Of a stretch of 47,637 bases of DNA, positions 1 to 47,637 are shown in pieces (position 1 is the first letter of the stretch; each line of letters opens with the position of its first letter). Origin of the DNA: Rhodospirillales bacterium (GTDB lineage: Bacteria; Pseudomonadota; Alphaproteobacteria; Rhodospirillales; Defluviicoccaceae); the NCBI GenBank assembly GCA_025458035.1, contig JALOTH010000002.1, positions 1-47,637 of the forward strand. The letters run 5' to 3'. The position numbers and the translations under genes were made by a program. A model generated the notes under the pieces. It was not told the DNA's origin and did no database searches. It saw only the letters and a program-made list of their open reading frames with translations.

Positions 1-29
1 CCCGGAAGGCCGAACAGGTCCTCGAATGA
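1..29 (+). CDS. Possible C-terminal tail of a gene entering from the left edge
   Basis: Reading from base 3, the codons give RKAEQVLE followed by TGA at 27-29, a protein-like charged C-terminus. Another frame is also open from the edge and stops at 77-79, overlapping the cyclase start as ATGA, but its translation is proline- and arginine-rich and less protein-like. Too little is present to name a product or to be sure which frame is real. Confidence 0.25.
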
Positions 30-75
30 AGCCGCTGACGCGCCTCCGCCGCAGCCCAGCCGCGGGTGCGGATCG

Positions 76-1824
76 ATGATCTGCACCCGCCTTCGCCCGC
101 CTCACTCCCTGTTCGGAAAGTACTTCCTCGTCCTGTTCGCGGCCGTGGTGGTGCCCTTGCTCGCGGCGGGAGCGAGCGAAGCCTGGTTCGGCTATCGGGA
201 CCAGCGCGCGCACCTCGACGCCCAGCTCGGCGCCGAGGCGCGGCTTGCCGCCGTGCGAATCCAGGATTTCATCGAGGGCATCAAGGATCAACTCGCCTGG
301 GCGGTGCAGTTGCCCTGGGAAGAAGGCCCCGACGAGCGCCACCGGATCGACGCCGTCCGTCTGCTGCGCCGAGTTCCCGCCGTGACAAGCCTCACCCTCG
401 TCGACGGCAACGGGTGGGAGAGGCTCTACGTCTCGCGGGTCAGCCTGAATCGCACGGAGAGTGGCATCGATCGCTCGGGCGACCCGGCGGTTGCGGGAGC
501 GCGGTCGGCACAGGTTTGGTACGGACCCGTCACTTTCCACCGCGGATCCGAGCCGTTCATGACCATCGCGGTCGCCGGCAACCGGGCGGCGGTCGGCATC
601 GTTATCGCCGAGATCAACTTGAAGCTGATCTGGGACGTCATCGCCAGCATTCGCATCGGCGATAGCGGGCGAGCGTTCGTGCTCGACCGGCCGGGCCGCA
701 TCATCGCTCACCCGGACATCAGCATGGTGCTCCGGGGCGAGGACGATCCGGCGGCACAACCGTTGCGGGCGCTGCGGGACGTCATCGAAGCGCAGGGCGG
801 GGCGGCGATGGGGAAGGATACGGCGGGACGCACGGTCATGGCGGCGATGGCGCCGGTGCGCGGCGTCGATTGGAGCGTGCTCGTTCATCAGCCGATCGCC
901 GAAGCGCTCCGGCCCATCTATGACGCCCTGTGGCGCACCGGCGGTCTGCTCCTCGGCGGCGCGATCTTTGCCGGAGCGCTCGCCTACTGGCTGGCCGCGC
1001 GCATGACCCGGCCGATCCGCCTTCTCGAGGAAGGCGCCCGGCGCATCGGCGCCGGCCAGTTCGACCACCGAATCGAGATTGCGACCAGCGACGAACTGGC
1101 ACGGCTGGCCAACCGATTCAACGAAATGGCCGGCGAGCTCGCCCTCTCGCAGGAACGGTCGGAGCGCATCAGCCGGCTGAAGCGCTTCCTCGCGCCGCAG
1201 GTGGCGGAGCTGATCGACGGGGCGGGCGACGGCAGCGTCCTTGACAGCCAGCGCGTCGACGTTGCCGTCGTCTTCGGCGACCTGCGCGGCTTCACGGCGT
1301 TCTCCGCCCGCGCCACGCCCGAAGCGATCATGGGCGTGCTCGGGGAGTACTACGAAGCGCTCGGCGCCGTCGTCGCCCGGCACGAGGGCACACTGACGAA
1401 CTTCTCCGGTGACGGACTGATGGTGCTGGTCAACGCGCCGGTACCGTGCCCGGACCCGGCGTTGCGTGCGGTCGAGATGGCGATCGACATGCAACGGGCG
1501 GCGCAGGCCTTGATCCGAGAGTGGCGCGAGCAGGACCACGCCCTCGGCTTCGGCGCTGGCCTTGCGATGGGCCCTGCTACCGTCGGGCGAGTGGGGTCCG
1601 AGAGCCGCCTTGACTACACCGCCGTCGGCAGCGTGGTGAACCTGGCCTCGCGCCTGTGTTCGTGCGCCGAGGACGGACAGGTCCTGATCGACGCCGTCGC
1701 GGCGGGACAGGTTGATGGGCGGGTGCCGCTGGTCGCGCTCGGCGCGCGCGAACTCAAGGGGTTCGATGAGCCGGCCGAAATCTACGCCGTGGATGACGGC
1801 AAGGAGCGCGGCGCGGGCGTGTGA
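76..1824 (+). CDS. Membrane class III adenylate/guanylate cyclase with periplasmic dCache-like sensor and HAMP domain
   Basis: A 582-residue protein that should make a cyclic nucleotide, probably cAMP, in response to an extracytoplasmic signal. Transmembrane segments lie at about residues 16-36 and 289-308. Between them is a roughly 250-residue dCache-like sensor with GDSGRAFVLDRPGRIIAHP near 195-213. A HAMP domain (about 309-361) leads to the cyclase domain (about 392-575). The metal-binding aspartates are D402 (FGDLRGFT) and D446 (FSGDG). D513-Y-T515 sits at the purine-selecting site, and N522 and R526 lie in VNLASRL. The lysine usual before the second aspartate is Asn (N442), as in some bacterial subfamilies. 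The frame is open upstream of the ATG at 76, so the start is likely but not proven. It converges on the tad operon with a 29-base gap containing the palindrome GGCGGGCCCGCC at 1842-1853. Confidence 0.9.
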   Translation: MICTRLRPPHSLFGKYFLVLFAAVVVPLLAAGASEAWFGYRDQRAHLDAQLGAEARLAAVRIQDFIEGIKDQLAWAVQLPWEEGPDERHRIDAVRLLRRVPAVTSLTLVDGNGWERLYVSRVSLNRTESGIDRSGDPAVAGARSAQVWYGPVTFHRGSEPFMTIAVAGNRAAVGIVIAEINLKLIWDVIASIRIGDSGRAFVLDRPGRIIAHPDISMVLRGEDDPAAQPLRALRDVIEAQGGAAMGKDTAGRTVMAAMAPVRGVDWSVLVHQPIAEALRPIYDALWRTGGLLLGGAIFAGALAYWLAARMTRPIRLLEEGARRIGAGQFDHRIEIATSDELARLANRFNEMAGELALSQERSERISRLKRFLAPQVAELIDGAGDGSVLDSQRVDVAVVFGDLRGFTAFSARATPEAIMGVLGEYYEALGAVVARHEGTLTNFSGDGLMVLVNAPVPCPDPALRAVEMAIDMQRAAQALIREWREQDHALGFGAGLAMGPATVGRVGSESRLDYTAVGSVVNLASRLCSCAEDGQVLIDAVAAGQVDGRVPLVALGARELKGFDEPAEIYAVDDGKERGAGV

Positions 1825-1853
1825 CGCGGCGCGTGCGCGGCGGCGGGCCCGCC

Positions 1854-2831
1854 CTAAATCTCGAAGCGGATCATCTTGGCCATGACGGCGGCGGCGGTGA
1901 GCAGGGAGACGATGCCGCCGCCGAGCAGCACCTGCCCGCGCGGATCGGAGTAAAGCACGGCGGCATAGTCCGGGTTGATCGTGTTGATGATGGCGAACAT
2001 GCCGACTGGCAGCGCACCGAGGATGTAGGCGCTCGCCTTCGCTTCCGAGGACATCGCCTTGATCTTCAACTTCATCTGCCGGCGGCCACGCAGCAGATCG
2101 CCGAGGTTGTTGAGGCTCTCGGCGAGGTTGCCGCCGGTCTCCCGCTGGATGGACAGGGTAATCACGAAGAACTTGAACTCGGGGATATCGAGGCGCTGCG
2201 CCGCCTCCAGCAGCACCGTCTCCGGCTGACTGCCGAGGCGGATGTGATCGCTGATGCGGCGGAACTCGGTGCCCACCGGTGCCGGCAGTTCCTGGCCGAC
2301 GACCGCCATCGTTTCCGTGATCGGCAGGCCCGATTTGACGCCCCGCACCATCAGGCCGACCGCTTCGGGGAAGCCGGCGGTGAACGCGGCGCGCCGCCGC
2401 GCCGCGATGAGGCCGGTGCCGAGGTGAGGCAGGAGAACGCCGGCGGCGAGGCCGCCGAGAGCCGCCGCCACCAGCGGCAGACCGGCGGCCAGCTTGAGGG
2501 CGCCCGCGGCAATGATGGCGACGAGCGCGCAGATCAGCGCATAGGTGCCGACGGAGACGTCATGGCCGGTGCGGGCGAGGCGGTTGCGGATGGCCGACTG
2601 ATTGGGCAGCAGCCGCTCCGCCAGTGCCTCGATCAGGGGCATGGTCGATTTCCGGGTGCGGAGCAGACTGTCGCCGCGTCCGCCGGCCGCCGTGCCAGCC
2701 GCCTCGCCGGCCGGCCGCCGCATCGCCTTTGCCCGCTGCCGGAGCCGGCGGGCGTTGCTGTCGCCAAGCGCGGCCACGGCCAGCAGCAGCGCCAGCGCGC
2801 CGGAGACGCCGGCGATCACCAGCGTGTTCAT
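1854..2831 (-). CDS. tadB: Flp pilus assembly inner-membrane platform protein TadB (type II secretion F domain)
   Basis: A 325-residue polytopic inner-membrane protein expected to form the platform on which the TadA ATPase drives Flp pilin assembly. It has an N-terminal hydrophobic segment (about 4-22), a hydrophobic pair around 95-135, a cytoplasmic T2SSF domain with the IQRETGGNLAESL signature near 225-240, and two C-terminal membrane segments. IRNRLARTGHDV near 80 resembles TadB more than its paralogue TadC. The start ATG overlaps the TadA stop as ATGA, implying translational coupling. It is the last gene of the operon; the TadC partner usually found next is absent. Confidence 0.9.
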   Translation of the reverse strand: MNTLVIAGVSGALALLLAVAALGDSNARRLRQRAKAMRRPAGEAAGTAAGGRGDSLLRTRKSTMPLIEALAERLLPNQSAIRNRLARTGHDVSVGTYALICALVAIIAAGALKLAAGLPLVAAALGGLAAGVLLPHLGTGLIAARRRAAFTAGFPEAVGLMVRGVKSGLPITETMAVVGQELPAPVGTEFRRISDHIRLGSQPETVLLEAAQRLDIPEFKFFVITLSIQRETGGNLAESLNNLGDLLRGRRQMKLKIKAMSSEAKASAYILGALPVGMFAIINTINPDYAAVLYSDPRGQVLLGGGIVSLLTAAAVMAKMIRFEI

Positions 2832-4369
2832 CGGGTTTCATCCGCCGCCGAGTTGATCGCATCGAGCAGCGATCGATGCAGGCCAAAGTATTCGGCGCGC
2901 TGCGTGAAATGTGGGCGCAGACCCGAGCAGCGGAATCGCCCGATGAGGCTGCCATTGGCGTCCTCACCCTGAAATTCATAGGTAAACAGGTCCTGGGTCG
3001 TCACGATGTCACCTTCCATGCCGACGATTTCGGTGATGTACGTGATCCGGCGCATGCCGTCGCGCATGCGCGCGATCTGCACGATCATGTTGACGGCGCC
3101 GACGATCTGCGAGCGCACCGCCTCGTTCGGCAGCTTGACGCCGGTCATCGCCACCATGTTTTCCAGCCGCGTCAGCGCTTCGCGCGGCCGGTTGGCATGG
3201 ATCGTCGCCATCGATCCGTCGTGGCCGGTGTTCATCGCCTGCAGCATGTCGAGGGCTTCGGCGCTGCGGATTTCGCCGAGGATGATGCGGTCCGGGCGCA
3301 TGCGCAGGGCGTTCTTCACCAGCTCGCGCTGGGTAATCTCACCCTGGCCTTCGAGGTTGGCGGGGCGCGTTTCAAGGCGGACCACATGCGGCTGCTGCAA
3401 TTGTAACTCGGCCGCGTCCTCGATGGTCACCACCCGCTCGCCGGGATCGATCATGCGCGACAGGGCGTTGAGCAACGTCGTCTTGCCCGATCCGGTACCG
3501 CCGGAGATCAGGATGTTGAGGCGGCAGCGGCCAGCAATGCGCAACACCGTCGCCATTTGCGGCGACAGGTTGCGGTTCCGCTCCATCGCGTCGAGGGTGA
3601 TCTTCTGTTTGGCGAACTTGCGGATGGAGACCGAAGGCCCGTCCAGGGCAAGGGGCGGAATGATGATGTTGACGCGCGAGCCGTCGGCGAGACGGGCATC
3701 GCACAACGGCGTCATCTCATCAATGCGGCGGCCGATACGGCTGACAATGCGCGTGCAGATGCCCATCAGGTGCTGATCGTTGCGGAACGTCACCTCCGAC
3801 AGGACCAGTTTGCCCTTGCGCTCGACGTAAACCTGCTTCGCGCCGTTGATCATGATGTCGGTGACGGACTCATCGGCGAGCAGCGGTTCCAGTGGTCCGA
3901 GGCCCAGCATGTCATCGAGCAGCTGGCCGACCAGGTCCTGCTGTTCGCTGAGGTTGAGGTTGACTTTGATCTCGGTGAGGATCTCGGCCACGATTTCGCT
4001 GATCTGCCGGCGCAGCTCGTCCACCGGCATGGCGACGGCCCGGCCGACGTCGATCCGTTCCATCAGCAGCGGTGTCAGCCGCTGCTTGGTGCTTTCGATG
4101 AGATCGCGGCCCGGGCTGCCGGCGGCGGTCCCGGCCCGCGGTGCCGGCGCGAACGTCTCGCCGTCGCTGGGGCGAGGCGCATCGGCCTCTGCACCGCTGA
4201 CGCCGCTATCGGCGAGCGATACCGCTGCCGCTTCCGCAAACGGCGCTGTCGGCGACGCCACAGCGGGACAGGGCGCCGTGGCGGCCGGCTCAATGCCGAC
4301 GGTGGCCGGTTGGCCTTCGTCCGCGTCGGTGACGATCGCCAGCGGGGTACCGCGCCGCCGGCCGAACAT
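2828..4369 (-). CDS. cpaF: Flp pilus secretion ATPase CpaF/TadA
   Basis: A 513-residue hexameric secretion ATPase of the GspE/VirB11 superfamily that powers Flp pilus polymerisation. The first ~90 residues are low-complexity Ala/Pro. An N-terminal helical domain follows (about 90-260), with LLADESVTDIMINGAKQVYV near 163-182. The RecA-like core has Walker A GGTGSGKTT at 290-298, an Asp box (TIEDAAEL) and Walker B-like RPDRIILGEIR. It directly abuts the cpaE stop (no gap) and overlaps tadB, so all three are probably translated from one message. Confidence 0.95.
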   Translation of the reverse strand: MFGRRRGTPLAIVTDADEGQPATVGIEPAATAPCPAVASPTAPFAEAAAVSLADSGVSGAEADAPRPSDGETFAPAPRAGTAAGSPGRDLIESTKQRLTPLLMERIDVGRAVAMPVDELRRQISEIVAEILTEIKVNLNLSEQQDLVGQLLDDMLGLGPLEPLLADESVTDIMINGAKQVYVERKGKLVLSEVTFRNDQHLMGICTRIVSRIGRRIDEMTPLCDARLADGSRVNIIIPPLALDGPSVSIRKFAKQKITLDAMERNRNLSPQMATVLRIAGRCRLNILISGGTGSGKTTLLNALSRMIDPGERVVTIEDAAELQLQQPHVVRLETRPANLEGQGEITQRELVKNALRMRPDRIILGEIRSAEALDMLQAMNTGHDGSMATIHANRPREALTRLENMVAMTGVKLPNEAVRSQIVGAVNMIVQIARMRDGMRRITYITEIVGMEGDIVTTQDLFTYEFQGEDANGSLIGRFRCSGLRPHFTQRAEYFGLHRSLLDAINSAADETR

Positions 4370-5587
4370 CTACGTCGTCATCCCGAGCCAGCGCTTCCAG
4401 CGCGGGACGGCAAGCGCTGCCGCCGCCGGTCCGCCAAGCTGCGCGGCAAGGGCTTCCAGGCCAGCGCACGGCTTGCTTCTCGCCTTCAGCTTCACCACCG
4501 GCTTGGCCGACGTCATGCTGGAGGCAAACAGTCTGGCATCGAACGGGATGACGTGGCTGACCCTGGCTTCGATGCCCTGTTCGAAGTCCTTGATGCCGAG
4601 TTCGGCCCCGCGCAGGGCGCCGCAGCGGTTCAGAACCACGGACAGGTCCGTTTGTGCCGCGTATTTCTTGAAAAAGGTATGCAGCCGCAAGGTGTCGCGC
4701 ATCCCGACCAAAGTCGGATCGGAAACGATGGCCACCGCCGCCGGCGCGGTGATCAGCGAAAGCTGGGTGCGCGCCGCAAAGCGCGGCAGGTCGATGACGA
4801 TGTGGGTGAAGTCCCGGCGCAGGTGATTGAGGAGCAGTTCCAGCGGCTTTGGGTCGAGAACCACCCGGTTCTCCAGCGATTCTTCGGCGCTCAGCACGAA
4901 GAGATTCTCTTCCACCCGCACCATCGCCCGCTCGATGAACAGGGCGTCGATGCGCGACGGGTTCTCAAGGGCCTCGCGGAAGCCACGGCCCACCTCCAGT
5001 TCGAGGGCGAGCGAGCAGTTGCCGAAGAACAGGTCGAAGTCGACGAGGGCGACGCGGCGGCCCGGCTCCCGCGCCAGAACGGCGGCGATGTTGACGGCGA
5101 CGGTGGTGGCGCCGACGCCGCCACGGGTGCCGACGACGGCGATCAGCCGGCCGATGTCGGCGGGTTTCGCTTCCGCCTCGGGAGCGTGCCGGGCGCGGGT
5201 CAGGGTACCGGCGACGTCGTCGACGGTGACCGGCTTCAAGAGGTAATCCTGGACACCGCAGGAGACCAGTTGACGGAACAGATGGACATCGTTGACGTCG
5301 CCGAGGGCGATGACGTTGGTGCCTTCATCGCACACGTCCGACAGCTCGGCCAGATCCGCAACCGGATCGCTGCGGCCAGCCACGTCCACCAGCAGCAGCT
5401 TCGGCGTGCACGCCTGGCGCAGCAGGCGGACGGTATCTTCGAGGGTGGCGACGGTCACTTCCACGTCGGCCAGGCCGACGGCGCGGGCGGCGCGGGTCAC
5501 CGTCGTGCGGCTGGTCTCGTCGGCAACGAAGCCGGCGAAGGCGCGCTGCCGCGCGCTGGTGGGCGAAGTTGGAGGCGGGGTGCTCAC
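4370..5587 (-). CDS. cpaE: Pilus localisation protein CpaE/TadZ (receiver-like plus ParA/MinD-like ATPase fold)
   Basis: A 405-residue protein that in relatives positions the Tad apparatus at the cell pole. Residues ~15-135 resemble a receiver domain, with D68 in LLLVDV and K118 in DYLLKPV. Residues 147-400 form a MinD/ParA-like domain. Its Walker A, GTRGGVGATT (153-162), lacks both the signature and the catalytic lysine, as in many TadZ proteins, so hydrolysis is doubtful. It starts with GTG at 5587, 13 bases after the cpaD stop. Confidence 0.92.
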   Translation of the reverse strand: MSTPPPTSPTSARQRAFAGFVADETSRTTVTRAARAVGLADVEVTVATLEDTVRLLRQACTPKLLLVDVAGRSDPVADLAELSDVCDEGTNVIALGDVNDVHLFRQLVSCGVQDYLLKPVTVDDVAGTLTRARHAPEAEAKPADIGRLIAVVGTRGGVGATTVAVNIAAVLAREPGRRVALVDFDLFFGNCSLALELEVGRGFREALENPSRIDALFIERAMVRVEENLFVLSAEESLENRVVLDPKPLELLLNHLRRDFTHIVIDLPRFAARTQLSLITAPAAVAIVSDPTLVGMRDTLRLHTFFKKYAAQTDLSVVLNRCGALRGAELGIKDFEQGIEARVSHVIPFDARLFASSMTSAKPVVKLKARSKPCAGLEALAAQLGGPAAAALAVPRWKRWLGMTT

Positions 5588-5600
5588 CGGCGGTCGCTCG

Positions 5601-6356
5601 TCACTTGCCGCTGGCGCCCGATGACGGGAAGATTTCGGAGCTCGCGCTATCGCGGATAAGCTCCTTCGTTTTGTCCTGGCGATAGCGTTCGACCGAACGG
5701 CTCATCACCGTGCCGTCGGCGGGTCCCGGCGTCCGGCCGCGGCTGAGGTCGCTGGGATCGGCCACCATCATGCCGAAGTTGATGGCGGTGGCGCAGCCGA
5801 AGTTGCTCATCGGCCGGTTGCTGAAAGAGTACTGCGGCCAGTCCGACCAGTCGGGGCAGGGCGGCAGAACGGCGACGACGACATCGGCGATCAGGTCGAT
5901 GGTGTCGGGCAATGGCGAGACGCCGCTGTCGACGGTGCCAAGCTGCCACGACCGGCGATTGGCGGCGAGCGCTTGGCCGATGGCGGCGATCCGCTGTTCG
6001 GTCAGCGCGCCGTCGGCTGGACCGGGGACGACGAACACCGGCGGTGCCGCCGCCGCTGCGTCCGCCGCCGGCAGGTGTCCGAGAAACTCCCGGAGAGCGG
6101 CGCGGTGGTCGGCGGCGAGACTGCCTTCGCCGGACGCAAAGCTGACGGTATGGCGGTACTGCAGCCGGCCGGCTTGCGGCTGCGGGATCGGGCGGACGTT
6201 TTCCCAGTCCTCGACTGGCAGGCCGACTCCCTGCATGCCGGAGACGATGGAGGTGCAGCCGGCGACGAGCAGCAGTGGCAGCACCAAGGCGGGCAGCAAG
6301 GAGCGGCAGCGAAGGTCGCGCGAACGGTGGCGATGGCGATGCATGGGCGTGCCCAT
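5601..6356 (-). CDS. cpaD: CpaD-family pilus assembly lipoprotein
   Basis: A 251-residue outer-membrane-associated lipoprotein of the Tad system. A basic N-terminus and hydrophobic stretch end in the lipobox LVAGC near residue 34. The diagnostic CpaD block NFGCATAINFGMMVADPSDL lies near 190-210. It begins two bases after the cpaC stop. Two in-frame ATGs (6356 and 6344) are possible; neither has a well-spaced ribosome site, so coupling to cpaC probably sets initiation. Confidence 0.9.
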   Translation of the reverse strand: MGTPMHRHRHRSRDLRCRSLLPALVLPLLLVAGCTSIVSGMQGVGLPVEDWENVRPIPQPQAGRLQYRHTVSFASGEGSLAADHRAALREFLGHLPAADAAAAAPPVFVVPGPADGALTEQRIAAIGQALAANRRSWQLGTVDSGVSPLPDTIDLIADVVVAVLPPCPDWSDWPQYSFSNRPMSNFGCATAINFGMMVADPSDLSRGRTPGPADGTVMSRSVERYRQDKTKELIRDSASSEIFPSSGASGK

Positions 6357-6358
6357 CC

Positions 6359-7768
6359 TTAATCCAGCACGAAGCCGTGGTTGTCGAAAACGCGGACACC
6401 ATCGGGGCGTACCACCGACGGCGCACCCACCACCGGATTGCGCTTCCAGGTGCCGCCCGGAAAGATCCGCTCCACGTCGTTCGGCGGTGCGAAGCCGTCG
6501 GTGGGCGCGGCGAGCCGCACCGGCGAGGGGCGGGCGATGTAGGGGGTGATGATGATCACCAGCTCGGTTTCCTTGTTCAGGAAGCGGTCCGAGGTGAACA
6601 GGCGGCCAATGATCGGGATATCGGCAAGGCCGGGAAACTTGCGGATGTCGTGCAGGCTGTCGTTGGAGAGCAGCCCGGCGATGGCGAAACTCTGGCCGCT
6701 CGCCAGTTCGACCGTCGTTTCCGCCCGCCGCGTCTGCAGCGCCGGCACCTGGATCACCTCGGTCAGGCCGACCGGCAGGTTGACCGCGCCCTCGTTGCTC
6801 AGCCGGCTGACCTCCGGGCGAACGTGCAGATTGATCCTCTCGTTGCCGATGATCGTCGGCGTGAATGACAACGACACGCCGAACTTCTTGAATTCGATGG
6901 TCACCTGATTGTCGCCCTGCGGCACCAGGATCGGAAACTCGCCGCCAGCGAGGAAACTCGCCGTTTCGCCACTGAGTGCCGTCAGGTTCGGTTCCGCCAG
7001 CAGGGTGATCAGTCCCTCGTCGTCGAGCAGGTCGAGCACGGCATTCAGATTCAAGCCGCCCGGCGTCGCCGAAATCCCGAGCTGGTTGGCGAGAACACCC
7101 GCGAGGGGATTGACGGCGGAAAACAGAAAATCGAAGCCGCTCCCTTCAAAAATCGCTCGCCAGTTGATGCCGAGCTGCTTTTCGATGTCGCGGCTGATCT
7201 CGGCGACCCGCACCCTGAGGTTCACCTGCGTCGGCCCGCTGACGCCGAGGCGATTGATGACGCGGCCGTCCTTGCCGACGATGGCGGCGGCAAAATCACG
7301 GATGTTTTCGGCTGCGGCGGCGTCATTGACCATGCCGTCCAGCACCACCGCGCCTTCCACCGACAGCACGTTGATGTCGACATCGGGATAGAGCGAGCGC
7401 ACCGCCGTCGACAGGCGCGTGAGGTTGTGGGACACGGTGATCGGCACGTTGGCGATCACCGCCTCGCTGGCGTCGACGGCATAGAGCGTCGTCTGGCCCG
7501 GCCGCTTGCCCATGAGGTAGACGAGGCGCGGTGATTTCATCTGGATATCGCAGACCTCGGGGTCAGCGACGAACACGGTGGTTGCCGGGCGGTTCAGACG
7601 CACCACCGTTCCCTTGTTGGCATCGAGGAAGACGCCCGAACCGCTGCCGACCGTCGCCTCCGGCGCCGCCGCCACGGGTGCCGTCGCCGGCGGCATTCCG
7701 GTCATGGCCATCAAGGCCATCAACCCGGCCACCGCCTTTGCGAACCCAGTCACGCAACGCCACTCCAT
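6359..7768 (-). CDS. cpaC: Tad secretin CpaC/RcpA
   Basis: A 469-residue outer-membrane secretin forming the channel for Flp pili. A signal-peptide-like region occupies residues 1-35. It is followed by an N-terminal pilus/BON-like region (about 45-160, with TVVRLNRPATTVFVADPEV) and the secretin domain (about 190-415, ending ADIPIIGRLFTSDRF). The start ATG at 7768 has AGGAGG six bases upstream, the clearest ribosome site in the operon. The gene lies 29 bases after cpaB. Confidence 0.95.
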   Translation of the reverse strand: MEWRCVTGFAKAVAGLMALMAMTGMPPATAPVAAAPEATVGSGSGVFLDANKGTVVRLNRPATTVFVADPEVCDIQMKSPRLVYLMGKRPGQTTLYAVDASEAVIANVPITVSHNLTRLSTAVRSLYPDVDINVLSVEGAVVLDGMVNDAAAAENIRDFAAAIVGKDGRVINRLGVSGPTQVNLRVRVAEISRDIEKQLGINWRAIFEGSGFDFLFSAVNPLAGVLANQLGISATPGGLNLNAVLDLLDDEGLITLLAEPNLTALSGETASFLAGGEFPILVPQGDNQVTIEFKKFGVSLSFTPTIIGNERINLHVRPEVSRLSNEGAVNLPVGLTEVIQVPALQTRRAETTVELASGQSFAIAGLLSNDSLHDIRKFPGLADIPIIGRLFTSDRFLNKETELVIIITPYIARPSPVRLAAPTDGFAPPNDVERIFPGGTWKRNPVVGAPSVVRPDGVRVFDNHGFVLD

Positions 7769-7797
7769 GACGGCCTCCTGCCGGTCAGATCATGCCG

Positions 7798-8721
7798 CTA
7801 ATACTTCACGGTGCTCGCTTCGCCGCCGCGCAGCACGTTGATCCTTGCCGCGCCGACGCTGGAAGCCGGCAGCCCCTGCGGATCGCCCACCATCGACAGA
7901 ATGTCATCACCGCTGGTGTAGCTGCCGCGGCGCCGCGAAGGAGCGGCATCCGCTTGCGCTGCTGCCTGTGCCGCCTCGACCTGCCGCGTGAGTTCCACCA
8001 TGTCCATTTCCTGGCGGCCGAGGCTGCGCAGGCTCAGCGAAAGCTCCCCGAATTCGAGGGCGACGGCGATCTTTTCCGCCTGCTTCGGCATCACCTCGAG
8101 GGTCGCCGTCCTGGCCACCTTCGCCTGGTTACCCTCGTTGTGGACCGCCTGGTCGATGCCAAGAACGCGCACGTCGGTGAGCAGCGTCTGGCTGAAATAG
8201 CGCACCTCGTTCACCGCCGTTTCCGCATCGGCGTTGACGATCTCGCGTTTGAACGTCAGCAGCACGTCGACGTAATCCCCTGGAAAGACAAAGCCGCTAA
8301 CCCCCCGGGTGGCGTCGATCGGCACGCTGACCGCACGCTTGCCAGGTTCGACCACGGCGGCAAGGAAACCCTGGTCTCCGGGATGCACGACGCGCTCCTT
8401 GGTCAACGGTTCGCCCGGAAACATGCGAGTGCGGACAACGGCGCCGGCGAGATCGCTTTCCGACGTCGTGCCCTTCACCAGGTAGCCGGCGACGACACTG
8501 TCTTCCGGCCAAGATTTCCACACCAAGTGTTCAGGTTTGATGAACGCGCCGGTGGTCAGTTCCTGTTTGACCACGAGAATGTCGATGGTCGGCAGCGCGG
8601 GCCGTGCCTCGGGGGGGGCTTCGGCAACCGGCGCCTGCTGTTCCGCCAGCCACGACTGCACGGACCAGGCGGTGACGCCGGCGAGCGCCAGGGCGGCAAC
8701 GAGCACCAGTTTCGGGTTCAT
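7798..8721 (-). CDS. cpaB: Flp pilus assembly protein CpaB/RcpC with SAF domain
   Basis: A 307-residue periplasmic protein with one N-terminal membrane anchor (about 4-24). It is followed by an SAF-like domain (residues ~47-115, DILVVKQELTTGAFIKPEHL) and the RcpC/CpaB domain with GVSGFVFPGDYVDVLLT near 140-157. In known systems it works with the CpaC secretin and may bind peptidoglycan. The gene follows cpaA after 43 bases and is transcribed with the rest of the locus. Confidence 0.93.
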   Translation of the reverse strand: MNPKLVLVAALALAGVTAWSVQSWLAEQQAPVAEAPPEARPALPTIDILVVKQELTTGAFIKPEHLVWKSWPEDSVVAGYLVKGTTSESDLAGAVVRTRMFPGEPLTKERVVHPGDQGFLAAVVEPGKRAVSVPIDATRGVSGFVFPGDYVDVLLTFKREIVNADAETAVNEVRYFSQTLLTDVRVLGIDQAVHNEGNQAKVARTATLEVMPKQAEKIAVALEFGELSLSLRSLGRQEMDMVELTRQVEAAQAAAQADAAPSRRRGSYTSGDDILSMVGDPQGLPASSVGAARINVLRGGEASTVKY

Positions 8722-8764
8722 CGGCGGGGGGCATCCTTGGCAAGGGAGATGGTGGCGAGCGGCC

Positions 8765-9277
8765 TCATGCGGCGGACAGCAGCCGGCCGCCGATGGTCAG
8801 CGCCGCCGCCCCGGCAATGGCGACGCCATAGGGGATTTGACGGCCGAGCATGACATCACCGACCGCCGGCAGCCGCAGCCAGGCGGACGCGCAGGCGATG
8901 GGAAAGCGCAGCGGCGAGATCATCAGCATCGCCATCGCGCCGCCGATGAGGCCGGTATAAACGAGCGTCGGCAGGATCAGGTCGGGGCCGGCCCACAGGG
9001 CGACGACGGTGAGCAGCTTGATGTCGCCGCCGCCGATGCGGCCGGTGGCGAAGGCGGCGAGACCGACGACGAAGACGACGCCGGCAACGCCGAGGCCCGG
9101 CAGCCAGGCGGTCGCGGGCGCCGTCGCCGCATGCAGGGGATAGAGCGCGAGCAGCGCCAGCGACAGCCCGTTGGGGATGCGCAGGCTGCGCATGTCGTGG
9201 GCGGCAATGGCTGCGAGGAGGATAAAGAAGGCGATGGCGATGGTGGCGGCGACGGGATCGACGTTCGGTAAGGGCAT
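8765..9277 (-). CDS. cpaA: Prepilin peptidase CpaA/TadV (A24 family)
   Basis: A 170-residue integral membrane aspartyl protease that cleaves the Flp prepilin after its leader glycine. It is a minimal A24 enzyme without the N-methylation domain. The two catalytic aspartates are in AAHDMRSLRIPNG (near 28) and GGGDIKLL (near 85), on cytoplasmic faces of helices. It is separated from its substrate gene flp by an unusually long 347-base gap, so it is probably expressed at a lower level than the pilin. Confidence 0.93.
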   Translation of the reverse strand: MPLPNVDPVAATIAIAFFILLAAIAAHDMRSLRIPNGLSLALLALYPLHAATAPATAWLPGLGVAGVVFVVGLAAFATGRIGGGDIKLLTVVALWAGPDLILPTLVYTGLIGGAMAMLMISPLRFPIACASAWLRLPAVGDVMLGRQIPYGVAIAGAAALTIGGRLLSAA

Positions 9278-9413
9278 CTCAGACTCCAGAATCCCGTCCC
9301 GGCCGCCGGGGCAGCCGATGATCTCGCGCCCACCCTCTCCCCATCGATCAGGCTTCGGCCGGGGGATCGTCGCAGCCCGGCGATCGGCTGTGAGGCGGAT
9401 ACGTCCTTAATCC

Positions 9414-9505
9414 CGTTATTGCGAGGAGCGGAGCGACGAAGCAATCCGGGCGTCTTCACAGGAGTTCTGGATTGCCGCGCCCGCTGACGCGGGCTCGCAA
9501 TGACG
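9414..9505. repeat. Dispersed palindromic repeat element with near-identical inverted ends
   Basis: The ends CGTTATTGCGAG (9414-9425) and CTCGCAATGACG (9494-9505) are inverted copies with one mismatch. Internally, GCCCGC-TGAC-GCGGGC (9479-9494) makes a six-base-pair hairpin. The GCGAGGAGCGGAGCGACGAA core is of a kind I recall as dispersed in alphaproteobacterial genomes. A shortened copy of the hairpin part occurs at 11636-11667. Confidence 0.6.
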
Positions 9506-9537
9506 ATGCGGAGAGGTCCTCGCCGAGCCCGCTCGCG

Positions 9538-9561
9538 CCGCCGGCCGATGGGGGCCGGCGG
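9538..9561. other. Strong GC hairpin between flp and cpaA
   Basis: CCGCCGGCC (9538-9546) pairs perfectly with GGCCGGCGG (9553-9561) around a six-base loop. On the leftward transcript it lies 63 bases after the flp stop. There is no U-run, so it is more likely a transcript-stabilising or partially terminating structure that keeps flp mRNA more abundant than the cpa mRNA. That role is inferred. Confidence 0.45.
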
Positions 9562-9624
9562 TCGTTAGCGAGGCGGGAAATTCTCGGGCAGCCCGTTCCC
9601 GGACCGGCGCCCGCTCACCGTTGA

Positions 9625-9801
9625 TTACTGGGAGGCGCCGCCCAGTTCGTCCTTGACCTTGAGGAAGGTCTTGTCGAGTTCCTCGCCCATCAGGCCGATG
9701 GTGCCCATGGCGGCGACGGCGACCAGCGCGGCGATCAGGCCATATTCGATGGCGGTTGCGCCGTTGTCATCGCGCAGGAATTTCGCAATAAACTTCGTCA
9801 T
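9625..9801 (-). CDS. flp: Flp/Fap-type major pilin
   Basis: A 58-residue prepilin, too short for most automatic gene lists. The leader MTKFIAKFLRDDNG ends in the glycine cut by CpaA. The mature protein begins ATAIEYGLIA, with the diagnostic Glu at +5 and Tyr at +6, followed by a hydrophobic helix (AALVAVAAMGTIGLMG). The start ATG (9801-9799) has GAGGAG ten bases upstream. It is the first gene of the tad locus and the structural subunit of the pilus. Confidence 0.95.
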   Translation of the reverse strand: MTKFIAKFLRDDNGATAIEYGLIAALVAVAAMGTIGLMGEELDKTFLKVKDELGGASQ

Positions 9802-9843
9802 TTTCGGGGTGCTCCTCGGCGGTTCTGGTAAATCGCTACCGTC

Positions 9844-9872
9844 AGCCTACGCCTGAGCCCCAATAACGTCAA
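9844..9872 (-). promoter_or_regulatory. Candidate sigma-70-type promoter of flp and the tad operon
   Basis: On the minus strand, TTGACG (9872-9867) and TAGGCT (9849-9844) are separated by exactly 17 bases. Transcription would start near 9837, giving a leader of about 36 bases before the flp ATG. The flanking 9860-9970 is strikingly AT-rich for this genome. Prediction only. Confidence 0.4.
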
Positions 9873-9919
9873 AATAATTATGTGTTCTAATTGTTGATCC
9901 ATGTTTGGTTATTATCATG

Positions 9920-9931
9920 CGTCAATTGACG
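9920..9931. promoter_or_regulatory. Perfect 12-base palindrome upstream of flp, possible operator
   Basis: CGTCAATTGACG is a perfect palindrome in the AT-rich region, about 50 bases upstream of the predicted flp -35 element. A dimeric regulator could bind here. No known consensus was matched with confidence. Confidence 0.3.
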
Positions 9932-10006
9932 ACGATTTGCAGCGTTTTTATTGATAAATATTATGAAAGTGGCGCAGCAGCGATGCCGCTGGCGGCCGCT
10001 CCGCCG

Positions 10007-10765
10007 TCACGGTGCCACCGCCGGCCCAGCGCCGGCCCCGCGCCGGCGGGCGCGTCCGCGCGAGGCCAGTTGGTTGAGCACCTCGACGCCGATGGAAAAG
10101 GCGATGGCAAAATAGAGGTAGCCGCGCGGGATGTGAAAGTGCAGTCCATCGGCGATCAGCGCCACGCCGACCAGCAACAGAAAGCTCAACGCCAGCATTT
10201 TCATCGTCGGATGGCGGCGGATGAACTCGCTGATCGGCTTGGCCGCCATCAGCATGACGCCAACGGAGATCAGCACGGCGGCGATCATGATTTCGATGTG
10301 CTGGGCCATGCCGACGGCAGTGATCACGGAATCGAGGGAGAACACGATGTCGAGGAGGACGATTTGGACGATGGCCGCGGCAAAGGTGGTCGAGCCGGCG
10401 TCCTGCCCCTCCTCGCCGCCACCTTCCGTCATGTGGTGGATCTCCATCGTGCCCTTGACGAGAAGGAACAATCCGCCGAGGAGGAGAACGAGATCGCGCC
10501 ACGATACGACATGCCCGGCGAGGCTGACGATCGGCTCGGTCAAGCCGATGATCCAGGTGATCGACAGCAGCAGGCCGACGCGCATGGCCGCCGCGAGGCC
10601 GAGGCCGATCACCCGGGCGCGCGGCTGCTGTTCGATCGGCAGTCGCTGGGTGACGATCGACAGGAAAATGACGTTGTCGATACCGAGAACGATTTCGAGC
10701 GCGGTCAGCGTCAGCAGGCTGGCCCACGCCTCCGGACTGCTCAGCAACGCCGCAATGTCGCCCAT
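10007..10765 (-). CDS. TerC-family integral membrane protein
   Basis: A 252-residue protein with about seven membrane segments. Family hallmarks are the acidic membrane motifs LEIVLGIDNVIFLSI (near 24-38) and LDIVFSLDSVITAVGM (near 138-153). Relatives are implicated in manganese export or tellurite resistance; the substrate here cannot be told from sequence. The C-terminus ends in an Arg/Gly/Ala-rich tail. It stands alone, upstream of flp on the same strand but separated by 205 bases. Confidence 0.85.
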   Translation of the reverse strand: MGDIAALLSSPEAWASLLTLTALEIVLGIDNVIFLSIVTQRLPIEQQPRARVIGLGLAAAMRVGLLLSITWIIGLTEPIVSLAGHVVSWRDLVLLLGGLFLLVKGTMEIHHMTEGGGEEGQDAGSTTFAAAIVQIVLLDIVFSLDSVITAVGMAQHIEIMIAAVLISVGVMLMAAKPISEFIRRHPTMKMLALSFLLLVGVALIADGLHFHIPRGYLYFAIAFSIGVEVLNQLASRGRARRRGAGAGPAVAP

Positions 10766-10917
10766 GCCGATGTTCCTACCGCCGCGTCTGCCGATGCGGC
10801 CGGCATCTTGGTGGCCGTGGACGGCGCTGGCAATGCCGTTCGCACGGCCGCTGCGTTGCCGGCGGCCGGTCGATGTGGCAGCATTCGCGCTCGTGTGGCG
10901 CAGGATCGGGGTGCTTG

Positions 10918-11610
10918 ATGGACGTCCGCCGATTGTCCCTTGCCGCGGGCTGCCGCGAAGCGCGCGGCCTCGCCGTCGTCATCGACGTGTTCCGCGCCTT
11001 TACCTGCGAGCCGCTGATGTACGCCATGGGTGCCGCGCAAGTCCTGCTCGAAGGTGATGTGGAGCGCTGCCGGGCCGAGCGCGGCGATGCCCTCCTCGTC
11101 GGCGAGGTTGACGAGCGGCCGATCGCCGGCTTCGATTTCACCAACTCGCCGACCCACATCATCGCCGCCGGTCCCGCCGTTTTCGCCGGCCGTCGCGTCA
11201 TCCACCGATCGACGGCGGGCGTCACCGGTGCCCTTGCCGCCCTTGCCCATTGCGATGACGTGCTGCTCGGCGCCTTCGTCACCGCCGCGGCCTGTGCGCG
11301 GTATATTCAGGCGCGGCGCCCCGCCGTCGTCAGTCTCGTGGCCATGGGCATGCGGGGGACAACCCCGTCGCCCGAGGACGAACGGTGCGCCGATTACCTC
11401 GACAGTCTGATCACCGGCCGTCCGTACGATCATGTCGCGGCGCTGGCGGAAATCCTTCACCAGGAGACGGCGCAGAGGTTCCTGTGCGGTGAAAAGGACT
11501 ACCTGCCGCGGGAGGATCCCGTGTACTGCCTGCAACGCGACCTCTTTCCCTACGTGCTGCGGGCCGAGCGGCAGGGCGGCTGGGTGGCGGCGGTTCGGGT
11601 GCCGTCATGA
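10918..11610 (+). CDS. ComB-like protein (2-phosphosulfolactate phosphatase family)
   Basis: A 230-residue protein. Family-type features are an N-terminal GLAVVIDVFRAFTCEPLMYA strand-helix, a central EVDERPIAGFDFTNSP block and the HRSTAGVTGALA segment (compare the family's T-x-x-G-T-x-A block). In methanogens and Bacillus relatives the enzyme dephosphorylates 2-phosphosulfolactate. No other sulfolactate or coenzyme M genes are nearby, so the substrate here is uncertain. An ATG at 10873 would add 15 residues; 10918 fits the family better. Divergent from the TerC gene, with 152 bases between them. Confidence 0.7.
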   Translation: MDVRRLSLAAGCREARGLAVVIDVFRAFTCEPLMYAMGAAQVLLEGDVERCRAERGDALLVGEVDERPIAGFDFTNSPTHIIAAGPAVFAGRRVIHRSTAGVTGALAALAHCDDVLLGAFVTAAACARYIQARRPAVVSLVAMGMRGTTPSPEDERCADYLDSLITGRPYDHVAALAEILHQETAQRFLCGEKDYLPREDPVYCLQRDLFPYVLRAERQGGWVAAVRVPS

Positions 11611-11635
11611 CGGGGGATTTGGGATCGCGGGTCGG

Positions 11636-11667
11636 CTGCCGCGCCCGCTGATGCGGGCTCACCATGG
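11636..11667. repeat. Short copy of the 9414-9505 repeat
   Basis: The segment TGCCGCGCCCGCTGATGCGG and its continuation match the 3' portion of the element at 9414-9505 with a few substitutions. They form the same six-base-pair hairpin, GCCCGC-TGAT-GCGGGC (11643-11658). It lies between two rightward genes and might weaken transcription between them. Confidence 0.5.
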
Positions 11668-11700
11668 ATGGCCGCTTCGCAAACGACAGGAGGGAGAACG

Positions 11701-12828
11701 ATGAGTGTGGTTGCCATCGTCATGGTCGCCGATCCCGCGCTGGCGGCCCGTCCGCTTGCGGGTCGCCCACTCCTCGCCCATACGCTGGAGCAGGCGGCCG
11801 CGGCACGGAGCGTCGGCCGCACCGTCGTCGTCACCGGCGACGAGACGCTGGCGCGGCTCGCGCAAGCCCTCGGCGCCCTTACCGCTCCGCTGCCGGCGGG
11901 CGGCACCGCGACCGATGTCGCCGCCGTGCTGCGGGTGGCGTTCGCCCGGCTGGAACAGGACACCGGATTCGTCGCCTCGGTGGCGCTGCTGCTGACCCCC
12001 GATTTTCCCCTGCGTTCGGCGACGATCATCGATGGCCTGATCGACCACCTGACCTGTGTCGGCGCCGACACCTTGCTCACCGTCCATCCCTTGACCGATC
12101 CCCTCTGGCTGCGTGACGAGGGCGGCCTCGCCCAGCCCGCCGATCCGCTGCCGACGCGTCAGTGCTACATCGACAATGGCGCGGCAACCGCCGTCCGCAT
12201 CGCGGCGTTCGAACGGGAGCAAGCCGTTCCCGCCGGCCGCGTCGTGCTGTTCGAGGTCGCGGCGCTGGCGGCACTTCGGTTGCGGGCCGATCACGACTGG
12301 CGGGTGGCCGACGCGCTGGTACAGCGACTGCGGACGCTGGATATCCGTGCCCGCTTACGGTCGATCCGGCTGCTCGCCCTCGATTTCGACGGCGTGATGA
12401 CCGATAACCGCGTGCTCGTCCTTGAAGATGGGCGGGAAGGGGTCCTGTGCAATCGCAGCGACGGCCTCGGTCTTGACCGGCTGCGCGCCGCCGGCCTGCC
12501 GGTGGTCGTCATCTCCAAGGAACGCAACCCGGTGGTCGCGGCTCGCTGCCGCAAGCTGTCGTTACCCTGCGAGCAGGGCATCGAGGACAAGCTTGCGGTG
12601 CTGCAACGAATCGTCGCCGAACACGGCCTGACCCTCGATCAGGTCGCGTTCTTCGGCAATGACATCAATGATCTGCCTTGCCTGAACGTCGCCGGCTTGG
12701 CGGTGGCGCCGGCGGACGCGCATGCCGACGTCATCCGCCAAGTCGACTATGTGACCGCCGCCGCCGGCGGCGTCGGTGCGGTCCGCGAGATCTGCGACCT
12801 GTGGCTGGCGGCGCAGGGCGAGGGTTGA
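11701..12828 (+). CDS. Fusion of a degenerate acylneuraminate-cytidylyltransferase-like domain and a KdsC-type HAD phosphatase
   Basis: A 375-residue protein. Residues 1-215 follow the NeuA/KdsB fold: PLAGRPLLAHTLEQAA (18-33), LLLTPDFPLR (96-105) and an NGAATAVRIAAF strand (159-170). The N-terminal nucleotide-binding loop (ARGGSKG type) is missing, replaced by VMVADPALA. Residues 222-375 are an intact HAD domain: D228 and D230 in LDFDGVMTD, S272, K297, and GNDINDLP at 319-326. The phosphatase is probably active, acting on a sugar-acid or similar phosphate, while cytidylyl transfer is doubtful. The start ATG is fixed by AGGAGG ending eight bases upstream. Confidence 0.75.
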   Translation: MSVVAIVMVADPALAARPLAGRPLLAHTLEQAAAARSVGRTVVVTGDETLARLAQALGALTAPLPAGGTATDVAAVLRVAFARLEQDTGFVASVALLLTPDFPLRSATIIDGLIDHLTCVGADTLLTVHPLTDPLWLRDEGGLAQPADPLPTRQCYIDNGAATAVRIAAFEREQAVPAGRVVLFEVAALAALRLRADHDWRVADALVQRLRTLDIRARLRSIRLLALDFDGVMTDNRVLVLEDGREGVLCNRSDGLGLDRLRAAGLPVVVISKERNPVVAARCRKLSLPCEQGIEDKLAVLQRIVAEHGLTLDQVAFFGNDINDLPCLNVAGLAVAPADAHADVIRQVDYVTAAAGGVGAVREICDLWLAAQGEG

Positions 12829-12860
12829 GGACGATGCCGGCCAGCGGCTGACGCCGCCGG

Positions 12861-13499
12861 CTAAACCTTGGCGTTGGGCAGGAACGGATCGGGTTGCATG
12901 CCGGTCAGCGGGTCGTCCTCCGGTTCGGCCTGGGTGACGATGTCGTGGATGTGAACGTCGCTGCCGCCGTGCTTCTTCAACACCTCAACGGCCCGTGTTT
13001 CATGGAGCGGATCGCGGGTCCGCACCCAAAGCAGAATGCCGCCGCGGGCGATTTGCGTCTCGATGTTCTTCGCGCTTTCCCGGCCGATCGCCCGCGCGAG
13101 GACGGAGCCGAGGCCGGCGCCGACACCGCCCGCCGCCAGGGCGCCGCCGATAACGGCCGCCAGCGTGCCGCCCGACGCGACGATGATGCCGACGGCGGCG
13201 ACGGCACCGACGTAGCCCAGCCCGGAAATGGCAAACGCCTTGGCTTCGGTCACGTCGTCCTTGCTGACGAACGCGGTTCGCGGGGTGTTGGGATCGTCCT
13301 CCAGTTCGCTGACCCGCTGGTAAAGGTGCCCGAGCTTGTCGGCGACCGCTTTTTCGCTGGCCAGGACACTGATCTCCGCCCGGTCGAAGCCATGCTCGAG
13401 GAGATCATCGATAGCGGCCTGTAAACTGTCCTGATGGTTGAAAACGCCAACCGCCTCGCGGACGGTCACGGTGGGGGTGTCAGCGCCGGTTTCGGTCAT
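12861..13499 (-). CDS. Glycine-zipper general stress-type protein (DUF1269/17M-like)
   Basis: A 212-residue protein. The N-terminal ~100 residues (AVGVFNHQDSLQAAIDDLLE and following) resemble the general stress protein 17M-like fold. The centre (about 115-165) is a Gly/Ala-rich hydrophobic stretch typical of glycine-zipper segments inserting in membranes. A second small alpha/beta unit follows (ILLWVRTRDPLHETRAVEVL). The function is not known. The start is set by AGGAGGAG a few bases before the ATG at 13499. It lies 58 bases after the hemerythrin gene on the same strand, so the two may form one stress-response unit. Confidence 0.65.
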   Translation of the reverse strand: MTETGADTPTVTVREAVGVFNHQDSLQAAIDDLLEHGFDRAEISVLASEKAVADKLGHLYQRVSELEDDPNTPRTAFVSKDDVTEAKAFAISGLGYVGAVAAVGIIVASGGTLAAVIGGALAAGGVGAGLGSVLARAIGRESAKNIETQIARGGILLWVRTRDPLHETRAVEVLKKHGGSDVHIHDIVTQAEPEDDPLTGMQPDPFLPNAKV

Positions 13500-13557
13500 C
13501 GGTCTCCTCCTTTTCCACGCCGCGCTCCTGATCAGGTCTTTCCCGCCGCCGCCGCGG

Positions 13558-13950
13558 TCAGCGACGCGTCGAGTCGAGGTAGCTTTCGAAGGCGTGATCG
13601 GCACGGCGGATGTGACCTTCGATCCAGTGGTGCAGTTCGGTCAAGGTCTCGAGGGTCAGCGCCCGGTCACCGCCGCGCCACGCGGCGCGCAGGGCGTCCA
13701 GCCACGTCAGCGTGCGGTCGTGCTCATCCATATGCGCCTGGTATCCGGGATAGGCGTAAAGCCGCATCAGCATCTGCTCTGATGAAAAATGCACCTCCGT
13801 GTACTCGGAGAGCCGTTCCAGCAACACATCGATCTGATCGAGGTTGCCGCCGTCGGTCAGCGCATTGCCGATGGCCTTCAACATGTCGAGCTGTAGCCGA
13901 TGTTCGCCGACCAGTTGTGCTCCCGGGCTTGTCTCCGCCGCTGATGTCAT
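13558..13950 (-). CDS. Bacteriohemerythrin-like protein
   Basis: A 130-residue single-domain hemerythrin expected to bind O2 at a non-haem di-iron site in the cytoplasm. All seven canonical ligand positions can be assigned: H17, H54, E58, H73, H77, H113 and D118. They come from EHRLQLDML, VHFSSEQML, HMDEHDRTL and EGHIRRADH. In relatives it stores or senses oxygen or delivers it to oxygenases. A longer upstream frame exists but the domain begins close to this ATG. Confidence 0.85.
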   Translation of the reverse strand: MTSAAETSPGAQLVGEHRLQLDMLKAIGNALTDGGNLDQIDVLLERLSEYTEVHFSSEQMLMRLYAYPGYQAHMDEHDRTLTWLDALRAAWRGGDRALTLETLTELHHWIEGHIRRADHAFESYLDSTRR

Positions 13951-14183
13951 GAAAGCCTCGCTCCCGCTGAGGGCCCTGCGCTGCGTCGCGCTTCCCGCAG
14001 CGTTGCAGAAATTACGGGTGCCGGCAACCGTTGCCCGCCTGCGCGTGCGCCGCCCGCGCGCCGGCAAGCACCTTGCCGTCATCCACCGGGACGGGTAAGG
14101 TGATCGGCCCGAACAAGACGCGAACATTGACGACGTGGAGCAACGGGTTGTCGAGCACGGGTGATCGGCCGGCCGCAACGGCG

Positions 14184-14621
14184 ATGATCGCGCGCGGTGT
14201 TCTCAGGCTGTTTCGCCGGCTGGATTGCGCGGCGCTGCCGGAAGTCGTCCTCGGCAATCGCCGGCGCGCCGACATTCTCGCCATGGATCGCCATGGGCGG
14301 CTGATCATCGTCGAGGTGAAGTCTTCGCCCGAGGATTTCCGGTCGGACCGCAAATGGTGCGAATACCTTGCGTATTGCGATGAGTTCGCCTTTGCCGTCG
14401 GGCCGGACTTCCCGGTGCGGCTGCTTCCCCCCGAACCCGGGGTCATCGTTGCCGATCGGCACGACGCGACGATCTTCCGCCCGCCGACGGGAGCGAGCAG
14501 CCTGCCGCCGGCGCGCCGCCGTGCGTTGACGCTGACGTTTGCTCGCACCGCGGCAAGCCGCCTCGCGCTGATCGTTGATCCTTTCGACGCCGGCCAGCGG
14601 CTTACGGCGCGCGAGCTGTGA
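14184..14621 (+). CDS. MmcB-family DNA repair protein
   Basis: A ~145-residue PD-(D/E)XK-like protein. The core LIIVEVKSSPEDFRSDRKW (near 40-58) and YLAYCDEFAFAVGPDFP match the alphaproteobacterial MmcB/DUF1052 family, which in Caulobacter is part of the SOS/ImuB-related damage response. The E-x-K pair of the nuclease-like motif is present. The start is uncertain: an in-frame TTG or GTG up to ~85 bases earlier would give a longer N-terminus, and no good ribosome site precedes the ATG at 14184. Divergent from the hemerythrin gene. Confidence 0.75.
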   Translation: MIARGVLRLFRRLDCAALPEVVLGNRRRADILAMDRHGRLIIVEVKSSPEDFRSDRKWCEYLAYCDEFAFAVGPDFPVRLLPPEPGVIVADRHDATIFRPPTGASSLPPARRRALTLTFARTAASRLALIVDPFDAGQRLTAREL

Positions 14622-14643
14622 GCGTGCCCGATCGCAGTGCCGC

Positions 14644-15861
14644 CTATTGCTGGCGGTGGCGGCCGCGGCCGAACGCCATGTAGCAGGCGGTCGCCAGCCC
14701 CGCCGAGATCAGCAGCGCGAGGGCCATCGGCGTCGCCGAGGCCATCTCGAATGCGCCGAGCACGGTCGTCGCCGCCGCGGCCACGGCCATTTGCAGAAAG
14801 CCCAGCCAGGCCGAGGCGGTGCCGGCCACCTCCGGGAAGGGGGCGAGGGCGCCGGCGATGCCGGCAGCGAACACGATGCCGACACCGGCACAGAAGATCG
14901 CCATCGGCACGACAATCTCCGGGATGGCAGGGGTGCCGCCGCTGGCGATGGCGAACGCCGAGGCGGCGACGCCACCCGTCACGGTGAGCAGCAGACCGAG
15001 CGGCATTAGCTGATGGGGCTGGCGGCGACGGCTCAGTCGCGCCGCGGTCAGGCTGCCGGCCAGATAGCCGGCGACGGTGACGATCGCCAGCATGCCGAAA
15101 TGCTGCGGCGACAGGCCCATCTGGTCGATGAAGATGAACGGGCCGCTCACCGTGTAGGCCATCAGGCCGGCAAAGACCCAGGCGACGGCCAGCGTGTTGG
15201 CGAGGTAGCCGGGCTCGCTCAGCACCCGCCAGTGCACGCTGCGCGTCGTGACCGCGAAGCGGCGGCGCCGCCCTGGAGGATCAGCGAGGCGTGTTTCCGG
15301 CAGCAGCCAGTGGGACGCCAGGCACAGGACGATACCGAGGGCGGTCTGCAGCAGGAATGCCGATCGCCAGCCGTACCACAGCTGAAGATAGCCACCGATG
15401 ATCGGGGCGACGGCCGGCGATATGGCGAGGGCGGCGCCGACGTAGGCCAGGGCCGTCGCCGAACGCTCCGCACCGTAAATGTCGCGCACGATGGCGCGGC
15501 TCAACACCGGGCCGGTACAGGCGGCGATTCCCTGCACGAAGCGGCCCAGCAGCAGGATGCCGATGGTCGGTGCCAGTGCACACGCGAAGCTGGCGGCGAT
15601 GTAGGCGAGAAGGCCGATCATCAGCACGGGGCGGCGGCCGTAGCGGTCCGAGAGCGTGCCGATCACCAGTTGCGCCGGCGCAAAGCCGATGAGGAAGAGC
15701 GAGAGCGTCAGGTTTGCTTGCTGCTGCGTGGCATGCAGAGCCTGCGCCAGCGATGGCAGTGACGGGGTGTAGAGGGATGTGGAGATCTGGCCGAGCGCAA
15801 CGAGCGCGGTGATCAGCGCGCCGATGCCGAGGCTCTCGGCGGGGAGGTGCCGGAACGCCAC
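14644..15861 (-). CDS. Bcr/CflA-type MFS multidrug efflux transporter
   Basis: A 405-residue, 12-segment major facilitator. MFS signature A is present as GTLSDRYGRRPVLMIG after TM2, and GRFVQGIAACTGPVLSRAIV matches the Bcr/CflA motif in TM4-5. Relatives export drugs such as bicyclomycin and chloramphenicol by proton antiport. The start is placed at GTG (15861) because the protein upstream of it is not transporter-like; the open frame runs far further. It is the last gene of a leftward run, 38 bases after the YgjP-type gene. Confidence 0.82.
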   Translation of the reverse strand: MAFRHLPAESLGIGALITALVALGQISTSLYTPSLPSLAQALHATQQQANLTLSLFLIGFAPAQLVIGTLSDRYGRRPVLMIGLLAYIAASFACALAPTIGILLLGRFVQGIAACTGPVLSRAIVRDIYGAERSATALAYVGAALAISPAVAPIIGGYLQLWYGWRSAFLLQTALGIVLCLASHWLLPETRLADPPGRRRRFAVTTRSVHWRVLSEPGYLANTLAVAWVFAGLMAYTVSGPFIFIDQMGLSPQHFGMLAIVTVAGYLAGSLTAARLSRRRQPHQLMPLGLLLTVTGGVAASAFAIASGGTPAIPEIVVPMAIFCAGVGIVFAAGIAGALAPFPEVAGTASAWLGFLQMAVAAAATTVLGAFEMASATPMALALLISAGLATACYMAFGRGRHRQQ

Positions 15862-15899
15862 GCCATCACCCCGTGCCGCGGCGCGGGCAGCGCGGCGGA

Positions 15900-16625
15900 T
15901 CACCCATAACGGTGGAGCGAATCGCCGTGGCAGCGCAGCCAGGCGCGGGCCTCGTCGACGCCCGTCGTCAACGTGCGCACCAGCGCCCAGAACGCACGTC
16001 CATGCCCCTTGACGGCGAGATGGGCGACTTCGTGGGCGACGACGTAGTCGAGGACGGCGGCGGGCGCCATGATCAGGCGCCATGAGAACGACAGGTTGCC
16101 GTTGGCGGCGCACGATCCCCACCGCGATGTCTGATCGCGCACGGCAATCCGTCCGACCGGCCGGCCGATTTGGGTTGCCTTCGCCGCGACGCGGTGGCCG
16201 ATTTCGGCGCGGGCCTGCCGGCGCAACCATCTGTGCAGTTGCTGGCTGACATCGCCTGACGTTGTCGGGACGGCGATCGTTGCATCGGCGGCGACGATGC
16301 GTTTGGCGGCCGGCGCGGCGATGACGCGGTGCGGCCGGCCAAGCAGCGGCAGTTCGGCGCCGACGGCGAACGGCACATGCGGTGGCAGGGTCGCGAGCCG
16401 CGTCCGCAGCCAGTCGGAGGAGCGCAGGGCGAGGGCGATGGCTTCCGTTTCGGGCACAAGGGGCGGCAACGTGACCACCGCCGCCTCGCCGCCGCGATCG
16501 AGGCGGAGTATGACCCGGCGAGCGCGGCGGTGGCGGCGGATGACCAGTGCAAGCTCCCGCTCGCCGACCGGGATGCGGAGCGTCGCCGCTGGCGCCGGCC
16601 GTGGGCGCGACACGGTCCGGGCCAT
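15900..16625 (-). CDS. YgjP-type (M48-like/DUF45) zinc metallopeptidase
   Basis: A 241-residue cytoplasmic protein with the YgjP family core: RWGSCAANGNLSFSWRLIMA (168-187) followed by the HEVAH zinc site (198-202, H198, E199, H202) and a third ligand at H208. Family length is typical. The substrate is unknown. The start ATG overlaps the stop of the upstream aldolase gene by one base (TGATG), so the two are likely coupled. Confidence 0.85.
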   Translation of the reverse strand: MARTVSRPRPAPAATLRIPVGERELALVIRRHRRARRVILRLDRGGEAAVVTLPPLVPETEAIALALRSSDWLRTRLATLPPHVPFAVGAELPLLGRPHRVIAAPAAKRIVAADATIAVPTTSGDVSQQLHRWLRRQARAEIGHRVAAKATQIGRPVGRIAVRDQTSRWGSCAANGNLSFSWRLIMAPAAVLDYVVAHEVAHLAVKGHGRAFWALVRTLTTGVDEARAWLRCHGDSLHRYG

Positions 16626-17545
16626 CAGTGCACCGCGGGAAGGCAATAACCGAGGCGGTCGAGAGCGGAGGCGAGGGCGCCACGGCGGGCGGCGTCGATG
16701 GCAACGAGCGGCGGCCGCAGAGTCTGCCAGATGGGACTGTCGCTGTGGTCGGCGAGGATGGCTTTCAGCGCCGCGATCAACGGATAGGCCAGCACCGCCT
16801 GCCGCAGCGCCGACAGCCGCGCCTGCGTCTTCGCCGCCCGCTCGCCATCCCCGGCATGCCAGGCGGCGAACACCTCGGCGGCCAGCGGGGCGGCGATGTT
16901 GCACAAGCCGGTGATGCAGCCGGCGCCGCCGCCTTCCAGCAACGGCAACAGCAGCTCGTCGGCGCCGCTGAACACGGCGAGGTCCGGAATTGCCGACAGC
17001 AGAGAGAGCATGTTGGCGAGGTCGCCGGAGCTGTCCTTGACACCGGCGATCACCGCTCCGTAACGGGCGCGCAGGCGCTCGATGACGGCGACGGGGATGG
17101 GCACCCCCGACAGTTGCGGGAAGTGGTAGAGGAGGATGCGCAGCCGGGCGTCGCCGACCCGTTCAATCGTTTCGGCATAGGCCGCGAACACGCCGTCGTC
17201 GCTCACCGCCTTGTAATAGAACGGCGGCAGCATCAGCACCGCCGCCGCGTCGGCGGCGAGCGCGCTGCGGGTCAGGCGCACCGTATCGGGAATGGCGCAG
17301 CAGCCGGTGCCGGGAACCAGCGTCGAGCCGGGAAGGCCAGCCAGGGCCAGCGCCTCAATCAGGCCAATGCGCTCATCGACGCTCAGCGAATTGGCCTCGC
17401 CGGTGGTGCCGAGGACCGCCAGCCTGTCGCAACCCTGAGCGAGCAGCCATCGGCAGTGACGGATCAGCGCCGCGGCATCGGGAGCGAGCGCCTCGTCGAA
17501 AGGCGTGAGAACGGCGGCGCAAACGCCTCGCAGCCGGTCGTGCAT
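16625..17545 (-). CDS. DapA/NanA-family class I aldolase (dihydrodipicolinate synthase-like)
   Basis: A 306-residue TIM-barrel aldolase. The pyruvate carboxylate loop GTTGE is at 46-50, the proton-shuttle tyrosine is Y140 (LLYHFP), and the Schiff-base lysine is K170 (GVKDSSGD). The family includes DHDPS, N-acetylneuraminate lyase and several sugar-acid aldolases. The context does not favour lysine synthesis, so the substrate is open. The ATG at 17545 has AAGGAG nine bases upstream and is preferred over a TTG six codons earlier. Confidence 0.8.
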   Translation of the reverse strand: MHDRLRGVCAAVLTPFDEALAPDAAALIRHCRWLLAQGCDRLAVLGTTGEANSLSVDERIGLIEALALAGLPGSTLVPGTGCCAIPDTVRLTRSALAADAAAVLMLPPFYYKAVSDDGVFAAYAETIERVGDARLRILLYHFPQLSGVPIPVAVIERLRARYGAVIAGVKDSSGDLANMLSLLSAIPDLAVFSGADELLLPLLEGGGAGCITGLCNIAAPLAAEVFAAWHAGDGERAAKTQARLSALRQAVLAYPLIAALKAILADHSDSPIWQTLRPPLVAIDAARRGALASALDRLGYCLPAVH

Positions 17546-17572
17546 CGTTGGCGCTCCTTGCAAGCGGCCCGT

Positions 17573-18052
17573 TCAACTGGCCCAGTCGACGATGTGTCGC
17601 TCGGGATCGCCGGCGGCCGCCGCCGGTACCGCGCGGCCGCGCACCGACTGCCCGGCGATGTGGACCGTCTGCGGATCGCCCGACACCAGGGGATGCCACC
17701 ACGGCAGCTCACGGCCCTCCGCCAGCAGCCGGTAGGCGCACGTGGACGGCAGCCATCGGTAGCGGCGAACGGCCTCCGGCGTCAATTGCCGGCAGTCGGG
17801 CACGAAGCGAAAGCGCTCGGCATAGCGGCGGCAGCGGCAGCTGCGGGTGTCCAGCAGACGGCAGGCGATGTTGGTGAAGGTGAGTTCGCCGCTGTGCCAG
17901 TCCTCCAGCTTTTCCAGGCAGCACTTGCCGCAGCCGTCGCAAAGCCGCTCCCACTCCTCAGCGCTCATCGCCTCCAGCGGCTTGGCGCGCCAGAACGGCT
18001 CGACCTCCGCGTCATCGGCGCCATGCGCTTCCGTCTCTGACTTAGGTGCCAT
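17573..18052 (-). CDS. YcgN/UPF0260-family cysteine cluster protein
   Basis: A 159-residue cytoplasmic protein with the family cysteine array. It has CDGCGKCC near 39-46, further cysteines in [16 protein letters not shown], one in PDCRQL, and the STCAYRLL motif. Together they suggest binding of a metal or iron-sulfur cluster. The molecular role of the family is not settled. It sits 71 bases downstream of cobB and 27 bases upstream of the aldolase gene. Confidence 0.85.
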
Positions 18053-18123
18053 CTGCGATCCCCGGTTTGGCGCGCGCCCACTGTTCCCCGTCCCGCCGCC
18101 GGGGTCAACGCCTCCCGTGAAAT

Positions 18124-19452
18124 TCAGTCTTCCCGATCGATCAGGTGCACGAAGGAGCCGCCAACGCGGCCGGCGACGAGGCCGGAACGTCCCAGCGAGC
18201 GGCCCGTCGCATCCGTGGTGGTGAACAGCGGCGGTGCCGGTCCCTCGTGGACGACGGTGGCGTAGTGAAACTCGTGGCCGCGAAAGCGCTGACCGGCGGC
18301 GCCGAGCGGCGTGTCGCTGGCGAGAACCGCGCCCCGATAGCCGAGATGGAGCCGGCGGTCGGCGAACGAGGTTTCCAGCGGCAACAGGCCGGCCATGGCG
18401 TGGCGGCTGCCATCGGCGGCGATCAGCCCCTCGCCAAGGACCATGTAGCCGCCGCACTCACCGAAAACGGCGGCATCGCGGTGTGCCGCCGCTCGCAGCC
18501 CGCCGAGAAACCGATGATTCCCGGCCAGCGTCGCGGCGTGGAGTTCCGGATAGCCGCCGGGCAGATAAACCGCGTCGGCGGCGCCGTCGGGCGGCTGATC
18601 GGCCAGCGGCGAGAAGGGCAGGATCTCAGCCCCGGCGGCGCGCCATCCGGCGATCACGCCGGGATAGGCGAAAGCGAACGCGGCGTCGCTGGCGACCGCG
18701 ATGCGCTGACCGAGCGGCGCCAGGGGGCCGGCGGTTGCCCCGTCGCCGCCTGCGGCGGGTGTCGACGCCGCCAGCCCGATCAGCCGATCGAGGGCAACGT
18801 GACGGGCGAGCGCCGCTGCCGCACGGTCGAGAAAGCCATCGAGATCGGGGTGTTCGCTGGCCTGGACGAGGCCGAGGTGGCGTTCCGGCAGGGTCAGCGC
18901 GGGATCCCGCGGCAGGCCGCCGAGGATGACGATGTCCGGTGTCGCCAACGCGGTCGCCTCGCTGAGGACGGCCAAATGCCGGTCGCCGCCGATGCGGTTG
19001 AAAATGACGCCGGCAACCCGCACGTCCGCGCGGTAGCGGGCGAAGCCGAGAACGACCGCCGCCGCCGAGGCCGCCTGCGCCCGCGCGTCGATGACGAGGA
19101 TGACGGGCCAGCCGGTGGCGGCGGCGATGTCGGCCGTCGATCCGGCCGTTGCGGTGGCGCCATCAAACAGGCCCATGACGCCTTCACAGACGATCAGCCG
19201 GCGGTCGCGGCTCAAGCGGGAAAGGGTGGCGGCGAGGGTCGCCGGGCGCATCGCCCACGGATCGAGGGTGAGGCACGGCTGGCCCGATGCGGCCGCGTGA
19301 AAGGCCGGGTCGATGTAATCGGGGCCGACCTTGGCCGAGGCAACGGCGATGGCGGACTGCCGGCAATGCCGCAGCAGGGCCAGCGTCACCAGCGTCTTGC
19401 CGCAGCCGGAGGCCGGCGCCGAGATGATCAGGCCGCCGGTGCGGCCGTTCAC
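18124..19452 (-). CDS. cobB: Cobyrinate a,c-diamide synthase (CobB/CbiA)
   Basis: A 442-residue enzyme that amidates the a and c carboxylates of (hydrogeno)cobyrinate using glutamine and ATP. The N-terminal dethiobiotin-synthetase-like domain has P-loop SGCGKT at 15-20. The C-terminal class I glutamine amidotransferase domain has [20 protein letters not shown] and the catalytic cysteine in FGECGGYM. The start GTG overlaps the stop of the SCO gene (GTGA), linking cobalamin synthesis to a copper-assembly pair in one operon. cbiD lies beyond the divergent region at 20986. Confidence 0.92.
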
Positions 19453-20099
19453 AACGCGCTCCTTAGCCTTTCGGCCAGCACCTCCGCCGACAGGTCATGG
19501 CGGTAGAACTGCAGAAAGCGTCCGTCCGGCCCCATCAGGTAGGTGAACCCGGAGTGATCGATGAGGTAGGCATCGGGGCCACGCCCCTCGTCAACCTTCG
19601 CATAATAGACCCGGTAGGCCTTGGCTGCCGCCGCCACCTGCTCCGGCGTGCCGGTCAGGGCGACGAGCCGGGGGTGAAAGGCTTCGGCGTAGGTCTTGAG
19701 GAGTTCCGGCGTGTCTCGCTGCGGGTCGACGGTGATCAGGATCGGCACGACGCTTTCGCCCTGGCGGCCCAGGAGATCGAGGGCGGCGGCGTTGCGGGCG
19801 AGCGAGGTCGGGCAGATGTCGGGACAGTAGGCATAGCCGAAGTAGATCAGCAGGTAACGGCCGCGGAGGTCCGTATCGCTGACGGTGCGGCCATCCTGAT
19901 CGACCAGGGTGAATGGCCCACCGATGGCGACCGTTCCCTGCCCCGCGGTATCCGTCGGCCGGGGCGGTGCGAACGGATCGAACCAGCCGACGACGGCGAC
20001 CAGGCCGAGGGCGACGACGACGAGCACGGCGGCGGCGGCGGCGAGGCGGCTGCCCTTGGCCGGTGGGTGCTTGGCGGCAACAGTGGGGTCAGGCTGCAT
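19449..20099 (-). CDS. SCO1/SenC-family copper chaperone/thiol protein
   Basis: A 216-residue membrane-anchored, periplasm-facing protein. One N-terminal membrane segment (about 18-40) precedes a thioredoxin-like domain with the copper-binding Cys pair C92 and C96 (YCPDICPTS) and H182 (LIDHSG). In relatives it metallates the CuA site of cytochrome c oxidase. It is coupled to the SafE-like gene upstream (TGATG) and to cobB downstream (GTGA). Confidence 0.92.
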   Translation of the reverse strand: MQPDPTVAAKHPPAKGSRLAAAAAVLVVVALGLVAVVGWFDPFAPPRPTDTAGQGTVAIGGPFTLVDQDGRTVSDTDLRGRYLLIYFGYAYCPDICPTSLARNAAALDLLGRQGESVVPILITVDPQRDTPELLKTYAEAFHPRLVALTGTPEQVAAAAKAYRVYYAKVDEGRGPDAYLIDHSGFTYLMGPDGRFLQFYRHDLSAEVLAERLRSAL

Positions 20100-20869
20100 C
20101 AGGCGATCATCCGAAAGGCCAGCACGCCGAGGACGGCGGCGTTCACCAGCATCAATATGGGCAGCGCCCGCGCCGCTGCCGCCTGCCATCGACGTGCCGC
20201 GACATGTCCGGCAAGCCCGACGGCGAGCAGGGCGGGCACGGTGCCGGCGGCAAATGCGACCATCGCCAGCCCGCCGGCGAAAGCGTCGGCGGTGGCCGCC
20301 GCCGCGGCGATCGCGGCGTAGAGGAGGCCGCAGGGAAGGAAGCCGAGGGCCAGCCCGAGGGCGTAGCCACGCCAGCCGCGGGGGTTGGCGAACAAGGCTC
20401 GCAAGCGCTGGCCGGCGGCGCGGGACCACCACGCGGTGCCGCCCGACGGCAGCCAGGGCACCCGCACATTCAGGCGAACGAGCGCATGGCCGAGGAAGAG
20501 CAGGGCGGCAATGGCCAGCAGTGCCGCCGGCAGCCAGGTCAGCCGCCCGAGGTCGACAAGCCCGCCCGCGAGTTCGGCGGCGACGGCGCCGAGGGCGGCA
20601 TAGGTGGTGGCCCGGCCCAGGTGATAGGGAAGCAGCGCCGCGCCCGCCAGCCGATGCCACTCGCGCATATCGGGGGCGGCAACCGCGTCGAGACGGGCGA
20701 CGGTCTGGCTGAGGACAAATGGCCCGCACATGCCCGCGCAATGGCCGAAGCTGCCGATCAGGCCGGTCAGCATCAGGCCGACGATCACCGAGCTATGCTC
20801 GATCGCCACCGCTTGGCAGTGGACGATGCCGGATGTCAGCAGGGTGAGAACGGCGGAATGCTGGTCCAA
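20099..20869 (-). CDS. SafE/COG2836-type membrane protein, probable copper handling for oxidase assembly
   Basis: A polytopic membrane protein of about 256 residues with six or so segments. The signature GSFGHCAGMCGPFVL (near 39-53) and GFLPCGLLYAAI place it in the SafE/UreH-like group often encoded with cbb3 or caa3 oxidase assembly factors. The coupled SCO gene agrees with a copper-linked role. The start is an uncommon TTG (20869), with AGGAG 12 bases upstream. A downstream in-frame ATG at about residue 33 is possible. Confidence 0.7.
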   Translation of the reverse strand: MDQHSAVLTLLTSGIVHCQAVAIEHSSVIVGLMLTGLIGSFGHCAGMCGPFVLSQTVARLDAVAAPDMREWHRLAGAALLPYHLGRATTYAALGAVAAELAGGLVDLGRLTWLPAALLAIAALLFLGHALVRLNVRVPWLPSGGTAWWSRAAGQRLRALFANPRGWRGYALGLALGFLPCGLLYAAIAAAAATADAFAGGLAMVAFAAGTVPALLAVGLAGHVAARRWQAAAARALPILMLVNAAVLGVLAFRMIA

Positions 20870-20985
20870 CGGCCCGGAGGCTCCTCGCCGACGTCGGCGT
20901 GTTGATGGCGATATTTGCGGTAAAGCTAAAGTTCGGTCACAGTGCCGGCAAGTCGAACCGTTGCGGGAGCAGGCGTAAGCGGAAC

Positions 20986-22140
20986 ATGGCCGTTGACGAT
21001 GATGCCGCGGTCCCCGGCCGGCGGGCCTTGCGCAGCGGCTGGACCACCGGCACCTGCGCCGCTGCCGCCGCCGCCGCAGCGTTCCAGGTTCTGCTGACCG
21101 GCAGGGCGCCGGCCTGCGTCGCCGTGCGATTGCCGCGGGGAGGAGAGGCGCGCCTACCTCTGGCGCGGGCGGAGCGGTGCGCGGGGGGAGCCGTCGCGGC
21201 GGTGATCAAGGACGCCGGCGATGATCCCGACGTCACCCATGGTGCCGAGATCGTCGTTACCGTCGCCGTCGCACCGGCGGGGACCGGCGTCGTCTTTCGC
21301 GCCGGCGAGGGGGTGGGGACGGTGACGCGTCCGGGGCTGCCGCTGGAGCCCGGGGAGCCGGCGATCAACCCGGGTCCGAGGGCGATGATCCGTGACGCCT
21401 TGGCCGGCGTCGCCGCGGCGGCGGGGTGCCAGAACGTGGACGCTGTCGTCACCGTTGCCGTGCCCGGGGGCGAAGCGCTGGCGGCGAAAACGCTCAACGG
21501 CCGGCTCGGCGTCGTCGGCGGCCTGTCCATTCTCGGCACCACCGGGGTTGTCGTCCCTTTTTCCTGTGCCGCCTGGATCCACTCGATCCACCGCGGCATC
21601 GATGTCGCCCGCGCCACCGGCCATCGTCATCTGATTGGCGCCACCGGCAGCACATCCGAGGCTGCGGCGCAAAAGCTGTTTGGCTTGCCCGATGTCGCGC
21701 TGATCGACATGGGCGATTTCGTCGGCGGCACGCTGAAGTATCTGCGCCGCCACGCGGTGCCACGATTTACCATCGCCGGCGGTTTCGGCAAGCTGGTCAA
21801 GCTGGCGCAGGGCGAGTTGTTCCTGCACTCGGCCAAGTCCAAGGTTGACATCCCACGGCTTGCCGAGTGGCTTGCCGCCGTTGGCGCGCCGGCGGAACAG
21901 GTGGCCGCCGCCAAGACCGCGGCCAGCGCCGCCGAGGTGTTGCGCACGTCCGCTGCGATGTCGGCGGCGCTTGCCAACCTGGTTGCCCACCGCGCGGCGG
22001 CAGTGGCGCAGGCGCAAGTCGGGGACGAGATCGCCATCGACGTCGTCGTGTTCGATCGGCAGGGGCGGCTGCTGGCGCAAACCGGCGAACCGCCGGACGG
22101 TTGCGATGCCGGAGGTCGGCAGCCCATATCTCCAAACTGA
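20986..22140 (+). CDS. cbiD: Cobalt-precorrin-5B C1-methyltransferase (CbiD)
   Basis: A 384-residue enzyme methylating C1 of the corrin precursor during cobalamin ring contraction, using SAM. Family features are SGWTTGTCAAAAAAAA near 14-29, the NPGPRAMIRDAL block, and IGATGSTSEAAAQKLFGLPD followed by IAGGFGKLVKLAQG. The ATG at 20986 is chosen; an upstream start at 20899 would add 29 atypical residues. It is divergent from the operon containing cobB with 116 bases between. No cobalamin riboswitch could be recognised upstream. Confidence 0.9.
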   Translation: MAVDDDAAVPGRRALRSGWTTGTCAAAAAAAAFQVLLTGRAPACVAVRLPRGGEARLPLARAERCAGGAVAAVIKDAGDDPDVTHGAEIVVTVAVAPAGTGVVFRAGEGVGTVTRPGLPLEPGEPAINPGPRAMIRDALAGVAAAAGCQNVDAVVTVAVPGGEALAAKTLNGRLGVVGGLSILGTTGVVVPFSCAAWIHSIHRGIDVARATGHRHLIGATGSTSEAAAQKLFGLPDVALIDMGDFVGGTLKYLRRHAVPRFTIAGGFGKLVKLAQGELFLHSAKSKVDIPRLAEWLAAVGAPAEQVAAAKTAASAAEVLRTSAAMSAALANLVAHRAAAVAQAQVGDEIAIDVVVFDRQGRLLAQTGEPPDGCDAGGRQPISPN

Positions 22141-22158
22141 AAGTGTACTTATCCGCCG

Positions 22159-22176
22159 CGACCGATTAGGCGGTCG
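22159..22176. other. Hairpin between cbiD and clpB
   Basis: CGACCG-ATTAGG-CGGTCG gives a perfect six-base-pair stem 19 bases after the cbiD stop and 26 bases before the clpB start. It lacks a U-run. It could be a weak terminator or part of the clpB leader structure. Confidence 0.3.
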
Positions 22177-22201
22177 GTCGACGCAGAGCACGGGATAGAG
22201 C

Positions 22202-24784
22202 ATGGATTTCGAAAAATACACGGATCGATCAAAAGGTTTCGTGCAGGCGGCGCAAACGCTGGCGTTGCGGCGCGGGCACCAGCAGCTGCTGCCGATCCAC
22301 CTGCTGTCGGCGCTGCTGGAGGACAAGGAGGGCCTCGCCGCCAACCTGATCCGGGCCGCCGGCGGCGATGCCGAACGGGCCCGCCGCGGCTGCGATGCGG
22401 AACTCGCCAAGCTGCCGAAAGTCGAAGGCAGCGGCGCCGGGCAGGTTTATCTCGGCGCCGACGCGGCACGCCTGTTCGAGCAGGCGGAGCAGATCGGCGA
22501 GAAGGCCGGCGATCAGTTCGTCACCGCCGAACGGCTGTTGCTGGCGTTGGCGCTGGCCAGCGGCACGCCGCCGGCGCGCGTGCTCGCCGACGCCGGGGTG
22601 ACGGCGCAGGCGCTGAACCGGGCGATCGAGGAGATCCGCAAGGGGCGCACCGCCAACACCGCCACCGCCGAGGACAGCTATGACGCGCTGAAGAAGTATA
22701 CGCGCGATCTGACGCAGGCCGCCGCCGATGGCAAGCTCGATCCGGTGATCGGCCGCGAGGAGGAGGTCCGGCGCACCATCCAGGTGCTGTCGCGCCGGAC
22801 CAAGAACAACCCCGTCCTCATCGGCGAGGCCGGCGTCGGCAAGACCGCCATCGTCGAGGGACTGGCGCAGCGGATCGTCAAGGGCGACGTTCCCGAACCG
22901 CTCAAGCATAAAAAGCTCATGGTGCTGGACCTCGGCGCCCTCGTCGCCGGCGCCAAGTTCCGCGGCGAGTTCGAGGAACGGCTGAAAGCGGTCCTCAACG
23001 AGGTGACCGCCGCCACCGGCGAGGTGATCCTGTTCATCGACGAGCTGCACACGCTGGTCGGTGCCGGCGCCGCCGAGGGGGCGATGGATGCCTCAAACCT
23101 GCTGAAGCCGGCGCTGGCGCGGGGCGAACTGCACTGCATCGGTGCGACGACGCTCAACGAGTACCGCAAGTATGTGGAGAAGGACGCGGCGCTGGCGCGG
23201 CGCTTTCAGCCGGTGTTCGTCTCCCAGCCGACGGTGGAGGACACGATCTCGATCCTGCGCGGGCTCAAGGAGAAGTACGAGCTGCACCACGGCATTCGCA
23301 TCACCGACAGCGCCATCGTCGCCGCGGCGACCCTGTCCAACCGCTACATCGCCGATCGGTTTCTGCCGGACAAGGCGATCGACCTGATGGACGAGGCGGC
23401 CAGCCGGCTGCGCATGCAGGTCGATTCCAAGCCGGAGGAGATCGACGAGCTCGACCGCCGCATCATCCAGCTGAAGATCGAGCGCGAGGCGCTGAAAAAG
23501 GAGACCGATGCGAAGTCGCGCGAACGCCTTGGCAAGCTGGAAAAAGAGCTGGCCGAGCTGGAAGGCCGGTCGGCAACCCTGACCGCCCAGTGGCGGGCGG
23601 AGAAGGATGCGCTGGCCGGCGCGACGAAGCTGAAGGAGGAGCTGGAACAGGCGCGCAATGCGGTCGAGCGGGCGATGCGGGAGGGCCGCTACGAGGAGGC
23701 CGGCCGCCTGCAATACTCGACCATTCCCGAGCTGGAAGCGAAGCTGAAGGCATCGGAAGCGGCCGAGGGCAAACAGATGGTCAACGAAGCGGTGACCGCG
23801 GAAGATATCGCCGCCGTCGTTTCCCGCTGGACCGGCGTTCCCGTCGACAAGATGCTGGAGGGTGAGCGGGACAAGCTGCTGCACATGGAGGAGGCCCTGC
23901 GCAAGCGGGTGGTCGGCCAGGAGGAGGCGGTGCACGCCGTCGCCGACGCCGTGCGCCGGGCGCGCGCCGGATTGCAGGACCCGAACCGGCCGATCGGCTC
24001 GTTCCTGTTCCTCGGTCCCACTGGCGTCGGCAAGACCGAGCTGTGCAAGGCGCTCGCCGCCTTCCTGTTCGACGACGAGGCGGCGATCATCCGCGTGGAC
24101 ATGTCCGAGTACATGGAGAAGCACTCGGTCGCCCGGCTGATCGGCGCGCCCCCTGGCTACGTCGGCTACGAGGAGGGCGGTGCGTTGACCGAGGCGGTGC
24201 GCCGACGGCCCTATCAGGTGATCCTGTTCGACGAGGTGGAAAAGGCCCATCCGGACGTTTTCAACGTGCTGCTGCAAGTGCTCGACGACGGCCGGCTGAC
24301 CGACGGCCAGGGCCGCACCGTCGATTTCCGCAATACGCTGATCGTGCTGACCTCCAACCTCGGCGGCGATATCCTGGCGGCGCAGACGGCGGGGCGGGAT
24401 ACCAGCGAAGTGCGGGAACCGGTGATGGCGATCGTCCGCGCCGCCTTCCGCCCGGAGTTCCTCAACCGCCTCGACGAAATCATCCTGTTCCACCGGCTGT
24501 TCCCGGAGCAGATGGGGGCGATCGTCGAGATCCAGATCGAGCGGCTGAAGCGGCTGCTGGCGGAACGGCAGATCACCCTCAGCCTCGATGCCTCGGCGGT
24601 CGACTGGCTGGCGACGGCGGGATATGACCCGGTCTATGGGGCGCGGCCGCTGAAGCGGGTGATCCAGCGCGATCTGCAGAACCCGCTGGCCAAGCTGATC
24701 CTCGAAGGACGCATCGCCGACGGGCAGGCGGTCACCGTGACCGCCGGGGCGGATGGTCTCGACATCGGCGGCGCCAGCGGCTGA
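22202..24784 (+). CDS. clpB: ATP-dependent disaggregase ClpB
   Basis: An 860-residue Hsp100 chaperone that, with DnaK, extracts proteins from aggregates. It has the N-terminal Clp repeat domain (1-145), NBD1 with Walker A GEAGVGKT (near 206), and the coiled-coil M domain (about 410-525) that distinguishes ClpB from ClpA. NBD2 follows with GPTGVGKT (near 606) and the sensor region [16 protein letters not shown]. Length and order are typical. No convincing sigma-32 promoter was identified in the 61 bases upstream. Confidence 0.97.
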
Positions 24785-24806
24785 GCGGCTCGCGCGGCGG
24801 GCCGGC

Positions 24807-26504
24807 TCAGCGTGAGACCTCGTAGGCGATCAGGTAGCCGGCGAGGGCGACGACAACCCAGAACGCCATGCTGCCGGCGCTGACGGTGCGTGCCATCACC
24901 CCCTCCGGCCCGTGGTGGCGATGCACGAGATGCAGCAGCTGCGCCAGCAGGCCGCGCATGCCCTGGCGCAGAGCGCCGTGTAAGCGGGAGATGGCGCCCG
25001 CGATCCCGGCAACGGCGGTCGGCAGCAGGCGACGGTACGTCCAATCGAAATCGAGGTTCACCGACGGCAATTCCGGTGGATAGCGGTGGGTACGGTAGAG
25101 CCAGGTAAAGGCGAGCGCCGAAAACAACAGCAGCTGCGTCTGGGTGACGACGTGCTCGGTGGTGTAGGCGACGTAGTCGACGGCGTCCGGGAGCAGCGCA
25201 TAGAGCGGGGCGGGATGGACACCGATGCCGACACACAGCGCCGCGCCGATGGCCATGGCCGCCAGCATGTGCCACGGCGCCTCCTCGACCCGCCGGCCTG
25301 AGTCGTGGGCAAAGAAGGCGAAGAACGGGATCTTGATTCCGGCATGGTGGAAGACGCCAGCGGAGGCAAACAGCAGCAGCAGCCACGGCACGAACAGCCC
25401 TTCGTGAACGATGGCGGCCATGATCATGCCTTTGCTGACGAAGCCGCTGAACAGCGGGAAGGCCGAAATCGACGCCGCGCCGATGATGCAGAGGCCGGCG
25501 GTCTTCGGCATCGTCTTGTAAAGGCCGCCGAGCTCCGAGCCCTTGATGGTGCCCGTGCGCAACAGGACCGCGCCCATCGCCATGAACAGCACAGCCTTGA
25601 AGATCATGTCGCAGAAGGCGTGGGCGACGGCGCCATTGAGGCTCAGGGTCGTGCCGACGCCGATCCCGGCGACCATGAAGCCGAGCTGGTTGATTGTGCT
25701 GTAGCCGAGGACGCGCCGCAGGTCATTCTCGATGACGGCGTAGAAGATCGGAAAGCAGGCCATGGCGACGCCGATCCAGATCAGGATCTCGGTTCCGGGA
25801 AAGCCGCGGGCCAGGGCGTAGATGGCGAGCTTGGTGGTGAAAGCGCTGAGCCAGACGGTGCCGGTCGGCGTCGATTCCGGGTAGGCGTCCACCAGCCAGT
25901 TGTGCAGCAAGGGAAACGCCGCCTTGATGCCGAACGCGATGAAGATCAGCGCGCCGGCGGTATCACCAAGGCCGATGACGTCGAAGGCGGCAGATCCCGT
26001 TTCTTGGAAGCGCAGGACGGCGCCGGCCAGCAGCAGCACGCCCGAGCCCACCTGAACGATCAGGTAGCGCACGCCGGCGTGGTAGGACGGCGGCGTGCCG
26101 CGGGCCCAGATCAGCAGGACGGAGCCGATCGCCGCCATCTCCCAGAAGACGAACAGGGTGAGCAGATCGCCGGCCAGCGCCGCGCCCAGGGCACTGCCGG
26201 CGTAAACGAGGCTGGCTGCCGCTTCGATGCGTGACTGCACGGTCCAAGCGAACAGTGCCGCCAAGACGGCGGCGAGGCAGAACAGGATGGCGAACAGCCG
26301 GGCGAGGCCGTCCACCCGTAAGGTGATCAGTTCGACGCCGAGAAAGGAGAGCCGCCCCGCCAAGCCTCCTTCAAGACCCAGCACGATGCCGGTGACGGCG
26401 ATGGGCAGGGCGACGCAATAGGCGGCGCGGAGGCGCGATGGCAGGATTGCCGCCAGCAGCCCGCCGAAGATGAGCCAGACGCCGGGGTTAATAGCGGTCG
26501 TCAT
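24807..26504 (-). CDS. mnhD: Mrp/Mnh antiporter D-like subunit (third copy)
   Basis: A 565-residue NuoL/M/N-like proton-translocating subunit with about 14 or more membrane segments. The essential residues of the family are kept: E122 (FVFWEMAA), K194 (FGIKAAFPLLHNW) and K225 (AFTTKLAIYAL). It has a long C-terminal extension after residue ~460, containing a soluble stretch and a last membrane helix, which the other two copies lack. It overlaps the small gene upstream by 17 bases and is the last gene of the operon, converging on clpB. Confidence 0.88.
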   Translation of the reverse strand: MTTAINPGVWLIFGGLLAAILPSRLRAAYCVALPIAVTGIVLGLEGGLAGRLSFLGVELITLRVDGLARLFAILFCLAAVLAALFAWTVQSRIEAAASLVYAGSALGAALAGDLLTLFVFWEMAAIGSVLLIWARGTPPSYHAGVRYLIVQVGSGVLLLAGAVLRFQETGSAAFDVIGLGDTAGALIFIAFGIKAAFPLLHNWLVDAYPESTPTGTVWLSAFTTKLAIYALARGFPGTEILIWIGVAMACFPIFYAVIENDLRRVLGYSTINQLGFMVAGIGVGTTLSLNGAVAHAFCDMIFKAVLFMAMGAVLLRTGTIKGSELGGLYKTMPKTAGLCIIGAASISAFPLFSGFVSKGMIMAAIVHEGLFVPWLLLLFASAGVFHHAGIKIPFFAFFAHDSGRRVEEAPWHMLAAMAIGAALCVGIGVHPAPLYALLPDAVDYVAYTTEHVVTQTQLLLFSALAFTWLYRTHRYPPELPSVNLDFDWTYRRLLPTAVAGIAGAISRLHGALRQGMRGLLAQLLHLVHRHHGPEGVMARTVSAGSMAFWVVVALAGYLIAYEVSR

Positions 26505-26757
26505 CGTAATAGCTCTCCGGGCGCATCAGCACCCGGCGCATCGCCTTGGCGATCATCACCAGCGCGACGCAGGCGACGAAGCCGTAAACCCCGTAAAAGC
26601 CGAACACGTCTTCGATGGCGAAGCCGTGGCTGGCATAGAGCGCGCTGCCGAGAAAGGCGATGGCGCTGATGGCGATCAGCGCGCGGACAATGGTGCGGAC
26701 GTTCTTTGCGTCATCGAGCCAGTCGCGACGGTCTCCGGGTGTCGGCGGTGCGGTCAT
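26488..26757 (-). CDS. Small two-helix membrane protein in the antiporter operon, unknown function
   Basis: An 89-residue protein with a charged N-terminus (RRDWLDDAKNVRTIVRALI), two predicted membrane helices (about 24-44 and 50-72) and a basic then acidic tail ending ESYYDDDRY. I do not recognise it as a standard Mrp subunit. It starts seven bases after the second D-like gene and overlaps the third, so it is almost certainly translated with them. It may be an accessory or assembly subunit; that is inferred from position only. Confidence 0.7.
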   Translation of the reverse strand: MTAPPTPGDRRDWLDDAKNVRTIVRALIAISAIAFLGSALYASHGFAIEDVFGFYGVYGFVACVALVMIAKAMRRVLMRPESYYDDDRY

Positions 26758-26764
26758 CGGTCCG

Positions 26765-28240
26765 TCATTTCACCAAGGGTTCGAGAAAGGCGAAGATCGG
26801 TTCGGCGAAAAAGAACAGGGCAAGAGTGCCGATCGCGGTCAGCCACAACGGGGCGACGCAAAGCAGTGGCGCTTCCCGGATGCCGGCGGCAGTCCCATCA
26901 TGGCCCGGATCGCCGCTCTTCGCCGGCGCCATGAAGCCGACCACCGCCACCGGCAGCAGGTAGGCGATGCTGAGCAGCGAGGACAGCATCAGCGCGCCCA
27001 TCAGCAGCAACTGGCCGGTGTCGGCGGTCGCCAGCATCAGCATCCACTTGCTCCACGAACCGCCGGTGGGCGGCAGGCCGATGATGCTCAGGGACGCCAG
27101 CAGAAAGGCGGCGAAGGTGAACGGCATGCGCCGGCCGAGGCCATGCATGTCGCTGATTTCGGTCTTGTGGCTGGCGACGAGAATGGCGCCGGCGCAGAAG
27201 AACAGGGTGATCTTGCCGAAGGCGTGCATGGCGATGTGCATGGCGCCGCCGATGATCCCGGCCCCGGTCGCCAGCATGGCACCAAGGACGATGTAGGAAA
27301 GCTGGCTCACCGTGGAATAGGCGAGACGTGCCTTCAGGTTGTCCTTGGTCAGGGCGATCAGCGAGCCGATCAGGATCGTCGCCGCGGCGACGTAGGTCAG
27401 CCAGACGCTGATGCCGGTATCGCCCAGAAAGTCCAAGCCGAAGATGTACAGGGTCACCTTGAGGATACAGAAGACGCCCGCCTTGACGACGGCGACGGCG
27501 TGCAGGAGTGCGCTCACCGGCGTCGGCGCCACCATCGCCGCCGGCAGCCAGCGGTGCAGCGGCATCAGCGCCGCCTTGGCGATGCCGAAGACGAACAGCG
27601 CCAGGATGATCGCCGCGCCGCTGTCGGAAATGTTGCCGGCGAGGATGCCGCCCGGCGCGAAGGTGACGGTGCCGGCCGCCTGGTTGGTGGCGATGATCGC
27701 CGGCAGCATCAAGGCGAATGACGCCGCCAGCAGCAGTCCGGCGTAGGTCCGCGCCCCGTTGCGCGCCTCGGCGGTGCCTGCATGCCCCACCAGCGGAAAC
27801 GTGCTCAAGGTGAGCGCCTCGTAGAAGACGAAGAGGGTCACCAGGTTGGCGGAAAAGGCCACCCCCATGGCGGCGGCGATGGCGATGGCGAAGAACGCGT
27901 AAAAGCGGGTCTGGTTCTCCTCGTGGTGCGCCCGCATGTAGCCGATCGAATAGACGGAGGTGACGATCCACAGCAGGCTGGCGACGACGGCGAAGACGCA
28001 GGCCAGCGGTTCCGCCGACAGCGCGATCGTCACCCCCGGCAGAAAGCCGATCAGCGCCACCTCCGGCCGTTCGCCTTCGAGAACGGCACTGACGATGCCG
28101 ACGACGACGGCCAGCAGCAGCACGGCGGTGAGCAGGGTGACGGCTTCGCGCAGATTGGGGTTGCGGCCGGCCGCCGCGATCAGGATGGCGCCGACCAGCG
28201 GCAGGACGACGGCAAGTTCCATCAGCGCGACCGGTGTCAT
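26765..28240 (-). CDS. mnhD: Mrp/Mnh antiporter D-like subunit (second copy)
   Basis: A 491-residue NuoM/NuoN-like membrane subunit. The family residues are present: E141 (FVFYEALTLS), K222 (FGIAKAALMPLHRW) and K253 (AVVKAGVF). Its start overlaps the preceding D-like gene as ATGA. Much longer open frames on the same strand extend upstream but are GC-driven; the domain begins at this ATG. Three D-like subunits in one operon imply three antiporter-type channels or replacement of the large MnhA subunit. Confidence 0.92.
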   Translation of the reverse strand: MTPVALMELAVVLPLVGAILIAAAGRNPNLREAVTLLTAVLLLAVVVGIVSAVLEGERPEVALIGFLPGVTIALSAEPLACVFAVVASLLWIVTSVYSIGYMRAHHEENQTRFYAFFAIAIAAAMGVAFSANLVTLFVFYEALTLSTFPLVGHAGTAEARNGARTYAGLLLAASFALMLPAIIATNQAAGTVTFAPGGILAGNISDSGAAIILALFVFGIAKAALMPLHRWLPAAMVAPTPVSALLHAVAVVKAGVFCILKVTLYIFGLDFLGDTGISVWLTYVAAATILIGSLIALTKDNLKARLAYSTVSQLSYIVLGAMLATGAGIIGGAMHIAMHAFGKITLFFCAGAILVASHKTEISDMHGLGRRMPFTFAAFLLASLSIIGLPPTGGSWSKWMLMLATADTGQLLLMGALMLSSLLSIAYLLPVAVVGFMAPAKSGDPGHDGTAAGIREAPLLCVAPLWLTAIGTLALFFFAEPIFAFLEPLVK

Positions 28241-29718
28241 TCGCCGCTTCCCAGCAACTGCTTGGCGGTGACGACGGCAAAGTCGCCGATCAGGGAGCCG
28301 TCGATGGCGATGACCACGGTGGCGACGGTCAAGGCGACGAGCGCGAGCAGCATCGGCGCCGGCGCTTCCCGCACCGCGGCCACCCGCTCCGACGGCGGAT
28401 GCAGGTAGGCGGCGGCGATCAGCCGCCAGACATAGACCAGCGCCAGCAGGCTGGCGGCGACGATGACCACGGCCACCCACCACCAGTTGCGGTCAAGGGC
28501 GCCCTGCAGCAGCAGCCACTTGGTGATGAAGCCAAGGGTCAGCGGTGCGCCGACGAGGCTGAGGCCGCCGACGACGACGCAGGCGGCGGTGATCGGCATC
28601 GGCTTGGCGAAGCCGCGAATGTCGCGCAGGTCGGCGGAGCCGATGCGGAAGATGATGCAGCCGACGGCCATGAACAGAATCGCCTTGATCATGGCGTGGT
28701 TGAAGATGTGGACGACGGCGCCGGCAAGGCCGGTGACGTCGGCGAGGCCGAGGCCGAGCACCATGTAGCCGATCTGCGAGATGCTGGAAAATGCCAGCAG
28801 GCGCTTGACGTTGGTCTGCCACACCGCCGCCAGCGCGCCGACGATCATCGAAAGCAGCCCGAAGCCCACCAGCACTTCGTCGATCGGCATCACCGCGAAC
28901 ATCGTCGGGCCGCCGAACATGGTGTAGGCGATGCGGATCAGCGCATAGACGGCAACCTTGGTCGCCGTCGCCGCGAGAAAGACGGTGACCACCGTCGGCG
29001 CGAAGGCATAGGCGTTGGGCAGCCACAGGTGCAGGGGAAACAGCGCCAGTTTCAAGCCGAGGCCGACGGTGAGGAAGGCGAGCGCCATCTGCACGGTGCG
29101 GATATGAGTCATCTCCGGCACGCGCGCGGCGAGATCGGCGATGTTGAGGGTCCCGGTGACCATGTAGAGAAGGCCGATGCCCAGCACGTAGAAGGTCGCG
29201 CCGAGGGTGCCCATGATCAGGTAGCGAAAGGCGGCGGTCAGCGCCCGCCGATCGGTGCCAAGGCTGATCAGCACGTACGACGACAGTGACGAGATCTCGA
29301 GAAAGACGAACAGGTTGAAGGCGTCACCGGTGACCGGAATGCCCATCAGCCCGGTGAAACACAGCAAATACATGGTGTAGAACAGATAGCCACGGTCGGC
29401 GGCGACCTCGGCCTCGACCGACCGGCGGGCAAAGATCATCGACAGAAAGCCGATGGCGGCGACGGTGACGAGGACGAAGGCGCTCAATCCGTCGACCCGG
29501 TATTCGATGCCCCATGGCGGCGGCCAGCCGCCGATGGCATAGGAAACCGGGCCTTCGTTGACGACGTGCACGAGCAGGATCAGCGACGCCACGAAGGCGC
29601 CGCCGGTCACCAGCAGCGCCAGCAGCCAGCCGGCGAAAGCATTGCGCAGGATAACGCAAATGGGGGCCGCCATCAGCGGCAGAACGATTTGCAGGATCGG
29701 CTGATGAACGGAGATCAC
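28237..29718 (-). CDS. mnhD: Mrp/Mnh antiporter D-like subunit (first copy)
   Basis: A 493-residue proton-translocating subunit, the most typical MnhD of the three. It keeps E141 (FVFLEISSLSSYVL), K223 (GLKLALFPLHLWLP) and K254 (TATKVAVYAL). It starts with GTG overlapping the mnhC stop (GTGA), the expected MnhC-MnhD order. The product forms part of a membrane complex exchanging Na+ or K+ for protons. Confidence 0.94.
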   Translation of the reverse strand: MISVHQPILQIVLPLMAAPICVILRNAFAGWLLALLVTGGAFVASLILLVHVVNEGPVSYAIGGWPPPWGIEYRVDGLSAFVLVTVAAIGFLSMIFARRSVEAEVAADRGYLFYTMYLLCFTGLMGIPVTGDAFNLFVFLEISSLSSYVLISLGTDRRALTAAFRYLIMGTLGATFYVLGIGLLYMVTGTLNIADLAARVPEMTHIRTVQMALAFLTVGLGLKLALFPLHLWLPNAYAFAPTVVTVFLAATATKVAVYALIRIAYTMFGGPTMFAVMPIDEVLVGFGLLSMIVGALAAVWQTNVKRLLAFSSISQIGYMVLGLGLADVTGLAGAVVHIFNHAMIKAILFMAVGCIIFRIGSADLRDIRGFAKPMPITAACVVVGGLSLVGAPLTLGFITKWLLLQGALDRNWWWVAVVIVAASLLALVYVWRLIAAAYLHPPSERVAAVREAPAPMLLALVALTVATVVIAIDGSLIGDFAVVTAKQLLGSGE

Positions 29719-30071
29719 GTCACGTCGCCTTCCAGCTTGGCGATCTCGTCATCTTCGATGCTGCCGAAGGCGTCGCGGATGCGCACCACCAATGCCAACC
29801 CCACCGCCATGGTGGCAACGCCGACGACGATGGCGGTGAGGATGAGCACGCTGGGGATCGGGTTGGTATAGGTCGCGAAACCCGGGGCGAGAATGGGCGC
29901 GGTGCCGCCCTCCACCTTGCCCATGGAAATATAAAAGACGAATACGGAAACCTGAAAAATGTTGAGGCCAAATATTTTTTTGACCAGGTTGCCCTGTGAT
30001 ATGACGATATAAAAACCGATCATCATCAGCGCGATGACAATCCAGTAATTGAAAAGGCCGGGAAAATCCAT
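29715..30071 (-). CDS. mnhC: Mrp/Mnh antiporter subunit C (NuoK-like)
   Basis: A 118-residue, three-helix membrane subunit homologous to NuoK. It shows LFNYWIVIALMMIGFYIVIS at the N-terminus and the conserved NPIPSVLILTAIVVGVATMA segment near 70-89. The first half of the gene (about 29,925-30,050) is distinctly richer in A/T than its neighbours, with codons such as ATA and TTT, which is unusual here. It follows the A-prime/B fusion after six bases and overlaps the next D-like gene. Confidence 0.93.
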   Translation of the reverse strand: MDFPGLFNYWIVIALMMIGFYIVISQGNLVKKIFGLNIFQVSVFVFYISMGKVEGGTAPILAPGFATYTNPIPSVLILTAIVVGVATMAVGLALVVRIRDAFGSIEDDEIAKLEGDVT

Positions 30072-30077
30072 CGCCGT

Positions 30078-31124
30078 TCAGTCCACTTGCTGCGGATCTT
30101 GGCCGGCGAACACGAAAAAAACCGTCATCATCGCCGAAGCGACGGTGATGCCGACACCGAGTTCGATGAGAATGATGCCCAGCTCCTGGCCGTGCACCGG
30201 GTCGTGGGCGAGCACCGAGTAGTCGAGATAGTTGCCACCGAGAAGCACCCCGGCAATGCCGACGCCGGCATAGATGAGCACGCCCAGCGCCAGCGTTCCC
30301 CGCAGCACGCTGGCCGGCGCTACCGCGCGAGCCATCGGCACGCCGAACAGCAGCGCATAGAGGATGAACGCCGAAGCGAAGATGACGCCGGCCTGGAAGC
30401 CGCCGCCGGGTCCGAGCTCACCGTGCGCCTGCGTGTAGAATGCGAACAGCAGGATGGGCGGGATCAGCAGCTTTCCCCCCACCCGCAAGATCGCCTTGAA
30501 CCGCATCTCGCCGGAATCGCCGGGAACGGCTGCGCCCTCCGAACCGGGCGCGGCGGGCGCCCGGCCAGGCCCGCCGCCGGCCGCCACGCGCGGGTTTGCC
30601 ACCGGATAGCGGCGGCCGCGGCCCAGCAGCACCAGCACCCCGACCCCGGCGGTGAAGATCACCGTCGTCTCGCCGAGCGTGTCAAAGCCGCGGTAGCTGG
30701 CGAGAACCGAGGTGACGATGTTCGGAACGCCGGTTTCGGCGAGCGAGTCCTCAATGTAGCGGGGCGCAACGTGGGTGTGGATCGGGGCGTCGGGATCGCC
30801 CCACCCCGGCATGTCGAGGGTGCCGTAGATGAGCGCGGCGCCGGTGACCAGCACCACGATCAGCGCCGGCAGGTGAAAGACCCGCGTGCGCTTCTCATGC
30901 TCGGTGCGCGTCAGGGCAAGGCTGGCGAGGCCGAGGACGGTGGCGATGCCGGCGCCAACCGAGGCTTCGGTGAAGGCGACGTCAACGGCGCCGAGCACCA
31001 CCCAGAGCGAGGCGGCGGTGAGGCTGAATATGCCCGAGAACATGACCACCGCCAAAAGGTTGCGCAGCCAGACGAGGCCCAGCGCCGTCGCCACCATGAT
31101 CATCAGCAGGCTGATATTGATCAC
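30078..31124 (-). CDS. Fusion of MnhA C-terminal (MbhD/MbhE-like) region with MnhB
   Basis: A 348-residue membrane protein with three parts. Residues 1-75 match the DUF4040/MbhD part of MrpA (LRNLLAVVMFSGIFSLTAAS, AVDVAFTEASVGAGIATVL). Residues ~80-170 match the MbhE-like part (SYRGFDTLGETTVIFTAGVG). An Ala/Gly/Pro linker (178-205) joins these to an MnhB domain (205-348) with HGELGPGGGFQAGVIFASAF. The N-terminal NuoL-like part of MnhA is absent. The GTG start at 31124 overlaps the mnhG stop (GTGA), which fixes it. Confidence 0.9.
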   Translation of the reverse strand: MINISLLMIMVATALGLVWLRNLLAVVMFSGIFSLTAASLWVVLGAVDVAFTEASVGAGIATVLGLASLALTRTEHEKRTRVFHLPALIVVLVTGAALIYGTLDMPGWGDPDAPIHTHVAPRYIEDSLAETGVPNIVTSVLASYRGFDTLGETTVIFTAGVGVLVLLGRGRRYPVANPRVAAGGGPGRAPAAPGSEGAAVPGDSGEMRFKAILRVGGKLLIPPILLFAFYTQAHGELGPGGGFQAGVIFASAFILYALLFGVPMARAVAPASVLRGTLALGVLIYAGVGIAGVLLGGNYLDYSVLAHDPVHGQELGIILIELGVGITVASAMMTVFFVFAGQDPQQVD

Positions 31125-31468
31125 GCTTTCGATGACGGCGCTCCTTCCGAAGGCGAGCTTCGATCCCCGAGCCACGGCAGCACGCGACCGTGCAGCGCGG
31201 CGCGCGCCAGCGCATGGGTGGCGGTGGGACTGGTGAACAGGATGAAGACGATGATCAGGATGAGCTTGACGGCGACGGTCCACGAGGGTGACTGCAGGAC
31301 GAGCCCGACGATGATCAGCCCGGCTGCCAGCGTGTCGATCAGCCCCGCCGCATGCATGCGCGAGAAGACATCCGGCAGGCGCAGCAGGCCGATGCCGCCG
31401 ATCAGCGCCGCCAGCACGCCGGCGACGAGGCAGAGCCAGCTGAGACCGTCAAGCAGCACCGCCACCAT
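31121..31468 (-). CDS. mnhG: Mrp/Mnh antiporter subunit G
   Basis: A 115-residue small membrane subunit with three helices and the family core GGIGLLRLPDVFSRMHAAGL (24-43) followed by DTLAAGLIIVGL and a KLILIIVFILFTSPTATHAL block (68-87). The C-terminal ~25 residues are polar and Ser/Pro-rich. Its start overlaps the mnhF stop by one base and its stop overlaps the fusion gene start. Confidence 0.94.
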   Translation of the reverse strand: MVAVLLDGLSWLCLVAGVLAALIGGIGLLRLPDVFSRMHAAGLIDTLAAGLIIVGLVLQSPSWTVAVKLILIIVFILFTSPTATHALARAALHGRVLPWLGDRSSPSEGAPSSKA

Positions 31469-31755
31469 CAGACGTCGGACCAGCTGCGCTGTTCGAAGGG
31501 GCCGCCGAGATGGGCGAACTTGGCGAACTTGGTGACGGCAATCAGCGCGATGAAGTTGATCAGGGTATAGACCAGCGCGATATCGAGGAAGTCCGGCCGG
31601 CCGCTCAGAAAGCCATGCACCGCGATCAGCAGGACGGTCAGCGTACCGAACGCGTTGACGGCGAGAATCCGGTCGTAGACCGTCGGCCCCGCCAGTCCGC
31701 GCACGAGCACCAGCGCCATCGCCAGCAACACGCCGAGGGCGGTGAAACCGAACAT
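31468..31755 (-). CDS. mnhF: Mrp/Mnh antiporter subunit F
   Basis: A 95-residue three-helix subunit with the family signature RGLAGPTVYDRILAVNAFGT (near 20-39) and the helix FLDIALVYTLINFIALIAVT. The ATG at 31755 is used because it overlaps the mnhE stop (TGATG). An upstream in-frame start would add 18 residues that are not family-like. Confidence 0.94.
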   Translation of the reverse strand: MFGFTALGVLLAMALVLVRGLAGPTVYDRILAVNAFGTLTVLLIAVHGFLSGRPDFLDIALVYTLINFIALIAVTKFAKFAHLGGPFEQRSWSDV

Positions 31756-32234
31756 CACGTCGCCGCCTCGATCGCCGCAACCCGCCGGTTCATTTCGCTG
31801 TCCTCCCATCCGGATGCCGCCTGCGCGGTCAGCGCGTAGACGGTGAGTTCCTCGCCATCGAGGGCGATCGTCACCGTTCCCGGCGTCAGCGTGATCGAGT
31901 TGGCGAAGATGACCCGCCCGAGTTCCGTCCGCTGTCGTCCGCGAACGGTGAACACCGCGGGCGCGATCGGCAGGCTCGGTGCCAGGATCACCTTGGCCAC
32001 GTCGATGCTGGACACGACGATCTCCTTGAGCAGCCAGGGCCAGTAGGCGAGGACCTTAAGGCTCAGGTGCACCGGGTGGCCTTCGTGGTCGACCACGTCC
32101 ATGTGGCGAGAGAGCAGCACAACAAGCACCACGGAGACGGCGCCCATGGCAAGCAGCAGCGGTTTGTCGAAATAACCGGAGAGCAGCAGCCACAGGGCGG
32201 CCATAGCGAGGCCAAGGCTGACGGCGCGTGTCAT
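31755..32234 (-). CDS. mnhE: Mrp/Mnh antiporter subunit E
   Basis: A 159-residue subunit with two N-terminal membrane helices followed by a soluble domain. The family block YWPWLLKEIVVSSIDVAKVI is at 64-83 and VIFANSITLTPGTVTIALDG at 108-127. It is the first gene of the nine-gene antiporter operon. A strong purine-rich ribosome site (GGAAGGGGAG) precedes the ATG. Confidence 0.93.
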   Translation of the reverse strand: MTRAVSLGLAMAALWLLLSGYFDKPLLLAMGAVSVVLVVLLSRHMDVVDHEGHPVHLSLKVLAYWPWLLKEIVVSSIDVAKVILAPSLPIAPAVFTVRGRQRTELGRVIFANSITLTPGTVTIALDGEELTVYALTAQAASGWEDSEMNRRVAAIEAAT

Positions 32235-32306
32235 GGCTCCCCTTCCTGTTGGTGCGTCGGCAGCGATTTCCGCCCGCGCCGATCGTTAGCGTTCCCCCAT
32301 CACTAC

Positions 32307-32317
32307 GATCAATGATC
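32307..32317. promoter_or_regulatory. Palindrome upstream of the antiporter operon, possible operator
   Basis: GATCAATGATC is a perfect 11-base inverted repeat 73 bases upstream of mnhE, in a relatively AT-rich leader that also repeats TTTCAG on the minus strand. It could bind a dimeric regulator of the antiporter operon. No promoter boxes were assigned with confidence. Confidence 0.25.
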
Positions 32318-32364
32318 TGAAAACGCTACTGAAAGTTTTTCGGTTGGGCATGCGAAGCGAGGGT

Positions 32365-32775
32365 TTAGCACGCCGGCCCCCCGTTGCGGGGGGTGCGAGC
32401 CGGCGGGCCAGCGGCAAGCCCCTCGTTCGAGGTGATCTCGTATTCCGCGCCAGCCGGCGCGTAGTGGCGGGGATCGCGCGAAGAAAACCAGTCCAGCGCT
32501 TCGTCGAAGTAGGTGACGGTCCAGTGTGGCAGGGCCCGCTTCACGGCACGGGCGATGGCAAGCCCAGTGGCGGAGAAGGCAACGAAGTCGAATCGCTTGC
32601 CCGAGACATCCTCATAGGCGAGCGGGTCGCAGTGCGCGTCATAGGCATCGGCCCAGCGGGCAAGGCGAGCCAGGAGGTCGTCATCAACCGGCAGCGTGGC
32701 GAAGGCACGGGCCGCCTCGTCGACCAGGATATAGCCGTTCGAACCGTAGTCGGCGACGATTCTCACCTTGGGCAC
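32365..32775 (-). CDS. Hypothetical cytoplasmic protein
   Basis: A protein of about 136 residues I do not recognise. It reads as a genuine globular protein: VRIVADYGSNGYILVDEAAR near the start, a helical middle (LLARLARWADAYDAHCDPLA) and WTVTYFDEALDWFSSRDPRH towards the end. The start is uncertain: GTG at 32775 or 32766, or an ATG at 32847 that would add low-complexity residues. The last 15 codons include a seven-base-pair hairpin, CCCCCCG-TTG-CGGGGGG (32377-32393). It is leftward, upstream of the antiporter operon and divergent from murJ. Confidence 0.6.
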   Translation of the reverse strand: MPKVRIVADYGSNGYILVDEAARAFATLPVDDDLLARLARWADAYDAHCDPLAYEDVSGKRFDFVAFSATGLAIARAVKRALPHWTVTYFDEALDWFSSRDPRHYAPAGAEYEITSNEGLAAGPPARTPRNGGPAC

Positions 32776-32864
32776 CGACAGCGAACCCCCAGGCGTGGCA
32801 CGTGAGTGCGCACAGGATGCCGCGGCGCGGCCGACGGCGTCAATCACCGCCTTCGTGCGACGAT

Positions 32865-32904
32865 CAGCAAGGGCCGCCGCCGCCGCCGCGGTGCGGCCTT
32901 GCTG
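32865..32904. other. Long stem-loop in the leader region of murJ
   Basis: CAGCAAGG-G-CCGC (32865-32877) pairs with GCGGCCTTGCTG (32893-32904), giving 12 base pairs with one bulged G around a GC-rich loop. It ends 28 bases before the murJ ATG. No U-run follows, so it is not a classic terminator. It might be a leader structure or a protein-binding site. Confidence 0.4.
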
Positions 32905-32932
32905 CCGGATGAAAAGCCGCTAAACAAGGGCC

Positions 32933-34483
32933 ATGTCTCTTCTCCGGTCGATCGCGACGATCGGCGGGCTCACCGCCGTCAGCCGCGTGCTTGGCTTCAT
33001 CCGCGACGTTCTGACGGCGGCGCTGCTCGGGACCGGGCCGGTCGCCGACGCGTTTTTCGTCGCCTTGCGGCTGCCCAATCTGTTCCGCGCGCTGTTCGCG
33101 GAAGGCGCCTTCTCGGCGGCATTCGTGCCGCTTTTCGTCGGCACGCTGCAGTCGGAGGGCCGCTCGCAGGCGCGCGCCTTCGCCGAAAGAACCCTTGCCG
33201 TGCTGACGGCGGCGCTGCTCGCCTTTGTCCTCGTCATGCAACTGGCGATGGGCTTGGTGATCCATGTGATCGCCCCCGGCTTCGTCGGTACGGAAACGTA
33301 TGGGCTTGCCGTCGAGTTCTGCCGGCTGACCTTTCCCTACCTGCTGTTCATCTCCCTCACCGCGCTGCTCGGCGGCGTCCTCAATGCCCATGGACGGTTC
33401 GCGGCGCCGGCGGCCACCCCCATCCTTCTCAACCTGTCGCTGATCGGCGCCCTGCTCGGCGCCGGCCCGTGGATGCCGACCATGGGTCACGCCCTGGCCT
33501 GGGGCACGACGGTCGCCGGGATCGTGCAATTCCTGTGGCTGTTCGTGAACACCGGGACCGGGGCCTTCTGGATGCGCCTGCCGCGCCCCAAGCTGGAGCC
33601 GCGGGTGCGCCTGCTGATCCGCCGCGCCGTGCCGGTGGCGTTCGGTGCCGGCGTGCACCAGGTCAACGTGCTGGTCGACACCACGCTCGCTTCCCTGCTC
33701 GGCACCGGCGCCGTCTCCTACCTGTTCTACGCCGACCGCCTGAACCAGCTGCCCCACGGCATCGTCGGCGTCGCCGTGTCGACGGCGCTGCTGCCGCTGT
33801 TGTCGCGACAGTTTAGGCTCGGCCAACTCGAAGCGGCGCTGCACAGCCAGAATCGGGCGCTGGAACTCGCCTTTCTGCTGATGCTGCCGGCGGCGGCGGC
33901 GCTGATGATCCTGTCCGAGCCGGTGATCGCGCTGCTGTTCGAGCGGGGCGCCTTCGGCCCCGACGCCGTCGTCGCCACCGCCAATGCGCTGACCGCCTAC
34001 GCGGCGGGCCTGCCCGGCTTTCTGCTGATCAAGGCGCTGACGCCCGCCTATTACGCGCGCGAGGACACGGCGACGCCGGTGAAGATCGCCGCGATCACCA
34101 TGGTGGTGCATATCGCCCTGTCGCTGACGCTGATGTGGCCGCTGGGGCACGTCGGCATCGCGCTGTCGACGGCACTCGCCGCTTGGTGCAACGCCGGGCT
34201 GCTGGCCGTGGTGCTGTTTCGCCGGAAGCTGCTGCGCATCGACGACCGCCTGCGCCGGCGCCTGCCGCGCACGCTGCTGGCGACGGCGGCGATGGCGGCG
34301 GCGATCTGGGGGCTGCGTGAGATCCTACAGCCGTGGTGGACGGGCGGCCTGATGGAGCGGGCGGCGGCGGTGGGGGCGATGATCGCTGTCGGCCTCGCCG
34401 TCTACGGCGTGTGCGTCCAGCTTTTCGGTGCCGCACGCTTTGGCGAGCTGCGCGGACTGTTACGCGGCCGCGGCGCGGCTTGA
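32933..34483 (+). CDS. murJ: Lipid II flippase MurJ
   Basis: A 516-residue, 14-helix MOP-superfamily protein that flips the peptidoglycan precursor lipid II to the periplasm. Typical N-terminus: RVLGFIRDVLTAALLGTGPV followed by ADAFFVALRLPNLFRALFAE, including the conserved Arg and Asp residues of the central cavity. FGAGVHQVNVLVDTTLASLL lies near 240-260. Length is normal and the ATG is preceded by AAGGG at a good distance. Followed by trpS after 60 bases, an order common in alphaproteobacteria. Confidence 0.96.
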   Translation: MSLLRSIATIGGLTAVSRVLGFIRDVLTAALLGTGPVADAFFVALRLPNLFRALFAEGAFSAAFVPLFVGTLQSEGRSQARAFAERTLAVLTAALLAFVLVMQLAMGLVIHVIAPGFVGTETYGLAVEFCRLTFPYLLFISLTALLGGVLNAHGRFAAPAATPILLNLSLIGALLGAGPWMPTMGHALAWGTTVAGIVQFLWLFVNTGTGAFWMRLPRPKLEPRVRLLIRRAVPVAFGAGVHQVNVLVDTTLASLLGTGAVSYLFYADRLNQLPHGIVGVAVSTALLPLLSRQFRLGQLEAALHSQNRALELAFLLMLPAAAALMILSEPVIALLFERGAFGPDAVVATANALTAYAAGLPGFLLIKALTPAYYAREDTATPVKIAAITMVVHIALSLTLMWPLGHVGIALSTALAAWCNAGLLAVVLFRRKLLRIDDRLRRRLPRTLLATAAMAAAIWGLREILQPWWTGGLMERAAAVGAMIAVGLAVYGVCVQLFGAARFGELRGLLRGRGAA

Positions 34484-34543
34484 CCCCAGGCTGGCGAGCC
34501 TGCATAAGCCCAGCCAGCCTTCAGCAGTGCAGCAGATCGGACC

Positions 34544-35554
34544 ATGCAGCGCGTGTTCTCGGGCATTCAGCCCACCGGCAATCTGCATCTCGGCAACTAT
34601 CTCGGCGCCATCCGCAATTGGGTGCGCCTGCAGGAGCGCTTTGAGTGCCTGTACTGCGTCGTCGACATGCACGCGATCACCGTCTGGCAGGACCCGGCCG
34701 AACTGATCGCCAGCACCCGCAGCGTCGCCGCCGCCGTGCTCGCCGCCGGCGTCGATGCCGAACGCCAGATCCTGTTCAACCAGAGCCGCGTCGCCGGTCA
34801 TGCCCAGCTCGCCTGGGTGTTCAACTGCGTCGCCCGCCTCGGCTGGCTGAACCGGATGACGCAGTTCAAGGAGAAGGCGGGCAAGCATCGGGAGAACGCG
34901 TCGGTCGGCCTTTATGCGTATCCCAACCTGATGGCGGCCGATATCCTGCTGTACAAGGCGACGCACGTGCCGGTGGGCGAGGACCAGAAGCAGCATCTGG
35001 AACTGGCCCGCGATATCGCCCAGAAGTTCAACAACGATTACGGCCGTGAGATTTTTCCGATCGTCGAGCCGCTGATCTTAGGCCCGGCGGCGCGGGTGAT
35101 GTCACTGCGTGACGGCACCAAGAAAATGAGCAAGTCGGACCCCTCCGACTATTCGCGCATCAACCTGGTGGACGATGCCGATACGATCGCGCTGAAGATC
35201 CGCAAGGCGACCTCCGATGCCGGCGTCGTGCCGGATACCCCGCAAGGTCTCGAAGGCCGGCCGGAAGCGGCCAACCTGCTCGGCATCTATGCGGCGCTCA
35301 CCGATGCGGAACTCCAGGACGTGTGCCACGGCTTCGCCGGCTCCGAATGGTCGCGGTTCAAGTCGCAGCTGGCGGACCGGGCGGTTGCCGCGCTGTCACC
35401 GATCGGCGCGGAGGTTCGCCGCCTGCTCGCCGATCCCGGCCATATCGACCGGGTGCTGGCCGACGGCGCGGCGAGAGCCGAGGCGATCGCGGCCCCCATC
35501 CTCGCCGAAGTCTACGACATCGTCGGCTTTCTCAACACGCCGCGGCGGGGTTGA
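34544..35554 (+). CDS. trpS: Tryptophanyl-tRNA synthetase
   Basis: A 336-residue class I aminoacyl-tRNA synthetase. The HIGH-type motif appears as [10 protein letters not shown] (11-20) after FSGIQPT, and the KMSKS loop as [10 protein letters not shown] (near 193). The tryptophan-binding region with [20 protein letters not shown] is intact. Length is typical and nothing is missing. Confidence 0.97.
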
Positions 35555-35635
35555 TGGATCTCGCGCTGCTCCCCACTTGACCGACAGCGGCGAATAGCGG
35601 GCGCCCGGCGTCATCGCCGCAGAAAGGGACGACAC

Positions 35636-36190
35636 ATGTTCATTCAGACGGAACCGACCCCCAATCCGGCGACACTCAAGTTTCTGCCGGGCGTTGAGGT
35701 GATGGGCGAGGGCACCGCCAACTTTCCCGATGCCGCCGCGGCGGTTCACTCACCGCTGGCGACGCGGCTGTTTGCCATTGACGGGGTCGAGGGGGTTTTT
35801 CTCGGCGGTGATTTCATCACCGTGACCAAGGCTGCGGCTCAGGAGTGGGCCGTGTTGACGCCGCTGCTGCTGGCCGCGATCATGGACCATTTCACCTCCG
35901 GCCAGCCGGTCGTCGGCGAAGGCTATGCGGGGGCCGCCGCCGCCGGCGGCGAGGACGACGAGATCGTCACCGCCATCAAGGAGCTGCTGGAGACGCGGGT
36001 GCGGCCGGCGGTCGCCCAGGACGGCGGGGATATCGTGTTCCGCGCCTTTGAGGACGGCGTCGTCTACCTGCACATGCAGGGGGCGTGCTCCGGCTGTCCG
36101 TCATCGACGGCGACGCTCAAGCATGGCATCGAGAACATGCTGCGCTACTACATTCCCGAAGTTACCGAAGTCCGGCCCGTCGACTGGTAG
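35636..36190 (+). CDS. nfuA: Nfu-type iron-sulfur cluster carrier protein
   Basis: A 184-residue scaffold/carrier for 4Fe-4S clusters. The N-terminal Nfu_N domain (MFIQTEPTPNPATLKFLPG) is followed by a short Ala/Gly linker. The C-terminal NifU-like domain (about 108-180) has AQDGGDIVFRAFEDGVVYL and the cluster-binding CxxC in CSGCPSS. Its place after trpS is common in alphaproteobacteria. It converges on gatA with an 11-base gap. Confidence 0.95.
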   Translation: MFIQTEPTPNPATLKFLPGVEVMGEGTANFPDAAAAVHSPLATRLFAIDGVEGVFLGGDFITVTKAAAQEWAVLTPLLLAAIMDHFTSGQPVVGEGYAGAAAAGGEDDEIVTAIKELLETRVRPAVAQDGGDIVFRAFEDGVVYLHMQGACSGCPSSTATLKHGIENMLRYYIPEVTEVRPVDW

Positions 36191-36201
36191 GACCGCCGCG
36201 A

Positions 36202-37683
36202 TCACGCCATCGGCGTGGCGGTAAAGGCGGCGGCCCGCTCCAGGGCCGCTCCCGCGCGCAGCACCGTCGCCTCGTCGAACGGCCGGCCGATCACCTGTAG
36301 CCCCAGCGGCAAACCGCGACGGCTCAAGCCCGCCGGCACCGACAGCCCTGGCAGGCCGGCGAGGCTGGCCGGCACGGTGAAGACGTCATTGAGGTACATG
36401 GTGATCGGATCGTCGGTCTTTTCACCGATGGCGAAGGCATCGGAAGGTGCCGTCGGCGTCAAGATCACGTCGCAGGCCTCGAAGGCATGGGCGAAGTCGC
36501 GGGCAATCAGCGCGCGCACTTTCTGCGCCTTCAGGTAATAGGCGTCATAATAGCCGGCGGACAATACGTAGGTTCCGATGAGGATGCGCCGCCGTACTTC
36601 GGCGCCGAAGCCCTCGCCGCGCGTGTTCTGATACATCTCGTCCAGCGTTTCTCCGGGCACGCGCAGCCCGAAGCGCACGCCGTCGTAGCGAGCGAGGTTG
36701 GACGACGCCTCCGCCGGGGCGATGATGTAGTAGGTGGCGAGCGCGTGCTGGGTGTGCGGGAGCGAGATGTCGACGATCGTCGCGCCCGCCGCCCGCAGCC
36801 AGTCGGCGCCGCGGCGCCAGAGGGCGTCAATCTCCTCGGCCATGCCGCCGACGCGGTATTCGGCGGGCACGCCGACGCGCAGGCCGCGCACGTCGCTGGG
36901 GTCGGCCGCGGCAAGGTCCGCCGCGAAGTCCGGCACCGGCAGCGGCGCCGAGGTGGAGTCGCGCGGGTCGTGACCGGCCATCGCCGTCAGCAGGATGGCG
37001 ACGTCCGCCACCCGGCGCGCCATCGGCCCCGCCTGGTCGAGGCTGGACGCGAAGGCGATGATCCCCCAGCGCGAGCAGCGGCCATAGGTGGGCTTCAACC
37101 CGACGATGCCGCAGAACGCCGCTGGCTGGCGGATGGAACCGCCGGTGTCGGTGCCGGTGGCGCCGAGGCACAGCCGTCCGGCCACCGCCGCTGCCGAGCC
37201 GCCCGAAGAGCCGCCGGGCACCAGGTCGCGCTCGCCGCCCCGTCCCCAGGGGTTTTTCACCGGCCCGAAGCAGCTGGTGACGTTGGACGACCCCATGGCG
37301 AACTCATCGAGGTTCGTCTTGCCGAGCATGACCGCGCCGGCCGCCTTCAGCTTCGCCGTGACCGTCGATTCGTACGGCGGCACGAACGCGTCGAGAATAG
37401 GCGAGGCGGCGGTGGTGCGCACGCCCTCCGTGCAGAACAGGTCCTTGATCGCCAGCGGGATGCCGTCGAGGGGGCCGAGTGACTGTCCCCGCTGGCGGCG
37501 CGCGTCGGCCGCCACGGCCGCTGCCAGGGCGAGGTCCGGGGTTTCCGTGATGAACGCGTTGAGATCGCGCGCCGCCGCCATCGCATCGAGGTACGCTTGC
37601 GTCAATTCAACGGCGGAGAGGTGCCCGCAAGCCAGGCCGTCGGCGGCTTCAGCGAGTGTCAGCCCGGTGAGCGCCGCCGTCAT
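36202..37683 (-). CDS. gatA: Asp/Glu-tRNA amidotransferase subunit A
   Basis: A 493-residue amidase that hydrolyses glutamine and passes ammonia to GatB for conversion of Glu-tRNA(Gln) or Asp-tRNA(Asn). The catalytic triad is visible: K80 (PLAIKDLF), the serine of [10 protein letters not shown] (159/160) and nucleophile S183 (TGGSIRQPA). It overlaps the gatC stop as ATGA. gatB is not in this window. Confidence 0.97.
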
Positions 37684-37967
37684 TCGACGACCTTCGGCAC
37701 GGCATAGGTCCCGTCAATGGGTAGCGGTGCGTTGGCGAGCACGGTGTCGGGCGCGCCGCCATCGCTGACCGCATCGGCGCGCAGCGGCAGCTGGATGTGG
37801 GCAACCGACGTCATCGGTTCGACGCCGCCGGTATCCACCGTATTCAGCTGCTCGACGAAATCGAGGATCGCCGACAATTCCGTTGCCAGCGCATCGAGCT
37901 GATCCTCGGCGACACGCAGGCGGGCGAGATAGGCGATGGTGCGAACGGTGCTGCGGTCGAGGGACAC
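37680..37967 (-). CDS. gatC: Asp/Glu-tRNA amidotransferase subunit C
   Basis: A 95-residue helper subunit that stabilises GatA. It shows the family N-terminus [20 protein letters not shown], the [19 protein letters not shown] segment and the C-terminal [12 protein letters not shown] strand. The start is GTG at 37967; an ATG 30 codons upstream would add non-homologous Ala/Pro-rich sequence. It is coupled to gatA. Confidence 0.95.
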
Positions 37968-38047
37968 GTGCCGTTTCGGAACTGGAGGAGAGCATTCGGT
38001 AACGAAGGACGGCACGGATAGCACTGGCGCTGCGCGCGCGCAAGCGT

Positions 38048-38073
38048 CGGCGGGCACCGCCGCTGGCCCGCCG
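38048..38073 (-). terminator. Possible terminator hairpin after the porin gene
   Basis: CGGCGGGC (38048-38055) and GCCCGCCG (38066-38073) form a perfect eight-base-pair stem starting 21 bases after the porin stop. There is no U-run on the leftward transcript, so if it terminates it does so inefficiently or with Rho. Confidence 0.35.
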
Positions 38074-38093
38074 GCGCACGCGACGCCGCAGAA

Positions 38094-38945
38094 TCAGAAG
38101 GCAACGCCGGCGGTGAAGATCACCCGCGCGTCGGACAGCTTGTTCCCGCCGAGCTCGGCCTGCGTCAGATTGGTATCGGTGTACTGCAAGGTCAGATCGA
38201 CGCCCTTGATGCTGACCGTGGCGCCGATCGTCCAGTCGGTATAATCCTTCGCGTCCTCGATCCACTGGCGGCCGAGGCCGGCGAACAGTGCGACGTTCAC
38301 CCAGGGATTGGGCGGTGTGAATGTCACAAGCCCATTGAGGTAATGGGCGTGGCCGGTGCCAGCGAAGAAATCGGGGGAGTAGTAATAGCTGGCGCCGAAG
38401 CTTAGGGGCTCGATCGGTGCCCACCCGAGGCTGCTGGCGATTTCCCAGTAATTATAGTTGCTCGCCTCGCCATCGATGCGGCCGGCGCCCGGATAGCTGT
38501 AGTAGATACCGCCGATGTCCCAGGAAATTTCCTGCTCGGCGATCGGCACGGTGCCGCGCAGACCGAATGACCAGTCGAGTTCCACCGTCGCGTTATCGCC
38601 GTCATTGAAATCGACGTTGGAGCCCCAAATCCCCGCATAGGGTGTAATGCCGAAAAACTCGGTCTCGTAAGCGTACTCGAGGCTGCCCTGCACGGCCGGA
38701 TTGTTGTCGGTCTGTGAAACGCCACGGAAGATATAATCCGTGGTGAAGGCAACGCCGCCGGAGATCTGTCCGGGAATCTGCTGGTCGAGCCAACTCTCGT
38801 CGGCGCCTTCGCCGTCAGTCGCCGCAGCGCCGGTGTCAGCGGCGGGCTTGGCTTCCGGCGCCGTTTGCGCCAGGACCGAGTTCGGCACACCACTGACGAG
38901 GCCAAAAAGGATGGCCGAGGATAACAGCAAGGTTTTTTCGTTCAT
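38094..38945 (-). CDS. TorF-family putative outer-membrane porin
   Basis: A 283-residue secreted beta-rich protein. The signal peptide (1-27) ends at SVLAQ. An acidic, Ala-rich linker follows, then a beta-barrel beginning ISGGVAFTTDYIFRGVSQTD, the hallmark of the TorF/TIGR02001 family. Alternating aromatic strands (YSYPGAGRIDGEASNYNYW) run to a final C-terminal Phe, as expected for barrel insertion. ATG at 38945 is preferred to GTG at 38954. Relatives often sit with ammonium-transport genes; none are nearby here. A sigma-54-like promoter lies upstream. Confidence 0.85.
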   Translation of the reverse strand: MNEKTLLLSSAILFGLVSGVPNSVLAQTAPEAKPAADTGAAATDGEGADESWLDQQIPGQISGGVAFTTDYIFRGVSQTDNNPAVQGSLEYAYETEFFGITPYAGIWGSNVDFNDGDNATVELDWSFGLRGTVPIAEQEISWDIGGIYYSYPGAGRIDGEASNYNYWEIASSLGWAPIEPLSFGASYYYSPDFFAGTGHAHYLNGLVTFTPPNPWVNVALFAGLGRQWIEDAKDYTDWTIGATVSIKGVDLTLQYTDTNLTQAELGGNKLSDARVIFTAGVAF

Positions 38946-39304
38946 TCGCAGCACCTTTCCTTCGCATCGAGGCCGAGCCCATGACTGGCGGGCGAGTTTC
39001 CAATCCGATGCAGCAAGACCAGGGCCACATTCTGTTGCATGGAAGCAACTCTCAGTGCCTATCGCCGAAACGAGCGCGTTGCGCTGCGCTCAGGAAGACT
39101 GGCGGCGGTGCAGCACGGGGTGATCGCCGGTGCGGGAGCGCGTCGCGGCTTCCCGCCTGACGGGTGGCGGTGGAATTGCCCACCAGAGTGTCGGTGGTTG
39201 CATACTTTTCAGGCAGAGGATCGGACCTCGACGGCCGCGGCGCCGGCCGATAGGCTTGGCGCCCTGTGATGACGCTGCTGCCAGCGGAATGAAAGCCGTT
39301 GTCC
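38946..39304. other. Gene-free divergent region between the porin gene and ruvX
   Basis: These 359 bases show no convincing coding sequence; short frames on either strand have poor composition. They hold a sigma-54-like promoter for the porin (39012-39027), a small inverted repeat GTTGC-ATGGAA-GCAAC (39034-39049), and presumably the unidentified ruvX promoter. Confidence 0.6.
39012..39027 (-). promoter_or_regulatory. Sigma-54 (RpoN)-type promoter upstream of the porin gene
   Basis: The minus strand reads TGGCCCTGGTCTTGCT, which fits TGGCACG-N4-TTGCW with two mismatches. The GG (-24) and GC (-12) doublets are exactly ten bases apart. Transcription would begin near 39001, leaving a leader of about 56 bases. 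This suggests control by nitrogen status or another RpoN activator. Confidence 0.5.
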
Positions 39305-39799
39305 ATGTTGGACCCTGCCGCGTTTCGAGCGGCGCTCACGCCCGGCCGTGCCGTTCTCGGCATCGACGTCGGAACGAAAACGCTGGGCTTGGCGGTCTCC
39401 GACATCACGCGCACCATCGCCACGCCGCTGACCACCCTGGCACGCGCCGGCTTGGCGCGTGACCTGGCGAGCCTCGCCGGCATTGTCGCCGAGCGCGAGA
39501 TCACCGGTCTCGTCATCGGCCTGCCGCTCGGCCTCGACGGGCGGCAGGGGCCGCGGGCGCAGGCGGTCCGCCAGTTCGGCCGCGATGTGCGCCAACGCAT
39601 CCCGTTGCCGTGCCTGTATTGGGACGAGCGGTTATCGACGGCGGCGGTCGAGCGGGTCCTGATCGGCGAAGCCGACTTGAGCCGCAAGCGGCGGCGCGCC
39701 CTCGTCGACCGATCGGCAGCCGCCTACATCCTGCAGGGCGCGCTCGACGCCCTGGCCAACCTGTCTTCGCGGCCGCCGCCGCCGACGCAGCGGCAATGA
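39305..39799 (+). CDS. ruvX: Holliday junction resolvase RuvX/YqgF family
   Basis: A 164-residue RNase H-fold protein, proposed to process pre-16S rRNA or Holliday junctions. The acidic catalytic residues lie in LGIDVGTKTLGLAVSD, LYWDERLSTAAVE (D/E pair) and the C-terminal VDRSAAAYILQGALD. Length is typical for alphaproteobacteria. ATG at 39305 is preferred to TTG at 39299. The stop overlaps the next start as ATGA. Confidence 0.93.
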   Translation: MLDPAAFRAALTPGRAVLGIDVGTKTLGLAVSDITRTIATPLTTLARAGLARDLASLAGIVAEREITGLVIGLPLGLDGRQGPRAQAVRQFGRDVRQRIPLPCLYWDERLSTAAVERVLIGEADLSRKRRRALVDRSAAAYILQGALDALANLSSRPPPPTQRQ

Positions 39800-40725
39800 C
39801 CGCGATCGCCTCCGGCCTGTTGCCGGTGTTCGCGGTGATCTTTCTCGGCTTCGTCATGAAACGCCGGCAACTCATCGACGATGCCTTCTGGCCGGCGGCG
39901 GAGCGGCTCACCTTTATGGTCCTGTTCCCCGCCCTGCTCGTCGTCAACACCGCCGGCGCAGAGCTGGGAAGGGGCGCCTCGGCCACGGTCGCCGCGGTCA
40001 TCGGCGGCATCCTCATCGTTGCGGCGGCCTGCTTCGTGCTGCGTCGCCCGCTGGGTCTCGGCGGACCGGAGTTCACCTCGCTCCTTCAGTCGGCGGTGCG
40101 GCCCAACGTTTACGTCGGGCTGGCGGCGGCGGCGGCGCTGTTCGGCGGCGAGGGGCTCGCCCTGGTCAGCTTGTGCGTGGGCGTGGGCGTGCCCGCCGTC
40201 AACATCATCAGCGTGATGGCCCTGCAGCGCTGGGGCCGCAACAGCGGCGCCGGTGTCAGCATCTGGCGCGCCATCGCCGGCCATCCGCTGATCATCGCCT
40301 GCGCCGTCGGCCTTGCGCTCAACGCTACGGGTCTGGGCTTGCCGCCGGTGATCGGCCCGCTCCTGCAGATCCTCGGCACCGCATCGCTGCCGCTCGGCTT
40401 GCTGGCGGTCGGTGCCGGCCTCGAACCGCGCGCCCTTCGCGCCTGCGGCGCCGGGGTGCTGGCCGCCGGCACGCTGAAGCTGATGGTGCTGCCGGCGGTG
40501 ATGCTGGCGATCGCCGTCGGCCTCGGCGCCGGCCCGCACGAGGCCGCGATCGCCACCGTGTACGGCGCGCTTCCGGCGTCCGCCTCCGCTTATGTGATGG
40601 CCCGCCTGATGGGCGGCGATGCGCCGTTCCTGGCGGCATCGATCACCGCGACGACCCTCGCCGCCGGCATCAGCCTGCCGCTGATCCTGGTCATTCTCGA
40701 CTTCGCCGGCTTCCTCGTGCCGTGA
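39796..40725 (+). CDS. AEC-family membrane transporter
   Basis: A 309-residue protein with about ten membrane helices, of the auxin-efflux-carrier/malonate transporter family. Typical features are LPVFAVIFLGFVMKRRQLID at the N-terminus, the SLLQSAVRPNVYVGLAAAAA break and LGTASLPLGLLAVGAGLEPR. The substrate, probably a small organic anion, cannot be determined. It is coupled to ruvX by ATGA and precedes pyrB by 39 bases. Confidence 0.88.
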   Translation: MTAIASGLLPVFAVIFLGFVMKRRQLIDDAFWPAAERLTFMVLFPALLVVNTAGAELGRGASATVAAVIGGILIVAAACFVLRRPLGLGGPEFTSLLQSAVRPNVYVGLAAAAALFGGEGLALVSLCVGVGVPAVNIISVMALQRWGRNSGAGVSIWRAIAGHPLIIACAVGLALNATGLGLPPVIGPLLQILGTASLPLGLLAVGAGLEPRALRACGAGVLAAGTLKLMVLPAVMLAIAVGLGAGPHEAAIATVYGALPASASAYVMARLMGGDAPFLAASITATTLAAGISLPLILVILDFAGFLVP

Positions 40726-40726
40726 C

Positions 40727-40756
40727 TTGCCGCTGGCGGTACCAGCCCCCTATAGT
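40727..40756 (+). promoter_or_regulatory. Candidate promoter of pyrB
   Basis: TTGCCG (40727-40732) and TATAGT (40751-40756) are spaced by 18 bases. Transcription would start near 40763, only about two bases before the pyrB ATG. No Shine-Dalgarno sequence precedes that ATG, so the message may be nearly leaderless. Confidence 0.4.
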
Positions 40757-40764
40757 GCCGGTTC

Positions 40765-41733
40765 ATGAGCGCAGACGATCCCTCGATGCAATACCGGCAC
40801 CGGCACCTTCTTGGCATCGAAGGGTTGACGCCGCCCGAAATCATCCTGCTGCTGGACCAGTCGGAGCGGTTCGTCGAACAGAATCGCCGCGCCGACAAGA
40901 AACAGGCGCTGCTCAACGGCCGCACCATCATCATTCTGTTCTTCGAGTCGTCGACGCGGACGCGCACGTCGTTTGAATTGGCCGGCAAGCGGCTTGGCGC
41001 GGACGTCATCACCATGTCGATCGCCACATCCTCGGTGCGCAAGGGCGAAACCCTCATTGATACGGCGATGACCCTCAACGCCATGCACCCCGATGTGCTG
41101 GTCGTCCGCCATCCCGCCTCCGGCGCCGTCAAGCTGTTGTCGGAAAAAGTCAATTGCGCGGTGATCAACGGCGGCGACGGCAGCCATGAGCACCCGACGC
41201 AGGCGCTCCTCGACGCGCTGACGATTCGCCGCCGCATGGGGCGGCTGTCGGGGCTGAAGGTGGCGATCTGCGGCGACATTCTCCATTCGCGGGTCGCCCG
41301 CTCCAATATCCACCTGCTGACGACGATGGGCGCGCAGGTGCGCGTCGTCGCGCCGCGCACCTTGCTGCCGTCGGCGGTGGAGCGGCTCGGCGTAGAGGTT
41401 TATCACGACATGGCGCAGGGGCTCGCCGGCTGCGACATCGTCATGATGCTGCGGCTGCAGACGGAACGGATGCAGGGCAATTTCGTGCCGTCCATCCGTG
41501 AATATTTCCACTTTTTCGGCCTCACCTACGAAAAGCTGGCCGAAGCCAGTGACGAGGCGCTGATCATGCATCCGGGGCCAATGAACCGCGGTGTCGAGAT
41601 CGACAGCGTGGTCGCCGATGACTACGGCCGCAGCGTCATTCGCGAGCAGGTGGAAATGGGCGTCGCCGTCCGCATGGCCTGCCTCGAGATTCTCACCCGC
41701 AACCTGCCGCGTTCGGACACGCCAAACCTGTGA
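40765..41733 (+). CDS. pyrB: Aspartate carbamoyltransferase catalytic subunit
   Basis: A 322-residue enzyme joining carbamoyl phosphate and aspartate in pyrimidine synthesis. The carbamoyl-phosphate loop is S63-T-R-T-R-T68, followed by the [19 protein letters not shown] block and the aspartate-binding [20 protein letters not shown] lies near the C-terminus. It has the alphaproteobacterial pairing with a pyrC homologue 25 bases downstream, with which it may form a holoenzyme. Confidence 0.97.
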
Positions 41734-41758
41734 CCGGACGATAGGGGGACGTCGCGCC

Positions 41759-43102
41759 ATGTCCGTTCGCACAGTGGGTCCACGGGCGCGGGTCGCCTAC
41801 GTCGGCGCCCGTCTGATCGATCCGGCGAGCGGCCTCGACACGCCGGGCGGACTGATCACCGAGGGAGAGCAGATCGCCGACTTTGGTCCCCACATCACGC
41901 GAACGCAGTTACCACCCGATATCGACGTCGTCGACTGTGCCGGGCATTGCCTCGCCCCCGGGCTTGTCGACATCCGCGTGCAGCTGCGCGAGCCCGGCGA
42001 GGAGCACAAGGGCACCCTCGCCTCGGCCGGCCGGGCGGCGACCGCCGGCGGCATCACCACCATGGTATGCCTGCCAAACACCGATCCGGTCATCGACGAC
42101 GTCTCCGTCGTCGAGTTCGTCGCCCGGCGAGCCCGCCTGCTTGGCCTGACCAAGGTCTACCCCTATGGCGCGGTGACGCGCGGCCTCGCCGGTCAGGAGT
42201 TGGCGGAGATGGGGATGCTCGCCGAGGCCGGTGCCGTCGCCTTCACCGATGGGGTGAAGGCGGTTGCCAATGCGCGCATCCTGCGGCAGGCGCTGAACTA
42301 CGCGAGCACCTTTGGCCTGCTGATCGTCGAACATCCCGAAGAGCCGACGCTCGCCGCCGGTGGCGACATGAACGCCGGCGAAATGGCGACGCGGCTCGGT
42401 CTCGCCGGCATTCCGGCGGCGGCCGAGGTGATCATGGTCGAACGGGACATCCGCCTCGTCGAATTGACCGGGGCGCGGCTGCACTTCGCCCATGTCTCGA
42501 CGGCGGCGGCGATCGCCGTCATCCGCGCGGCGAAGGCACGCGGCCTGCCGGTGTCCTGCGACACCGCGCCGCCGTATTTTGCGCTCAACGAGAACGCGGT
42601 TGGCGACTATCGCACCTTCGCCAAACTGTCGCCGCCGCTGCGCGCGGAACGGGACCGCCTCGCCGTCATCGAGGGCTTGGCCGATGGCACCATCGACGCC
42701 ATCGCCTCCGATCACGCGCCCGAGGACGAGGACGCCAAGCGCCTGCCCTTCAGTCAGGCGGCGTTCGGCGGCATCGGCCTGGAAACACTGCTCAGCGTGT
42801 CGCTGGAGCTTGTCCACAATGGCCAGCTGTCGATGATCGAGTTGCTGAAACTGATCACCTGCAAGCCCGGCGATCTTTTGGATCTGCCGGCCGGGCGTCT
42901 CGCCAAGGGGGCGCCCGCTGATCTGACGCTGTTCGACCCGGAGCGCGGCTGGCAGGTGCGCGAGAGCGCGCTGCACTCGAAGTCGAAAAACACCCCCTTC
43001 GACTACCGGCCGGTGCAAGGGCGGGTGCTGCTGACCATCGTCGATGGCCGCCGTGTGTTCAGCTTCGACGAGCAGGCGCCAGCCGTCGGGGCCGGGGGCT
43101 GA
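41759..43102 (+). CDS. pyrC: Dihydroorotase homologue lacking the HxH metal site (probable non-catalytic PyrC)
   Basis: A 447-residue amidohydrolase. The fold is intact (AGHCLAPGLVDI, LREPGEEHKGTLASAGRAA, MVCLPNTDPVIDD, HFAHVST, ASDHAPEDEDAKRLPF). The HxH that should bind zinc after LVDI is replaced by R73-V-Q75, and the FSDDG-type bridging motif reads FTDG. H192 (EHPEEP), the His of HFAHVS and the Asp of SDHAP remain. In other bacteria such proteins are structural partners of PyrB, and a second, active dihydroorotase does the chemistry. That second gene is not in this window. Confidence 0.88.
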   Translation: MSVRTVGPRARVAYVGARLIDPASGLDTPGGLITEGEQIADFGPHITRTQLPPDIDVVDCAGHCLAPGLVDIRVQLREPGEEHKGTLASAGRAATAGGITTMVCLPNTDPVIDDVSVVEFVARRARLLGLTKVYPYGAVTRGLAGQELAEMGMLAEAGAVAFTDGVKAVANARILRQALNYASTFGLLIVEHPEEPTLAAGGDMNAGEMATRLGLAGIPAAAEVIMVERDIRLVELTGARLHFAHVSTAAAIAVIRAAKARGLPVSCDTAPPYFALNENAVGDYRTFAKLSPPLRAERDRLAVIEGLADGTIDAIASDHAPEDEDAKRLPFSQAAFGGIGLETLLSVSLELVHNGQLSMIELLKLITCKPGDLLDLPAGRLAKGAPADLTLFDPERGWQVRESALHSKSKNTPFDYRPVQGRVLLTIVDGRRVFSFDEQAPAVGAGG

Positions 43103-43107
43103 GCGCG

Positions 43108-43725
43108 GTGGCGGCGGGGGCGTTCACATTGGCCGACCCGGGGCTGCTCATCATCGCCGCCGTCGCCGGCTATCTTCTCGGCTCGGTCCCGTTCGGTCTG
43201 ATGCTGACCCGCGCCGCCGGTCTGGGCGACATCCGGCGCATTGGCTCGGGAAACATCGGTGCCACCAACGTCCTGCGCACGGGCAACAAGCCGCTCGCCG
43301 CCGCGACCTTGCTGCTCGACGGCGGCAAAGGGGCGGCGGCGGCCCTCGCCTTTACTCAGTGGGGCAGCGAAGCGGCGGGACTGATCGCTGGCGTCGCCGC
43401 CGTTGCCGGCCACAACTTTCCCGTCTGGTTGCGGTTCAAGGGGGGTAAGGGCGTGGCGACGACGCTGGGCGTGCTGCTGGCGATCGCCTGGCCGGCGGGG
43501 TTGGCCGCCTGCGCGGTGTGGCTGCTGACGGCGCTGATCTTCCGCTATTCCTCGCTGGCGGCGTTGGTCGCGCTCGCCAGCGCGCCGCTGCTGATGTTCT
43601 GGCTCGCCGATGGCAAGCGGGCGGTGGCGGCGGCGCTGCTGGCCGTTCTGGGCTTCGTTCGCCACGACGCCAACATCCGTCGCCTCATCGCCGGCGAGGA
43701 GCCGAAAATCGGCCGCCGCGGGTGA
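43108..43725 (+). CDS. plsY: Glycerol-3-phosphate acyltransferase PlsY
   Basis: A 205-residue integral membrane enzyme that acylates glycerol-3-phosphate from acyl-phosphate, the first step of phospholipid synthesis. The three family motifs are present: SVPFGLMLTR with RIGSGNIGATNVLR, then LLLDGGKGAAAA, then AGHNFPVWLRFKGGKGVATT. It starts with GTG at 43108, five bases after the pyrC stop. Its stop overlaps the next gene as GTGA. Confidence 0.96.
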   Translation: MAAGAFTLADPGLLIIAAVAGYLLGSVPFGLMLTRAAGLGDIRRIGSGNIGATNVLRTGNKPLAAATLLLDGGKGAAAALAFTQWGSEAAGLIAGVAAVAGHNFPVWLRFKGGKGVATTLGVLLAIAWPAGLAACAVWLLTALIFRYSSLAALVALASAPLLMFWLADGKRAVAAALLAVLGFVRHDANIRRLIAGEEPKIGRRG

Positions 43726-44510
43726 GCGATGCCGGCGAAGGGCGGGTGGCTGAGGATGCGATCGCGCTGGCCATCATCTGCAAGGCGCCACGGGATGGCG
43801 CCTGCAAGACACGGCTGTGCCCGCCGCTGACCGCCGGCGAAGCGGCGGCGGCGTCGCGCTGCTTCATTGCCGACCTGGCGGCCGGGATCGCTGGCATCGG
43901 CGGCTGCGACGGGTTTGCCGTCTATACCCCCGTGGGCGCGGAGGCCGCTTTCGACGGACTGCTGCCGAAGGGCTTCCGCATGCTGGCACAGCGGGGCGAC
44001 GGCCTCGGCGAACGCCTGTTGCATGCCACCGAAGACCTTCTGGCGGCCGGCTACGGCGGCGTCTGCCTGCTCAACGGGGATAGCCCGACGTTGCCGGCGG
44101 ATATCCTGCGGCGTGCGGTGGCCGCGCTGCGCGAAGCCGGCGACCGCCTCGTTGTCGGCCCGGCCATCGATGGCGGATACTATCTGATCGGGCTGAAGCG
44201 TGCGCACGGCGGGATCTTCGAGGGCGTGGCCTGGAGTTCGAGCCGCGTCCTGGCGCAGACACTGGCGCGCGCCGCCGATCTCGCGCTGCCGCTGTCGCTG
44301 TTGCCGCTGTGGTACGATGTGGACGATCTCGGCTCGCTGCGGCTGCTGCTGCACGAGCTGTTCGCCGCCGGCAATCCGCTCGCGGTGGACGGCCTTGCCG
44401 GCGCCGCGGCGCCGCATAGCCGCGCCTACTTTGCGGCGGTGCTGCGCGCCGACGATGCCGCCGCGCGATTTGACTGCAAGGCCGCGATCGACGCCCTTCG
44501 GCAGGACTGA
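43722..44510 (+). CDS. TIGR04282-family glycosyltransferase (DUF2064)
   Basis: A 262-residue GT-A-fold protein. The nucleotide-binding start is IICKAPRDGACKTRLCPPLT. LLNGDSPTLP supplies the DxD-like acidic motif, and VGPAIDGGYYLIGLKR is the family signature, followed by WYDVDDLGSLRLLL. The family is related to CofC/MobA nucleotidyltransferases; acceptors are usually unknown. The start GTG (43722) overlaps the plsY stop. In many alphaproteobacteria dprA occupies this place. Confidence 0.87.
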   Translation: MSDAGEGRVAEDAIALAIICKAPRDGACKTRLCPPLTAGEAAAASRCFIADLAAGIAGIGGCDGFAVYTPVGAEAAFDGLLPKGFRMLAQRGDGLGERLLHATEDLLAAGYGGVCLLNGDSPTLPADILRRAVAALREAGDRLVVGPAIDGGYYLIGLKRAHGGIFEGVAWSSSRVLAQTLARAADLALPLSLLPLWYDVDDLGSLRLLLHELFAAGNPLAVDGLAGAAAPHSRAYFAAVLRADDAAARFDCKAAIDALRQD

Positions 44511-44612
44511 TCGGAGTGCTCGCGCCTGTTCCGGAGATGGGCTGGGAATGCCCGGCAAGAGGCTCGACAGGCGCCGGGCTAGCCTGTTGACTGACAGCGC
44601 CGGCAGCACGTT

Positions 44613-44642
44613 GGCCGGCCACCGCCCTGGCGGTTACCGGCC
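44613..44642. other. Nested palindrome after the pyrB operon
   Basis: GGCCGG (44613-44618) pairs with CCGGCC (44637-44642), and inside them CCGCC (44622-44626) pairs with GGCGG (44629-44633). It lies 103 bases after the last gene of the pyr block and 79 bases before the next start. It has no U-run, so terminator activity is uncertain. Confidence 0.3.
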
Positions 44643-44720
44643 GCCATGCATAGAATGACGGGGGTCAACTATGATGACACGGCTCGGTCCGCCGCAGGCG
44701 ATCCGCAGGAGACGACCCCC

Positions 44721-46130
44721 ATGCGTGTCCCCATCCTCGCTGCCCTTCTGAGCGCCGCCATGGCCGCCAACGCTGCCGCCGGCGAGACGATCGCGGTCGA
44801 TCCGGCAGCGCGATCCGGCCTTGCCGTGACCGTCTATGGCGACGGCTTCGCCTTCGTGCGCGACACCCGCGCTGTCGATCTGCCGAAGGGTCCGGCGCGC
44901 CTGACCTTCAGCGCTGTCAGCCGCGAAATGGTCGCCGCCAGCCCCTGGCTCGAAGCCGGCAAAGGGGTGCGCGTGATCACTCTCGATCAGGACTTCGATG
45001 TGCTGACCCCCGACGCCCTGTTGCGGCGCGCCGTCGGCGGGCCGGTCCTGGTCATTCGCAGCCATCCGCAGACCGGCGAAGATCAGGCCGAGCCGGCGAC
45101 GCTGCTCGCCGTCGAGCAAGGCGTCGTCGTCCGCTACCGCGATCGCATCGAAACGGTGCCGCCGGGCCGGCTGGCGTTTCCGACGCTACCCGATGGGCTG
45201 TCGCCGGCGCCGACGTTGTCGGCAAACGTCGAGTCGGCAGCCGCCGCCCGCCAGCCGCTGACCCTTTCCTATCTCACCGGCGGCCTTGGCTGGAGCGCCG
45301 ATTACGTGGTCACGCTGGACGAGGGGAGCCGGCTCGCCCACCTTGCCGGGCGGGCGTCGGTCACCAATACCACCGGCAGCGCCTTGACCGGCGCCAGCGT
45401 CGGCCTGATCGCCGGACGGGTCAATCGGGTGGCGGCGCCGGCGCCATCACCGCGGGCGATGCGGGCGGAGATGATGGCGGCGCCAGCCGATGGTGCGCCT
45501 CCCGAGCGGGAGGCCGTCGCCGATCTGCACCTGTATCGGCTGGCCGGAACGGTGAACCTGGACGATCGGCAGACGCGGCAGTTTCCGCTGTTGGACATCG
45601 CCGATCTGACGGTCGTCCGGAGCTATGTCAGCGAGGGCGGCGGCGTCTGGCACCCGCTGCGCGGCGTCGAGCCGGCGGTGACGCACCCGCGCGTGCGCCT
45701 TGCCGTCACGGTGCCGGTGGGTGAGGGGGCGCAGCCGTTCCCGGCGGGCGCGGCGCGCATTTTTTCCCGTGACGGCAAAGGCGAGTTGCGGCTGATCGGC
45801 GAGGACCGGGTGCCGGCGACGCCGGCCGGTGGCCGCATCGAGCTGGAGCCGGGCGACGCCTTCGATATCACCGTCCGCCGCCGGCAGACGGACTTCCTTG
45901 CCGCACGCGAGCCCAACGCCTACACCGAGGCGGCGTGGCAGATCAGCGTCGACAACGCCAAGGACGAAACGGTCGACGTGCGGGTGATCGAGCGCCTCGC
46001 CGGCGATTGGAAGGTGCTATCGGAGACGGCGCCGCACATGAAGGAGGCGGCCGATCGCATCGCCTGGACGGTTTCGGTGCCGGCGCGCGGCAAGGCCGAC
46101 CTCGCCTACCGCGTGCGCCTGCAGCGGTAG
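44721..46130 (+). CDS. Secreted DUF4139 domain-containing protein
   Basis: A 469-residue exported protein. The signal peptide (1-21) ends AANAAAGE. The N-terminal region (LAVTVYGDGFAFVRDTRAVDL) and the C-terminal DUF4139 domain (WSADYVVTLDEGSRLAHL onward, ending VSVPARGKADLAYRVRL) are family-typical beta-sandwich segments. The molecular role is unknown. The start is supported by AGGAG upstream of the ATG at 44721. It stands alone. Confidence 0.85.
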   Translation: MRVPILAALLSAAMAANAAAGETIAVDPAARSGLAVTVYGDGFAFVRDTRAVDLPKGPARLTFSAVSREMVAASPWLEAGKGVRVITLDQDFDVLTPDALLRRAVGGPVLVIRSHPQTGEDQAEPATLLAVEQGVVVRYRDRIETVPPGRLAFPTLPDGLSPAPTLSANVESAAAARQPLTLSYLTGGLGWSADYVVTLDEGSRLAHLAGRASVTNTTGSALTGASVGLIAGRVNRVAAPAPSPRAMRAEMMAAPADGAPPEREAVADLHLYRLAGTVNLDDRQTRQFPLLDIADLTVVRSYVSEGGGVWHPLRGVEPAVTHPRVRLAVTVPVGEGAQPFPAGAARIFSRDGKGELRLIGEDRVPATPAGGRIELEPGDAFDITVRRRQTDFLAAREPNAYTEAAWQISVDNAKDETVDVRVIERLAGDWKVLSETAPHMKEAADRIAWTVSVPARGKADLAYRVRLQR

Positions 46131-46204
46131 GGGAAGGGGGGCGGCTAATCCGATTGGCCCGGCGCGCTGCCCGCCGGGCGGACCGTAGTCCCGCTCCCAG
46201 CACG

Positions 46205-46250
46205 GTAGCGACCATTAACCGGCGGCCGGCCGAAGCTTAATGGTTGCTAC
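46205..46250. repeat. Long inverted repeat at the left edge of the variable end
   Basis: GTAGCGACCATTAA (46205-46218) and TTAATGGTTGCTAC (46237-46250) are inverted copies matching at 13 of 14 positions, separated by 18 GC-rich bases. It lies 74 bases after the DUF4139 gene and 38 bases before the HsdS remnant. It could be a recombination or insertion scar, or a hairpin terminator. Confidence 0.5.
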
Positions 46251-46288
46251 GCCGGCGGCACATCGATTCGATACAAGGGCTATCTACG

Positions 46289-46456
46289 TTGAGTCAATCC
46301 ATCCTCGCCAAAGCCTTCCGTGGCGAACGGGTGCCGCAGGACCCGAACGACGAACCCGCCTCGGCGCTGCTCGCCCGCATCAAGGCCGAACGCGCCGCAG
46401 CGACGTCAAACCGCCGGGGCGGTCGCCGGCAGCGGGCCGTTGCGTCCGTGGCGTGA
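46289..46456 (+). pseudogene. Remnant of a type I restriction specificity subunit (HsdS) C-terminal tail
   Basis: The 55-residue frame beginning LSQSILAKAFRGERVPQDPN and continuing DEPASALLARIKAERAA is the characteristic extreme C-terminus of HsdS. No target-recognition domains precede it; upstream is the inverted repeat and then an unrelated gene. The start shown is an in-frame TTG, not a likely true start. It is best read as the stump left after deletion of an hsdS gene, with no remaining DNA-recognition function. Confidence 0.8.
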
Positions 46457-46467
46457 AAGGAGAGCCC

Positions 46468-46782
46468 ATGCACCCGTTGCTTGCCGACCGACGCGATGCC
46501 GTTGCCGAGCTGTGCCGCCGTTTCCGGGTGCGACGGCTCGATGCCTTCGGCTCGGCCGTCCGCCCCGGCGACTTCGACCCGTCGCGCAGCGATGTGGATT
46601 TTCTGGTCGAGTTCGCCGCCGAGGCCGACGACCTCACCTCGTTCCTCGATTTCAAGGAGGCGCTGGAGGCGTTGCTCGGCCGCCCGGTCGATCTGGTCGA
46701 ACGCCAAGCCGTCGAGGCGAGCCGCAATCCCATCCGCCGCCGCCGCATCCTCGCCGAGGCCGAGCCCCTCTATGCCGGCTGA
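46468..46782 (+). CDS. mntA: MntA-type minimal nucleotidyltransferase antitoxin
   Basis: A 104-residue minimal nucleotidyltransferase. The catalytic signature is G28-S29 followed by D42-x-D44 (FGSAVRPGDFDPSRSDVDFL). In characterised MntA/HepT pairs this enzyme silences the HEPN toxin by AMPylating it with ATP. The ATG is preceded by AAAGGAG at six bases. Its last codons overlap the start of the HEPN gene, the usual arrangement. It follows the HsdS remnant by 11 bases. Confidence 0.9.
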   Translation: MHPLLADRRDAVAELCRRFRVRRLDAFGSAVRPGDFDPSRSDVDFLVEFAAEADDLTSFLDFKEALEALLGRPVDLVERQAVEASRNPIRRRRILAEAEPLYAG

Positions 46783-47149
46783 ACCGTCCGAACGCGACGC
46801 GGCGCTGATCCTCGACATGGCCCTCGCCGCCCGTGATGCCCTTGGGTTCGTCGCCGGGATGGACGAGGCGGCGTTTCTCGCCAGCCGCCTGCACCAGAAC
46901 GCGGTCATCCATTCGCTTGCCGTGATCGGCGAGGCCGCCGGCAAGGTCTCCGCCGAATTCCGCGCCGCCCATTCCGAGATTCCCTGGCGCGAGATCACCG
47001 GCATGCGCCATCGGCTGATCCACGGCTACGCCGAGGTGCGCCTCGACGTTGTCTGGTCCGTGGTGAAGCATCGCCTGCCGCCGTTGCTGGATGCGCTCGC
47101 GCCGTGCCTGCCGGCCGACGGCGATGGCGGCCCGGATCAACCCGGCTGA
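46772..47149 (+). CDS. hepT: HepT-type HEPN toxin (DUF86)
   Basis: A 125-residue all-helical HEPN protein, a predicted RNase. The active motif R79-x4-H84-x-Y86 (RHRLIHGY) is intact, including the tyrosine that the antitoxin modifies in studied pairs. AVIHSLAVIGEAAGKVSAEF is the typical upstream helix. The gene overlaps mntA by 11 bases, guaranteeing coordinate translation. Confidence 0.92.
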   Translation: MPAEPSERDAALILDMALAARDALGFVAGMDEAAFLASRLHQNAVIHSLAVIGEAAGKVSAEFRAAHSEIPWREITGMRHRLIHGYAEVRLDVVWSVVKHRLPPLLDALAPCLPADGDGGPDQPG

Positions 47150-47167
47150 GGACGCAGGAAGTCAATC

Positions 47168-47438
47168 ATGGAGTGGGATGCCAACTGGGTCGGCGCGATC
47201 GGGCAAATCATCGGCGCGGTAGGGGCCGTAGCTGCCGCTTGGTTTGCCTATTGGACGGCAAACAAGGCCAAGTAAATCAGTGAGCGTCAAACCGCAATCG
47301 GCGCCATTCAAGACCTCGCGAAGGACTACTCGGGGCCTGAGATGTATGACGCGCTTCGTCGTTTTGGCCACTTTGTCAGGGGCGATCCGGATCACAAGAG
47401 AAGGTTCGATCGGATCACCGAACGCTTCAGCACGCGTA
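47168..47438 (+). pseudogene. Broken small membrane-protein gene interrupted by an in-frame stop
   Basis: The start ATG has AGGAAG six bases upstream. It encodes MEWDANWVGAIGQIIGAVGA followed by a hydrophobic helix ending NKAK, then TAA at 47273-47275. The same frame continues with protein-like sequence (SERQTAIGAIQDLAKDYSGP, EMYDALRRFGHFVRGD, KRRFDRITERF) until the REP-like hairpin, where it degrades. The simplest reading is one gene for a single-helix membrane protein killed by a nonsense change and truncated by the transposase-associated repeat. Alternatively the first 35 residues are a genuine tiny protein. The family is not recognised. Confidence 0.6.
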
Positions 47439-47467
47439 GTCGGAATAGCCCCTTGGCGTATTCCGAC
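47439..47467. repeat. REP-like hairpin next to the transposase
   Basis: GTCGGAATA (47439-47447) and TATTCCGAC (47459-47467) are perfect nine-base inverted copies. The inner GCC/GGC extends the stem past one bulged base around a CCTT loop. It lies eight bases beyond the stop of the leftward transposase gene, the position expected of a REP recognised by a RAYT. Confidence 0.65.
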
Positions 47468-47475
47468 GGATGCCT

Positions 47476-47637
47476 TCAGCCGCCCGGTTCGCCGGCCTCG
47501 ATGTCTCCAATGCCATCCCCAATCCAGTCAAGCGGATAAAGGCCGCGTTCAGCGCACGACCTGAACGTGGAGTATGGCCAGTCTGCCGGCGAAGCAACGA
47601 GGCCGTGCTTGACCGGGTTGAAGTGAACGTAATCCAT
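47476..47637 (-). CDS. C-terminal end of a REP-associated tyrosine transposase (RAYT), cut by the window edge
   Basis: Fifty-three residues are visible. They begin MDYVHFNPVKHGLVASPADW and continue PYSTFRSCAERGLYPLDW, the signature C-terminus of Y1/IS200-like RAYT proteins. The rest of the gene, including the HUH and catalytic Tyr motifs, lies beyond 47637, so integrity cannot be judged. The methionine at the edge is probably internal. Such proteins mobilise or maintain REP sequences. Confidence 0.82.
   Translation of the reverse strand: MDYVHFNPVKHGLVASPADWPYSTFRSCAERGLYPLDWIGDGIGDIEAGEPGG

Follow-up and report, generated by a model that had tools for sequence, protein, structure and literature searches.

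A widespread Mrp-type operon with a split MrpA, three antiporter-like subunits and a predicted lateral helix of complex I length

An operon in a Rhodospirillales bacterium probably encodes an Mrp-type cation/proton antiporter that would hold three antiporter-like subunits in one membrane arm, a reading drawn from sequence comparison and structural models. The operon occupies positions 24807-32234 of the window, the 47,637-nt stretch of DNA that was analyzed (assembly GCA_025458035.1, contig JALOTH010000002.1), and consists of nine tightly packed minus-strand ORFs in the order E-F-G-(A'B)-C-D1-D2-S-D3 (Table 1), as a first-pass annotation of this DNA had described. Pfam and NCBIfam name its products MNHE, MrpF, MnhG, an MbhD+MbhE+MnhB fusion, MnhC and three Proton_antipo_M proteins, so the subunit types of an Mrp/CPA3 system (E, F, G, B, C, D and both parts of MrpA) occur together, with the MrpA parts on two genes (D2 and A'). 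The fusion of A' and B, also claimed earlier, is confirmed by three Pfam domains on one protein and by its PRK12507 match. The most likely start of this fusion gene is GTG 31124, which creates a GTGA overlap with G, and that of D2 is ATG 28240, which creates an ATGA overlap with D1. Gene content, gene order, subunit classes, channel residues and helix length were determined directly, and we infer the assembly of D1, D2 and D3 in one complex, as well as subunit order, direction of transport, cation and stoichiometry.

Table 1. Features of the Mrp-type operon, in window coordinates
Feature	Coordinates	Strand	Evidence
mrpE-like gene, 159 aa	31755..32234	-	PF01899 MNHE, 103 bits
mrpF-like gene, 95 aa; GTG 31758 is a possible start	31468..31755	-	PF04066, 62 bits
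mrpG-like gene, 115 aa	31121..31468	-	PF03334, 92 bits; TIGR01300 above cut-off
A'B fusion gene (MbhD-like + MbhE-like + MnhB), 348 aa	30078..31124	-	PF13244, PF20501, PF04039 above cut-off; PRK12507 386 bits, above cut-off
mrpC-like gene, 118 aa, Gln40	29715..30071	-	PF00420; NF005624 above cut-off
D1, MrpD/NuoN/MbhH-class antiporter-like subunit, 493 aa	28237..29718	-	PF00361, 232 bits; PDB matches; trees
D2, MrpA/NuoL-class core, 491 aa	26765..28240	-	PF00361, 178 bits (scored on longer frame); PDB matches; AF2
S, conserved small membrane protein, 89 aa	26488..26757	-	no Pfam or NCBIfam family
D3, extra antiporter-like subunit with TM15, lateral helix and TM16, 565 aa	24807..26504	-	PRK12668, 670 bits, above cut-off
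D3 predicted lateral helix (HL), residues 486-531	24912..25049	-	AF2 model

This layout is widespread, being common in bacteria and present also in some archaea. Among 80 named loci the gene order was identical in all 63 complete operons, and so is not a product of chance; A' and B were fused in 18 of these and split in 45, the other 17 loci being incomplete. On two haloarchaeal plasmids the genes run E F G A' B C D1 D2 D3, and cultured relatives with the operon include Shewanella, Ferrimonas and Microbulbifer strains. When the window's S and a 34-row alignment of it were compared with Pfam and NCBIfam, only weak, scattered matches were seen, none at the thresholds used. S was matched in 58 genomes out of 240 from Alphaproteobacteria; the operon is present in 56 of them and a complex-I-type D2/D3 block in the other 2, and S accompanies D2/D3 in both operon types; it was not detected in the two haloarchaeal three-D operons.

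The three D proteins belong to different classes. D1 is MrpD-like and had its best PDB matches to MbsH, MbhH and MrpD, those of D2 were NdhF and NuoL, and the best Foldseek match of D3 was MrpA (7qru_A). The claim that all three D-like subunits of the operon keep the Glu/Lys pair holds, and across their relatives the residues Glu(TM5)-Lys(TM7)-Lys(TM8)-Lys(TM12) are found in 79/79, 79/79, 78/79 and 79/79 D1 sequences, 86/87, 87/87, 85/87 and 87/87 D2 sequences, and 93/94, 90/94, 93/94 and 93/94 D3 sequences. A TM8 His occurs in 86 of 87 D2 sequences but in none of 79 D1 or 94 D3 sequences, and D2 His247 aligns with NuoL H254. Residue numbers of NuoM and NuoN, together with NuoL K399, also served as channel-residue anchors. 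The NuoL anchors E144, K229 and H254 are from PMC4938563.

Four trees, including one of 110 rows, one of 52 rows built by a quick method and one with added haloarchaeal rows, bear on the origin of these proteins. D2 grouped with MrpA/NuoL in three of them (SH-aLRT 97, 88 and 95), the 52-row tree leaving this tie without resolution. D3 formed its own clade in all four (support 99-100), though placement of this clade on the MrpD side was not rejected (p-AU 0.40); support for the D1 clade was 34 once the haloarchaeal rows were added. The phylogeny does not place all three proteins within ordinary MnhD, since a single clade of D1, D2, D3 and MrpD was rejected (p-AU 0.0002).

The first-pass annotation had also proposed that the NuoL-like part of MnhA is missing and that two D-like subunits are extra. 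Neither proposal survived: the trees, in most of which D2 groups with MrpA/NuoL, and the TM8 His point to D2 as that part, so that one subunit (D3), not two, would be extra. The idea that MnhA is lost was likewise rejected, as D2 and A' correspond to its two halves. What did hold is that no full-length MnhA was found. The organism's own genome (96% complete) contains six Proton_antipo_M matches, comprising the three in the operon, NuoM and NuoN on contig C126, and one DabB-like protein on contig C46 that adjoins a DabA-like protein, plus one match to MnhB. NuoL was also without a match among these Proton_antipo_M proteins, probably having been lost at the end of contig C126, so this MAG alone is insufficient to prove that MrpA is absent. 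A search of 11 other genomes that carry the operon (98-100% complete) likewise found no MrpA-length frame in any of them, and the same search found one in 4/4 classic genomes.

Like Mrp/Mnh systems of groups 1 and 2 (CPA3; 7qru, 6z16, 7d3u), the operon encodes E, F, G, B, C, a D and both MrpA halves, and it shares their channel residues and their DTLGE and PGGGF motifs. Those groups have one MrpD and one full-length MrpA, which may be fused to B, an arrangement not found in the 96% complete genome. The operon instead has an MrpA split between D2 and A', and it adds D3 and S, a lateral-helix interval ~30 residues longer, an Asn for Asp in F and a shifted Glu in A'.

The helix interval also distinguishes D3 from MrpA. 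The AF2 model of D2 (pLDDT 89.2) ends at TM14, without a lateral helix, and that of D3 (pLDDT 86.8, pTM 0.84) predicts HL as one helix of 46 residues, flanked by helices 449-471 and 543-564. From the HL start motif to TM16, the interval is 35 residues (median, 18/19 rows) in MrpA of two-pump Mrp, 63 in NuoL of three-pump complex I (13/13 rows), 65.5 in D3 of Mrp operons (86/94 rows) and 87 in D3 of four-pump complex I (4/4 rows, close relatives). These values depend on hand-made anchor patterns, with a separate one for MrpA; the first patterns matched 3/19 MrpA and were rewritten from the sequences, and the final set leaves out 1 MrpA and 8 D3 rows. A cruder measure, the distance between TM15 and TM16 peaks, gave 63 for MrpA (19/19, range 32-69), 94 for D3 (89/94, range 62-113) and 103 for NuoL (13/13, range 96-110), so both measures put D3 far above MrpA and near NuoL. 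The D3 interval is that expected of a lateral helix spanning three subunits, with two outliers from three-D operons, D3 of locus L149 at 89 and that of haloarchaeal locus L228 at 99, the latter containing a low-complexity stretch. The earlier suggestion of an altered ion stoichiometry thus gains support from the predicted length of this helix.

Group 3 Mrp systems, in which the subunits are present in irregular order or copy number (PMC5703873), include clusters such as this one, so the operon might be an ordinary member of that group, its extra D a neutral duplication in an antiporter that works with two channels and 2 H+ per Na+. We regard this as unlikely. It would fit the placing in group 3 of irregular clusters, among them ones with additional D, C or B genes (PMC5703873), the group 3 Mrp of Ca. 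Nitrospira alkalitolerans, described as having two NuoM/NuoL-like genes after mrpD (PMC7784846), and the existence of NCBIfam models for these operon subunits. D3, however, is not a recent copy of D1 or D2, as its well-supported clade indicates, and unlike a neutral copy it has kept its channel residues and a lateral helix of complex I length. Haloarchaeal group 3 Mrp shows the same order from E to D3, with more divergent subunits.

A block of D2-S-D3 also occurs in rhizobial-type complex I, in place of NuoL and beside NuoM and NuoN. The rhizobial 'green' complex I, reportedly treated by Degli Esposti and Martinez Romero in 2016, shares this block, with D2 and D3 from the same clades, but has four antiporter-like subunits and the interval of 87. 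An extra antiporter-like subunit and a longer lateral helix are also said to mark the four-pump '2M' complex I of Chadwick and coworkers (2018); the operon follows the same principle without redox genes. Both enzymes are described in PMC9040806, and work on the '2M' form is also cited in PMC7419157 and PMC7784846. Recurrence of the block in two operon types could mean that D2, D3 and S make up a small ion channel or pump of their own, merely co-transcribed with a D1-based Mrp module. This is extremely improbable in our view: in both contexts the block takes the place of MrpA-N or NuoL, helix length follows how many antiporter-like subunits there are in all (35, 63-65, 87), and an Mrp with D1 only would have no MrpA-N.

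The earlier suggestion of coupling to a redox module was not borne out as worded, no such module lying within the operon, but the block does recur in complex I and cox-type genes are found in the flanks of 16/80 loci. There is also an Mbh echo, as had been noticed: A' resembles MbhD/MbhE (PF13244, PF20501), and its Glu lies four residues before the MrpA-type Glu (Bp E687), at the MbhD/MbsD position, in all 63 motif-bearing rows of 65 A' rows. Likeness to Mbs/Mbh (6u8y, 6cfw) extends to D1, nearest in the PDB to MbsH/MbhH, to C, nearest to MbsG, to A'B, which is like MbhD/MbhE/MbhF, and to an HL-bearing extra subunit as in MbsH'. Even so, it is highly improbable that the operon encodes the antiporter arm of a redox enzyme of the Mbh/Mbs or complex I kind, with its electron-transfer part encoded elsewhere. 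Among the genes of the operon a Pfam scan found none that is hydrogenase-like or NuoB/C/D/H-like, and thus neither an electron-transfer module with NiFe-hydrogenase-like subunits nor a quinone/NADH module; none of the 16 most frequent flanking clusters looked to be of these kinds (nine flanking proteins scanned); the organism's CoxG, like its NuoM and NuoN, is on a different contig; and the cation module E, F, G and B is present in 63/63 complete operons. The operon has three antiporter-like subunits, compared with two in Mbs and one in Mbh.

The antiporter favored here departs from the published Na+ path at some residues, so it may not move Na+, and its cation may be another one. MrpF Asn34 aligns with the Asp of Mrp, Mbh and Mbs structures (6z16_F, 7qru_F, 7d3u_F, 6cfw_B, 6u8y_B); Asn is found in 62 of 63 relatives, compared with Asp in 7/7 classic alphaproteobacterial loci. 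At the MrpA-type position 18/19 classic MrpA have Q/E; the operon lacks both the MrpA-type Glu in the C-terminal half and the MrpF Asp of Mrp/CPA3 systems. MrpC has Gln40 (64/65 relatives) and no Bacillus-type His pair; absence of the pair was dropped as a mark of the family because the six classic alphaproteobacterial MrpC examined also lack it.

Related layouts and the D2/D3 pair are already in print. A table for Orientia lists mnhE, mnhG, mbhE, mnhB and mnhC (PMC2408715), and the excerpts of this source, PMC12361115, PMC7599335 and PMC5419562 gave no answer on an earlier description of a three-D Mrp. Searches of the open-licence PMC literature yielded no functional or structural study of such an Mrp, and an earlier description may lie elsewhere.

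In the proposed complex, D1 would be the MrpD counterpart and adjoin C and A', D2 would correspond to the NuoL-like N-terminal half of MrpA, encoded separately and lacking a lateral helix, and the C-terminal half would be A', which in this operon is fused to MrpB. D3 would be an added subunit whose lateral helix is long enough to span three antiporter-like subunits, as in complex I. Protons, driven by the membrane potential, would enter by way of the three channels, and a monovalent cation would be expelled through the A'/B/C/F/G/E module. As published models give 2 H+ per Na+ for two antiporter-like subunits (PMC7419157, PMC9568556), three channels suggest, by analogy, up to 3 H+ per cation. 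A fuller version of this proposal, which we offer tentatively and think somewhat doubtful as a whole, is a three-channel non-redox Mrp that exchanges ~3 H+ per cation via a changed ion path, with D2-S-D3 a portable pump cassette taking the place of MrpA-N in this operon and of NuoL in rhizobial complex I, and S a new subunit of both.

With three proton-channel subunits, compared with two in the well-studied exchanger, this system may exchange a larger number of protons for each salt ion. A central question in bioenergetics is whether one proton is moved by every antiporter-like subunit of complex I, which is difficult to study separately in an enzyme that also carries out redox chemistry. A two-channel Mrp, a three-channel Mrp and a four-channel complex I with the same D2-S-D3 would make the relationship between H+ ratio and subunit number measurable without electron transfer. 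The suggestion that an arm of three units, clamped by a long helix, can exist without a redox module also bears on the assembly of complex I.

The nine genes of the operon are tightly packed in the order E, F, G, A'B, C, D1, D2, S, D3 read by the first-pass annotation, with start/stop overlaps of four bases or one base between several of them. A'B fuses MbhD-like, MbhE-like and MnhB parts (A' being the counterpart of the C-terminal half of MrpA), D1, D2 and D3 are antiporter-like subunits, and S is an 89-residue membrane protein. Every subunit but S was confirmed with Pfam and NCBIfam, and A'B and D3 passed the NCBIfam cut-offs of PRK12507 and PRK12668, respectively, so these proteins have already been met by annotators. 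The Glu/Lys pair that the first-pass annotation noted in two extra D-like subunits is borne out in all three D subunits: Glu in TM5 and Lys in TM7, TM8 and TM12 are kept with few exceptions, which include Gln for Glu in one D3 (L049) and four D3 rows without the TM7 Lys. The TM12 Lys is as in Mrp, whereas NuoM has Glu (4/4).

Locations of the features discussed
Feature	Locus or contig	Coordinates	Strand
Operon, E to D3	window	32234 to 24807	minus
S	window	26488-26757	minus
DabB-like and DabA-like genes	L038, contig C46 of the window's own genome	5651-9831	
D2-S-D3 in NuoL place, complex I cluster	L227	6486-19746	
D2-S-D3 in NuoL place, complex I clusters	L230, L199, L201		
Operon loci with cox-type flanks	L079, L082, L085, L092, L101, L102, L105, L128, L138, L142, L153, others		

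The window's own genome contains one MnhB and six Proton_antipo_M proteins, namely D1-D3, NuoM, NuoN and a DabB-like protein. NuoL is not among these matches; the NuoM frame stops ~50 bases short of where contig C126 ends, and NuoL probably falls in the assembly gap beyond it. Because NuoL too is missing from the matches, this metagenome-assembled genome (MAG) alone is weak evidence on a full MnhA. The DabB-like gene adjoins a DabA-like gene, judged by eye, and the pair is possibly an inorganic-carbon pump. Fifteen further genomes were searched, 11 with this operon and four with classic mrp, each match being assigned from where it lies and how long its frame is. Each of the 11 had three matches in its Nuo cluster and three in the operon, plus one extra, shorter match in 4/11; none of the 11 had a frame of MrpA length, and the same search found frames of 787-1124 residues in the four classic genomes. 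The first-pass statement that a full MnhA is lacking thus agrees with all 11 further operon genomes and, more weakly, with the MAG.

That annotation also held that the NuoL-like part of MnhA is missing, and this does not stand. D1, D2 and D3 were kept apart in all four trees (110, 52, 33 and 54 rows). D1, whose best PDB matches are MbsH, MbhH and MrpD, fell on the MrpD/NuoN/MbhH side (SH-aLRT 98, 92, 84 and 80, in that order). D2, with best PDB matches NdhF and NuoL, grouped with MrpA and NuoL in the 110-, 33- and 54-row trees (SH-aLRT 97, 88 and 95), a grouping not recovered in the 52-row tree. D3, for which MrpA, MrpD and MbsH score closely in the PDB search, formed its own clade (SH-aLRT 100, 100, 100 and 99) with no settled neighbor, and forcing it to the D1/MrpD/NuoN/Mbh side was not rejected (p-AU 0.40). 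A single clade of all D proteins and MrpD was rejected (p-AU 0.0002), which counts against the alternative, raised in the first-pass annotation, that all three lie within ordinary MnhD. A TM8 histidine is described as conserved in NuoL and MrpA only (PMC4938563), and its loss from Mrp as abolishing salt-tolerant growth (PMC9568556); it is present in D2 (86/87), and in no D1 (0/79) or D3 (0/94). The grouping of D2 with MrpA and NuoL and its TM8 histidine show that MnhA is split rather than lost.

The D2-S-D3 block also occurs in complex I clusters. On a Rhizobium plasmid, D2, an 84-residue S match and D3 stand between NuoK and NuoM, and NuoN, A, B, C, D, E, F and G come next; the block also lies beside NuoM and NuoN on Sinorhizobium medicae pSymB and in genomes G181 and G475, and G059 has D2, S and an incomplete D3 where a contig ends. 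The complex I clusters listed in the table have four antiporter-like subunits. PMC9040806, citing a 2016 paper, describes a rhizobial ‘green complex I’ with two MrpD-like subunits in place of NuoL. The D2/D3 pair has thus been known from that setting, and in the operon the block sits in the place of the NuoL-like N-terminal half of MrpA.

Inspection of S by eye suggests two TM segments, and its C-terminal part carries a conserved R.EDYYD-like motif. S has four invariant residues (Asp15, Val67, Arg74 and Arg79; 34-row alignment) and no family in Pfam or NCBIfam. It was matched in 58/240 alphaproteobacterial genomes (56 operon-bearing, plus G059 and G181 with the complex-I-type block) and unmatched in 8 of at least 64 listed operon-bearing ones. 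In the window and its relatives, S occurs in genomes that also have D2/D3.

The AF2 model of D2 (pLDDT 89.2) ends at the fourteenth TM helix; that of D3 (pLDDT 86.8, pTM 0.84; below 50 at residues 479-485) goes on to a helix at 449-471, then one unbroken helix of 46 residues and finally a closing helix, a predicted layout like that of MrpA, NuoL and MbsH'. The interval from the lateral-helix start motif to TM16, set with hand-made anchors that differ for MrpA, was 35 residues in MrpA (two subunits; range 32-38, 18/19 rows), 63 in NuoL (three subunits; 59-67, 13/13), 65.5 in D3 of Mrp operons (60-89, 86/94) and, for complex-I-resident D3, 87 (four subunits; 87-88, 4/4, close relatives). Counter-examples in three-D operons are intervals of 89 (L149) and 99 (haloarchaeal L228). 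L149, an Mrp-type operon in a record labelled Akkermansiaceae, has the length of the four-pump complex I. PMC9040806 gives the helix of a five-pump variant, not that of rhizobia, an insert of 26 residues; the contrast made here, between Mrp-resident and complex-I-resident D3, differs from the one in that paper.

The proposed Mrp cation path includes MrpA Glu687 (B. pseudofirmus), an MrpC His pair, MrpF Asp and a further Glu (PMC7419157 and PMC9568556), which we ourselves equate with the DTLGE Glu; phmmer, MAFFT and sequence patterns served to match up the positions. The A' Glu lies four residues before the MrpA site, as in MbhD/MbsD, in 63/63 rows with the motif found (65 rows), unlike classic MrpA (MrpA pattern in 18/19), and MrpF has Asn in 62/63 relatives versus Asp in five PDB relatives and 7/7 classic alphaproteobacterial loci. 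DT.GE (63/65 rows) and PGGGF (64/66) are kept. The product would work like Mrp by architecture, with the known cation path partly changed, and may not move Na+. MrpC has Gln40 in 64/65 and no His pair, a mark weakened by six classic alphaproteobacterial MrpC that also lack the pair.

The A'B model matched in 88/240 alphaproteobacterial genomes; among the matches listed, at least 64 genomes have a fused or split A'B, with the fusion over cut-off in at least 12, a lower-scoring fusion in at least two more and separate genes in at least 50. Contiguous E F G A' B C D1 D2 D3 was found in 30/31 alphaproteobacterial operon regions read, the exception (L058) having D2 and D3 away from D1. A named-genome scan with the D3 alignment, using the best 80 of 575 relatives, found chiefly alpha-, beta- and gammaproteobacteria; one record each is labelled Planctomycetota, Gemmatimonadota, Desulfocapsaceae, Akkermansiaceae, Polarisedimenticolaceae and Actinomadura, though MAG labels can be wrong. 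Among these 80 loci the order was the same in 63/63 complete operons (45 split, 18 fused), and upstream genes are missing from the other 17, which apparently lie where contigs end; in L152, D2 is broken into two pieces. D3 exceeded the PRK12668 cut-off in 21/398 Pseudomonadota genomes, including a complex-I-resident D3 (G475), and two haloarchaeal plasmids share the gene order. Two genomes carry one fused and one split copy (G123, contigs C7 and C18; G227, contigs C201 and C389). Two genomes of 1.3-1.4 Mb (L050 and L051), possibly Rickettsiales, keep a whole, very divergent operon in which S was not detected.

By BLAST, coxG/coxS/coxM/xdhC genes (aerobic CO-dehydrogenase-like, molybdenum hydroxylase) occur in the fetched flanks of 16 of the 80 named loci, the best of 575 relatives. 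In L082, L092, L105, L128 and L138, CoxG shares the strand of D3 and begins 7-64 bases downstream of it; at other loci the genes are up to ~9 kb off or on the other strand, and in the window's own genome CoxG is on another contig. No literature on cox-type genes beside the operon was found among open-licence papers.

Irregular Mrp clusters have been described as group 3 (PMC5703873), and PMC7784846 reports such a cluster in Ca. Nitrospira alkalitolerans, where mrpD is followed by two NuoM/NuoL-like genes. The open-licence literature searched yielded no work on the structure or function of a three-D Mrp, and other papers may contain some. Therefore, the three-D Mrp operon falls within a known kind of system, as a variant and not a new kind.
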